Below are positions 1 through 46,809 of a DNA stretch of 46,809 bases, one piece after another. Source of the stretch: a bacterium. GTDB lineage: Bacteria > SZUA-79 > Acidulodesulfobacterales > Acidulodesulfobacteraceae. A program made the position numbers and the translations under genes. Position 1 is the stretch's first letter. Each line of letters opens with the position of its first letter. The stretch lies in the NCBI GenBank assembly GCA_021798875.1, contig JAJZBN010000013.1:1-46809 (forward strand), in the 5' to 3' direction. The notes beneath the pieces were generated by a model. That model did not search any database. It was not told the DNA's origin and saw only the letters and a list, made by a program, of their open reading frames with translations.

Positions 1-138
1 GATTTTACGCTTCTTCTTATGAAAATAGCCAGAAATATAGACTTTAATATAGAACCTCACCCGTATATTGCCGATGAATTCAATAAAGACAATCCATTTG
101 CGGCTGAAATAATAAAAACAGGAATAAAGGTGCTGTAA
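1..138 (+). CDS. Nucleotidyltransferase-domain protein, C-terminal part (cut by window edge)
   Basis: The frame is open from the first base and ends at TAA 136-138, giving 45 residues. The tail contains IEPHPYIADEF followed by NPFAAEIIKTGIKVL, which resembles the C-terminus of small MNT-type nucleotidyltransferase-domain proteins that are usually paired with HEPN proteins in toxin-antitoxin modules. The catalytic GSxxxG...DxD part lies outside the window, so activity cannot be judged. The family call is from memory of that tail motif and is moderate. The next gene downstream is on the opposite strand. Confidence 0.5.
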   Translation, partial: DFTLLLMKIARNIDFNIEPHPYIADEFNKDNPFAAEIIKTGIKVL

Positions 139-189
139 ATCAAAATTATTATACCATGTTTATATTATGAAATTGCATTTTATAAGGTC

Positions 190-603
190 TTATTCCTCAT
201 CCCACACTTTCCATGCGGCATTGCCGGTTTCCCACATCTGGTTTAACTGAGACTTGTCTCTCTGGGTATCCATGCACTTCCATAAGCCTTTATGTTTATA
301 TGCAAGAAGATTGCCTTCTTTGGCAAGCTTTTCTAATGGTTCCCGCTCAAAAATCGTCATGTCGTTTTTTATATAGTTTATTATTTCAGGCTGCGCTACG
401 AAAAATCCGCCGTTAACCCATGCATTATCGCCCTTTGGCTTTTCGAGAAATTTTATTATTGTGTCGGTATTTTGGTCGATGTCTAATGAACCGTAACGTC
501 CTTCCGGCTGAACGGCTGTCATCGTCAATAACTTTTTATTTTTTTTGTGAAATTTCAGGAGTTTTACTATATTTACGTTGGATATGCCGTCGCCGTAAAC
601 CTT
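190..603 (-). pseudogene. rfbF: Glucose-1-phosphate cytidylyltransferase (RfbF), 5'-truncated remnant
   Basis: The minus-strand frame reads YGDGISNVNI, then TAVQPEGRYGSLDI, then a normal C-terminus with LWKCMDTQRDK and GNAAWKVWDEE. This matches the C-terminal half of RfbF, which makes CDP-glucose from CTP and glucose-1-phosphate and is usually about 257 residues. The N-terminal nucleotide-binding half (GGxGTRL) is absent. In-frame sequence runs back to about 603 and then meets a tRNA-Leu fragment whose CCA end is at 613. A TTG at 528 could start a 112-residue product, but it would lack the active site, so I call it a remnant. A second fragment of the same gene region lies at 4308-4402. Confidence 0.75.
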
Positions 604-612
604 ATAAAATAG

Positions 613-672
613 TGGTGCCTAAGGGGGGGATCGAACCCCCATGGGATTGCTCCCGCCGGATTTTGAGTCCGG
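613..672 (-). pseudogene. 3' fragment of tRNA-Leu(CAA)
   Basis: Sixty bases match the 3' part of the intact tRNA-Leu(CAA) at 19283-19369: the anticodon arm, variable arm, T arm, the 3' half of the acceptor stem and CCA. Similarity stops at the 5' edge of the anticodon stem, so the D arm and the 5' acceptor strand are missing and the tRNA cannot fold. The acceptor strand also differs from the intact copy (CTTAGG against CTTCGG). The break at the anticodon arm is a position used by many tyrosine recombinases, so this may be an old attachment scar. Confidence 0.8.
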
Positions 673-751
673 TTATTATTTTTTTATAACTTATTGATTT
701 TAAATAGTATTAATACTTATGAAAAATATGCCTATGTGAAAATCCGGCCAT
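657..751. repeat. 95-bp palindrome-edged element, copy 1
   Basis: This is nearly identical to 11688-11781; the only differences are a few bases around 677-684 and one base near 706. The edges form an inverted repeat (CGGATTTT at the left, AAAATCCG at the right), and a perfect palindrome AGTATTAATACT sits inside. The left edge is at the same time the anticodon stem-loop of the tRNA-Leu fragment. The right edge reaches the stop codon of the next minus-strand gene. It may be a small non-autonomous element or duplicated attachment-site DNA. Confidence 0.7.
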
Positions 752-1116
752 CAGCGGTTTTCCCGCTTCAATTCCGCATTTAATTCTTTATGAATCAAAA
801 TAGCCGCTATTTGTCCGGGACTTACTTTAATATTTTCCTTTTCCCTATAATCGCGGGCAATATTCTTTAATGCATCCCAATCTTCTTTGTAAAAAGGTAT
901 CTTCTTCCTCTCTCCGTTTTCAATAACGGACGGTCTTCCGCCGGTTGATTTCAAAGTTTCTATGATGTGTCGGCGGACGGCGAACAGCGCTGTAGGAGAA
1001 CCGGATTTATCAATTTTAGCCGCACTTACAGCTTTTAATGCATTGGCTACGTTATCACCGTTTATTTTTCTCTGAGTTAAGCTTATATCTTTTATTTTTT
1101 TTAACATTATCGTCAC
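751..1116 (-). CDS. Small protein of unknown function, possible DNA-binding partner
   Basis: The product is 121 residues, basic and without membrane segments; I do not recognise the family. The middle reads RRHIIETLKSTGGRPS, followed by KIPFYKEDWDALKNIARDY and a C-terminal SPGQIAAILIHKEL helix. Its size and helical character are compatible with an antitoxin or regulator. It begins three bases after the stop of the upstream gene at 1120-1551, so the two are almost certainly co-transcribed. An ATG three codons downstream of the first start is an equally good start. Its stop codon touches the edge of the 95-bp element. Confidence 0.55.
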   Translation of the reverse strand: MTIMLKKIKDISLTQRKINGDNVANALKAVSAAKIDKSGSPTALFAVRRHIIETLKSTGGRPSVIENGERKKIPFYKEDWDALKNIARDYREKENIKVSPGQIAAILIHKELNAELKRENR

Positions 1117-1119
1117 CTC

Positions 1120-1551
1120 TTATTTATGTTGGTCATATTTATCTATTCTATAAAGCATCCCGTCAAACTCAAAGACTACCTCGCCCTGATTTGTTTCCCT
1201 GCCGAAACTATGAAGAAAATTTTTAAGTCTGATTAAATTATTTTCAAATTTGTCCGGGTCAATATAAGTATATATTATTCTGGTTTTTTCCCATACCAAG
1301 TCTTCGTCCTTGATTTTTCCGGGATCGTTAATATTTTTTTCAGGGTCGAGCCAAGTACCGTCTGCCGGAGGCATCATTGTGGAACCGCCGCCTATCATAG
1401 TAAGAACCCTCTGTACTTCCTTAACCCATTTATTGATATTTTTAATTTTATTGCCTTCCCTGTCCTTATATGGTATATATAAAGTTAAAACCTGAGTTGA
1501 AGCAGGTTTGCTTACCCCTAATATTTTAGATAAATCAATTTTTTTAGGCAT
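1120..1551 (-). CDS. Conserved-looking protein of unknown function, first gene of a two-gene operon
   Basis: The product is 143 residues and soluble. Visible features are a strand-like LTLYIPYKD, a GGGSTMMPPADGTW segment, then EKTRIIYTYID and NQGEVVFEFDGMLYRID. The GGxT...GxW...strand...helix...strand pattern suggests a small alpha/beta sandwich, loosely reminiscent of DUF3574-like proteins, but this is not a confident match. It sits upstream of and close to the 751-1116 gene. A hairpin of TTTGAC and GTCAAA lies in its upstream region near 1595-1612. The setting among toxin-antitoxin genes suggests an accessory function, which is inference only. Confidence 0.55.
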   Translation of the reverse strand: MPKKIDLSKILGVSKPASTQVLTLYIPYKDREGNKIKNINKWVKEVQRVLTMIGGGSTMMPPADGTWLDPEKNINDPGKIKDEDLVWEKTRIIYTYIDPDKFENNLIRLKNFLHSFGRETNQGEVVFEFDGMLYRIDKYDQHK

Positions 1552-1637
1552 AATAATGTATTGTATTATTTATATATATTTTATTTTAATACTTTTGACC
1601 CCAAAAGTCAAATTACTTTATAATAAAATTACTTTAT

Positions 1638-1775
1638 AATAATGGTGTCTAATAATGGTGATTTATTTAATTCCTTACTCCCGCCTGCGTTTACGTCTGA
1701 TTTGAAATAATGGTGTCAATAATGGTGTCAGATTTATTTAATTCCTTACTCCCGCCTGCGTTTCCGTCTGATTTG
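1638..1775 (+). repeat. Island intergenic repeat, two tandem units
   Basis: Two consecutive units each consist of AATAATGGTG(TCA) leads, an AT-rich GATTTATTTAATTCCTTACTC stretch written here in two parts (GATTTATTTAA, TTCCTTACTC) and CCGCCTGCGTTT. The lead motif AATAATGGTGTC is itself duplicated. Further copies lie at 2868, 3865, 4402, 4988, 5884, 8451 and 9600, all in the same orientation whatever the direction of the neighbouring gene. Confidence 0.8.
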
Positions 1776-2173
1776 TATTTTGCAAATCGTTTCTCCCCAA
1801 AATTGCAAACGAAATTCCCCACTTTTGCAACGGCTTTTCCTCAATATTGCTATTAAAAAATTGAAAATTGCATTATAAATTGCCTGATTTTTTATTGAAA
1901 TTTTATAAAGAATTTATTTTAAATAAATAAATTAAATAAATTAAAGAAATAATGTGGACAAAATAACTAAATAATAAAAAAATGGCGACGGATAGCAAAT
2001 CGGAATGTATAAGGAAAAGATGTTGTAAAGCGACGATAAATTTTGCAAAAAAAATATCAAATTTTTTTATAATATAATTAATTTAATTTAATAATATTAT
2101 GGAATTATCATAATGATTAGTATAACGATAAGCAAAGATTTGAAAAAAAGACTTCAGCAAGAATAATATATAA
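1776..2173. other. AT-rich intergenic stretch with TTGCAA motifs and a short ORF relic
   Basis: No convincing gene is present. TTTTGCAAA, ATTGCAAAC and TTTTGCAAC recur at about 1788, 1802 and 1823, each followed by short C-rich text. At 2113-2166 a 17-codon frame (MISITISKDLKK...) looks like the first residues of an antitoxin cut short by a stop. The rest is almost pure A/T and could hold the promoter of the hicAB remnant. Confidence 0.4.
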
Positions 2174-2428
2174 AAATACGAAAAATTATTAATCTAAATT
2201 CTAAAAGGCGATTCAGATTCTAATTTATCTTTCGACGAGCTGTGTAACCTTATAAAAAAGTTGGGCTTCGAGGAACGCATAAAAGGAAACCATCATTTTT
2301 TTAGAAAACAAGGCATTATAGAAAAAATTAATTTACAGTGCGACGGGAGCAAGGCAAAAACATATCAGGTTCGCCAGGTCAGAGATATAATTTTAAAATA
2401 TAATTTGGGAGGCAGTTTTGATGCATAA
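2174..2428 (+). pseudogene. hicA: HicA-type mRNA interferase toxin with an in-frame stop near its start
   Basis: The frame reads KYEKLLI, a TAA stop at 2195-2197, then ILKGDSDSNLSFDELCNLIKKLGFEERIKG, NHHFFRK, INLQCDGSKAKTYQVRQVRDIILKY and a stop at 2426-2428. The catalytic His in the G(S/N)HH motif and the DGSKAK segment are typical of HicA, a double-stranded-RNA-binding-fold ribonuclease inhibited by HicB. The family-like sequence on both sides of the TAA shows that the stop interrupts a once longer gene. No ATG, GTG or TTG lies between the stop and the core apart from a TTG at 2261 that would remove helix 1. The 3' end overlaps hicB by eight bases. Confidence 0.7.
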
Positions 2429-2633
2429 ATACGAAATTATTATTTACTGGGATAACAGGGACAATATTTACATTGCAGATGTTCCGGAATTGCCCGGCTG
2501 TTCCGCTCACGGCAAAACATACAGTGAAGCATTAGACAACGTTAATGAAGCTATAGAATTATGGATAAATACCGCTAAGGAATTTGGTGACCCAATACCC
2601 GAACCAAAGGGATCTCGCCTTATGTATGCCTAA
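2421..2633 (+). CDS. hicB: HicB family antitoxin
   Basis: The 70-residue product has the HicB partial RNase H-like core: YEIIIYWDNRDNIYIADVPELPGCSAHGKTYSEAL followed by NVNEAIELWI, written here in segments of the family pattern (DxxxYxAxVPELPGCxAxGxTxxEAL). HicB neutralises HicA. GGGAGG at 2407-2412 lies eight bases before ATG 2421 and decides the start over the TTG three bases upstream. The C-terminus is short (IPEPKGSRLMYA) and no separate DNA-binding domain follows. With its toxin partner interrupted, this may be an orphan antitoxin. Confidence 0.85.
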   Translation: MHKYEIIIYWDNRDNIYIADVPELPGCSAHGKTYSEALDNVNEAIELWINTAKEFGDPIPEPKGSRLMYA

Positions 2634-2661
2634 TATATAAATTGGAAATACGGAATAGGAA

Positions 2662-2870
2662 ATAAATTTTTTCAAGCATAACAACGGGTCGCCTGTAGAA
2701 GACTGGTTTAATGATTTGCCCATGTACGCAAGATCCAAAATATTAAGGCATATAGAGCTTCTTAATAAGAACGGACTTTCTTTAAAGGAACCGTTCGTAA
2801 AATATGTAAAGAATAAAATTTAATGAATTAAGAACGCGGGACAAAGCCGGCATTTATCGTATTCTTAAAA
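2662..2870 (+). pseudogene. RelE/HigB (Gp49-like) toxin remnant, frameshifted
   Basis: The first frame gives NNGSPVEDWFNDLPMYARSKI and HIELLNKNGLSLKEPFVKYVK, then TAA at 2820-2822. Shifting by one base restores NELRTRDKAGIYRILK. Together these match the phage-derived Gp49-like HigB/RelE fold (SPVxEFxxxLP... YELR...YRILY). The N-terminal strand and the start codon are missing. The reading frame then runs into the island repeat at 2868. It is decayed, and any antitoxin partner has been lost. Confidence 0.65.
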
Positions 2871-2920
2871 TAATGGTGCCAGATTTATTTATTCTATAAC
2901 TCCCAACTGCGTTTGCTGGT
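2868..2920 (+). repeat. Island intergenic repeat unit
   Basis: AATAATGGTGCCAGATTTATTTATT is followed by ACTCCCAACTGCGTTTGC (given here as consecutive parts), a diverged member of the family seen at 1638-1775. It directly follows the RelE-like remnant. Confidence 0.7.
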
Positions 2921-2988
2921 TAAGTATAAAAAAGTTGTGATGATAAAAATTGTAATAATTTTAGCTTTAATTTTATTATATAATTTAA

Positions 2989-3062
2989 AAGCCACAGTGC
3001 AACGGAAGCAAGACGAAAACATATCATGTTTGCAAGGTCATAGATATAATTTTAAAATATAA
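2989..3062 (+). pseudogene. Second, degenerate copy of the hicA 3' end
   Basis: The bases CAGTGCAACGGAAGCAAG, AAAACATATCA and AGATATAATTTTAAAATATAA match the last 75 bases of the hicA remnant (2326-2402) with scattered mismatches and small indels. No open frame survives. It shows that part of the HicA gene was duplicated about 660 bp away and then decayed. Confidence 0.6.
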
Positions 3063-3132
3063 TTGTTGTAAAATTTCTGTTGTTAAATTTCTGGAATATT
3101 ATTTAATTTCGTGATATTATATAAATAAATGT

Positions 3133-3152
3133 CTTACGCTATGTAAGGAGGT
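3133..3152 (+). promoter_or_regulatory. Hairpin overlapping the ribosome-binding site of the AbrB-type antitoxin
   Basis: CTTAC (3133-3137) pairs with GTAAG (3143-3147) around a five-base loop, and the 3' arm runs into the Shine-Dalgarno AAGGAGGT (3145-3152), eight bases before ATG 3161. The same inverted repeat could be a DNA operator for the antitoxin, since AbrB-like antitoxins usually repress their own promoters. Its function is inferred. Confidence 0.4.
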
Positions 3153-3160
3153 AAGCGATA

Positions 3161-3433
3161 ATGTCTAACGAAATAGCAAAACTAACAAGTAAAGGGCAGA
3201 TGACGATTCCCGTTAAATACAGAAAAGCCCTAAATATTAAAAAAGGCGATTCTGTTTTAGCGATACTTGAAGGGAAAGAAATTCGTTTGAAAAAATTAGA
3301 AATAGTAAGCCCCCTAAGCGAAAACGACCACATATGGAAAATTATAGGAGCAGGCGAGAACAAAGCAAAAGATGTTTCCGAAAACCACGATAAATATCTT
3401 GCGGAAGGAGAAATAAAACATTGGGGCAAATAA
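3161..3433 (+). CDS. AbrB/MazE-type antitoxin
   Basis: The 90-residue product starts with a SpoVT-AbrB swapped-hairpin DNA-binding domain: KLTSKGQMTIPVKYRKALNI then KKGDSVLAIL. The C-terminal 45 residues are polar and would wrap the toxin. AAGGAGGT lies eight bases upstream of ATG. The stop TAA (3431-3433) overlaps the toxin start ATG (3433-3435) by one base, which is typical translational coupling in toxin-antitoxin operons. Confidence 0.85.
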   Translation: MSNEIAKLTSKGQMTIPVKYRKALNIKKGDSVLAILEGKEIRLKKLEIVSPLSENDHIWKIIGAGENKAKDVSENHDKYLAEGEIKHWGK

Positions 3434-3822
3434 TGGTTGATACCAGCGCAATATACGCTCTTCTTGATAAATCCGACGCAAATCATGATGTGGCGGTTAA
3501 ACTTTTAAAGATAATAGCAATGGAAAATAAGGAAGTTATTCTTACCAATTTTATAGTTGCCGAAACCCATGCATTAATCCTCGTAAGGCTGGGCAATAAA
3601 CTTGCAAACGACTGGCTCAAAAATTTATGCTGGCATATAGAACGGGTGTCTGAAGAAGATGAAGAAAAGGCAAAGGACATTATAAACGCTTATATAGACA
3701 AAAAATTCTCATATACCGATGCAACGACTTTTGCCGTAATGACCAGAATAAATATTAAAACTGCTTTTACATTTGATAAACATTTCATTCAATACGGTTT
3801 TAAAATGTGCGGCGCAAATTAA
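3433..3822 (+). CDS. PIN-domain ribonuclease toxin (VapC-like)
   Basis: The 129-residue product has the PIN acidic residues in order: D3 (MVDTSAIYAL), E44 (VAETHAL), D96 (YTDATTF) and D115 (FTFDKHF). These would hold Mg2+ or Mn2+ for RNA cleavage. ATG 3433 is preferred over the in-frame TTG at 3421 because it overlaps the antitoxin stop and places MVDTSA at the usual N-terminus. All acidic positions are present, so the module looks functional. It is followed by the island repeat. Confidence 0.85.
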   Translation: MVDTSAIYALLDKSDANHDVAVKLLKIIAMENKEVILTNFIVAETHALILVRLGNKLANDWLKNLCWHIERVSEEDEEKAKDIINAYIDKKFSYTDATTFAVMTRINIKTAFTFDKHFIQYGFKMCGAN

Positions 3823-3864
3823 TATAGTCATAACTTCCGATAAGTGTTACGACAACAAAGAAAA

Positions 3865-3977
3865 AATAATGGCGACAGATTTATTTATCCTCTTAATCCC
3901 GCCTGCATTTGCAGGTTTTTGGAAATAATGGTGTCAGACTGGCTTGAATAATGGTGTCTGAATAATGGTGTCAGATT
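3865..3977 (+). repeat. Island intergenic repeat with triplicated lead motif
   Basis: One full unit (AATAATGGCGACAGATTTATTT ... CCCGCCTGCATTTGC, abbreviated) is followed by three further AATAATGGTGTC leads at about 3923, 3947 and 3960. The last lead ends in CAGATTTT and overlaps the 3' end of the minus-strand mazF remnant. Confidence 0.75.
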
Positions 3978-4182
3978 TTAATCATATCAAGTTCGCTTTT
4001 GATTAAAATTCCTTTTCTTGATTTGTTTGAAGTTAACGGAAAATAAAGGTAATCCCATATTCGCTTTTATCTATTATTAAAATAGGTCTTTTTTTAAAGC
4101 CGGATAAATCAGAATATGGGACCATTGCTATGCAGATATTTCCGGTTTCTATAGATTTATTTCCTAAAGAAATAATTTTCAT
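3971..4182 (-). pseudogene. MazF/PemK toxin remnant, frameshifted and truncated
   Basis: From ATG 4182 the frame gives MKIISLGNKSIETGN, then ICIAMVPYSDLSGFKKRPILII, then stops at 4033-4035. The SDLSGxKKRPxLII pattern is the MazF/PemK ribonuclease core. After a one-base shift the next frame reads PLTSNKSRKGILIKSELD before a stop at 3971-3973. The C-terminal third of the fold is missing. Its start overlaps the stop of the upstream chimeric frame (ATGA), as in real antitoxin-toxin pairs. A separate piece resembling a MazF C-terminus lies at 19160-19282. Confidence 0.65.
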
Positions 4183-4408
4183 AATGTGTGCTTTGCCATT
4201 TTTTTTATTTTTCCGTTAGGCATTGCGGATATGGAAGATGCGATATGAAAACCATTCCACTCCTCGTTAAATAATGGATCCCAGTCTAATATATCTATTA
4301 ATTCTTGTTCTGTATAAGCTAAAAGATTGCCTTCCTTAGCGAGTTTTTCCAAAGGTTCCCGCTCAAGAATAGTCGTGTCGTTTTTTATGTAGTTTATGAA
4401 ATTATAGT
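4179..4408 (-). pseudogene. Chimeric ORF: RfbF fragment joined to an antitoxin-like tail
   Basis: The minus frame begins FINYIKNDTTILEREPLEKLAKEGNLLAY, which copies residues of the RfbF remnant at 190-603 (INYIKNDMTIFEREPLEKLAKEGNLLAY). Both are given here as family text only; the key shared block is EREPLEKLAKEGNLLAY. It then switches to TEQELIDILDWDPLFNEEWNGFHIASSI... KMAKHTL, which is unrelated to RfbF and looks like a small antitoxin preceding the MazF frame. The switch lies near 4316. No start codon is obvious. It is a recombination junction rather than a working gene. Confidence 0.6.
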
Positions 4409-4460
4409 GTCAAATTTATTTATTTTTTTAATTTCCTACTCCAGCCTGCGTTTGCTTCGG
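4402..4460 (+). repeat. Island intergenic repeat unit
   Basis: ATAGTGTCAAATTTATTTA, then TTTCCTACTCCAGCCTGCG and TTTGC: a diverged unit of the repeat family. It abuts the RfbF-like end of the chimeric minus-strand frame. Confidence 0.65.
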
Positions 4461-4629
4461 ATTGTAACGCAAATTTAACAAAAATTTAACGTGTTTGTAG
4501 CATTTTTGTCATAATCCTGTAACAATATCTATGCTATTATATTATTCAAGATTTAGGATTGCACTTTAAAATGTCGTTCAAGATTGAAAAATTTTATTTC
4601 AGTGCTATAATAAAAGGAAAGATTAAGCT

Positions 4630-4992
4630 ATGGAAGATATTAAAAAAACGGAAGATTATATGAATATGAGCCTATCCATATCGCCAGAGAAATATTTCGA
4701 CAGCAGATTCGACGCACAAGAGAAACTTTTTACCGAAAAGTTTAACGGACTTCAAACCCAGTTTAACGGACTACAGAGCCAAATTGAAACAATGTCCGAT
4801 AAGTTTTCTTTGGATATTTCAAAACGTGATAAAAAATTCGAAGCAAAAATTAATTCATTAGATGAAAAATTCGAAGCAAAAATAGATTCATTAGATAAAA
4901 GGTTGAATTTCGGATTTACCATTATAATATCGACTCTTGGCGTTTTAACGGCCGGTATTTCGATTTTAATAGCTCTGCATTTTATAAAATAA
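4630..4992 (+). CDS. Coiled-coil protein with a C-terminal membrane anchor
   Basis: The 120-residue product has a polar N-terminus and then short internal repeats: FNGLQTQ/FNGLQSQ, and KFEAKINSLDE/KFEAKIDSLDK. Heptad spacing predicts a coiled coil over residues 30-92. A single hydrophobic helix, TIIISTLGVLTAGISILIAL (about 97-116), ends the protein, so it is a tail-anchored or type II membrane protein with a long cytoplasmic coil. AAGGAAAG lies about nine bases before ATG. I do not recognise a family. The next gene also begins with a repetitive coiled coil, so the two may interact. Confidence 0.7.
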   Translation: MEDIKKTEDYMNMSLSISPEKYFDSRFDAQEKLFTEKFNGLQTQFNGLQSQIETMSDKFSLDISKRDKKFEAKINSLDEKFEAKIDSLDKRLNFGFTIIISTLGVLTAGISILIALHFIK

Positions 4993-5033
4993 TGGTGATT
5001 TATTTATTATCTTACTCCCGCTCCTGCTGAGGT
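4988..5033 (+). repeat. Island intergenic repeat unit
   Basis: AATAATGGTGATTTATTTA followed by CTTACTCCCGCTCCTGC, a shortened copy that begins inside the stop of the coiled-coil membrane gene. The region 5034-5232 after it holds only an AATAATGGCAAC relic and no gene. Confidence 0.65.
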
Positions 5034-5232
5034 TGTAAGTAATCAATAATGGCAACAATAATTATGTATTATCCATATTAGGCATAATTGCCGTATTCGT
5101 ATTAGTATTATATATTAGACATAAAATTATCAAGTTATCTCATTAAAGTTTTAAGTCTTAAAGTTTTGAAGTTTTATTGACCGTGCTTATGAATTTTATT
5201 TTAATTTAACTAAAAACTAAAAATTTTACGTT

Positions 5233-5880
5233 ATGGGTGCAAATCCTTCTTTTTTATACAACAAAGTCGACAGGCTCGAAGAAGCACTTATAAGGCTCGC
5301 CGATGCTCAAGCAAAAACTCAAGCCGAATTAGCGGACTTCAAGAACGAAATGTCCGACTTCAAACAAGAAATGTCCGACTTCAAGAACGAGATGCGGTTT
5401 AATCTCGAGAAATATCGCGAAGAAAGCAGAAACGAACAGAGAAGACTAAACCAGGAGCTTGGAAATATATCTAAAAAAATGGGAACCATAGTAGAAGATA
5501 TTATCTATCCTGCGACAAGACCTTTAATAAGCCGTTATTTTAACGAAGATATAAACTATATCGAAACATATTCAAAAATATATAAAACAAATATTAAAAA
5601 AGAAATGGAAGAATTCGATATAATAGCTACAACGTCCGATAAGCTATTTCTTATAGAAGTCAAATCCACCATGAGAGATTCCTATATTCGCGATTTTAAA
5701 AATAAAATAAATAGATTCCCCTCATATTTCCCCGAATATAAAAACAGGCGTCTTATTCCTATTATGGCTTCTTTGACCATGCAGCCCAATAGTATTCATC
5801 AGCTTACAAAAAACAAAATATACGCCATGGCTTACCGCGAATGGGATTATATGGATATATTAAATTTTGACGGAATATAA
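5233..5880 (+). CDS. Coiled-coil protein with a PD-(D/E)XK nuclease-like domain
   Basis: The product is 215 residues. Residues 8-85 form a coiled coil with a 7-residue repeat (ADFKNEM, SDFKQEM, SDFKNEM). The C-terminal domain has EEFDIIATTSDKLFLIEVKST, which fits the PD-(D/E)XK pattern D-x(n)-E-V-K with an upstream acidic residue. This layout is common in uncharacterised DUF3782-like proteins of cyanobacteria and thermophiles and is thought to be nuclease-like, but no substrate is established. The start ATG 5233 has no strong ribosome-binding site. An island repeat follows immediately. Confidence 0.75.
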   Translation: MGANPSFLYNKVDRLEEALIRLADAQAKTQAELADFKNEMSDFKQEMSDFKNEMRFNLEKYREESRNEQRRLNQELGNISKKMGTIVEDIIYPATRPLISRYFNEDINYIETYSKIYKTNIKKEMEEFDIIATTSDKLFLIEVKSTMRDSYIRDFKNKINRFPSYFPEYKNRRLIPIMASLTMQPNSIHQLTKNKIYAMAYREWDYMDILNFDGI

Positions 5881-5883
5881 TAA

Positions 5884-5950
5884 GAATAATGGTGTCAGAA
5901 TAATGGTGTCAGATTTATTTATTTTCTTACTCCTGCCTGCATTTGCCAGT
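5884..5950 (+). repeat. Island intergenic repeat with duplicated lead
   Basis: GAATAATGGTGTCA occurs twice, followed by GATTTATTTATTTTCTTAC and TCCTGCCTGCATTTGCC. It starts four bases after the stop of the nuclease-like gene. Confidence 0.8.
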
Positions 5951-6028
5951 TTTATTAATTTTATAAATAACCGACTAATATATAGTCTATAAGGCATAAT
6001 TTATAAGGCATATAATGCTTATTTCTTT

Positions 6029-8422
6029 ATGAATTTACAAAAAGAACTGAACTCTCTGATAAATGCATTTAACGGCGGAAATTTTAAAGAAGCCGAAAGG
6101 CTTTCCCTTACAATCTCTAAATTATATCCCGATAATTTTATTCCATGGAAAGCGCTGGGTTTGTCTTTGAAAAATTTAAAAAGGTTTCCGGAAGCGGTTT
6201 CGCCGTTGAAGAAAGCTATGGAGCTTATGCCAGGTGACATCGAAACCATGATGAATTTGGGCATAATATTTACGGAACTTGCCGAATATGAAGAAGCAGA
6301 AAATATTTACCGAAGAGTTATCGCACTAAATCGGAATGATTATCCCGAAGCATATTTAAATCTCGGCGTCGTTCTAAAATACATGGGTAAAAACGAAGAA
6401 GCCGAAAAATGTTACAGGCGGGCAATCGAAATAAAACCGGATTTTACTATAGCTTTTAATAATCTCGGCGTTCTTCTAAGGGATGCGGGAAAATTGGAAG
6501 AATCGGAAGAATGCTACAGAAAGGTTATAGAAATTAAGCCTGATTATCCCGAAGCATATTTAAATCTCGGCGTCGTTCTAAAATACATGGGTAAAAACGA
6601 AGAAGCCGAAAAATGTTACAGGCGGGCAATCGAAATAAAACCGGATTTTGCCGAAAGCTATAATAATATTGCGATAATTTTACAGGATAAAGGGGATTTT
6701 GCCGAAGCCGAGAAATATTTCAGGCGAGCTATAGAATTAAATCCGAACTATGCAGAAGCTTATAACAATATCGGCAATCTTTTGAAGGATACAGGAAGAA
6801 ATAAAGAAGCGGAAATATATTATAAGCTGTCGTTAAAGATTAATCCTAAAAATTATAAAGTTTATAATAATTTAGGGCTCTTATGCGCCGACTCCCAAAT
6901 ATTGGACGACGCCGAAACTTTTTATAGAAAAGCTATAGAATTAAATCCGAACTATGCCGAAGCCTATAATAATTTAGGGAATCTATTGAGAAATAAAAGT
7001 CAGATGCCTGTATCGGCGAAAGTGGCAGAAACAGTGCTTGATAAGGTGGCCGATACGTCGATAACCGGAGCGGAATTCGAATCGGAAGCCGAGAAATATT
7101 TCAGGCGAGCTATAGAATTAAATCCGAACTATGCAGAAGCTTATAACAATATCGGCAATCTTTTTAATGATACCGGAAGAATTGAAGAAGCTAAAGAGTT
7201 TTATTTAAAAGCATTATCTATTAAACTGGATTTTGCGGTATGCCATAAAAATTTAGCCCAGATAAAGACATTCGATAAAGAAGACCTTCAGCTCAAAACG
7301 CTTAATAATCTTTATGAAAAATTTAAAAATGACGATAATAAGAATAAAAAAGACAATAAAGGCAATTATAACTATCAAAACAACAATAAAGATAAAAAGG
7401 AAGATAATTTTTCCGACAGAATAAAAAATAGTTCAGATAAAATATATATATGTTTTGCCCTTGCCAAAGCCAATGAAGATTTAAATGAAATAGATGCTGC
7501 TTTCGACCTTTATTCCGAAGGCAACAAACTTATGAAAATGAAGCTTAACTATAATATTGCCCAAGATATTTCGCTATTTGAAAACATTAAGTCCTTGTTC
7601 GCTTTCTTTGCAAAAACGCCCATATTTTCGGCATCGGCACCGGCAACAATGATTTCAACTGCACAGGTATCGGCAACACCGCCAAATATAACAGCTTTTA
7701 ATATAGCGCCTATAATGATAGTCGGAATGCCAAGGTCCGGAACAAGTTTAGCGGAACAGATTATAGCCTCCCATTCAAAGGTTTTTGGAGGAGGAGAGGT
7801 TAATTTAATGGACGAACTTGTAAAAAAATATTACCTTGAATCCAAAGAACATTGTGCATTCGGCGGCGCAGAAAAGATAAGCAGGCTTATAGCGTCGGAT
7901 TATATAAATGGAATAAATAAATACGGGAACATATATAGATTAACCGAAAACGGTAAAAAATACTTCACGGATAAAATGCCGCTTAATTTTCGCTGGCTCG
8001 GTTTTATCATGCTTTTCAATCCCGCTATTAAAATAATTCATACAGTCAGGAATCGCGATGCAGTGTGCTGGTCTATTTTTAAACAGCTCTTTTCTGGAAA
8101 GGGAATGGGTTTTGCTTATGATTTAAAAGATATATATAAATATTACGGGCTTTATGAAAATCTTATGGAATTTTGGGAAGAAATGTTCCCAAGCCGCATA
8201 TACAGGCTCGACTATGAAAGACTTACTGTAAACCAGAAGGAAGAAACCAAAAAACTGCTCGATTACTGCGGGCTTGAATGGGAAGACGGATGCATGGAAT
8301 TTGAAAAGAACAAACGTGCCGTGAGAACCGCAAGTTTCGCTCAGGTGAGAAAAAAAATTTACAAAGGAAGTTCCGAAGAATGGAAAAAATTTAAAAGCAG
8401 AATAGAAAGAGCTTTAATTTGA
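6029..8422 (+). CDS. TPR-repeat protein with C-terminal sulfotransferase domain
   Basis: The product is 797 residues. Residues 1-400 hold about ten TPR units (34-residue period, AEAYNNIGNLLKDTGR and similar). A linker near 430-460 is almost entirely Asn, Lys and Asp. Residues about 563-790 are a PAPS-dependent sulfotransferase domain: the 5'-phosphosulfate loop GMPRSGTSLAEQII begins at residue 566, and a later HTVRNRDAVCWS segment fits the 3'-phosphate site. Such TPR-sulfotransferases modify sugars or proteins; the acceptor is unknown. Two stretches are exact DNA duplicates: 6338-6445 equals 6542-6649, and 6704-6783 equals 7085-7164. This indicates recent repeat expansion. Residues 329-353 are a non-TPR insertion. 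Confidence 0.85.
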   Translation: MNLQKELNSLINAFNGGNFKEAERLSLTISKLYPDNFIPWKALGLSLKNLKRFPEAVSPLKKAMELMPGDIETMMNLGIIFTELAEYEEAENIYRRVIALNRNDYPEAYLNLGVVLKYMGKNEEAEKCYRRAIEIKPDFTIAFNNLGVLLRDAGKLEESEECYRKVIEIKPDYPEAYLNLGVVLKYMGKNEEAEKCYRRAIEIKPDFAESYNNIAIILQDKGDFAEAEKYFRRAIELNPNYAEAYNNIGNLLKDTGRNKEAEIYYKLSLKINPKNYKVYNNLGLLCADSQILDDAETFYRKAIELNPNYAEAYNNLGNLLRNKSQMPVSAKVAETVLDKVADTSITGAEFESEAEKYFRRAIELNPNYAEAYNNIGNLFNDTGRIEEAKEFYLKALSIKLDFAVCHKNLAQIKTFDKEDLQLKTLNNLYEKFKNDDNKNKKDNKGNYNYQNNNKDKKEDNFSDRIKNSSDKIYICFALAKANEDLNEIDAAFDLYSEGNKLMKMKLNYNIAQDISLFENIKSLFAFFAKTPIFSASAPATMISTAQVSATPPNITAFNIAPIMIVGMPRSGTSLAEQIIASHSKVFGGGEVNLMDELVKKYYLESKEHCAFGGAEKISRLIASDYINGINKYGNIYRLTENGKKYFTDKMPLNFRWLGFIMLFNPAIKIIHTVRNRDAVCWSIFKQLFSGKGMGFAYDLKDIYKYYGLYENLMEFWEEMFPSRIYRLDYERLTVNQKEETKKLLDYCGLEWEDGCMEFEKNKRAVRTASFAQVRKKIYKGSSEEWKKFKSRIERALI

Positions 8423-8450
8423 AACGGTTTTAAATCTAAAGGAATTTTTT

Positions 8451-8530
8451 AATAATGGTGTCAAATAATGGTGAAATAGTGAAATAATGGTGTCAGATTT
8501 ATTTATTTTCTTACTCCTGCCTGCGTTTGC
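8451..8530 (+). repeat. Island intergenic repeat with triplicated lead
   Basis: AATAATGGTGTCA, AATAATGGTGAAATAGTGA and AATAATGGTGTCAGATTT occur in series, then TTCTTACTCCTGCCTGCG and TTTGCG. It lies between the sulfotransferase gene and the vapBC promoter. Confidence 0.8.
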
Positions 8531-8585
8531 GCTTTAATTAAAATAAGCGCGCTTTATTAAATAAAACATTAAATACAAAAAATAA

Positions 8586-8625
8586 TTGACCGAGCGTTAA
8601 ATATAGTATATACTAAAAAGTATAT
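8586..8625 (+). promoter_or_regulatory. Sigma-70-type promoter and operator of vapBC
   Basis: TTGACC (8586-8591) and TATACT (8609-8614) are separated by 17 bases, a near-consensus promoter. The -10 box lies inside the palindrome AGTATATACT, which is followed five bases later by the half-repeat AGTATATTA. VapB proteins usually bind such inverted repeats to repress their own operon, so this is the likely autoregulatory site. Confidence 0.65.
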
Positions 8626-8667
8626 TATTTATTTAATTTAAGTTTATAAAAACGGCGGAGATATCAA

Positions 8668-8895
8668 ATGAAAAGCGCAAAACTATTCCAAAACGGCAAA
8701 AGTCAGGCCGTAAGACTATTAAAAGAATTTAGATTTGAAACAGATGAAGTATATATAAAAAAGGTTGGCAGAAGCGTGATTTTAACGCCAAAGGATGACT
8801 ATTGGGATTGTCTTTTTAAAAATATAGATAAATTCAGTAAAGATTTTATGTCGCAAAGAAACCAGCCTGAAATACAGAAAAGAGCGGATTTTTAG
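8668..8895 (+). CDS. vapB: VapB-type antitoxin (AbrB fold)
   Basis: The 75-residue product begins MKSAKLFQNGKSQAVRLLKEFRF, whose KLFxNGxSQAVRLPKEFRF signature is the VapB/MazE-like DNA-binding domain. It continues EVYIKKVGRSVILTPK. The last 30 residues form the toxin-binding tail. GGCGGAG lies about nine bases before ATG. The toxin gene starts five bases after the stop. By family precedent the protein neutralises VapC and represses the promoter at 8586-8614. Confidence 0.9.
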   Translation: MKSAKLFQNGKSQAVRLLKEFRFETDEVYIKKVGRSVILTPKDDYWDCLFKNIDKFSKDFMSQRNQPEIQKRADF

Positions 8896-8900
8896 TAAAT

Positions 8901-9299
8901 ATGAAATATATGCTCGATACTAATATCTGTATTTATATAATTAAAAACAAGCCTATAGGGGTTAAAGAAAAACTTTCTTTAATACCGCCGGAAGATGTAT
9001 GTCTTTCTTCAATAACTGTTTCGGAGTTGTTTTACGGCGTAGAGAAAAGTCAATATTCGCAGAAAAACAGAGATGCGCTGGAGGGTTTTTTAATTAATTT
9101 CAACATAATGGATTACGGTTATGAGGCCTCGATAGCGTATGGTAAAATAAGAACTAATCTTGAAAAAACAGGAAATATAATCGGTGCAATGGATTTGATG
9201 ATAGCTTCCCATGCTTTAAGTATAAAGGCGATTTTGGTTACAAACAATATTAAGGAATTTAAAAAAATTAAAGACTTAAAAGTTGAAAATTGGTATTAA
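8901..9299 (+). CDS. vapC: VapC toxin, probable tRNA-cleaving PIN endonuclease
   Basis: The 132-residue product carries the PIN signature of the tRNA(fMet)-type VapC group: MLDTNICIYIIKNKP with D6, SELFYGVEKS with E42, IGAMDLMIASHA with D98, and TNNIKEF near the C-terminus. All catalytic acids are present. It forms an operon with the VapB gene (gap of five bases). Cleavage of initiator tRNA is known for this subgroup and is inferred here. Confidence 0.9.
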   Translation: MKYMLDTNICIYIIKNKPIGVKEKLSLIPPEDVCLSSITVSELFYGVEKSQYSQKNRDALEGFLINFNIMDYGYEASIAYGKIRTNLEKTGNIIGAMDLMIASHALSIKAILVTNNIKEFKKIKDLKVENWY

Positions 9300-9302
9300 T
9301 GA

Positions 9303-9538
9303 TGTATTCGCTATGAATTTCCAAAATTCTTCTTCCGAACTAAGATTGTTTTCAAGGGTTTTCTTTCTGGTTTCAGCAATCTCGTCAAGATAAAAGTCTT
9401 CTTCAAGCTCTATGCTTTTTCTATAAGTTCTTTGGCGAGGGCTGATTTAGATATGTCCCTTTTTTTTGATAAAATATCGTCAAACTCTTCAGTTCTTTTA
9501 TTCAGGACGACATTAAGCATTGGATTCTTTGTAGGTAT
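9303..9538 (-). pseudogene. Ribbon-helix-helix antitoxin remnant
   Basis: The minus strand reads PTKNPMLNVVLNKRTEEFDDIL, then ISKSALAKELIEKA and a stop. A one-base shift restores ELEEDFYLDEIAETRKKTLENN. This matches RHH antitoxins of the PTKNPRxNVVL type with a SxSxLAKELIxEAxELEEDFYL core. The codon before PTKNP is ATA (9536-9538) where ATG would be expected, so both the start codon and the frame are damaged. No toxin partner is next to it. Its tail overlaps the 3' end of vapC on the other strand. Confidence 0.65.
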
Positions 9539-9599
9539 TTTTTATCTCTTACTATTCTAGGATACAATTAGTGTATCATTAATGATAAATTATGTAAAC

Positions 9600-9645
9600 G
9601 ATAATGGCGTCACAATAATAACATCCGATTTATTTATTTTTTAGA
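9600..9645 (+). repeat. Island intergenic repeat, most diverged unit
   Basis: GATAATGGCGTCACAATAAT followed by CCGATTTATTTATTTTTTAG. The CCTGCGTTTGC end is lost. It is the last copy seen on the downstream side of the island. Confidence 0.55.
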
Positions 9646-9682
9646 TTAAATAAAAATAAAAAATACAGTTTGATTTTATTAA

Positions 9683-9711
9683 TTGAAAATGTAGCGCATT
9701 AGATATATAAT
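9683..9711 (+). promoter_or_regulatory. Promoter of the BrnT-like/CopG module
   Basis: TTGAAA (9683-9688) and TATAAT (9706-9711) are exactly 17 bases apart. The -10 box is embedded in the symmetric ATATATAATACATATAT text, which may serve as the operator of the RHH antitoxin. The gene starts 35 bases downstream. Confidence 0.65.
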
Positions 9712-9746
9712 ACATATATAAACTTAACTAAATTTTAAATTAATCG

Positions 9747-10064
9747 ATGAAAATGGATCTGCCGGAAAAAATAGTAAACTGGAGCAGCGATAAAAATGAA
9801 TGGCTGAAGTCGGAAAGAAATATATCTTTTGAAGAAATAATCGTTGCAATTGTGGAACACGATAAATTAATAGATATTATACAGAATAACGAAAAATATA
9901 TAGACCAGAAAGTTTTAGTCGTTGAAATAGATAGTTATATATATTTATGTCCGTTTATTGAAAACGATAACGAAATATTTTTAAAAACTATTTATCCAAG
10001 CAGAAAACTTACCAAAATATATTTAAATAACGAAGAGGATTTGAAAAATGAAAAAAAAGACTAA
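9747..10064 (+). CDS. BrnT-like toxin
   Basis: The 105-residue product resembles small RelE-fold toxins of the BrnT type: WSSDKNEWLKSERNISFEEI, then KVLVVEIDSYIYLCPFIEND and IFLKTIYPSRKLTKIYL. The W-DxxKNxWLxxERxISFEEI opening and KTIYPSRK ending are conserved in this group. By family precedent it would be an mRNA-targeting ribonuclease. It overlaps the next gene by 17 bases and follows a near-consensus promoter. Its intact length suggests it is functional. An ATG two codons downstream (MDLPEK) is an alternative start. Confidence 0.7.
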   Translation: MKMDLPEKIVNWSSDKNEWLKSERNISFEEIIVAIVEHDKLIDIIQNNEKYIDQKVLVVEIDSYIYLCPFIENDNEIFLKTIYPSRKLTKIYLNNEEDLKNEKKD

Positions 10065-10326
10065 ATTTAACGATACTGAAGCCGAACTCGGTTTATTCTT
10101 CGAATTGGAAAAGGGTAATTTTAAATCTATACCCGGCTTAAAAAAAGAAAAGGAAAGGATTAAAAAAATCTTTAAAAACAATTTTTACTCCGAAAAGAAA
10201 ATAATAAATATTAGGCTTTTAAATAGAGACGTAGAAAAGATAAAAGCGATTGCCATTAAAGAAGGAATTCCTTATCAGGTCTTGATCAGGTCTGTTATTC
10301 ATAAGTATGCTGAAAATAATATATAA
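10048..10326 (+). CDS. CopG/RHH-type antitoxin (BrnA-like)
   Basis: The 92-residue product has a C-terminal ribbon-helix-helix-like segment, IINIRLLNRDVEKIKAIAIKEG followed by IPYQVLIRSVIHKYA. Here the strand INIRL and the two helices match CopG antitoxins of the IPYQTLI type. The N-terminal half is lysine-rich and would contact the toxin. The gene overlaps the toxin gene, so the order is toxin first, as in BrnTA. The start ATG 10048 follows GAGGATTTGAAAA, which contains a weak ribosome-binding site inside the toxin gene. Confidence 0.75.
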   Translation: MKKKTKFNDTEAELGLFFELEKGNFKSIPGLKKEKERIKKIFKNNFYSEKKIINIRLLNRDVEKIKAIAIKEGIPYQVLIRSVIHKYAENNI

Positions 10327-10425
10327 CCTTGACATAAAAAATAGCTATAATAGCCTTTGCCGATAGTTAATTAAGATATGTCCGAGGTATCAAAATCCGT
10401 TAATGATTTATTTATTTTGGTATTT

Positions 10426-11679
10426 TTATATCGGAATATAGACGGAAACAGTAGTGCCGCGGTTTTTTGCAGACGATATATCTATAAAACCGCCGTGTTC
10501 GTGCATTATTTTCTGGCTTACGGCAAGACCGAGCCCCGTCCCTTTTTCTTTTGTAGTAAAGAACGGAACGAATATATTATTCATATCGCTTTTGCTAATT
10601 CCGCAGCCGTTGTCTATAAATTCTATTTTTATAAATTTCGGGTTATTTCTGGTATAGTCTATCTTTGTTATAATTTTTATTTTTCCGGCGGTATTGCAGG
10701 TTGATCCCCGTCCTTTTTTTATATTTTTAATGCTCATAATGCTTTTTATGCTTCCCTTGCTTTTATAATTTACGGCCTTTTCCGCATTTAAAGCATTTAC
10801 TGATTCTGAGGCTTTTGCCGCATCTAAAACTTTTGCCGCATTTACGGCGTCGACGGAATTTTTAAGCAGATTTAAAAATACCTGGATAAGCGCACTTTCC
10901 GAAGCGTATATTTTCGGAAGGCTCGGATCGAATTCCTTTACGACTTCTATATTTTTTGCTGAAAATTCCGCCTGTTCCATAATTATTATTTCATTGATTA
11001 TTTTATTGATATTCACTGCGGAAATTTTTGTTTTATGCTTTTTAGACAATACAAGAAGTTCTTCTATCAGATTATTGATTCTTTCTGATTCTTTTATGAT
11101 AATTTCCAGAAAATTATTTAGATCGGTGCCGTTAAATCCGTTAAGCCCGTCAGAGCCGTTAAGTTCCTTAAACCCTTTAATTCCGTTAGATTTAGACCCG
11201 CCGAATTTTTTTCTTAAATAAGCCGCAGAAGCTTTAATTCCGCCGAGAGGATTTTTGATTTCATGCGCCATTTCCGCAATGAATCGCGATAAGTCTTCAA
11301 TCTTTTCTTCGCTTTTTATATTATTATCCATTTCTTTAAATCTCGTAATATCTTTTAGAGAAATTAAAAGATGAGGCTTATCTCCGTCAGTAATTTTAGA
11401 TATTTCAAGTATTACGTATCTTGCTTGATTATGATATTTACTTTGAAATTTATATTCAAATTCGATAAAACCTTCTCCAGTCTGCATAACGTTTTTTACC
11501 TTTTCTTCTATGTAGGCATTGTTATTAAAAAAACGACCGAGAGTTATGCCGTTTAAGAATCTGTCCGAATATCCTGTAAGTTCCTGAGCCGGAAGGTTTA
11601 AAAATTTTAAAACGAGGTTTTCGTCGAATAAAATAACGGAGTAGTTTAAATTGTTTAGTATTAAGCTGTTTATGTCCAT
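10426..11679 (-). CDS. PAS-domain sensor histidine kinase, NtrB-like orphan
   Basis: The 417-residue product has no membrane segment. Residues 1-115 are a PAS domain. The phosphoacceptor helix is EMAHEIKNPLGGIKAS with H139. The catalytic domain has the N box NLLKNSVDA, the G1 box DNGCGIS and the G2 box GTGLGLAVSQKI from residue 380. Two low-complexity inserts interrupt it: a G/N/D-rich run after the H helix and a long A/S/K/I-rich run before G1. No response regulator is adjacent, so the partner must be elsewhere. Its start lies eight bases from the edge of the second 95-bp element, and no good ribosome-binding site is visible. Confidence 0.9.
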   Translation of the reverse strand: MDINSLILNNLNYSVILFDENLVLKFLNLPAQELTGYSDRFLNGITLGRFFNNNAYIEEKVKNVMQTGEGFIEFEYKFQSKYHNQARYVILEISKITDGDKPHLLISLKDITRFKEMDNNIKSEEKIEDLSRFIAEMAHEIKNPLGGIKASAAYLRKKFGGSKSNGIKGFKELNGSDGLNGFNGTDLNNFLEIIIKESERINNLIEELLVLSKKHKTKISAVNINKIINEIIIMEQAEFSAKNIEVVKEFDPSLPKIYASESALIQVFLNLLKNSVDAVNAAKVLDAAKASESVNALNAEKAVNYKSKGSIKSIMSIKNIKKGRGSTCNTAGKIKIITKIDYTRNNPKFIKIEFIDNGCGISKSDMNNIFVPFFTTKEKGTGLGLAVSQKIMHEHGGFIDISSAKNRGTTVSVYIPI

Positions 11680-11687
11680 TGTTTCAA

Positions 11688-11781
11688 CGGATTTTGAGTC
11701 CGGTTATGATATTTTATAACTTATTGATTTTAAAGAGTATTAATACTTATGAAAAATATGCCTATGTGAAAATCCGGCCAT
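11688..11781. repeat. 94-bp palindrome-edged element, copy 2
   Basis: This is nearly identical to 657-751 in the same orientation, including the anticodon-arm sequence of tRNA-Leu at its left edge and AAAATCCGGCCAT at its right edge, but without the rest of the tRNA. It lies directly upstream of the histidine kinase and would therefore form its leader. The two copies bracket 11 kb of toxin-antitoxin-rich DNA. Confidence 0.7.
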
Positions 11782-11827
11782 AATTATTAATAACTTATTA
11801 AATCCAGTTTTGATACAAGGAGGCTGT

Positions 11828-12148
11828 TTAGGCTACCTTGAGGTATCCTCTGCGGCATGGCTTTTTAGAAAAAGAAATCATAATGCCTGTGTTAAGAGAT
11901 TGGGATAGTTTTAAAAGAGTCTCCAGCGTTAAATTGCTTTCCCCGCTTTCTATCTGAGAAATAAACTGTTGGGAAACATTCATTCTTTCCGCAAGTTCGG
12001 ATTGGGTTAGATTATTCTCGTCTCTTATTTCGGCTATTTTTTGGGCAAGTGCGACTTTCACTCTTTCAAGCTCATAAACTTCCCTGAATTCTACATCCTT
12101 CAGCTTTTCATTAAGATGTTTTTCCGCTCTTTCTAATTTAATTTTCAT
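11828..12148 (-). CDS. higA: XRE-family antitoxin (HigA-like)
   Basis: The 106-residue product has an N-terminal helix and a helix-turn-helix: LAQKIAEIRDENNLTQSELAERM, then NVSQQFISQIESGESNLTLETLLKL. This is the Cro/C1 type used by HigA antitoxins. GAGGAAAACG precedes ATG 12148, which I prefer over the TTG six codons upstream. The gene overlaps the toxin gene by 11 bases. The HTH would bind the palindrome at 12519-12536. The tail SFSKKPCRRGYLKVA is short. Confidence 0.85.
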   Translation of the reverse strand: MKIKLERAEKHLNEKLKDVEFREVYELERVKVALAQKIAEIRDENNLTQSELAERMNVSQQFISQIESGESNLTLETLLKLSQSLNTGIMISFSKKPCRRGYLKVA

Positions 12149-12497
12149 CGTTTTCCTCTTTAGCAATATTCGTCCGATATTTTTCTATATATTTTTTTCT
12201 TTTAATAGATAACGCAATATCTTTTTCAAGTATCTCGTTGGTCTTCTTTTTTAGGGCGTGGACAAAGACAACGCTTTCTTTTAAAAAAAAGAAGTAAAAC
12301 AGCCTGTTTGACTTTGGACGAAGCTCGTAAATCCCGTCTTTCACGTAATCGGCCAATGGACGCAGGAGATTATGTCCCTGTTTTCCCAACTCGTCAATAT
12401 AGGCAAACACTTTTGCCTGCTCGTCTAATGAAAGTCCGTCTATAAATTCCCTGACGGGACAATGTCCTCTTTCATCCACAAAATACCAAATATTCAT
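12138..12497 (-). CDS. higB: HigB/Gp49-like (RelE-superfamily) toxin
   Basis: The 119-residue product has the Gp49-like pattern: MNIWYFVDERGHCPVREFIDGL, then LRPLADYVKDGIYELRPKSNRLFYFFFLKESVVFVHALKKKTNE with its YELRP, RLFYFF and FVHALKKK elements. HigB toxins cleave mRNA on the ribosome. The toxin precedes the antitoxin, as in classic higBA. The sequence is complete. The promoter and operator lie just upstream at 12515-12543. Confidence 0.85.
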   Translation of the reverse strand: MNIWYFVDERGHCPVREFIDGLSLDEQAKVFAYIDELGKQGHNLLRPLADYVKDGIYELRPKSNRLFYFFFLKESVVFVHALKKKTNEILEKDIALSIKRKKYIEKYRTNIAKEENDEN

Positions 12498-12514
12498 CGG
12501 CTTTCTATAAAATA

Positions 12515-12543
12515 AGTTTACAAGTTATAACTTGTATTGTCAA
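12515..12543 (-). promoter_or_regulatory. higBA promoter with a perfect 18-bp operator palindrome
   Basis: On the minus strand TTGACA (12543-12538) is followed after 17 bases by TAAACT (12520-12515), a plausible sigma-70 promoter. The perfect palindrome TACAAGTTATAACTTGTA (12519-12536) fills the spacer and touches the -10 box. It is where the HigA helix-turn-helix would bind to shut off the operon. Confidence 0.75.
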
Positions 12544-12566
12544 GAAATATTTTTACATTAAAAACC

Positions 12567-12743
12567 CTAAAATAGAAACGGTCTAACAATTTCTTTTTCT
12601 TCGTAAATGCGGCCTTCTTCCTCATCCTTCAATCCGCGTTCAATTTTTTGTATCACATATAAATGATACTGTATATCTTCTAAAGTGCAGTTATCCGGCA
12701 AGCGTTTTAGAAGGTCGGCAACCTCATCTTTGACCGTCTGCAT
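12567..12743 (-). CDS. Small orphan antitoxin-like protein
   Basis: The product is a 58-residue acidic protein from ATG 12743: MQTVKDEVADLLKRLPDNC, then TLEDIQYHLYVIQKIERGL and EEEGRIYEEKEI. Small proteins with the LPDDCTLEDIQYHLYVI pattern accompany ParE/RelE-type toxins in many delta-proteobacterial and cyanobacterial genomes. No toxin gene adjoins it, and the usual HTH-like tail is short. It is too short for common ORF cut-offs but clearly coding by this conserved pattern. The call is from recognition of the pattern and is moderate. Confidence 0.65.
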   Translation of the reverse strand: MQTVKDEVADLLKRLPDNCTLEDIQYHLYVIQKIERGLKDEEEGRIYEEKEIVRPFLF

Positions 12744-12890
12744 TTTTACTCCGTTAAATTTTACTCAAATTATTTTTAAACTTTATTTATTATACCATTT
12801 ATAAAATTGTATAGATAGACTTCTTTGTCTTCTTATGCCTTGCTCGGCTTCTTAATCTCGAACTTTTTTGCTAAGAAGCTGATGAACTGT

Positions 12891-13075
12891 TTAGTATTTC
12901 AGATAATCTTTATCTATATAAAATTTTAAAAAATAATTAAAATCGGAAAACCTCTTAAATACGCCGTCTTTTTTATATAATCTTCCAGATCTACAATACC
13001 ACGTTTTCCGTCTGCAAATGTTATCTCCAATTTATATCTTTCGATATGTTTAGCTTCCTTAATATCGTAATACAT
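12891..13075 (-). pseudogene. DUF2442 family protein, one-base frameshift
   Basis: From ATG 13075 the frame gives MYYDIKEAKHIERYKLEITFADG, KRGIVDLEDYIKK and then drifts. Adding one base in the A run restores DGVFKRFSDFNYFLKFYIDKDYLKY and a stop at 12891-12893. DUF2442 proteins are small and often paired with DUF4160 proteins in presumed toxin-antitoxin modules; no partner is visible here. GAGGAA lies upstream of the ATG. The break lies in a homopolymer, so a sequencing error is possible. Confidence 0.65.
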
Positions 13076-13388
13076 AATTAATTCCTCGTTTTCCTTATTT
13101 TAAAGGTTCTATGTTATTTATTAAAAAAGCTTCATAGCAGCGGTATCGAGGGAAATAAATAAAATATTCGCAAACATTTCACGAAGGTTTTTTATAATTA
13201 GATTTAATACTTATATTGGGTTGAGGGGAATAATTCACAAATTCACATTATTAACGACATGTTTCAAACTTGTTTTTTTATTTATAAAGATAAAAGTTAA
13301 TAGCAATTGGTTTTTTATACAATTTAATTTATAATAAAACCGATGGTAAAATTAAAATAATTTCCAAATTTTGATAAAATATTTTTTT
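13076..13388. other. Intergenic region without a recognisable gene
   Basis: About 310 bases of A/T-rich DNA. I see no gene remnant, repeat unit or clear terminator. It separates the decayed DUF2442 gene from the ATPase remnant and restriction-modification genes. Confidence 0.4.
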
Positions 13389-13675
13389 ATGAAGATAACC
13401 CGGATAAAATTTCAAAATATACTATCTTTTAATGATTTTACATGGCCAGATATTGATGACGGTTTTAATGTTATTGTATGACCAAATGGAGCAGGTAAGT
13501 CTAATGATAAAATACTTAACGAAGTAATAAAAAAAATTGCGGAAAAGGCTAAAGAAAATATAACATTGATAACAAGAAAAAAGCACTTTCAAGATATTTT
13601 GCTTAAGAAACTGAACCGCCGGAAGAAATAAAAGCGCTTTTCGATAAAGCTTTAGAATTAGCCAGCGTTGAATAA
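13389..13675 (+). pseudogene. RecF/SMC-like AAA ATPase remnant
   Basis: From ATG 13389 the frame reads MKITRIKFQNILSFNDFTWPD and GFNVIV, then TGA (13479-13481), then PNGAGKS. This is the N-terminus of an AAA_15/AAA_23-type ATPase whose Walker A glycine codon GGA has become TGA. Downstream sequence jumps to NEVIKKIAEKAKENITLITRKK and, in another frame, TEPPEEIKALFDKALELASVE before a stop at 13673-13675. Most of the ATPase is deleted. Its position just before the type III genes suggests an old defence-related partner, which is inference. Confidence 0.65.
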
Positions 13676-13718
13676 TGAGCATGTGAATAATTTATTTTTA
13701 TTAAAAAAAGAGGCTGAT

Positions 13719-16091
13719 ATGACCAAAGAACAAAAATTTTATGAAGCATTAAGAAATGTTTTCATAGGCGCTAAAATTGAAGGCGAAGGCGGTTTTATTA
13801 ACCTAATGCGAATAAAATCGAGTTATTATTCCCAGATTGAAAAACTGCTCAAGGAAGATATAGAAGAAGCGTTAATACAATATCCTAAATTTAGAGATGA
13901 ATTATTCGATAAGCTATATACTTTTTTTAGCCGTTATTTCACCGAAAGCGGCTCGATTTATTTTAATTCGACGCCTTTTCATAATAATATTTACGAAAAA
14001 GTATATACCGACGAAAAAGACGTTATTTTATTTTGGAAAACGCAAATGCTTTATTACGTTAAAACCGACCGCATATTTAGAAGCATGCCGGTAGAGTTCG
14101 ACGGTTTAAAATGCTATTTTGACGCAAGCCAAATTGAAAATAAAAAAGCGAACGAAAAAAGAACGCTTATTTTTGAATTAAGTAAAATCCGCGAAGACGG
14201 CGTTATCGTTTTTACCGTTAAATATTCCGAACACGGAACAAAAACAAAAACGGATGAGATCCTAAAAAATTTAAAGAAAAAAAATATCGGCATAACCGAA
14301 GAATTGTTAAAAAAAGCTTTTCATATTTTCGAGAAACAAAGCGAAGTAGATTTCTTTATTAACAAAAATGCAAAGGCATTTTTACGGGAACAATTTAAGC
14401 TATGGAGTTATCAATATTTCTGGGAAGGAGCTAAAGAGTGGAGCGCCCACAGAGTTAACGAATTGCAAATTTTAAAAGATATTGCTTTTAAAATTATCGA
14501 TTTTATTTCGCAATTTGAAGACGAGCTGGTAAAGATATGGAATAAACCTAAATTTGTAAGAAATTCAAATTATGTAATTACGCTCGATAGAATTACAGAC
14601 GAAAAATTGATTGCAAAAATTAAAAACCATAAAAATTATTCTTTACAAGTTAAAGAATGGGAAGAATTAGGAATAGACGAAAACAATCCTAAAGCGCCTA
14701 TCGATACTAAATATTTTAAAGATTTAGAAATTGAGGTATTAGGGCTGTTCGATAATTTAGACGAACAACTTGACGGCTGGCTTATAAAAAGCGAAAACTA
14801 TCAGGCGTTAAATACTGTACTGCCAAAATTTAAGGAAAAAGTGCAGACAATCTACATAGACCCGCCTTTTAATTTAGACTCGTCAGATCAGTTTCTGTAC
14901 AGAACTAACTACAAAGACGCAAATTGGGCGACTCTTTTGGAAAATAGATTAAAAATCGCAAAAGAGTGGTTAAATGAAAAGGGGAGTATTTTTGTAAGAT
15001 GCGATTATAACGGGAATTGGATTATGAGATGTTTAATGGATGCGATTTATGGAAAAGAGAATTTTAGAAATGAGATTTCTTTAAGAAAAGTTAATTATCA
15101 AGGAACAAATGTTCCGGAACGGTTTAATCCAGCTTATGATTTGCTTTACTTCTATGGGAAAAATACAAAAATAATTTTCAACATAATTTTCAAAGGAAGA
15201 GGAAGAGAAACTAGATGGATAAATGCTGTTTCTCCAAAGGAAAATAAAGATGCTAATATTATTGAATTAAATGGTAGGAAATTTATTGCGCCAAAAGAAA
15301 ATCACTGGAGATTTTCTCAAACTAAATTTGATCAAATCAATAAAGAAAAAAGAATAAGAATTTATGAAGAATATGAATATATTGACGTTTTTGGAAATAA
15401 ACAAAAAGGTTTGCCTCAATATTTAGAATCCGAATTGACCCCAGTTGATTCTAATTGGACGGACATAGGAAGTTATTCATTTGGTTGGAGTTTTTCCACT
15501 GAAAATTCCGAAATCCTTCTCAAGCGTGTTATAGAATCCACTTCCAATAAAGGTGATTTCATCCTTGACTTTTTCCTCGGTTCCGGCACAACGACAGCTG
15601 TTGCCCATAAACTTGGCAGAAAATGGATTGGCGTTGAAATGGGGGAACATTTTTACAGCGTGGTTTTGCCAAGAATGAAAAAGGTTTTAGCCTACGATAA
15701 GTCCGGCATTTCTAAAGATATAAAAGAATATCAGGGCGGCGGTTTTTTCAAGTATTACGAACTTGAACAATATGAAGAAACTCTTGCAAACTGTAAATAT
15801 GAAGACGGAGATTTGTTTACGTATCCATCAAAAACTCCATATCAAGAATACGTTTTTATGAAAGACGAAAAAATGCTTTCGGCATTAGATATAGATTACG
15901 AAAATAATAAAGTAAATGTAGATTTATCAAAGCTATATCCTGATGTAGATATTGCGGAAACATTGTCGAACTTAACGGGAAAATGGATTAAAACAATAAA
16001 AGAAGGCGAAGTCGAATTTGCGGACGGCAGTAAAATAAATACGGCAAACTTAGACTATAAACTTATTAAACCGTTGATTTGGTGGGAATAA
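13719..16091 (+). CDS. mod: Type III restriction-modification DNA methyltransferase (Mod)
   Basis: The 790-residue product is an N6-adenine methyltransferase of the beta class, because the catalytic motif comes first: TIYIDPPFNLD with D381-PPF, and the AdoMet motif DFFLGSGTTTAVAH begins at residue 617. The N-terminal 350 residues and the region between the motifs (target recognition) are variable. The C-terminal tail (about 690-790) would bind Res. I place the start at ATG 13719, which follows AAGAGG by six bases, rather than at an upstream TTG inside the ATPase remnant. Mod sets the recognition sequence and protects host DNA. Res begins 14 bases after the stop. Confidence 0.92.
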   Translation: MTKEQKFYEALRNVFIGAKIEGEGGFINLMRIKSSYYSQIEKLLKEDIEEALIQYPKFRDELFDKLYTFFSRYFTESGSIYFNSTPFHNNIYEKVYTDEKDVILFWKTQMLYYVKTDRIFRSMPVEFDGLKCYFDASQIENKKANEKRTLIFELSKIREDGVIVFTVKYSEHGTKTKTDEILKNLKKKNIGITEELLKKAFHIFEKQSEVDFFINKNAKAFLREQFKLWSYQYFWEGAKEWSAHRVNELQILKDIAFKIIDFISQFEDELVKIWNKPKFVRNSNYVITLDRITDEKLIAKIKNHKNYSLQVKEWEELGIDENNPKAPIDTKYFKDLEIEVLGLFDNLDEQLDGWLIKSENYQALNTVLPKFKEKVQTIYIDPPFNLDSSDQFLYRTNYKDANWATLLENRLKIAKEWLNEKGSIFVRCDYNGNWIMRCLMDAIYGKENFRNEISLRKVNYQGTNVPERFNPAYDLLYFYGKNTKIIFNIIFKGRGRETRWINAVSPKENKDANIIELNGRKFIAPKENHWRFSQTKFDQINKEKRIRIYEEYEYIDVFGNKQKGLPQYLESELTPVDSNWTDIGSYSFGWSFSTENSEILLKRVIESTSNKGDFILDFFLGSGTTTAVAHKLGRKWIGVEMGEHFYSVVLPRMKKVLAYDKSGISKDIKEYQGGGFFKYYELEQYEETLANCKYEDGDLFTYPSKTPYQEYVFMKDEKMLSALDIDYENNKVNVDLSKLYPDVDIAETLSNLTGKWIKTIKEGEVEFADGSKINTANLDYKLIKPLIWWE

Positions 16092-16105
16092 TTAGGTAAA
16101 AATAT

Positions 16106-19057
16106 ATGAAATTATATTTGCAGTCTATCGTTGACGACATTGCATTTGACGGTTTGCCGATAAAATGGCAGGACTTTGACCTTAGCAGGTTTTCTTCCGG
16201 TAAAACGCTTTTTGAATTTCAAAAACATAGTTTGCAAAATGCTTTAAAGGCGCTTCACCTGTATTATATTGAAAAAAAAGGACTTAAGAAACCTTTTTAT
16301 CTGCATTATCAGAACAACGGATTAAACGAAAATTTTGATTACGATATAAAGAAAAAGCAAGACGGCAAAACAGTTAAATATCTCTTAGAGTACGATAAAG
16401 ACTATCCTGCGGTTGACAACAAAATTTCTTTTGCTTATTTTATTAACAGAATGAGCTTTTGGATGGCGACCGGCTCAGGAAAAACATTAATTATTATTAA
16501 ACTCGTCGATTTGCTCGGACGACTTATTAACATAGGAGAAATACCGCAAAATGATATACTATTTTTAGCCCATAGGGAAGATTTGCTGGAGCAATTTAAA
16601 AATCACGTCGAAGAATTTAATAGTTTTAATTTTGAAACAAAAATAAACCTAAAAAGTCTTAAAGATTATGACAGCGTAAAAAGAGATAATATTCTGCCTT
16701 TTACAAAGAACGAAATAACCGTGTTCTATTACAGGTCTGACTTAATTTCAGACGAACATAAGGAAAATTTAGTTAATTTTAAAAATTACGACAATTACGG
16801 CAAATGGTATATTCTTTTGGACGAAGCCCACAAAGGCGACAGAGAAGACAGTAAGAGGCAGGTTTTTTATTCCATTCTTTCAAGAAACGGTTTTCTTTTC
16901 AATTTTTCGGCGACTTTTACCGACCCGCGCGATTTTGCAACCTGCGTTTTTAATTTTAATCTTTCAAAATTTATCGAAGAAGGATACGGAAAACATATTT
17001 ACGTATCCGGAATGGAGGTTACTGCTTTTCGCGACAAAAGCGATTTTTCCGAAATCGAAAAGCAAAAAATAGTTTTAAAAACATTAATATTAATTACTTA
17101 CATCAATAAGCATTTTAAAATAATAAAGAAAATCGATAAAACGCTTTATCACCGTCCGCTGCTTTTAACCCTCGTGAATTCTGTAAATACCGAGGAAGCA
17201 GACTTAAAACTATTTTTTTTGGAATTGGAAAAAATAGCTAAAGACGAGTTAAAAAGCGATTTAATTGAAATAGCTAAAAAAGAGCTCGAAAAAGAATTTA
17301 CAAACAATCCAAAATATGAATACGAAGATATAAGTATCGATATTAATAGAAAATTATTTAATGCTATCGATTATAAAGATATTCTAAGGGAAGTATTTAA
17401 CGCAGATAAACCAGGTAATATCGAAGTTTTAAAAATTCCAGGCAATAAAAACGAAATTATTTTTAAATTACAGACATCGGAAACGCCGTTTGCTTTAATA
17501 AAAATCGGCGACATTTCAGGCTGGCTTAAAGAAAAACTTAGCGGATACGAAATTATCGAAAGTTTGGAAAATGAAAGTATTTTTAAAAAGATTAATGAAG
17601 ACGATTCGGAAATAAATATTTTAATGGGTTCCCGCGCCTTTTACGAGGGCTGGGATTCTAACCGTCCAAATATAATTTTATTCATAAATATCGGCATAGG
17701 AAGCGACGCTAAAAAATTTGTTCTTCAATCCGTCGGAAGAGGCGTAAGGATTGAACCGCAAAAAAACAAACGCAAAAGAATGCTGAATTTATATAATGCA
17801 AAAGAAGTAAACGCTGAAATATTCAATAAAATAAGACAAAATGTTTTACCTATAGAGAGTTTATTTATATTTGGAACAAATGCAGAAAATTTGAAAGGAA
17901 TTATTAACGCATTAAAAGAAGAAAAACAAGAAAAAGATTTAGGTCAAGAATTTGTTATCAATAAAGATGCCGAAAACAGACTTTTAATAATTCCCATCTA
18001 TAAAGAATCCGATAAAATATTTGCTGAAGAAAAGGACGTTGAACCTTATAGTATCAGCAAGCAAGATTTTAACTATGCTTATTCAATGTTTAATTATATA
18101 GGTGAAAAAGTTGTATTGGCTAAGTATGAATGCGATATAAAAATTCTTAAAAAAATGAAAGAAAGTTTTGATTTTGAATTAAAAAAAAGATATTTTAAGT
18201 TTGACGAAATGAGAAGTATCGGCGAACCAGACTTGCTGATAGACAGAATATTAAATTATTTTAACGTAAGAGATAGAGAATTCGACAATTTTAAAAGATT
18301 GGAAAATGAAATAATTCACTTCAAAAAAATAAAATTTAACGGCGGTGAAAAATTTGACCAAATTATTAATAAAATTAGAGAGGTTAGAGAAGCGCCGGAA
18401 AAACGCCAAAAGCTTAAAAAAGCTTTCGACGAGAGACAACTTTCTTTTGACGATATGTTGAAAGAATTTCAATCATTAAAAGACAGCCAAGATTTTAATT
18501 ATAGGAATAAAAGATTAGAAATTAAATATATACAAAATCATTATTATATTCCGGTTATTATATCCGAAGAAGGTAAGGCAGATTATATTAAACATATTAT
18601 CGACGTAGAAAGCGAAGCCGAATTTATCAATGAATTAGAAGAGTATTTGCAAAAAGACGATAATGTGTTTAAACGATTTGATTGGTGGATGTTTTCAAAG
18701 CTTGATGAAACTCTCGACGATGTTTATATTCCTTATTATAATCCAAAAGAAAATAATATTGCAAAGTTTAAGCCGGATTTTATTTTTTGGATGCAAAAAG
18801 GAGACGACTATATTATTTTATTCGTTGATCCGAAAGGGACTGAATATACCGACGTCGATAGAAAAATTGACGGTTACAGGAAATTATTCGAATTTGAAAC
18901 TGAAGGGAATGAAATAAGCAAAAATTATTCTTTTGAAGGATATAACGTAAAAGTAAAATTATTATTGAAGACATCACGAGGAATGGCAAGAGTAGCGGAA
19001 TCTTATAAAAGATATTGGTTTGATAATTTTGTCGATTTCGGAAAAAAACTATGCTGA
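16106..19057 (+). CDS. res: Type III restriction enzyme, Res helicase-endonuclease subunit
   Basis: The 983-residue product is a superfamily 2 helicase with MATGSGKT (Walker A, K126), LLDEAHKGDRED (D239-EAH), FSATFTDP (motif III) and QSVGRGVR (motif VI, around 541-547). The C-terminal endonuclease motif is KPDFIFWMQKGDDYIILFVDPKG with D908-P-K910, a PD-(D/E)XK core. All catalytic elements are present, so the enzyme with Mod should be active. The C-terminus ends KRYWFDNFVDFGKKLC, and the downstream DNA switches at once to a sulfotransferase-gene fragment. The exact end may therefore have been altered by recombination. Confidence 0.92.
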   Translation: MKLYLQSIVDDIAFDGLPIKWQDFDLSRFSSGKTLFEFQKHSLQNALKALHLYYIEKKGLKKPFYLHYQNNGLNENFDYDIKKKQDGKTVKYLLEYDKDYPAVDNKISFAYFINRMSFWMATGSGKTLIIIKLVDLLGRLINIGEIPQNDILFLAHREDLLEQFKNHVEEFNSFNFETKINLKSLKDYDSVKRDNILPFTKNEITVFYYRSDLISDEHKENLVNFKNYDNYGKWYILLDEAHKGDREDSKRQVFYSILSRNGFLFNFSATFTDPRDFATCVFNFNLSKFIEEGYGKHIYVSGMEVTAFRDKSDFSEIEKQKIVLKTLILITYINKHFKIIKKIDKTLYHRPLLLTLVNSVNTEEADLKLFFLELEKIAKDELKSDLIEIAKKELEKEFTNNPKYEYEDISIDINRKLFNAIDYKDILREVFNADKPGNIEVLKIPGNKNEIIFKLQTSETPFALIKIGDISGWLKEKLSGYEIIESLENESIFKKINEDDSEINILMGSRAFYEGWDSNRPNIILFINIGIGSDAKKFVLQSVGRGVRIEPQKNKRKRMLNLYNAKEVNAEIFNKIRQNVLPIESLFIFGTNAENLKGIINALKEEKQEKDLGQEFVINKDAENRLLIIPIYKESDKIFAEEKDVEPYSISKQDFNYAYSMFNYIGEKVVLAKYECDIKILKKMKESFDFELKKRYFKFDEMRSIGEPDLLIDRILNYFNVRDREFDNFKRLENEIIHFKKIKFNGGEKFDQIINKIREVREAPEKRQKLKKAFDERQLSFDDMLKEFQSLKDSQDFNYRNKRLEIKYIQNHYYIPVIISEEGKADYIKHIIDVESEAEFINELEEYLQKDDNVFKRFDWWMFSKLDETLDDVYIPYYNPKENNIAKFKPDFIFWMQKGDDYIILFVDPKGTEYTDVDRKIDGYRKLFEFETEGNEISKNYSFEGYNVKVKLLLKTSRGMARVAESYKRYWFDNFVDFGKKLC

Positions 19058-19152
19058 AACTTATAATAATTTAGGAAATCTTTTTAACGATATCGGCAGA
19101 ATTGGAGAAACTGGAGAGCTTAATTTAATGGACGAACTCGTAAAAAATATTA
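19047..19152 (+). pseudogene. TPR-sulfotransferase remnant with an internal deletion
   Basis: The frame NYAETYNNLGNLFNDIGRIGET matches the last TPR of the 6029-8422 gene (NYAEAYNNIGNLFNDTGRIEEA). It is followed directly by GELNLMDELVKN, which matches GGEVNLMDELVKK some 220 residues further on. It is a deletion derivative of the same gene family and overlaps the end of res by 11 bases. Confidence 0.7.
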
Positions 19153-19159
19153 CCTTAAT

Positions 19160-19282
19160 TTATCTTCAGTTTCGGTTGCGCTGATATTTCAATTAAGAGC
19201 TATAGATAAAAAAAGAATGAGGAATAAAATCGGCAAATTAAACTCAAAAGATACGGAAGTTCTAAAGCAAACAATAAATATA
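19160..19282 (+). pseudogene. MazF/PemK C-terminal remnant
   Basis: The frame SSVSVALIFQLRAIDKKRMRNK followed by IGKLNSKDTEVLKQTINIW matches the C-terminal helix-strand region of MazF/PemK toxins (xxFQLRAIDKKRLxxxIGKLS). No start or N-terminal half is present, and the frame runs into the tRNA-Leu. It is joined to the sulfotransferase remnant within ten bases, so this is a scrap of shuffled accessory DNA. Confidence 0.65.
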
Positions 19283-19369
19283 TGGTGCCGAAGGGGGGAA
19301 TCGAACCCCCATGGGATTGCTCCCGCCGGATTTTGAGTCCGGTGCGTCTACCAGTTCCACCACTTCGGC
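19283..19369 (-). tRNA. tRNA-Leu(CAA)
   Basis: Eighty-seven bases including an encoded CCA fold as a class II tRNA. The acceptor stem is GCCGAAG/CTTCGGC, the anticodon arm is CCGGA-CTCAAAA-TCCGG with anticodon CAA (reads UUG), the variable arm is long as leucine tRNAs require, and the T arm is GGGG-TTCGATT-CCCC. The discriminator base is A. It marks the border between the accessory island and the hydrogenase locus. A 3' fragment is at 613-672, and the anticodon-arm sequence recurs at 11688. Confidence 0.95.
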
Positions 19370-19632
19370 TTATTTATTTTTTATAGATGTAAAAATATTT
19401 TATTCGTTTAAGTTTATAAATTATTATGCAACTTGACAATGCAACCTATCTAAATTTATTTTTTCATTATACAAAATTATTATGACAATGACAATTAAAA
19501 AAGTCGGTGTGTCATTTAAATTTTAAAACCGAACTCTTTTTAATATTGAAAATATGATATAATTAAAAAAAAAGAATTGATATAATTAATTATCATAAGA
19601 GCATATTATCAAAAAGGGTTAAAAAAAACAAA
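19370..19632. other. Leader region of hypC
   Basis: There is no gene. Two TATAAT boxes (19558-19563 and 19581-19586) lie 70 and 47 bases before hypC, but neither has a clear -35 box at standard spacing. The region should contain the hyp promoter, which may depend on an activator. Confidence 0.4.
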
Positions 19633-19860
19633 ATGTGCCTTGCGATTCCATCTAAAGTTATAGAAATAAAAGACGAAAGCACCGTTATAGTAGATACTAT
19701 GGGTTCTAAAAGGTTAGTTTCTACGATGCTTTTGGAAGAGCCGGCAGTCATAGGCGATTACCTGCTTATACACGTGGGTTACGCAATGCAGAAAATAGAC
19801 GAAAAAGAAGCATCCGAAAGCCTTAATTTATTCAGGAAAATAGAAAGCAAAACGATGTAG
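19633..19860 (+). CDS. hypC: Hydrogenase maturation chaperone HypC
   Basis: The 75-residue product begins MCLAIPSKV, with the essential Cys2 that carries the Fe(CN)2CO unit, and keeps LLIHVGYAMQKID with H47. HypC works with HypD to assemble the iron fragment and delivers it to the large-subunit precursor. Length is normal. It opens the hypC-D-E-F cluster. The 121-base gap to hypD is long for this operon and is A/T-rich, with no evident gene. Confidence 0.95.
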   Translation: MCLAIPSKVIEIKDESTVIVDTMGSKRLVSTMLLEEPAVIGDYLLIHVGYAMQKIDEKEASESLNLFRKIESKTM

Positions 19861-19981
19861 TAAATAAAATTAGTAAGACAATTATATATATAACGTTGCC
19901 TGATTTAATAAAAGTTTAAACATTGAACTCATGGAAACGCACATATTATATATATTTTTATATTATTAAATAATAGCAATA

Positions 19982-21139
19982 ATGGAATTATATTCCGATT
20001 TTAAAAGAAAAGACGATATAAACCGATTGGCGTCCCTCATAGATTCCGAAGTTAAAAAACCGGTCAATATAATGGAAATATGCGGCGGACACACCCATTC
20101 CATTATGAAATACGGATTACATAAACTCCTTAAAGATAAAATAAATTTTCTTCATGGACCAGGATGTCCTGTTTGCGTGATGCCCGTTAGAAGAATAGAC
20201 GAGGCTATAGAGATTGCGGATTCTTTGGACGTTATACTTACTGCATACGGCGATATGATGCGTGTTCCGGGAACAAACAGTTCCCTGATAAAAGAGCGCG
20301 CAAAGGGAAAAGACGTAAGGATGGTGTATTCACCTCTCGATATTATAAAAATAGCACTCGATAAAGCAAATAAAGATAAAAAAATAGTTTTTTTTGCGAT
20401 AGGGTTTGAAACGACGACCCCTATGACGGCGGCTCTTCTCGAAGAAGTTATATCTAGGGGCATAAACAATGTTTTATTTCACGTAAACCATGTTCTCGTG
20501 CCTCCTCCTATAAAAGCTATTTTAGATTCCGGCGATAATTTAATAGACGGATTTATCTGTCCGGGGCATGTCAGCGTTATTACCGGAAGCGGAATTTATA
20601 ACGACATTCCCGATAAATACGGCAAGGCGGCCGTAATAGCCGGATTCGAGCCTTACGACATTTTAAGCGGAGTTCTTTTAATAGCGAGGCAGATTAACGA
20701 AGGCAGGCCGGCTGTTGAAATTGCTTACAAAAGAGCGGTCAAAGAAAATGGAAATAAAAAGGCGCAGGTTTTGGTGGATAAATATTTTACCGTAAGAGAC
20801 GAATTCGAATGGAGAGGGTTCGGAAATATTCCAAAAAGTGGGTTAAAATTAAGGGATGAGTTTAAAGATTTCGACGCCGAATATGTTTTTAAAGATAAAC
20901 TGAAAGAATTAGAAATAGAAATAGGGTTGAATGAAAAAACTGTCGCTCCGACTAACGATAAAACCGAAACCTGTAGAGAAAGCTTCCTGTGCAAATGCGG
21001 GGAAATATTAAAAGGAAAATCCAAGCCTGACGACTGTCCGCTGTTTGGAAAAGTATGCAATCCGGAAAATCCGGTAGGGGCATGTATGGTATCTTTCGAA
21101 GGCGCATGCGCCGCATATTATAAGTACCGCAATTTTTAG
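19982..21139 (+). CDS. hypD: Hydrogenase maturation protein HypD
   Basis: The 385-residue product carries the conserved MEICGGHTHS (C34), HGPGCPVCVMP (C62 and C65) and FICPGHVSVITG motifs, plus the C-terminal cysteine set CKCGEILKG...CPLFGKVC...CMVSFEGAC that holds the 4Fe-4S cluster. HypD is the redox scaffold on which two cyanides and CO are put on iron. Length is typical. An 18-base gap leads to hypE. Confidence 0.95.
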   Translation: MELYSDFKRKDDINRLASLIDSEVKKPVNIMEICGGHTHSIMKYGLHKLLKDKINFLHGPGCPVCVMPVRRIDEAIEIADSLDVILTAYGDMMRVPGTNSSLIKERAKGKDVRMVYSPLDIIKIALDKANKDKKIVFFAIGFETTTPMTAALLEEVISRGINNVLFHVNHVLVPPPIKAILDSGDNLIDGFICPGHVSVITGSGIYNDIPDKYGKAAVIAGFEPYDILSGVLLIARQINEGRPAVEIAYKRAVKENGNKKAQVLVDKYFTVRDEFEWRGFGNIPKSGLKLRDEFKDFDAEYVFKDKLKELEIEIGLNEKTVAPTNDKTETCRESFLCKCGEILKGKSKPDDCPLFGKVCNPENPVGACMVSFEGACAAYYKYRNF

Positions 21140-21157
21140 CGATTAATTTTAGTTAAA

Positions 21158-22285
21158 ATGGATAATAAAAAATTTGAAAAAATATTGCTTTCGCACGGCG
21201 GAGGAGGGAAAGAAACCTCCGAGCTTATAGGCGGAATTATATTTAACGGACTTTACGGACAAAACGGCAGAAACGATGATTTGTTTGATTTATACAAAAG
21301 ACGTAATGATAGCAACTTTGCAGTAAATATATATGATCAAAAAATAAAATTATTGGAAGACGCAGCGATTTTAAAATCTCCTCGAAAAATAGCATTTACT
21401 ACGGACGGTTTTACCGTAAGCCCCGTTTTTTTTAAGGGCGGCGATATAGGAAAGTTATCCGTTGCCGGAACGGTGAATGATTTGTCGGTTATGGGAGCCA
21501 AACCCCTGTTTTTAAGTCTTGGTTTGATAATCGAAGAAGGATTTGCTTTGGATGATTTAAGCAAAATCATAAAGAGCATTTCTGAAGAAGCGGCTAAAAT
21601 AGGAGTAAGGGTAGTAACCGGCGATACGAAAGTAGTTCCAACTGGAAAAGCGGACGGAATATTTATAAACACAAGCGGCATAGGCGAAGTTTTATACGAT
21701 AACCTTTCGGTTTATAACATAGAAGACGGAGATATAATTATAGTTTCCGGTAATGTGGGCGACCATGGCGCCGCCGTAATGTCGCAGAGGGAAGGAATAG
21801 AAATGGACGTTGAAATAGAAAGCGACTGCGCTTCTTTATGGGATATGATAAATACCGTTTTAAGCGGCGGCATAAAGGTGAAAGCCATAAGAGACGCAAC
21901 GAGAGGCGGACTGGCATCCGTTCTTAACGAATGGGCTATGGCGGCGAACATCGATATTTACGCCGAAGAAGATAGAATTCCGGTAAGCGGTCCGGTAAAA
22001 GGTTTTTGCGAACTGCTCGGTTTTGAACCGTACCAGCTTGCATGCGAAGGCAGGGCAGTATTTGCAGTAAAACCTGAATTTGTCGAGAAAACCATCGGAA
22101 TTCTAAGGTCGCATCCGCTTGGTAAAAATGCGGATATAATAGGAACGGCGGTTGCAAGAAGAAAAAGTGCGGACGGAAACGGCGAACGAAATAATTCTCC
22201 TGGAAAAGTTATTTTAAAAGGCATATACGGAGTTTACAGGATACTTGACTATCCTTCGGGAGAACTTTTGCCGAGAATATGCTGA
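21158..22285 (+). CDS. hypE: Carbamoyl-dehydratase HypE
   Basis: The 375-residue product has the PurM-like ATP-binding fold and the obligatory C-terminal cysteine (ends LPRIC). HypF carbamoylates this cysteine, and HypE dehydrates the thiocarbamate to thiocyanate, giving the cyanide ligands. Recognisable motifs are LSHGGGGKETSELI near the start, FTTDGFTVSPVFFKGGDIGKL, and RDATRGGLASVLNEWA. A short Asn-rich insert after residue 30 is absent from most homologues. Confidence 0.95.
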   Translation: MDNKKFEKILLSHGGGGKETSELIGGIIFNGLYGQNGRNDDLFDLYKRRNDSNFAVNIYDQKIKLLEDAAILKSPRKIAFTTDGFTVSPVFFKGGDIGKLSVAGTVNDLSVMGAKPLFLSLGLIIEEGFALDDLSKIIKSISEEAAKIGVRVVTGDTKVVPTGKADGIFINTSGIGEVLYDNLSVYNIEDGDIIIVSGNVGDHGAAVMSQREGIEMDVEIESDCASLWDMINTVLSGGIKVKAIRDATRGGLASVLNEWAMAANIDIYAEEDRIPVSGPVKGFCELLGFEPYQLACEGRAVFAVKPEFVEKTIGILRSHPLGKNADIIGTAVARRKSADGNGERNNSPGKVILKGIYGVYRILDYPSGELLPRIC

Positions 22286-22350
22286 AAAAAGTTCCCGCTA
22301 AGCAAGATTAAGTATAACTAAAAACTGATTCTTCGATAAGCGGTAATCCT

Positions 22351-25272
22351 ATGAATAATAGAAATTGCTATGATAATAATGCCGTAAATGTAGCAATAAA
22401 AAGAGCGACGATTATACTGTCGGGCAGGATTCAGGGAGTAGGTTTTAGGCCATTCGTTTACAGGCTTGCGGAGAAGTATGGAATAAGAGGCTATGTTTTA
22501 AACAGCAGCGAAGGCGTGGAAATTTCCGCCGAAGGCGAAGAAAACGCTCTTATTGACTTCATAAATTCTATAGATTCCGATACGGAGAAGCCTCCTCTTG
22601 CCGTAATAAAAAATAAAACCGTAGATTATGTCGATTTTATTGAACAAGATCAAATTTTTTATAAAAATTTTGAAATTAGGGAATCGGATAAAACTATTGA
22701 TGCCGCCGATAAAAACTATGAAATTAAGTTTAATAAATTAAATTTAACCATACCTCCCGATATCGCAATTTGCAGCAAATGCTTAAGTGAACTTTTCAAT
22801 CCGTCTGACAGAAGATATTTATATCCGTTTATCAACTGCACGGACTGCGGTCCAAGATTTACCATATCTAAAGAACTGCCGTACGACAGGGCTTCGACTT
22901 CCATGGATAAATTTACGATGTGTTCCGATTGCCTAACCGAATATAAAAATCCTTTAAATAGAAGATTTCATGCAGAACCAAACGGATGTTTCGCCTGTGG
23001 TCCCGAAATCGAATTTATTTTAAGCGCGGATATACCGAAAATAGATATAAACGACAAAATAAATATCCGCAAAATGAAGCCGGAAGACGGCAAGAAAAGC
23101 GGCGAAGAAAAAGGTTTCGCATTATCGAAATTAGATAGTTATGCACATAGTTTAAAGGGTATTGAAGCAGGGACGCAACAAGATGCAGATAATGTTTTAA
23201 AATTAAACCGATTAAAAAGTTTAAGCGCCGTAAAATCGTTAACGGAATTAATCAAGAACGGCGGTATCGTCTGCGTCAAAGGAATAGGCGGTTTTCATTT
23301 AATGGCGGATGCCGCAAACGACGACGCCTTAAAATTATTAAGGGAGCGCAAGAACAGGCCTAAAAAACCTTTCGCCGTAATGTTTAAAGACATCGGGCAG
23401 GCATCGGAATATGTGCGCATTGACGATATTTCCGCAGATTTGTTGAATTCTAAGGAAAGGCCTATATGTTTATTGAAAGACAGAGGCAGACTCTCTTATT
23501 ACGTAAACTGCGGACTTAAAGATATAGGAGTTTTTTTGCCATATGCGCCGCTTCACTATATTTTATTCGGTTTTTTAAATATGCCTTTAGTGGCTACGTC
23601 GGCGAATATAGGCGGAGAACCGATAGTAAAAGACAACGAGGAGGCGTTTTTAAAGCTAAAAAATATTGCGGACGGTTTTTTAATCCATAACAGGGATATT
23701 TTGAGAAGATGCGACGATTCGGTAATAAAGGTCAATGCGGCGGTCAATGAATATAATTTGATTAATGCGCATAATTACGGCACGGATGCAGATAAAAATC
23801 AACATGAAAATCATAATAAAACTGCTTCTTATTTTTTTATAAGGCGCTCAAGAGGCTATGTTCCCGAACCGTTAAATCTCCCCTTTAATTTAAAAAGAAA
23901 CGTTTTGGCGTCGGGAGCGTTTCTTAAAAACGTTTTTGCCTTAGCTTACGCCGGAGAAGATGCAGGCGCGATAGTATTAAGTCAGCACAATGGCGACTTG
24001 GACAATACCGCAGGTTTTGCTAATTTAAAAAATAATATAGAAGATTTTGAAAAATTTTACGATTTTAAACCGGAAACTGTAGTTTACGACAGTCATCCCT
24101 ATTACGAAAACACGAAATGGGCTAAAGAATATGCAAAGGAAAGAAATATTAAGGGCATATCTCTCCAGCATCACAGAGCGCACGTTATCTCGTGCATGGC
24201 GGAAAACGGATTAGGATTAAGCGAAGAAGTTTTTGGAATAGCTTTCGACGGAACTGGTTACGGAGACGACGGGACTATCTGGGGAGGAGAATTTTTTAAA
24301 GGGAAATACGATAATTTAAAAAGAATAGGCAGTTTTAAAAAATTTAGGCTTATAGGAGGAGAAAAGGCGGTTAAATCTCCAGGCAGGGTTCTTGCAGACA
24401 TTCTGTTCGGCGTTTTATCAGAAAAGGAAAATAGCGGCGCTATTTTGCATAACGGCGGCAAAAACAAAAAAGCCGGTAAATATAATGATGATGATAAATT
24501 TGTAGATACCTATATTAAATCTGAATCTAAATCTAAGTTGCAGGATATTTTTAAAAATATTTCCGTTTTAACCGGTTTTTCCGAAAAAGAAATAAGTATA
24601 TTCCATAAAATGAGTGAAAGCGGATTAAATTCCCCACTTACATCTTCATGCGGGAGAATTTTCGACGCCGTTTCATGTTTGTGCGGCTTTAAAGGCGATA
24701 TAACCTACGAAGGAGAGGCGTCCGTTTATTTAGAAAATTTGTGCAGCGAGTACGAAAATAAAAACAAAAACAATAGCGACGGAAAGCAGGATAATTTAAT
24801 AAATAAAGTAAATTCAATAACCAAAAAAGACTGTTTTAAATATGAAATACGCTATGAGAATAGGCTTGATAATAATGATATTAAGAATGCCGAGGAAAAC
24901 GCGGAGAGCGGGGATTTTTTTACGGTCGATTATTATCCTATGTTCGGCGATATTATGGAAATAGTTCAAGCTAAAAATAACGACGACGATAAAGATGAAT
25001 ACGAATACAAAGATAAAGATAAATCGGTTAACGCAGGTTTTATAGCAGAGAAGTTTATAAATACCCTCGCTATGATTATACTGGACGTCTCGTTAAAATC
25101 CGGATGTAAAAACGTCTGCATGAGCGGCGGAGTGTTTCAGAATGCTTTGCTAAGGAAAAAAGCGGAGTTTATTCTTAAAAATAACGGATTTAACGTTTAT
25201 TTTAACGAAAAAATACCTTCTAACGACGGCGGTATTGCATTGGGTCAGGCGGTTTACGGCGGGATTATTTAA
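22351..25272 (+). CDS. hypF: Carbamoyltransferase HypF, enlarged by low-complexity inserts
   Basis: The product is 973 residues, about 200 longer than usual HypF. The acylphosphatase domain is at the N-terminus (GRIQGVGFRPFVYRLA). Two zinc motifs follow (CSKCLSEL...CTDCGPRFT and CSDCLTEY...CFACGPEI), then a YrdC-like domain (KGIGGFHLMADA, RKNRPKKPFAVMF) and a Kae1-like carbamoyltransferase domain (LQHHRAHVISCMAE, FDGTGYGDDGTIWGGEF, CMSGGVFQNALL). Asn/Lys/Asp-rich inserts lie near residues 230-280, 470-490, 705-745, 815-850 and 870-895. They fall between domains or in loops, so catalysis should be kept. HypF supplies carbamoyl groups to HypE. The stop overlaps that of the convergent protease gene. 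Confidence 0.95.
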   Translation: MNNRNCYDNNAVNVAIKRATIILSGRIQGVGFRPFVYRLAEKYGIRGYVLNSSEGVEISAEGEENALIDFINSIDSDTEKPPLAVIKNKTVDYVDFIEQDQIFYKNFEIRESDKTIDAADKNYEIKFNKLNLTIPPDIAICSKCLSELFNPSDRRYLYPFINCTDCGPRFTISKELPYDRASTSMDKFTMCSDCLTEYKNPLNRRFHAEPNGCFACGPEIEFILSADIPKIDINDKINIRKMKPEDGKKSGEEKGFALSKLDSYAHSLKGIEAGTQQDADNVLKLNRLKSLSAVKSLTELIKNGGIVCVKGIGGFHLMADAANDDALKLLRERKNRPKKPFAVMFKDIGQASEYVRIDDISADLLNSKERPICLLKDRGRLSYYVNCGLKDIGVFLPYAPLHYILFGFLNMPLVATSANIGGEPIVKDNEEAFLKLKNIADGFLIHNRDILRRCDDSVIKVNAAVNEYNLINAHNYGTDADKNQHENHNKTASYFFIRRSRGYVPEPLNLPFNLKRNVLASGAFLKNVFALAYAGEDAGAIVLSQHNGDLDNTAGFANLKNNIEDFEKFYDFKPETVVYDSHPYYENTKWAKEYAKERNIKGISLQHHRAHVISCMAENGLGLSEEVFGIAFDGTGYGDDGTIWGGEFFKGKYDNLKRIGSFKKFRLIGGEKAVKSPGRVLADILFGVLSEKENSGAILHNGGKNKKAGKYNDDDKFVDTYIKSESKSKLQDIFKNISVLTGFSEKEISIFHKMSESGLNSPLTSSCGRIFDAVSCLCGFKGDITYEGEASVYLENLCSEYENKNKNNSDGKQDNLINKVNSITKKDCFKYEIRYENRLDNNDIKNAEENAESGDFFTVDYYPMFGDIMEIVQAKNNDDDKDEYEYKDKDKSVNAGFIAEKFINTLAMIILDVSLKSGCKNVCMSGGVFQNALLRKKAEFILKNNGFNVYFNEKIPSNDGGIALGQAVYGGII

Positions 25273-25757
25273 AGTTCGGCGTATTCAGGGTTTAATTGCC
25301 AGTTTATGCCGAGCGGTTTTATTTCGTCCAAAACTAATTTTTCGAGAACAGGCATGGCTTTTTTTAGAGGCTCCGAAATGTCTGTTCCAACGCCGGTGCA
25401 GTTCTCCGGAGATACTGCAAAAAAAGTTATTTTAGGATTATGCCCCTGCAATCCGCACATAGAAATTACGTCGATAAATTCTATGTCGTGCGCCGTTTTT
25501 TTCATTAAATTTACAGGAAGGTTTTCCGAATCGAACTTAAATATGCTCCCGGGTTTCTCGTCTGTTTTAAGGGCATCTACGACTATAACACAGTCGAGGC
25601 TGAATATATCGTCCAAAAGCCCGTATCCAAGAGTACTGCCGTCTATTAACCGTATATCGCCCTCGAAGATATATTTTTTTCTTAATAAATTTATAAAATG
25701 AACCCCAATTCCTTCGTCTTTTAATATCAGATTTCCTATTCCTATAATTCCCGTCAT
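25269..25757 (-). CDS. hyaD: Hydrogenase maturation endopeptidase (HyaD/HybD family)
   Basis: The 162-residue product has the nickel-sensing residues of HybD-type proteases: E15 in GIGNLILKDEGIGVH, D61 in VIVVDAL and H90 in KKTAHD. It removes the C-terminal peptide of the large subunit after nickel insertion. It is the last gene of the hydrogenase operon and follows the cytochrome b gene across a 154-base spacer full of hairpins. Its last codon overlaps the hypF stop (shared TTTAAA). No clear Shine-Dalgarno precedes ATG 25757. Confidence 0.92.
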   Translation of the reverse strand: MTGIIGIGNLILKDEGIGVHFINLLRKKYIFEGDIRLIDGSTLGYGLLDDIFSLDCVIVVDALKTDEKPGSIFKFDSENLPVNLMKKTAHDIEFIDVISMCGLQGHNPKITFFAVSPENCTGVGTDISEPLKKAMPVLEKLVLDEIKPLGINWQLNPEYAEL

Positions 25758-25779
25758 ATAAATGTGAATGTAAATTATT

Positions 25780-25906
25780 GTGGTGACTTAAATCACCGTT
25801 AGAGACTGTAAAAACAGTCGTTCCCGCGAAAGCGGTGCGGTTAAAACCGTCGGTATTTAGACGGCTAATCAAAAAAGAAAAGCATGCTATACGCAAGCAG
25901 CATGCG
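25780..25906 (-). repeat. Cluster of short hairpins between cytochrome b and protease genes
   Basis: At least five inverted repeats follow each other: GGTGA/TCACC (25782-25797), GACTGT/ACAGTC (25804-25819), GGTT/AACC (25839-25848), CCGTC/GACGG (25847-25864) and GCATGCT/AGCATGC (25882-25905). The CCGTC hairpin, with its CTAAATACC loop, recurs at 28503-28526 in the opposite orientation. There is no coding signal on either strand beyond chance frames. Possible roles are mRNA processing or stabilisation, differential expression of the protease, or a mobile palindromic element. Confidence 0.6.
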
Positions 25907-25911
25907 CTCAA

Positions 25912-26676
25912 TCATTCAGATTCGGATTTATTTCTCATATATTTATAGCCGCCGAAGGGTATAAGTATATCACCTTCTTTCCACATTATCGAGCGCCATA
26001 CTTCGATATAGATATGATAAACTATAAATATCATAATGAGCCACATTATAAAAAGATGGACGAGAGTAACGCCCGTTAATCCGCCGAATACTACGAGCGT
26101 CCAGTCTGTAGAAAAATGCAGAAGCCACGGCCACCATGCGCCTACCGCCGAAGTTCCGGTAAAAGAAGCAACGTACATTTGAAATCCCGTAAGCATCTGA
26201 AGAAGTATAAGCAGATGAAATAACGTGAATATTATAGCATTAAGAGGATCTTGATATCTGTCGGTTTTCGGCTTGTCTTTAAGCGTGAAGTAGTGCTTCA
26301 GCATTCTCCATGCTTCTTCCAATTTATCTCCGAAAGGAATAAAACTTTTATATAACGGCTCTTTCCATGAAAAGAAAGCCAGATAAAGCCAGACGAAAAA
26401 AATAACGTCTATTATTACCGCTCCTATAAAATGAAATTCTCTCATCCAAGTCATTATGAACGCCTGATAAGTTTCGCCGGAGTTTAAAATTCCGGTAGAA
26501 AGCGAATCTGCCTGCGTCGGAGTTTTTCCGAATATAAGAAAAGGATAAGCTATGTAAAAACCAGTAATAATATTATTAATAATCGCCGCAAAGAACGACC
26601 AGTGTATAATTCTTTTTATAACCGTCATTCTGTGTACCAACTGAATCTCGCCGTATTTGCTATTTTTATTTTGCAT
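25912..26676 (-). CDS. hyaC: [NiFe] hydrogenase cytochrome b subunit
   Basis: The 254-residue integral membrane protein has four hydrophobic helices at about 23-47, 83-105, 147-169 and 195-224. Candidate haem ligands are H25 (RIIHWSFF), H82, H154, H187, H207 and H221 (VYHIYIEVW). It belongs to the HyaC/HupC di-haem cytochrome b group that accepts electrons from the small subunit and reduces quinone. The gene lies downstream of the large subunit in the same operon, as in group 1 uptake hydrogenases. Confidence 0.9.
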   Translation of the reverse strand: MQNKNSKYGEIQLVHRMTVIKRIIHWSFFAAIINNIITGFYIAYPFLIFGKTPTQADSLSTGILNSGETYQAFIMTWMREFHFIGAVIIDVIFFVWLYLAFFSWKEPLYKSFIPFGDKLEEAWRMLKHYFTLKDKPKTDRYQDPLNAIIFTLFHLLILLQMLTGFQMYVASFTGTSAVGAWWPWLLHFSTDWTLVVFGGLTGVTLVHLFIMWLIMIFIVYHIYIEVWRSIMWKEGDILIPFGGYKYMRNKSESE

Positions 26677-26771
26677 AATTAACTCCGTTTTTAAAGTTAA
26701 TTAAATAATCTGAATTTCCGCTTTGCTTTAGCGTTTAATTCTAACGATACCGATGAATTTTCGTAAAACTT

Positions 26772-28457
26772 TTAACATATTTTATATTTTTTTATCTCGT
26801 TTGTTTTAGGGTCTATTAAATGAACCGCGCATGCAAGACACGGGTCGAAAGAGTGAACCGTACGCAAAATTTCGAGCGGCTGCGATACTTTTGCAAGTTT
26901 TACGCCTACTAACGACGCTTCATATGCCCCCGGATTATTGAAAGCGTCTCTGGGAGATGCGTTCCATGTAGTCGGGACGACTATCTGGTAGTGCGTAATC
27001 TTTTTGTCCTTTATCCTTACCCAGTGGCCGAGCGAACCCCTCGGAGCTTCGTCTAATCCTATACCTATAATCTCTTTCGAGGGCATATCGTATTTTGTCC
27101 AGCTTGTCTGGTCGACCGCTGCGTTTTTAATCAGCTCGAGCGTCCATGATTCCAATGCGTCGGCAACGTATTTTGCTTCTATTCCTCTTGCCGCCGTTCT
27201 TCCAAGCGTTGAAAAGAGTGCGGTTACCGGCAAACCCGATGTTTTTAGGACGTAGTCCACCAAAGATTTTATTGTTTTATTGCCTTTTGCGTATGCGACT
27301 AACGTTCTTGCAAGCGGTCCAACTTCCATAGCTTTGTTTTCATAGCGCGGCGATTTAATCCAACTGTATTTTTCGTCTTCTTTAAGACTGCCGTCTTTGT
27401 TTAATCCGGTATAATCGGGATCGGTTATTCCTACATTAGGATTAAGCCCGATTTTTTCGTTAGGATACTTATACCATGAATGGGTTACGAATTCCGTTAT
27501 CTTTTTTTCGTCTAACTTATGAACTTTACTTAAATCCCTGTCGAATATGACACCTCTCATTAAAAAATAATCATCAGGATTTTCGTCGTCCGTCTGAGGA
27601 AACGCGCCGTAAGAAAGATAATTTTTTAGTCCGCCGCCTATTCCCTGAATCGCTTCTTCTTTATAAAATTTGGCCGCAGTTAATAAATCAGGAATGTAGG
27701 CGTTATTAACGAAGTCCGTAATTTTTCCTATCCTGAATAGTATGTCGTCCATTCTTTGAGGATTAATTATATCGGCTATAGAAGATATTCCGCCGACTAC
27801 GCAGGTTTGAGGATGTGGGTCTTTAGCCCCCAGAATAGCAATAATTTGTGCGGGTATCCTTAAAATATTAAGATTATCTAAATAATGGGAAGCTATTAAA
27901 AGATTTCCTTCCGGCGGAAGTTTATAGGAAGGATTGCCCCAGTAACCTCCTGCAAAAGGCCCAAGCTGACCGGATTTAACGAAAGCGCCCAGCCTTGATT
28001 TTACTTCTTCGAATCTTGCAAGACTTGCATTATAGGGCGTTTTAGTGTAAGCATAGGCTAAGTCCATGGTTTTTTTCGGGTCGGCTTGAAGCGCCGATAC
28101 GATATCCACCCAGTCTAATCCGGCAAGCTGGTAAAAATGGACTAAGTGGTCCTGCACCATTTGAGCGCCCTTAAGTATATTTCTTGCAATTCTCGCGTTT
28201 TTTGGCGGATGTATTCCCAGAGCGTTTTCTACCGCCCATGTTGCGGCTTCGTAATGAGCATAAGTGCATACTCCGCATATTCTCTGAGCAAAAAGTCCTG
28301 CATCTTCGGGAGCCCTTCCGTTAAGTATAAGTTCTATACCTCTAAAAAGAGTACTGGAAGAGTATGCTTCGCTTATTTCGCTGCCGTTGAGAATTGCTTC
28401 TATTCTGAGATGCCCTTCTATTCTCGTCACGGGATCGACTATGATTTTTGTTGCCAT
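26772..28457 (-). CDS. hyaB: [NiFe] hydrogenase large subunit
   Basis: The 561-residue product has both nickel-binding motifs: RICGVCTYAHY with C61 and C64, and DPCLACAVH with C540 and C543. After H546 a 15-residue tail ends in KYKIC; this is the peptide expected to be removed by the HyaD-type protease encoded downstream. GGAGG precedes ATG. The sequence pattern is that of group 1 membrane-bound uptake enzymes. The catalytic arginine region and the EAPRGSLGHW motif (DEAPRGSLGHWV) are intact, so an active H2-oxidising centre is expected. The enzyme is exported as a dimer using the small subunit's signal. Confidence 0.95.
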   Translation of the reverse strand: MATKIIVDPVTRIEGHLRIEAILNGSEISEAYSSSTLFRGIELILNGRAPEDAGLFAQRICGVCTYAHYEAATWAVENALGIHPPKNARIARNILKGAQMVQDHLVHFYQLAGLDWVDIVSALQADPKKTMDLAYAYTKTPYNASLARFEEVKSRLGAFVKSGQLGPFAGGYWGNPSYKLPPEGNLLIASHYLDNLNILRIPAQIIAILGAKDPHPQTCVVGGISSIADIINPQRMDDILFRIGKITDFVNNAYIPDLLTAAKFYKEEAIQGIGGGLKNYLSYGAFPQTDDENPDDYFLMRGVIFDRDLSKVHKLDEKKITEFVTHSWYKYPNEKIGLNPNVGITDPDYTGLNKDGSLKEDEKYSWIKSPRYENKAMEVGPLARTLVAYAKGNKTIKSLVDYVLKTSGLPVTALFSTLGRTAARGIEAKYVADALESWTLELIKNAAVDQTSWTKYDMPSKEIIGIGLDEAPRGSLGHWVRIKDKKITHYQIVVPTTWNASPRDAFNNPGAYEASLVGVKLAKVSQPLEILRTVHSFDPCLACAVHLIDPKTNEIKKYKIC

Positions 28458-28502
28458 ATATCCTCCAAATTTTTTAGTTTTAAGATATTATAAATTCTGG
28501 AT

Positions 28503-28526
28503 AAGCCGTCTAAATACCCACGGCTT
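28503..28526. repeat. Hairpin matching the CTAAATACC-loop hairpin at 25847
   Basis: AAGCCGT (28503-28509) pairs with ACGGCTT (28520-28526) around CTAAATACCC. It lies between the small and large subunit genes. The minus strand of 25835-25870 has the same GCCGTCTAAATACC text, so the two hairpins are inverted relative to each other and flank the large-subunit and cytochrome b genes. Confidence 0.55.
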
Positions 28527-28562
28527 TAAGTCCTACTTGCTTTTGTTTATTTTTTTAGTATA

Positions 28563-29861
28563 TTATTCCTTCTTATTATCGTCGTTTTTTTCCGAATCTT
28601 CGTTTTTAGATTTCTTATGCTCTTTTTTCTTTTTAATTCCGGTATATATTGCGTGTGCTGCAATACCGGCGCCTGCCGCCGCAAACAATCCCACTCCGAA
28701 TTCGTCTGCGGTCGCTTCTACGCCTGGAATTATAATTTTTGCGTCTGCGTTAGGCTTCTCGAACGGCGTCATTCTGTCCCAAAATGCAGGCTGAGAACAT
28801 CCTATGCATCCGTGACCAGCCCTCATTGGAAAACTGATATCCTGATTATATTCTGCGATAGTGCAGTTATTCCAAGTAAACGGACCTTTACAACCCATCA
28901 TATACAGGCAGTATTGTTTTTTGGCTCCCTCGTCGCCCCATTCTCTGACGTATTCGCCGGCTTCGAAATGACCCCTTCTATAGCAGTTATCGTGAAGCCT
29001 GCCGGAATACGCCCATAACGGACGGCCGATACTGTCCAACTGTGGCGCTTTTCCTATCAGTATATATTCTACTAAAGTGCCTACAAGGTTTACCGGATTT
29101 GCTGGACAAGCTGGTATATTTATAACGCTTCTGTCTGTAACGGAACTTAATCCTACCGCAGACGTGGGATTTGGATTGGCAGCGGGTATTCCGCCGTAGG
29201 CGGCGCAGTTTCCTACCGCTATAATAACGCCGGCATGTTTTGCAGTTTCTTTAGCGATTTTTAAACCGGTATCGCCTTTTGCCCCTATGGTAAGGAATTT
29301 CCCGTCCATTCCGGTAGGTATAGCACCTTCGACTACAAGTATATATTTACCTTTATATTTTTTAACCGTCTCGGTTCTTCTCGCTTCCGCCTGATAGCCT
29401 GCGGGAGCCATTATTGATTCCATGTAGTTTACGCTGACGTAATTAAGTATAATTTCAGCCGGAGTAGGGTGGGCAGTTCTTAGAAAGCCTTCCGTATTTC
29501 CCATGCAGTCTGCCATATCGAGCCATATAAAAGGTGTTCTTGTTAGAATATTTGCGGCTCTTGCTACTCTTGGTTTGAATATATAAGGAAGCATCAAAGC
29601 TGAGGTTAAAAAAGCGGTCCATTTAAGGAAATCTCTTCTTGAAACGCCGTAAATTCCTAAAATATTAGGAAGGTTTTCTTCTTTATCTTTTTTATCGCTG
29701 AAGTATTCTTTTTCCAGTGCGTCTAATCTGTCATCTACTTTTTTTAAAACTTCATCTGGTTTTTTTGATATAAATCTTAGAGGATCCCATTTAAAATCCG
29801 TGTCGGGATTATTTCCGTTAGGATTGGAATCGTTAGAATCGGAATGATGTTCGCTTGCCAT
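28563..29861 (-). CDS. hyaA: [NiFe] hydrogenase small subunit, Tat-exported and membrane-anchored
   Basis: The 432-residue product has a twin-arginine signal SRRDFLKW at 74-81 followed by a hydrophobic stretch and an RVARA cleavage site, so it is exported folded with the large subunit. Unusually, 70 polar residues precede the signal. FeS ligands are: proximal C119, C219 and C252, with N122 where a Cys normally completes CxxC; distal H290, C293, C318 and C324; medial C333, C352 and C355. A C-terminal helix (about 388-407, GVGLFAAAGAGIAAHAIYTG) anchors it in the membrane beside the cytochrome b. The tail is Lys/Glu/Asp-rich. A GGAGG lies before ATG. Confidence 0.93.
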   Translation of the reverse strand: MASEHHSDSNDSNPNGNNPDTDFKWDPLRFISKKPDEVLKKVDDRLDALEKEYFSDKKDKEENLPNILGIYGVSRRDFLKWTAFLTSALMLPYIFKPRVARAANILTRTPFIWLDMADCMGNTEGFLRTAHPTPAEIILNYVSVNYMESIMAPAGYQAEARRTETVKKYKGKYILVVEGAIPTGMDGKFLTIGAKGDTGLKIAKETAKHAGVIIAVGNCAAYGGIPAANPNPTSAVGLSSVTDRSVINIPACPANPVNLVGTLVEYILIGKAPQLDSIGRPLWAYSGRLHDNCYRRGHFEAGEYVREWGDEGAKKQYCLYMMGCKGPFTWNNCTIAEYNQDISFPMRAGHGCIGCSQPAFWDRMTPFEKPNADAKIIIPGVEATADEFGVGLFAAAGAGIAAHAIYTGIKKKKEHKKSKNEDSEKNDDNKKE

Positions 29862-30040
29862 ACAGCCTCCTTAATTCTATATTAAATTGCAGATAAATTA
29901 ATGAACAGAAAAAAACAAATATTTTTATTATATATTTGAGCAATAAATGTTATATAATGTTTTCTATAATCATATCGCAAAATTATAAAATGTCAAATGA
30001 ATTTTTTATATTAATTTTTTATTTTTTTTTATAAATTTTA

Positions 30041-30280
30041 ATGCATGAAATTTCCGTAGCACTCGAAATAATAGATACCCTTGAAGACAACGGATATTTA
30101 ACCGGCGTAAATAAAGTAGATTCGATTAAACTTATTATAGGCAGATATTCGGGAATAGACAAAAATTATCTGTCTTTTGCGTTTCAAAATATCAACGACG
30201 AAAGATTTAAAGAAGTTTCGCTGGAGTTTATCTCAAACGATTCCGATGAAATTAAAATAGAAGAAATTATAATAGATTGA
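30041..30280 (+). CDS. hypA: HypA nickel chaperone lacking the zinc-binding domain
   Basis: The 79-residue product is shorter than the usual 113-120. It starts MHEISVALEI, with the nickel-binding MHE, and keeps SIKLIIGRYSGIDKNYLSFAFQNI. It then goes from VSLEFI straight to the normal C-terminal strand EIKIEEIIID. The whole zinc domain, with its two CxxC pairs, is missing, so the deletion removes exactly one structural module. It precedes hypB and diverges from the hydrogenase operon. Nickel binding could remain, but the link between zinc site and nickel release is lost. No strong Shine-Dalgarno is visible. It could alternatively be a decayed gene, but the two retained ends argue for selection. 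Confidence 0.85.
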   Translation: MHEISVALEIIDTLEDNGYLTGVNKVDSIKLIIGRYSGIDKNYLSFAFQNINDERFKEVSLEFISNDSDEIKIEEIIID

Positions 30281-30281
30281 T

Positions 30282-30319
30282 TTATTTATATATTTATAAA
30301 TTTATAAATATATAAATAA
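30282..30319. promoter_or_regulatory. Perfect 38-bp A/T palindrome between hypA and hypB
   Basis: Positions 30282-30300 are the exact reverse complement of 30301-30319, with no loop. The palindrome ends directly at the hypB Shine-Dalgarno GGAGG (30320-30324). In RNA it would form an all-A/U hairpin of up to about 17 pairs next to the ribosome-binding site; in DNA it could form a cruciform or bind a dimeric regulator. It may modulate hypB translation with temperature or stop upstream ribosomes. Confidence 0.7.
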
Positions 30320-30329
30320 GGAGGTTTTT

Positions 30330-31217
30330 ATGCCAAACTCTAACGGTATTAGCCGCGGAAGTTCAGGCAGAGGCGGTGCAGGCAAAGACATAAGAGCGTT
30401 TGGAAGCGGTGGCGGCAAACATTTAGGCAGAACGGGAACGGGCGGAAGATCATTGACGGTACGTTTGAACGCTTTAGAATCGAATGAAGTTATCGCAGGA
30501 AAAAATAAAGCTTTATTCGGGGAGGCTTTTGTTATTAATTTTTTAAGCTCGCCTGGATCGGGAAAGACTTCTTTGGTGGAATCCATAGTGCCAGTTTTAA
30601 AATCAGAAGGCTTAAATATAGCAGTTATAGAAGGCGACGTCGAAACGGATTTGGATAAACGTCGGATAGACGCTTTAAACATCCCTGCATATCAGATTAT
30701 TACCAATGGAACATGCCATTTAGACGCAAATATGGTGCATACGTCTTTAGATAATTTAAACATAAATGAAGCCGACGTAATTTTTATAGAAAATGTCGGA
30801 AATCTCGTATGTCCGACTTCTTACAATTTAGGAGAAGATATGAAAGCGGTCGTGCTTTCGGTAACCGAAGGCGACGATAAACCGTTAAAATATCCTGCGG
30901 CTTTTTATAAATCAAAAGTTATGATAATAAACAAAATAGATCTGCTTCCGTTTATTGACTCGGATGTTTCAAAAATAAAAGAAAACGCTCTGTCTATAAA
31001 TAAAGAACTTATAATTTTTGAAACATCTTGCAAAAGAAAGATAAACACGCACGGCACTTTGCTTAGCAGTCCAGATGGTAGTATTGAAGATGCACGCTGG
31101 TCGGACGAAATAGATAAAGGAATTTTGGACTTTGCTTCATTCATAAAGGAAAAAGCAAAATTAAAAGTTGCGGAGTTTAAAGGCAGCTCAGGCTCAGGTG
31201 CAGGTGTCTATTTATAA
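30330..31217 (+). CDS. hypB: HypB GTPase for nickel insertion
   Basis: The 295-residue product has the GTPase motifs SSPGSGKTSL (73-82), EGDVETDLDKRRI, ENVGNLVCP and NKIDLL. The metal-binding pair C129-H130 in NGTCHLDANMVH at the dimer interface is kept. The N-terminal 40 residues are Gly/Ser/Arg-rich with a single His, not His-rich, and lack the CxxCGC nickel motif, so nickel storage is unlikely. It would act with HypA to deliver nickel to HyaB. A strong GGAGG lies six bases before ATG. Confidence 0.93.
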   Translation: MPNSNGISRGSSGRGGAGKDIRAFGSGGGKHLGRTGTGGRSLTVRLNALESNEVIAGKNKALFGEAFVINFLSSPGSGKTSLVESIVPVLKSEGLNIAVIEGDVETDLDKRRIDALNIPAYQIITNGTCHLDANMVHTSLDNLNINEADVIFIENVGNLVCPTSYNLGEDMKAVVLSVTEGDDKPLKYPAAFYKSKVMIINKIDLLPFIDSDVSKIKENALSINKELIIFETSCKRKINTHGTLLSSPDGSIEDARWSDEIDKGILDFASFIKEKAKLKVAEFKGSSGSGAGVYL

Positions 31218-31344
31218 ATCAAAATAGAAATTATAAATTAAAAAAAATTATAAATAACAAAACAAGATTAAAATTTAACTAAAAATAACAAAATAATCAT
31301 AAAAACACTTTAAATTTAATAAAATTTTAATAAAATAAATTAAA

Positions 31345-32160
31345 ATGAATATTTGTGTAGCGGGAGACGTTCACGGAAGGATTGATAAATTTTACGGATG
31401 CGTTAAAAAATTCGAATCGGAACTTAAAATAAATTTTGACGCTATTTTGCAGGTCGGCGATTTTGGCATATGGGTAAATGCGGATTATCACGACGGCGTT
31501 ACTAAATTTCATAGCGGAACCGGAGATTTTCCGCGCTGGTATAAGGAAAAGAAAACTGTTCCGGTAAAAACGTATTTTATAAACGGCAACAACGAAGATT
31601 TTAATTTTCTTAATTCGATTAAACTCTCGGGCGATTTAGAAATTATTAAAAATCTTTTTTATATTCCAAACGGCACTGTTACCGAAATAAATATAGGCGG
31701 TGAGCGTCTTATAGTAGCAGGTATAGGCGGAAAATACGACCCTGAACACTTTAATTATAAAGAATCCGACAGGCATTATACAAAAAGCGAAATAGATAAT
31801 TTGTTAAGATACGTTGACGAAAACAAAGAAAACGAAGATAAAAAAATAGATATTTTCATTTCGCACGATGCGCCTGAAGGAGTGCTTATAGAAGACAACG
31901 ATAAAAACAGGTATTATCCTAAAGCAGTCGGACTTAGGGACTTAATAATAAAAATAAAACCTAAAATGGTTTTTTTCGGACACCACCATGGAATATGCAA
32001 ATCAGAAATCGAAGCAATACCAGTTTACGGATTAAACGTGCTGGCTCACAAAGGCGCTTTGCTTTCGACCGTTATGAAATATAAGACCATAAATAATACC
32101 GACGGCAGCAAAAATATATCTAAAACGGTAAAATACTTTGAAACGCCTGTTATTAAATAA
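31345..32160 (+). CDS. Calcineurin-like metallophosphoesterase
   Basis: The 271-residue product has all five metal-binding blocks: GDVHG (D8, H10), GDFG, GNNE, SHDAP and GHHHG. It is a cytoplasmic two-metal phosphoesterase. The substrate is not evident; related stand-alone enzymes act on nucleotides, phosphoproteins or phosphodiesters. It follows hypB at 127 bases of A-rich DNA with no recognisable signal, so it may be a separate unit. A hairpin terminator follows. Confidence 0.85.
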   Translation: MNICVAGDVHGRIDKFYGCVKKFESELKINFDAILQVGDFGIWVNADYHDGVTKFHSGTGDFPRWYKEKKTVPVKTYFINGNNEDFNFLNSIKLSGDLEIIKNLFYIPNGTVTEINIGGERLIVAGIGGKYDPEHFNYKESDRHYTKSEIDNLLRYVDENKENEDKKIDIFISHDAPEGVLIEDNDKNRYYPKAVGLRDLIIKIKPKMVFFGHHHGICKSEIEAIPVYGLNVLAHKGALLSTVMKYKTINNTDGSKNISKTVKYFETPVIK

Positions 32161-32161
32161 C

Positions 32162-32187
32162 TGCCGGTAAAAATAACGGCATTTTTA
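32162..32187 (+). terminator. Rho-independent terminator of the metallophosphoesterase gene
   Basis: TGCCG (32162-32166) pairs with CGGCA (32177-32181) around a ten-base loop, followed by TTTTTAT. The stem is short but sits two bases after the stop codon. Confidence 0.55.
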
Positions 32188-32264
32188 TATGCGCGAAATT
32201 AAATAGCGTATATTTAAAAAACCGGGCGGATAAAAAATATAAAAATTTAAAAAAGAGATTTGAA

Positions 32265-32339
32265 TGGAGCGGGAAACGGGACTTGAACCCGCGACCCTTA
32301 CCTTGGCAAGGTAATGCTCTACCACTGAGCTATTCCCGC
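32265..32339 (-). tRNA. tRNA-Gly(GCC)
   Basis: Seventy-five bases with encoded CCA fold into a standard cloverleaf: acceptor GCGGGAA/TTCCCGC, D arm GCTC...GAGC, anticodon arm TTACC-TTGCCAA-GGTAA with anticodon GCC, and T arm GCGGG-TTCAAGT-CCCGT. The discriminator base is T. Confidence 0.96.
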
Positions 32340-32507
32340 ATTCGTGAGAAAGAAAAAGTTAAATTAACCATTTAACTTGTTTATATATTAAAGTATATTT
32401 TAAGTATTTTGTCAATAGCCTAAAAATAGCGTAAAAATAAGTCTCGGAATTTACTTAAAATACAAATAATTCTAATAAATTATTCATACGAAATCGTATA
32501 AAATTTA

Positions 32508-32672
32508 TTATTCCGGAACCAGGGTAAATTTAATGATAGCCGCGCCGCAAACTGGACATACCCAGAAAGAGGGGAGTTTTTCGAAAGGCGTTCCGGCAGG
32601 TATTCCGCCGTCTGGGTCTCCTTTTTCTGGGTCGTATATATAATCGCATACTTCGCATCTGTATTTTTGCAT
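32508..32672 (-). CDS. Rubredoxin
   Basis: The 54-residue product has the Fe(Cys)4 motifs: [17 protein letters not shown] near the N-terminus and WVCPVCGAA near the C-terminus. It carries single electrons in the cytoplasm, commonly to oxygen- or superoxide-detoxifying enzymes in anaerobes. Its C-terminus (IIKFTLVPE) differs from the usual KxxFE. GGAG lies seven bases before ATG. The methyltransferase gene downstream ends with its start 27 bases away, in the opposite sense only by distance, so co-transcription is unclear. Confidence 0.92.
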
Positions 32673-32698
32673 TTTAGTCTCCATAAATTGTTTTATGT

Positions 32699-33352
32699 TT
32701 ATTTTAAATAATTTTTTATTTTTTTTGAAACTATAGTAAAAGACGAAGAATATATAGGCATTGTTTTTATGTTTTTGAATCCCGATTCTTCAAGGGCTTT
32801 TTCGGCTTCTTCCACGGAGACCCTTTCGGACGGCGGAGGTCCCATAACGGGATTAGGGTCGTCTTTTTTCCAGTCTAAAAGGAAAAAAGTGCCGCCGTCT
32901 TTTAAGACCCGTTTAATTTCTTTAAGATAATCTATTTTATTTTCTATTTCGTGGAATACGTTTGCCAACAGCAAAATGTTTACGGAAGAGTCTTCGAGGG
33001 GAATGAAAAATTCCTCGCATTTTACGCATTTAATTTTGCATGAACCGGCATCGGTCAGGTCTATATCTTTATCTTTTTTAAGTTTGCCGTTAAATACGCC
33101 GAGCATTTCTTCGCTTATGTCTAAAGCAAAAAGAATAAATTTTTTATCTTTAAAATTTTTAGCTCTTTTGGCAAGCGGTATAGAGAAAAAACCGCTTCCG
33201 CACCCGAGGTCGGCAAACGTTACCGCGTCCGAATTTTTAAAATACTCTACGGCAGTTTTTTCTATTTCGTTTACGAGAAGTTCCGGAGGCATAAATTTAT
33301 GCCTTTCTTCCGAGTCTAACCTTTTGTGGTGCGCAGGATTAAATTTGTGCAT
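32699..33352 (-). CDS. Class I SAM-dependent methyltransferase
   Basis: The 217-residue product begins [24 protein letters not shown], a start typical of a small methyltransferase group found beside anaerobic genes. The AdoMet motif is [11 protein letters not shown] (about 47-57), followed by ALDISEEML and [10 protein letters not shown]. The C-terminal half has the [12 protein letters not shown] strand. The substrate is unknown. I prefer ATG 33352 over upstream starts because the conserved text begins there. It is upstream of rubredoxin on the same strand. Confidence 0.85.
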
Positions 33353-33440
33353 ATGGTTTATTATATAATATGATATAATATAAAACAATACATTAATTTT
33401 TAATTTTTATTATTTAATATTTTTTAGTCATATTTTTTCG

Positions 33441-34781
33441 ATGCCTATCGAAGATTTAAAAATAATATCGATCAACAGCGGCAGTTCGTCCATAAAATTT
33501 TCCGTTTTTGATTTTTCTGGTTATTTCGAGAATTCAGATTCAAAAAACTGTGTTACGTCGCTAAATAATATTAACAGAGTTTTGTCCTGCAGGATAGAAG
33601 AGATAGGGACGGAATACGGCTCTTTTTACCTTAAAGATAAAAACAAAACCGAAAACGAAAAACGAAATTTTTCTGATCATGAGGCTGCGCTTAAATTTAT
33701 TTTACAAAAAATAGCATTCATCGACCATTTAACTGAAGAATACGAAAAGAAAAAGAATGGGCATTCCGCCTCCGATAATGTTTTAGTAGCCCACAGATAC
33801 GTTCACGGGGGTAAAGATTACGTTAAACCGCTTATTGCCGGCGCCGAAGACGTTAAAAAATTAGCCGGATTGAACGACATTGCGCCGCTTCATAATCCTT
33901 CCAACCTCAAAGGGCTTGAAGTCATGAAATCGCTCTTGCCAAATGCGCGCCAAATATGTATATTCGATACCGCTTTTCACTCCGGCGTTCCGGATTATGC
34001 GGCGCTTTATCCTATTCCAATCGAATATTACGAGAAGTTCGGCATAAAAAAATACGGTTTTCATGGAATTTCTTACGCGTTTATAGTAAATTTATTTAAT
34101 ATTTACAACAAACATAAATACGGCGATGAAAACTTTATAAAAAAAACGGTTATCTGCCATCTCGGTAACGGGGCAAGCGTATGCGCCGTAGATAACGGGA
34201 AGTCCGTGGATACGTCTATGGGCTACACTCCCCTCGAAGGGCTTATGATGGGAACGAGATGCGGGAATATAGACCCAGAAGTCCCTTTTATTTTAAAGAA
34301 AAAACTCAATTTAACCGATGACGATATAAATAAAATTTTAAACAAAAAAAGCGGTCTTCTCGGAATATCCAAAAAAACTTACGATTTTAAAGAATTAGCG
34401 GAATTTGACGACGAATATTCAAAACTTGCCTTAAAAATGTATGCATACAGAATAGTAAAATTTATAGGGCAGTATGCCGCAGTTTTAAACGGTATAGACG
34501 CACTTGTTTTTACGGGCGGAATAGGCGAAAACTCCGACCTGCTGAGAAAAGAAGTCTGCGCCAATCTTACCTATCTTGGTTTAAAATTAGACGGCAAAAA
34601 AAACTCCGCCGCCGCAAAATATTTTCAGTCGCACAATCCGTTCGGCACGGTAAATATAGACGACTCTGTTAAACCTATAAACGACGAATCTTCTTCGGTA
34701 AAAGTTTTTGCCGTCCATACCGACGAAGAGCTTCAGATGGCTTATGAATCTATAAATCTTTTGAATGATTTGAAAAATTAA
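33441..34781 (+). CDS. ackA: Acetate kinase
   Basis: The 446-residue product belongs to the ASKHA fold: ISINSGSSSIKF (N12), VAHRYVHGG, FDTAFHSGVPD (catalytic Asp), KYGFHGISY, CHLGNGASV, GLMMGTRCGNIDPEV and FTGGIGENS are all present. It converts acetyl phosphate and ADP to acetate and ATP. It is about 45 residues longer than usual, through insertions near residues 25-45, 85-110 and 400-420. No phosphotransacetylase gene lies nearby. It diverges from the methyltransferase gene. Confidence 0.93.
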   Translation: MPIEDLKIISINSGSSSIKFSVFDFSGYFENSDSKNCVTSLNNINRVLSCRIEEIGTEYGSFYLKDKNKTENEKRNFSDHEAALKFILQKIAFIDHLTEEYEKKKNGHSASDNVLVAHRYVHGGKDYVKPLIAGAEDVKKLAGLNDIAPLHNPSNLKGLEVMKSLLPNARQICIFDTAFHSGVPDYAALYPIPIEYYEKFGIKKYGFHGISYAFIVNLFNIYNKHKYGDENFIKKTVICHLGNGASVCAVDNGKSVDTSMGYTPLEGLMMGTRCGNIDPEVPFILKKKLNLTDDDINKILNKKSGLLGISKKTYDFKELAEFDDEYSKLALKMYAYRIVKFIGQYAAVLNGIDALVFTGGIGENSDLLRKEVCANLTYLGLKLDGKKNSAAAKYFQSHNPFGTVNIDDSVKPINDESSSVKVFAVHTDEELQMAYESINLLNDLKN

Positions 34782-34866
34782 AATAAAAATTAATCGGAAT
34801 AATAAGAACAATGCAAGAATAAACAACAAATTAAAAATTAAAAAATAAAAAAAAGCTAAAAAAATA

Positions 34867-37800
34867 ATGGACGGCAAAATTAACGAAACTTTGGAAAAAG
34901 ATACGGAACTGCGTTTCCCGCATATTTATTCGGTGGAAGCGTCCGCCGGTTCCGGCAAAACTTTTACGCTTACGCTTCGCGTTCTGCAGTTTTTGCTGTC
35001 CCGCCGCAATATTAAAAACAATAATCTTACAAATATACTGGGTATTACTTTTACGAATAATTCGGCAAAAGAGATGAAGACTCAGGTTTTAAAGAAATTA
35101 AAATCTTTAAACTTAGGTCTTCTGGATGCCGATACTCTCGGTTATATTTACGATATAACCTCTTTCGGCGGCGATACTTTAGACGATAGACCCATAGGCG
35201 GCCGGTTTTCGGACGGCTGCGGCGGCTCTTCAGCCTCTGTTTCTGCTTTTGCCGCTAAAGCTGCGGAAAATTTAATAGACAATATACTGTCGAACTATCA
35301 CGATTTTCAGATAAGAACTATAGACAGTTTTACGTCGAAGATACTTAAAGCGTCTGCCGCCGAAATGGGGCTGCCTCCGGATTTTGAAATATCTACCGAA
35401 AGTTCCGGCATTACCGATTATGCCGTCTTAAAAATGATAGAGTCGGCGGAGCAGGGCGTTTTAGAAAAATTTTTGGACTTGCTCTCAAGGAATATAAGTA
35501 GGGACGGGATTGATTTTAATCCGGCGGACAAGATTAAAAACGAGATGAAACGCCTGCTTGAAATAGAATCGGATTATAATGCCGAATTTCTTGCAGATTT
35601 TTCGGTTCAGGAAAAATTAGACGAAAATTTAAAACCGGTAATAGACGGACTTAAAGGCTTGCTGGAAGCGGCGGAAAAAGAAGGCCTGGAAATTAACGGC
35701 AAGTTTAAACCGGAAACTATAGAAAAAATTAAAAATTATTTAAACGATAAGAACTATTTCGGATTGGTAAACGACCGCACAGGATTTCCTTATAAAAATA
35801 AAAAAGATTCCGCTGCCGGCTATTCCGAAAAATGGAAAGAATTATACGGCCGTTTTAACGGATATATGTCTGAAATCGCAAAATTAAAGAGCCTGCCTTA
35901 TTTAACTTTGTATGAATCGTTTAAGAATGAACTGTTAAACGCTTATAAAATTTTAGGGCTTGTTTATATAAGCGACGTTAATAAAAAATTAAGCCGGTTT
36001 TTAAGGGAAAATTCGGTTCCGGAAGTATATTTTCAGCTTGGAAATTCTATTTATCATTATTTTATAGACGAATTTCAGGATACTTCTAAAGTGCAGTGGC
36101 TAAATCTAAAACCTTTAATAGAAGAATCCCTTTCAAAAGGCGGTTCGCTTTTCACCGTGGGAGATTTAAAACAGGCTCTGTACGGGTTTAGAGGAGCGGA
36201 TTACAAGATAATGAAAGCGCTTAACGACGATGCAGGCGGATCTTTTCCTTCGCTCGAAGAGTTTAAAAAAGTTTCTTTAAAATTTAATTACAGGTCCGAT
36301 AAGATTTTAGTCGATTACGTAAACGGTGTTTTCAAGAAAGATTTAAAACGAAAAGCGGAAGCGGTAGGCGATCCTGCCGGTTTTTTGACTTATGAACAGA
36401 ACACGCCGCCGGATGAAACAGGTGGACATATCCATACGGGCGGTTACTGTTATACCGAAATATTTAAAAAAGAAGATAAAAATTATGAAAACAAACATAA
36501 TAACGATAACGGCAAAGATGGCGGCGGCGATAAAAATAAAGATAAAAGCCAAGACGAAAACGAACCGCAAGGCAGTAATTCATCCGAATTTAACGTTTTA
36601 ACCGTAATAGAAGACCGGCTCTTAGAAACGATAGACGACTTGGTAAAAGTCCGCAATTACGACTGCGGCGATATCGCAATACTTGCCCAGAAGAACAAAT
36701 ATCTCAACTATTTAGCCGGAACGCTTATAGAAAAAGGCTACAAGGTAGTTACGCAGAGCAGTTTAGACATAAGGAACAGGAAAATTATAAGAGAAATTGA
36801 AATGCTTTTAAATTTTTTAAACTCCCCGACTGACGATTTTAATTTCGGCAGTTTTATTATAGGAGACATTTTCGGAAAAAAAATCGGTTCGCAAAGCGGC
36901 AAAGAATATGCACGTGAAGAGTTTGAAAAATTTTTGTTTGAAACTAATTTAAATTTAAAAAATGAACCGCTGTATATACTGTTCAGGGAACGGTACGGAG
37001 ATTTATGGAGCGAATGTTTCGAGGAACTGTTCGGTAAAACGGGATATCTTCCCCCATATGAAACAACGCTTTATATATATAAAGTATTTAATATAGCGGA
37101 AAATTTTCCCGAAGAATCGGCTTATCTGGCGCATTTTCTTGACGCAGTACAGTTTGCCGAAGAAAAGGGCTGCGCCGATTTAAATAATTTATTGGATTTA
37201 ATAAAAACGGATAATAATAATTCCAATTCAAATTTGAATGCCGTAGATGTAGGCGAACTGTTTTATATAGATCTTCCGGAAGTAAAAGATGCGCTGACCC
37301 TTCTTACCGTACATAAAGCTAAAGGACTTCAGTGGGGCGCCGTTATAAACGTTTTCGTCGCCGAAGAAAATTACGCGCTGATGCCGGATAACGCTAAAAG
37401 CGCCGGCAGAAAAGGAAAAAAAATAAATTATTTTGCGGCGGAATCGGGAGATGCCGAAGACCAGAGCGCCCATAAGTCTTTAAACCTGTTTTATATAACA
37501 AAAAGCATGTTTGAAGGAAAAAAAGACGAACCTTCCCGCTCTCCTTATTTGGAATCGGTTTATTACGGCTCTTTAAAAGACCAAAATATCAGCGACTTAA
37601 ATAATCTTTACGTTGCGCTTACCAGAGCTAAACACGAGATGTACAACTTTATTATTGCCGCAGGCGATTGTCCTTTGCCTTCAATAAGTTTAGGGGAAAA
37701 AATATATAAAAATAAAAACGTTATCGAAAATAAAAATGCCGAAAACGCAGGCGGTTTTGAAAACGAAACGACGGTATTAAATTGCGGATTTTGCGATATA

Positions 37801-38343
37801 GGCTATGAATATGCGATAAAAACGGGCAGCCAATATTTTAGCGTGAAAAGAGGAGACGTTTACCATAAAATTTTAAGCGAAATTAAATATACCGAAGATT
37901 TTGAAAATTTAGACTCATTAATAGAAAAATGCATGCTTCTGTTGAGATTTAAGCCTGCAGGCGAAGATTTTTACGAAACAAAAGCAGATATAAAAGAAAA
38001 AATATTGCGGATAAAAGAAAACGATTATCTTTCGAAACTGTTTAACAGGGAATTATGCAGCGTTTATACGGAAAAAGAATATATTTCCGCATACGGCGCC
38101 ATATGCAGAATGGACAGGATATCTGTATTTAACGATTTAAAAAATGATTTAAAAGAATCGGAATCGGAATTAGGCCAAATATGTATATTGGATTATAAAA
38201 CCGGACATATCGATAAAAAAGAAAAGGAAAATTACGAATTGCAAATGCTAAAATACAAATCTATTTTAAAAGATATATATAAAGATAAAAAAATTTCGGC
38301 AATAGTTTATAACATCGACACCGGCGATTTATTTCATTTTTAA
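34867..38343 (+). CDS. addA: AddA-like UvrD helicase-exonuclease
   Basis: The 1158-residue product is a superfamily 1A helicase: VEASAGSGKTFTL (Walker A 28-32), FIDEFQDTSKVQW (D401, E402), TVGDLKQALYGFRGAD (motif III), KFNYRSD (IV), LTVHKAKGLQW (V) and NLYVALTRAKHEMY (VI). The C-terminal RecB-type nuclease has RGDVYHKIL, CRMDRISVF and ILDYKTGH (D1109, K1111). A strongly Asn/Lys/Asp/Gly-rich insert of about 40 residues follows residue 535, between helicase motifs. With the next gene it forms the double-strand break resection complex that feeds RecA. Confidence 0.9.
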   Translation: MDGKINETLEKDTELRFPHIYSVEASAGSGKTFTLTLRVLQFLLSRRNIKNNNLTNILGITFTNNSAKEMKTQVLKKLKSLNLGLLDADTLGYIYDITSFGGDTLDDRPIGGRFSDGCGGSSASVSAFAAKAAENLIDNILSNYHDFQIRTIDSFTSKILKASAAEMGLPPDFEISTESSGITDYAVLKMIESAEQGVLEKFLDLLSRNISRDGIDFNPADKIKNEMKRLLEIESDYNAEFLADFSVQEKLDENLKPVIDGLKGLLEAAEKEGLEINGKFKPETIEKIKNYLNDKNYFGLVNDRTGFPYKNKKDSAAGYSEKWKELYGRFNGYMSEIAKLKSLPYLTLYESFKNELLNAYKILGLVYISDVNKKLSRFLRENSVPEVYFQLGNSIYHYFIDEFQDTSKVQWLNLKPLIEESLSKGGSLFTVGDLKQALYGFRGADYKIMKALNDDAGGSFPSLEEFKKVSLKFNYRSDKILVDYVNGVFKKDLKRKAEAVGDPAGFLTYEQNTPPDETGGHIHTGGYCYTEIFKKEDKNYENKHNNDNGKDGGGDKNKDKSQDENEPQGSNSSEFNVLTVIEDRLLETIDDLVKVRNYDCGDIAILAQKNKYLNYLAGTLIEKGYKVVTQSSLDIRNRKIIREIEMLLNFLNSPTDDFNFGSFIIGDIFGKKIGSQSGKEYAREEFEKFLFETNLNLKNEPLYILFRERYGDLWSECFEELFGKTGYLPPYETTLYIYKVFNIAENFPEESAYLAHFLDAVQFAEEKGCADLNNLLDLIKTDNNNSNSNLNAVDVGELFYIDLPEVKDALTLLTVHKAKGLQWGAVINVFVAEENYALMPDNAKSAGRKGKKINYFAAESGDAEDQSAHKSLNLFYITKSMFEGKKDEPSRSPYLESVYYGSLKDQNISDLNNLYVALTRAKHEMYNFIIAAGDCPLPSISLGEKIYKNKNVIENKNAENAGGFENETTVLNCGFCDIGYEYAIKTGSQYFSVKRGDVYHKILSEIKYTEDFENLDSLIEKCMLLLRFKPAGEDFYETKADIKEKILRIKENDYLSKLFNRELCSVYTEKEYISAYGAICRMDRISVFNDLKNDLKESESELGQICILDYKTGHIDKKEKENYELQMLKYKSILKDIYKDKKISAIVYNIDTGDLFHF

Positions 38344-38372
38344 TAACATTTTAATAAATTATATAATAACTT

Positions 38373-41327
38373 ATGAATAATTTGCATATTTTAAAAAAAT
38401 CGGCTGATATTATACGATATACCGGCGATTTGGTTCTGAGAGAAATTAAATCCGGACAAAAGGTTACGGTGATATTTCCCAACAGAAGACCTGTCTATTT
38501 TTTGTCGCAGTACGTTTCCGAAATATATAAAGCCGCCTCCGACTCTATAAATATGTTTTCCATAGACGATTTTATAGATTTCTGCTGGGAATCTTCCGAC
38601 CCCGCTATTTTTTATCCTTATGCAAAAGTAAACCCTGCCGAAGCGGTTTTCCTTCTGTTTGATTTAAATAAAAATCCGGAAACCCGTTTGATAAAAGATG
38701 CCGAAAAATTGGATGTTTTTATGCCGTGGGGTTATAAACTGTTCGGCGATTTCGAGGAGCTTTTAATAGAAATGACGGATCCCTCGTCATGCGACGCCTT
38801 AATAGCAGAAAAAATAAATCCTGACCAAAGTTTGCAAAGTTTTTCGGATAAATTTGCAAAATTTTCCAAGATGTATAAATCTTTTTATGAAATTTTATTA
38901 AAATCGGGATTTACTTCAAGATCTTACAGGTATAAAACATTTGCCGAAAATATCGACGCAAAAAATATTAACGCAAATCCGGATTTTTTTTCGTCCGTTA
39001 TAAACGGCAGGGTAATTCTTGTCGGTTTTTACGGTATAACCGCATCCGAAGCAGTTATATTTAAAAATTTATTAAAAAATAAAGGTTTTGATGGAGAAAA
39101 TAAAACGTTATTAGTATCTAAGACGGGTGCCGCCGCCGCCGATTTTTTGGCGAAGATTGGTTTAAAACTGACGGCAGGCATAGATGAAACGGCGAAAGAC
39201 GAAGAATATAAATACGGGGAAAATTACGGTGAACCGCCGGAGTCGGCGGAAGCATCGAAAACTGCTGAATATAAAGAAGAATCAGAGTTAAACGGAATTA
39301 ATTTTTATTTCAATAAAGTTTCGTCGGTGCATAACGAAATAGCACGACTAAAAGAAATTATCGATAAGTCCGAAAAAAAACTTTCTTCTAAAGATTTAAT
39401 AGTATTATCTAAAGAAGATTATCTGTTTCCGCTAATACATAATGTTCTTAATTATTTAGATAAAGGAGATTATAATATATCTATCGGATATTCTTTAAAC
39501 AGGACGCCTATATATACGCTTTTTAACCTTTTATCCGTTCTGCACGGAAGAAAAAAATACGATAAATTTTACGCAAAAGATTATGCGTCTTTGTTTCTTC
39601 ATCCTTACGTTAAAAATATTAGCGGAAAATTGCATACACTGCCGCAGTATCATTTTGACGCCGTTCAGACAAGGATGCTTTTTCAGTCTATAGAATTTTA
39701 TATTAGAAAGAATAAAATTTTATTTATTTCGATTAAAGAAATAGAAAACGCCGTCTTACCGGCATTTTTCCAGTCGGAAGACTCAGTCAAAGCGTATATT
39801 GCCGAGATGCACCGGCTGTTTATATCTAATTTTGAAAATATAGAAAATATAAAAGATTTTATAGAAAAAATAGTTAAAATAATAGACGCAGTATCGCATA
39901 ATTCTTCGGCGGATAAGCATCCGTACGGTTCTAAATTTATAGAATCGGCTTTAAAAGCGGTAATGGAATTCGATGCAGCCAATTTCGGGCATTATAAATT
40001 CGAGGGGGTTTCGGGATATTTTAATCTTTTAAAAAACCTCTTGAAGCGGCAGAAAGTTCCTTTTAAAGGCACCCCTCTTAAAGGTTTGCAGATTTTAGGC
40101 CCTCTCGAAGCCCGAAATATAAATTTCGACAGGGTATTTTACTTAGGCGCAAACGAAGGAATTTTACCCGACGTTTCAAAGGAAAATACCATATTGACGG
40201 AAGAGGTGAGAAGATTTTTAAATCTTGCCGATGCCGCCGAATCTTCAAAAATTCAGGAATACAATTTTTTTAATCTCGTATCGGGCGCAAAAGAAGTATA
40301 TTTATTTTATAACGATTCAAACCGGTCGGAAAAATCGCGTTTTGTAGAAAAAATTATATGGAATATTCAGAAAAAAACAAAAAATTTGGAAGAGCCGAAA
40401 GAAATAAATTCCGCTTTTAAAATTAATTTTAACCGGACGGAACCATCTCCTATAAAAAAAACCGGCGAAGTAAAAGATTATCTTTGCGGCATAGAATATT
40501 CCGCCGCAAAACTCGATACATATCTTAAATGTCCGTCTATGTTTTACTACGGATACGTATTGAATCTTAGGGAGAGAGGTGATCTCGGAGAAGATATCGA
40601 TCCTGCGGGTATCGGCAGCGTGATTCATAGCGTACTGAACGAATATTTTAAAGTATTTGAAGGCAGGGAGTACGCTATTTCAAGCTTAGAAAAAGAAAAA
40701 ATAAAAATAGGCGAAATATTAAACGAAAAATTTAACGACCGCGGCTCGATGGTTCTTAATCTGCAAAAGAAACAGATGTTGACGGCTCTTAACTTATTCA
40801 TAGAAAAAAGGACTAAAGATTTAGCAGGCGCAAACATCATAGGCACCGAATATCCGCTGGAAGGGACTGCAAAGGTAAACCTTACGGACGGCGGCGAAAA
40901 AGAAATAAAACTTACGGGCAGAGCCGATTTAATTATGGAAAAATCCGGCGAACACTTTATTATAGATTATAAAACAGGAGCGTCGCTTAACTGTCCCGAT
41001 AAAAATTTTATACCTGCGGTTGAAAACAGGAACGAATGGCTGAAAAGGGTAAAATCCGTCCAGCTGCCGCTTTATATAATTCTTTATTCCGCATGCAAAG
41101 GCGTCGGACATTTCAATATTGCCGCTAAATTATGGGGGATTAAAAAAAACGAAGAACGAACGGTAGATTTAAAGGACGCTAATCTTTTAAACGCGTATGC
41201 AAAATTTATCGGAATGCTAATAGAAGATATAATAAATTATGAATATTTCGACTTCGTTAAAAAAGAACCCGATAAGAAAAAAATATGCGGCTACTGTTCT
41301 TATTCGGTTTTATGCGGTAGAATTTAA
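38373..41327 (+). CDS. addB: AddB-like helicase-nuclease with 4Fe-4S cluster
   Basis: The 984-residue product has an inactive-helicase-like N-terminus (VTVIFPNRRPVYFLSQYV) and a C-terminal RecB-family nuclease: GIGSVIHSVLNEYF, GRADLIMEKSGEHFIIDYKTG (D865, K867) and VQLPLYIILYS. Four cysteines, C720 (KCPSMFYYGY) and CGYCSYSVLC (C972, C975, C981), match the AddB iron-sulfur staple. It begins 29 bases after addA. The order addA-addB is the reverse of the Bacillus arrangement. Confidence 0.88.
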   Translation: MNNLHILKKSADIIRYTGDLVLREIKSGQKVTVIFPNRRPVYFLSQYVSEIYKAASDSINMFSIDDFIDFCWESSDPAIFYPYAKVNPAEAVFLLFDLNKNPETRLIKDAEKLDVFMPWGYKLFGDFEELLIEMTDPSSCDALIAEKINPDQSLQSFSDKFAKFSKMYKSFYEILLKSGFTSRSYRYKTFAENIDAKNINANPDFFSSVINGRVILVGFYGITASEAVIFKNLLKNKGFDGENKTLLVSKTGAAAADFLAKIGLKLTAGIDETAKDEEYKYGENYGEPPESAEASKTAEYKEESELNGINFYFNKVSSVHNEIARLKEIIDKSEKKLSSKDLIVLSKEDYLFPLIHNVLNYLDKGDYNISIGYSLNRTPIYTLFNLLSVLHGRKKYDKFYAKDYASLFLHPYVKNISGKLHTLPQYHFDAVQTRMLFQSIEFYIRKNKILFISIKEIENAVLPAFFQSEDSVKAYIAEMHRLFISNFENIENIKDFIEKIVKIIDAVSHNSSADKHPYGSKFIESALKAVMEFDAANFGHYKFEGVSGYFNLLKNLLKRQKVPFKGTPLKGLQILGPLEARNINFDRVFYLGANEGILPDVSKENTILTEEVRRFLNLADAAESSKIQEYNFFNLVSGAKEVYLFYNDSNRSEKSRFVEKIIWNIQKKTKNLEEPKEINSAFKINFNRTEPSPIKKTGEVKDYLCGIEYSAAKLDTYLKCPSMFYYGYVLNLRERGDLGEDIDPAGIGSVIHSVLNEYFKVFEGREYAISSLEKEKIKIGEILNEKFNDRGSMVLNLQKKQMLTALNLFIEKRTKDLAGANIIGTEYPLEGTAKVNLTDGGEKEIKLTGRADLIMEKSGEHFIIDYKTGASLNCPDKNFIPAVENRNEWLKRVKSVQLPLYIILYSACKGVGHFNIAAKLWGIKKNEERTVDLKDANLLNAYAKFIGMLIEDIINYEYFDFVKKEPDKKKICGYCSYSVLCGRI

Positions 41328-41561
41328 TATAAAAGTAATGTAAAATTAAATAAATTAATATGTTTAATTTTTCCAGGAGCGACGAAGAACTTGGATAAGA
41401 AAATTATTGTTTAATTTAGCTAAAGCTATAGCCAAACGTAAGCACATATTGCCGTAACATAATAAAAAATAACCTTAAAAATTTAAAAAATGTACTAACG
41501 ATGTGGTATAATAACAAAATAAAAAAATAAATAAATAAATTAAAAAAGGAGAAACAAGATT

Positions 41562-41933
41562 ATGTTAAACGAAAAAATAATCGAAATTTTAAAGCATGAA
41601 GGACCTGCGACGTTCGCAACATACGGAACAGACGGAATACATCTTGCCGCCACGTGGAACAGCTATATAGAACCTCTTCATAACGATACGCTTTTAATAC
41701 CGGCCGGACATTTGAATAAAACACAGAGAAACGTAGAATCCGGAAGCGAAGTGCAGATGATTTTAGCTTCAAAAGACGTCGTCGGTCTTCAGGGAGGCGG
41801 CGCCGGTTTTTTGCTAAAAGGCAAAGCGAAATTTGAAGCAGAAGGCGAAAATTTCAATAAAATAAAATCGAATTTCGACTGGGCAAGGTCGGTTATGGTT
41901 TTTAACGTAAAAGAAGTTACGGAATTAGTCTAA
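41562..41933 (+). CDS. Pyridoxamine 5'-phosphate oxidase-fold flavoprotein
   Basis: The 123-residue product resembles FMN-binding split-barrel proteins of the PPOX class: PATFATYGTDGIHLAATWNSYIEPLHNDTLLIPAG and FLLKGKAKFE are typical strands (the key text is AATWNSY and LLIPAG). Such small proteins reduce flavin-dependent substrates or bind haem or F420; the substrate is unknown here. AAGGAGA precedes ATG by nine bases, and an extended -10 (TGTGGTATAAT ending 41512) lies 50 bases upstream. Its 3' end overlaps queC by four bases. Confidence 0.8.
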   Translation: MLNEKIIEILKHEGPATFATYGTDGIHLAATWNSYIEPLHNDTLLIPAGHLNKTQRNVESGSEVQMILASKDVVGLQGGGAGFLLKGKAKFEAEGENFNKIKSNFDWARSVMVFNVKEVTELV

Positions 41934-42670
41934 GTTTTGGATTTGAAGTATTGCGTCGGGTCGTTAATCCCTGCTTCTTCAAATCCGCGCTTTCTTAAAA
42001 TGCAGGAATCGCAAACTCCGCATGCCAGACCGTCTATGGGGTCGTAACAACTGTGTGTAAGATTAAGCGGCGCTCCTATCTCGACGGCTTTTAAGACAAT
42101 GTCTTTTTTGGTTAACATCAAAAGCGGCGCATTTATTTTAAAACTTATCTCGCCTGTTACGCCGGCTTTAGTAGCTAAATTAGCCATGTTTTCAAACGAA
42201 GCTAAATATTCCGGTCTGCAGTCTGGATACCCGCTGTAGTCTATATAATTAGCTCCGATAAAAATATCAGAAGCCTTTTCGACTTCCGCTGCGGCAAGGG
42301 TATAAGACAAAAAAATAGTATTCCTTGCGGGAACGTAAGTTGCCGGAATGTCGTTTTTTTCGGCAGTTTTTCCCGTATCGGATGTTCTTTCCGTTTTTAT
42401 TCTGTTTTTAGGCACGCTGATATTTTTGTCGGTTAAAGCGGAACCTTTGATAACGTTAAAATCCAGATTTACGATTATATGCTTTTTTAAACCGAAAAAA
42501 TTTATTATATTTTTTGCATGTTCTATTTCTGTTGCGTGTCTCTGATTATAAAAAAAAGTAATCGGAATAGGCTCAAACCCTTCGTCTAAGGCAATTTTAA
42601 GAACGGTAGTAGAATCTAAACCTCCGCTAAAAAGTACTATCGCTTTCTTGTTTTTATCGTTATCGTTCAT
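41930..42670 (-). CDS. queC: 7-cyano-7-deazaguanine synthase QueC
   Basis: The 246-residue product has the PP-loop SGGLDSTT (15-22) and the zinc-binding cysteines C208, C217, C220 and C223 (HSCYDPIDGLACGVCDSC). It converts 7-carboxy-7-deazaguanine to preQ0 using ATP and ammonia, in queuosine biosynthesis. A polar insert (near 85-105) is longer than usual. No other queuosine gene is adjacent. It could in principle serve DNA deazapurine modification, but nothing nearby supports that. Confidence 0.95.
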   Translation of the reverse strand: MNDNDKNKKAIVLFSGGLDSTTVLKIALDEGFEPIPITFFYNQRHATEIEHAKNIINFFGLKKHIIVNLDFNVIKGSALTDKNISVPKNRIKTERTSDTGKTAEKNDIPATYVPARNTIFLSYTLAAAEVEKASDIFIGANYIDYSGYPDCRPEYLASFENMANLATKAGVTGEISFKINAPLLMLTKKDIVLKAVEIGAPLNLTHSCYDPIDGLACGVCDSCILRKRGFEEAGINDPTQYFKSKT

Positions 42671-42711
42671 TTTATTATTATAACAAATTTTTCGAATATA
42701 GTGCGGAAAAA

Positions 42712-42902
42712 AAACGGATTAGGAAAAAGGTGTCAGATTAATTTTATGCAATATCTTTTATCGTCAATTGTTTCTTTTCGTATGCATAAAATAAAATCTG
42801 ACACCTTTTTCTTTGACACCTTTTTCCTTGTTTCTTTTTATATGCATAAAAGACACATTTTTCTATGCGTAAAATTAATCTAACACCTTTTTCAAACGGA
42901 TT
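42712..42902. mobile_element. MITE-like element with 9-bp flanking direct repeats
   Basis: The 173-bp body is 42721-42893. The left end (AAAAAGGTGTCAGATT and AATTTTATGCA, 42724-42750) and the right end (reverse complement, 42866-42892) form a 27-bp terminal inverted repeat with two mismatches. AAACGGATT flanks the body at 42712-42720 and 42894-42902, as a target duplication would. An additional internal AATCTGACACCTTTTT (42795-42810) is the exact inverse of the left end. There is no transposase. The core GGTGTCAGATT is shared with the island repeats. Confidence 0.65.
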
Positions 42903-43014
42903 GGATTAAAGAATTGCGCATCTTTATAATTTAATATACTTATGTTATAATTATAATCGCTTTAAAATTAAAATCAACCAAACAAAATAATCATAAGAAG
43001 GAACATTAAATATC

Positions 43015-44433
43015 ATGCTAAAAAATTATCCTCTTTATATAAACGGCAAATGGATTGAAAAAAAAGAAACTTATGAAGTTATTAACCCTTTTAACGGCGA
43101 TACGATTGCGCTTTTAAGTAAACCCGACGGGTCGGACGTGGAAGCGGCTGTATCTTCCGCCGAAAAAGGGTTTCATAAAATGAAAAGCCTTCATACATAC
43201 GAAAGATTCGAGATATTGGAAAAGACCGGGGATATTTTAAAACGCAATGCAAAAGAAATTGCGCATTATATCTCTCTCGAAGTAGGAAAAGCATATAAAT
43301 ACTCGCTTATAGAAACTCAAAGGGTGGTCAATATTTTTAAATACGCCGCCGAAGAAGCCAAAAGAATTCACGGAGAAACAGTGCCCATGGACGTGGTTAA
43401 GGGATTTGAAGACAGGCTGTCTTTTTATTTAAGGGTTCCGGTCGGTATTATAGGAGCTATTACTCCTTTTAATTTTCCGATAAATCTTCCCGCCCATAAA
43501 ATAGCTCCAGCCATAGCAGCCGGAAACAGCGTGGTATTTAAGCCTTCCATAAACGGTTCTATAACCGCTTATTTTTTAGTTCAGGCTATGCTTGAAGCTG
43601 GACTGCCGGAACATGCCGTCAATATGCTTTACGGAGATAAAGACACAGGAGAAGCTATCGTAACTAACGAAAAAATCCGCATGATAAGTTTTACGGGAAG
43701 CCCGAAAGTCGGCAGGGAAATAATGGCTAAAGGCGGACTTAAAAAATATACAATGGAGCTTGGAAGCAATTCCGCTCTTATCGTAGATAAGACTGCCAAT
43801 ATAGTGGAAGCTGCAAGAAAAGCTGTAATAGGCGCTTTTTATAATTCCGGACAAGTCTGTATATCCCTTCAAAGAATTTACGTGCATCACGATATTGAAA
43901 GAGAATTTTTGGATCATTTTATTAAGGAAACAAAAAAATTAAAAATAGGCGACCCTCTCGACGAATCTACGGACATAGGACCTATTATAAGTTCGGAATC
44001 CAAACAAAGAATTATAGGCTGGGTGGAAGAAGCCGTCAAAGAAGGAGCAAAAATCGAACTCGGCGGCGACTTTAACGGTAATATAATGAACCCTACAATA
44101 TTTTCCGGCGTTACCGAAAAGATGAAAATATCGTGCCTCGAAGTTTTTGCGCCTATAGTTTCGATCGTTCCTTTTAAAGACATTCAGGATGCCGTGCGCA
44201 TGGTAAACGATTCGATTTACGGGCTTCAAGCCGGCATATATACCAACGATATTAAAAATGCCCTTTATTTTATAAAACATATAGATACCGGCGGCGTTTT
44301 AATAAACGACATTCCTACCGCAAGAGCCGACCATCAGCCTTACGGCGGAGTAAAAGAGTCCGGCATAGGAAGGGAAGGAGTAAAATACGCCATAGAGGAA
44401 ATGACCGAGCTTAAATTTATCAGTTTCGCCTGA
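43015..44433 (+). CDS. NAD(P)-dependent aldehyde dehydrogenase
   Basis: The 472-residue product belongs to the ALDH superfamily. PFNFP carries oxyanion N153, MELGSNSALIVD the general base E248, and NSGQVCISLQR the catalytic C282; FTGSPKVGREI is the cofactor loop. The closest recalled subgroup is the lactaldehyde or succinate-semialdehyde or non-phosphorylating glyceraldehyde-3-phosphate type, which cannot be separated by reading. AGAAGGA precedes ATG. TTGGAT (42901-42906) and TATAAT (42925-42930) with an 18-base spacer form a possible promoter that begins in the right flank of the MITE-like element. Confidence 0.92.
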   Translation: MLKNYPLYINGKWIEKKETYEVINPFNGDTIALLSKPDGSDVEAAVSSAEKGFHKMKSLHTYERFEILEKTGDILKRNAKEIAHYISLEVGKAYKYSLIETQRVVNIFKYAAEEAKRIHGETVPMDVVKGFEDRLSFYLRVPVGIIGAITPFNFPINLPAHKIAPAIAAGNSVVFKPSINGSITAYFLVQAMLEAGLPEHAVNMLYGDKDTGEAIVTNEKIRMISFTGSPKVGREIMAKGGLKKYTMELGSNSALIVDKTANIVEAARKAVIGAFYNSGQVCISLQRIYVHHDIEREFLDHFIKETKKLKIGDPLDESTDIGPIISSESKQRIIGWVEEAVKEGAKIELGGDFNGNIMNPTIFSGVTEKMKISCLEVFAPIVSIVPFKDIQDAVRMVNDSIYGLQAGIYTNDIKNALYFIKHIDTGGVLINDIPTARADHQPYGGVKESGIGREGVKYAIEEMTELKFISFA

Positions 44434-44471
44434 TGCGCCTGCTTATGCGCACAAGATAAGGTATATTTATT

Positions 44472-45707
44472 CTAATATAAAAATCCCATGAGCCACAGCG
44501 GGATTCTTTTATCCGAACCTATTGTTATTTCGTCTGCAAGAATGTAACTATCGGGAATTCCCGAAATCTGCTTTTCCTTTTTGTTTTTACCGCCCACTTC
44601 AAATGTCCATCTGCCTTTAATCAGAAAATCGCCGTTCTTCGGAATAGCGATAAGTTCGTTAGCGGAAAAGCGGTTATCGGCATACGCATTTATAATCTGA
44701 TTGGCAAAAAATGTTTCCCTCATCGTTCCTTTATCGGGAGTTAAAGACAAAGCGCCCATCAGATTAGTATTTTCAAGGTATAATTTATCGGGTTTCGAAA
44801 GATTTTCATAACCCCTTCCGACTTTTTGCAATAAAAGCAAAACTCTGGCATCTTTAAGTTTTTCGAGGTAATCGTAAATCGTCGGCCTCGAAATGTCCGT
44901 GCTTCTTGCAAGTTCGGTAATATCGGGAATAAAAGGGACGCTTTTAGCCAAAAGATAGAGAAGTTTTTTTAGTTTTGAAATCTGTCTTATTGCAATAGCG
45001 GCGGTAAAAGGAAGGTCGGTTTCAAGAGTATGGTTAAGAATTTCGGTCAGCTTCTGCCGATAAAACTCTTTTCCTTCTAAAACAAAAGGATAATATCCTA
45101 TGTCTAAGTATTCTTTAAACAGAGGAAGAATTTTAATATCCTTAATATTCACGATTATTTTGGATGCGATGGAAATATGGTCTTTAAGTATCTCTTCAAG
45201 ACCGTAAGCATTAAAAGAAAACCCATGCGCAATATTTAGATATTCACGAAAAGAAAGCCCGCCAAGTTGATAAATAATTGCTCTGCGGCTTAAATCCCCT
45301 TTCTGTTTAGACATTTGGAGAATTAACGATCCCGAAAATATTATTTTAAGATTAGGAATATCGTCGTATATAGCTTTTATATGGCTTGACCAGTCTGGGT
45401 ATTTGTGGACTTCGTCTATGCATAAAAGCTCTCCGCCGTATTTGGAAAAATATTCCGCAAATTCGTATAAAGGATTAACCTCAAAATATGGATGGTCGAT
45501 GCTGATGTATAATGCCTTATCCGATATCCCGAATTTCTCCTTAATAATTTGAAGCATTAGAGTAGTCTTTCCTACCCCCCTTGACCCGAGAATGCCGATT
45601 AACCTCTGAGACAAAGCCGTATCTACGGCGCCGTATATATAGCGCCTGTAAGAAGGCAGGCTGAGGAGCCTTTCTTGTTGAATAGAAAAAAAAGTGTTTA
45701 AATCGAT
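44472..45707 (-). CDS. AAA_14/DUF4143 ATPase, start codon lost or non-standard
   Basis: From an in-frame TTG at 45614 the product would be 380 residues, with the Walker A GSRGVGKTTL only nine residues in, a Walker B LLCIDEVHKYPDW, and a C-terminal DUF4143 region that includes DISRPTIYDYLEKLKDARVLLLL and ends near WLMGFLY. Family members usually have about 30 more residues before Walker A, and the DNA upstream encodes such text (DLNTFFSIQQERLLSLPSYRR) in frame to 45707, where the codon is ATC. These proteins are putative ATPases of mobile, often selfish, loci with poorly known roles. Possibly translated from TTG, or a recent pseudogene. Confidence 0.75.
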   Translation of the reverse strand: MDLNTFFSIQQERLLSLPSYRRYIYGAVDTALSQRLIGILGSRGVGKTTLMLQIIKEKFGISDKALYISIDHPYFEVNPLYEFAEYFSKYGGELLCIDEVHKYPDWSSHIKAIYDDIPNLKIIFSGSLILQMSKQKGDLSRRAIIYQLGGLSFREYLNIAHGFSFNAYGLEEILKDHISIASKIIVNIKDIKILPLFKEYLDIGYYPFVLEGKEFYRQKLTEILNHTLETDLPFTAAIAIRQISKLKKLLYLLAKSVPFIPDITELARSTDISRPTIYDYLEKLKDARVLLLLQKVGRGYENLSKPDKLYLENTNLMGALSLTPDKGTMRETFFANQIINAYADNRFSANELIAIPKNGDFLIKGRWTFEVGGKNKKEKQISGIPDSYILADEITIGSDKRIPLWLMGFLY

Positions 45708-45934
45708 ATTCCCGCTAATATAAACGCCCCTATTATTATATAATTAATTACGCATAGTTTTATTTAGAAAATATGGTAAATATATTTTACATTTATTAGG
45801 GATATTTGTAAAGCATATTTTACATCATTAATCCTATTCTGCAATAGAAATTTATTTTTCGATTTAATATTGCATTATTTTCTGATTTCTGATATTATGA
45901 AATCATACTTTTATCGGAGGCTGAAAAAAATAAA

Positions 45935-46207
45935 ATGCAGAAGTCTATATTTACTGCAGAGATAAAATCCAGAGGTCAGCTTACTATACCAAAAAAACTA
46001 AGGGAAACAGGAAATCTTGAGGAAGGTCAGGTCGTTTCCATTATTCCTTTAGGCGAAGCCATTATCGTCACTCCAAAAAGACTTGAATTAGAAGAGGCAA
46101 GAAGAGAAATTAAAAAAATTATTAAAAGGTCGGGAGTTTCTCCCGAAGAATTATTAAAAGGTATAGACGAAGAAAGAGAAAAACTTTATAAAGAATTATA
46201 CCGATAA
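45935..46207 (+). CDS. AbrB/MazE-type antitoxin
   Basis: The 90-residue product starts with a SpoVT-AbrB domain (IKSRGQLTIPKKLRETGNLEEG then QVVSIIPLGEAIIVTPK). The C-terminal half is charged and helical, with ARREIKKIIKRSGVSPEELL, and would bind the toxin. CGGAGG lies about 12 bases before ATG. The PIN gene begins three bases after the stop, so they are coupled. Confidence 0.87.
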   Translation: MQKSIFTAEIKSRGQLTIPKKLRETGNLEEGQVVSIIPLGEAIIVTPKRLELEEARREIKKIIKRSGVSPEELLKGIDEEREKLYKELYR

Positions 46208-46210
46208 AAT

Positions 46211-46648
46211 ATGAGAGTTTTTCTCGATTCCAATGTTATATTATCAGGACTTATATCCGATAAAGGCGCTCCAAGTATAATATTAGACTTATTAAGTCTG
46301 AAACTGCTTTCGATTACAGGATTAACGGGCGAATATAATATTATAGAAATAGAAAGAAATCTGAAAAAGAAACTGCCTTCCGCCATTCCTACATACGAAA
46401 AATATCTGCCCATAATCAATTTAGAAATTATTAAACTGCCTTCTAAGACGGAAATTAAAAAATATTCCAGACATATCGCAGATAAAGATATTCCGGTTCT
46501 CGTTTCGGCTATAAACGGAAAATCAGATTATTTAATTACCGGCGATATAAAAGATTTTAAAAAACTTAAAACTTCCGACGAATACTCGTTTAAAATAGTA
46601 AATCCGGCCGAATTTATTTCCGAAGCAGCAAGCAAATTTACGAAATAA
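46211..46648 (+). CDS. PIN-domain toxin (COG1569-like)
   Basis: The 145-residue product has PIN motifs MRVFLDSNVILSGLISDKGAPS (D6), a central IIEIERNL acidic helix, DKDIPVLVSAINGKSDYLITGD and IKDF, matching the group of PIN proteins in which DSNVLVSGLI and LLTGDKDL are typical. The catalytic acids appear complete. As a metal-dependent ribonuclease it would be held inactive by the AbrB-type partner just upstream. Confidence 0.85.
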   Translation: MRVFLDSNVILSGLISDKGAPSIILDLLSLKLLSITGLTGEYNIIEIERNLKKKLPSAIPTYEKYLPIINLEIIKLPSKTEIKKYSRHIADKDIPVLVSAINGKSDYLITGDIKDFKKLKTSDEYSFKIVNPAEFISEAASKFTK

Positions 46649-46708
46649 TCTTTTTGACCTGCTATGTCTTGTATTAATATCTATTTTTTTCATGGGAAAA
46701 AATTTTTC

Positions 46709-46743
46709 TTGACGGCGGGGGGGGGGGGGTATTATTATATAAT
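46709..46743 (+). promoter_or_regulatory. Promoter-like boxes separated by a 13-G tract
   Basis: TTGACG (46709-46714) is followed by GC, a run of 13 G (46717-46729), and A/T-rich text containing TATTAT (46730-46735) and TATAAT (46738-46743). The spacers are 15 and 23 bases, so neither is ideal, and loss or gain of G residues would bring one of the boxes to 17. No gene is visible in the 66 bases to the window end. The tract could also be an assembly artefact. Confidence 0.45.
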
Positions 46744-46809
46744 ATCTTAATCAGTTAATAAAAATATTATTTAAAGTTATACAATATAAATTTTTATTTT
46801 TTTTTTTAT

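Follow-up and report, generated by a model that had tools for sequence, protein, structure and literature searches.

The window, a stretch of 46,809 nucleotides from a bacterial genome, carries a hypA gene (positions 30041 to 30280, plus strand) that encodes HypA minus its zinc module. We consider it likely that this protein is the only HypA of its genome and a functional, zinc-free nickel metallochaperone reduced to the nickel-binding domain, which loads a hydrogenase via HypB.

A HypA without its zinc module

The hypA product has 79 aa, begins with MHE, ends with EIKIEEIIID, and contains no cysteine and a single histidine. Its elements follow each other in the order MHE, helix, strand, helix, strand, and final strand, the nickel domain being joined directly to the latter. 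Pfam entry PF01155 aligns residues 1 to 63 with profile positions 1 to 64 of 112 (41 bits; cut-off, 28.9), and alignment with full HypAs revealed that the entire CxxC...CxxC block is gone and that EIKIEEIIID is rejoined in frame. An earlier note on this DNA had described a HypA with its zinc domain cleanly removed and with the MHE nickel site, the central region, and the final strand EIKIEEIIID intact; it was correct on every structural point, as the protein has no CxxC pairs and the profile match stops at position 64. The strict NCBIfam HypA model (TIGR00100) gave 30.2 bits, against a cut-off of 88.1, and thus misses the short HypA, so that such genomes may be annotated as having no HypA.

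In Helicobacter pylori HypA, the nickel-site residues are M1, H2, E3, and D40 (PMC5557546). The corresponding codons of the window gene are at positions 30041 to 30049 (MHE, plus strand) and 30158 to 30160 (Asp40, plus strand). H. pylori HypA (PDB entries 6G81 and 2KDX) is similar to the window HypA in its nickel-domain fold, in these four positions, and in its hydrogenase context, but its CxxC...CxxC zinc module, which spans roughly 40 residues and contains cysteines needed for activity, has no counterpart in the window protein.

We built an AlphaFold2 model of the window HypA with a 21-sequence alignment. The model has a pLDDT of 89 and a helix-strand-helix-strand-strand arrangement, with strands at residues 60 to 66 and 71 to 78. 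The predicted secondary structure and the alignment with full HypA place a turn at residues 67 to 70 (DSDE; positions 30239 to 30250, plus strand), where the zinc module would sit. The first 14 matches of a Foldseek search against the PDB were all HypA (TMq, 0.61 to 0.70), with 6g81, 3a43, 5aun, and 5yxy among the top ones. The nickel domain of Thermococcus HypA (3A43; HypAB, 5AUN; HyhL-HypA, 5YXY) superposes on the model with a TMq of 0.63 to 0.64 and a root mean square deviation of about 2.5 Å; unlike the window HypA, the Thermococcus protein has a zinc module and also His98, the residue that completes the nickel site of HypAB. In its predicted structure, the window HypA has the HypA nickel-domain fold, and a short turn replaces the zinc module. 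The Pfam score, the fold match, and the operon context and purifying selection described below together exclude a chance match.

A genome-wide profile search found no second HypA in the genome of origin, which is 97% complete. The only other match in this genome was a 51-aa zinc ribbon (L002:1516-1671), which is encoded directly upstream of a TnpB-like gene and matches the HypA zinc region with a score below the threshold. HypA might conceivably be split, with a separate small zinc-ribbon protein joining the short HypA and providing the zinc function in trans, and the HypA profile does match unrelated small zinc ribbons in genomes G000 (C97), G023, G025, and G028. However, these matches are weak (about 20 bits) and differ by genome, the one in G000 being beside a TnpB-like gene, and no conserved CxxC-CxxC ORF was found near hypA in 21 loci, with only rubredoxin in three of them. 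A split HypA is, in our view, very improbable. The rubredoxin gene of the window (32508 to 32684, minus strand) is located downstream, and among the relatives, only the closest ones (L059 and L064) have such a gene near hypA.

Conservation and hydrogenase context in the phylum

The earlier note had proposed a search of relatives for the same short HypA, and we found the 79-aa protein in 22 of the 30 phylum genomes (58 to 97% identity) and a full-length HypA in none of the 30. All extracted copies, which come from independent assemblies, have exactly 79 aa and the same architecture. Residues M1, H2, E3, and D40 are invariant in 21/21 copies spanning the genera of the phylum; none of these copies contains a CxxC pair, and His2 is the sole histidine in 20 of them. 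The median dN/dS of hypA was 0.16 (130 pairs), which indicates that the gene is under purifying selection. A decaying remnant or a sequencing or assembly deletion, for which length alone speaks, is refuted by the 22 independent genomes, the constant 79 aa, the purifying selection, and the in-frame final strand, and we give this explanation practically no credence. An assembly deletion in particular is ruled out by the identical 79-aa architecture in independent phylum assemblies. The note had named a zinc domain in all relatives together with a deletion here, or a second full HypA gene, as grounds for dropping its claim; instead, the relatives share the short form, and neither the genome nor the phylum has a full HypA.

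In 22 of 22 loci examined, hypA is divergent from the gene for the small subunit of a [NiFe] hydrogenase and upstream of hypB. The partner hydrogenase is of the group-1 [NiFe] type, and the neighboring HypB is of the GTPase type. Phylum genomes without this hydrogenase also have no short hypA, with the single exception of G001, a fragmented genome in which the contig is broken at the large subunit. In the window, the minus strand carries the genes for the small subunit (group 1 type; 28563 to 29861), divergent from hypA, the large subunit (26772 to 28457; PF00374, 672 bits), a cytochrome b subunit (25912 to 26676; assigned by position and sequence), and a maturation protease (25269 to 25757; PF01750). 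The plus strand carries hypC (19633 to 19860; MCLAIP start), hypD (19982 to 21139), and hypE (21158 to 22285), the last two assigned by sequence and position, and hypF (22351 to 25272), with its zinc fingers intact. The otherwise complete hyp set that had been reported beside the short hypA is thus present (hypBCDEF). By eye, the hypA leader (29862 to 30040) is AT rich and has no clear Shine-Dalgarno sequence, as in nearly all phylum copies, unlike the window hypB, which has AGGAGG; a promoter-like TTGACA-N16-TATGAT pair for the hydrogenase operon is visible on the divergent strand of the same region.

The window hypB gene (30330 to 31217, plus strand) encodes a P-loop protein of the GTPase type (TIGR00073, 219 bits; cut-off, 121.2) with the docking pair LxV (SLTV) and the GTCH and NLVCP ligands, and it has no CxxCGC. 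Conserved features of the phylum HypBs are the Cys-His and Cys ligands of the G domain (GTCH and NLVCP) and the hydrophobic docking pair located where the GTPase domain begins; the CxxCGC nickel motif is absent. The hydrophobic docking pair of HypB is needed for HypA binding in Archaeoglobus fulgidus and Escherichia coli (PMC3287977). Thermococcus HypB, in contrast to that of the window, is an ATPase. The HypB N terminus (30330 to 30460) is Gly/Ser/Arg rich, variable among relatives, and missing in some genera.

Proposed nickel delivery by the short HypA

For nickel binding, HypB docking, and delivery, we infer the following route. Ni(II) would be held at the N terminus of the short HypA by the Met1 amine, His2, Glu3, and possibly Asp40. 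Docking on HypB would take place at the hydrophobic pair where the GTPase domain begins, and the Cys-His/Cys site of HypB would pass nickel to the short HypA after GTP hydrolysis. This protein would then transfer nickel to the immature large subunit via the nickel-site face used in archaeal HypA-HyhL. A review (PMC7055735) describes the N-terminal tail of HyhL as contacting the HypA nickel site in that complex, so the delivery face is kept in the short HypA. In H. pylori, the zinc module adjusts nickel affinity to pH and possibly influences which partner is chosen; here, the short turn would take the place of this module, which would be dispensable. A different nickel-delivery mode, as the earlier note suggested from the sequence, is possible; the conservation of the nickel site and of the HypB docking features favors the standard route, but without a zinc gate.

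Two observations count against a working chaperone. The H. pylori zinc-site mutants C74A, C91A, and C94A have 9 to 12% of hydrogenase activity, which is the level of the hypA knockout (PMC5557546), so that H. pylori HypA is affected by loss of the zinc site. Besides, according to PMC7055735, His98 of Thermococcus kodakarensis HypA completes the HypAB nickel site, whereas 20 of the 21 phylum copies have only His2. A 2019 review states a zinc site for all HypA proteins, and we found no description of a natural zinc-less HypA in open-access papers (subscription papers were outside the search). Since the short form is conserved throughout the phylum and recurs elsewhere, hydrogenase maturation is probably not always dependent on the zinc half of HypA. 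After the mutagenesis in H. pylori, the zinc site looked indispensable. A conserved HypA that naturally has no such module makes it possible to ask directly what the zinc domain does (affinity tuning, pH sensing, or partner choice), and a minimal chaperone of 79 aa would be useful in structural studies and in the maturation of hydrogenases in heterologous hosts.

Alternatively, the short HypA could be a partner or scaffold of HypB, as a GTPase activator or a recruiter of the large subunit, that carries no nickel, HypB itself loading the hydrogenase directly. E. coli HypA does scaffold HypB to the hydrogenase large subunit (PMC7055735), and the short HypA has no second histidine for a high-affinity site of the HypAB type. 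Nevertheless, MHE and D40 are strictly retained in the 21 phylum copies, most other zinc-less HypAs also have MHE, and several of the latter occur in genomes without HypB, so that not every zinc-less HypA can be purely a partner of HypB. We consider this alternative unlikely and favor the zinc-free nickel chaperone.

The earlier note had further, and tentatively, connected the minimal HypA with adaptation to low pH or to high nickel. The zinc site of H. pylori HypA senses pH (PMC7055735), and the public contigs closest to the window belong to metagenome-assembled genomes that we guess to be acid mine drainage bins; as a guess, too, the genome of origin may resemble acid mine drainage genomes of the Candidatus Acidulodesulfobacterales type. 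Yet the flanking histidines that respond to pH are not a general feature of HypAs (PMC7055735). Moreover, the short form has gone to fixation in the phylum and turns up again in many families unrelated to it, a pattern that would speak for lineage history more than for any one habitat. Loss of the zinc module as an adaptation specific to acid or to metal-rich sites is thus not supported, and we hold it to be quite improbable.

Zinc-less HypAs in other lineages

We reexamined low-scoring HypA matches in a broad sample of 386 genomes. Outside the phylum, a zinc-less HypA was found in 12 of about 167 genomes with a HypA over the cut-off (∼7%), an approximate proportion, as matches between about 1e-19 and 1e-14 were taken as full length from their scores. 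The short HypA had been called unusual: it is a conserved variant without the zinc module, but it is less singular than this implied. In the phylum of G310, 11 of the 13 genomes with a HypA over the cut-off have a zinc-less form and 2 have a full HypA; in that of G170, the numbers are 8 zinc-less HypAs versus 22 with the zinc region. Short and full HypAs can thus occur in one phylum, with related genomes retaining the same form. Zinc-less HypA loci were seen in several other bacterial families (L080 to L092, L135 to L143, and L168 to L173).

The zinc-less HypAs of other lineages (e.g., L080, L084, L135, L142, and L171) resemble the window HypA in size (80 to 87 aa, a few with longer tails), in the MHE start of most of them, in the absence of the module at the same joint, and in their location, mostly in hyp/[NiFe] operons. 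They differ from it in sequence, being about 15 to 30% identical, and in that most of the genomes tested have no GTPase HypB, the exceptions being G288 and G153, with a sub-threshold match in G185. In L079, an apparent match to the zinc region was rejected as a coding remnant because it runs through three stops. In a HypA tree of 79 columns, the copies of the window phylum group together except for one long-branch full-length row. The zinc-less HypAs of other lineages possibly have separate origins from the window form; the tree is poorly resolved and cannot decide the number of losses, nor a single origin.

We tentatively entertain, as a possibility short of an even chance, that zinc-less HypAs form a distinct, recurrent class of nickel metallochaperones without zinc gating, used in at least three maturation contexts. 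These would be one with a GTPase HypB, as in the window phylum; one with HypF and HypE, usually HypD, and no HypB (e.g., G310 and G157); and a cassette with a HypC-HydE-like fusion and no HypB, HypD, or HypF. Were this reading true, the minimal cassette would imply an unrecognized route to the Fe(CN)2CO center of [NiFe] hydrogenase.

The cassette belongs to one zinc-less HypA clade (support, 100/98) that sits in a sulfhydrogenase-like [NiFe] operon. In 4 of 4 loci examined, hypA is followed by a gene for a protein with a HypC-like start and a CxxxCxxC radical SAM motif (L101:9268-10593; L099:9347-10648; L104:4734-6047, minus strand; L106:7846-9147, minus strand), the second part of which is HydE-like in all three scanned (L099, L101, and L104). 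No HypD, HypF zinc fingers, or HypE over the cut-off was found in the ten genomes of the clade, and no HypB was found in the four tested. The L101 fusion matches PF01455 on residues 1 to 64, TIGR03956 with 249.6 bits (cut-off, 254.6), and solved HydE chains with 243 bits. The large subunit of the L101 hydrogenase keeps its four cysteines. Together, these findings suggest that the Fe(CN)2CO unit may be assembled by another route in genomes with the HypC-HydE cassette.
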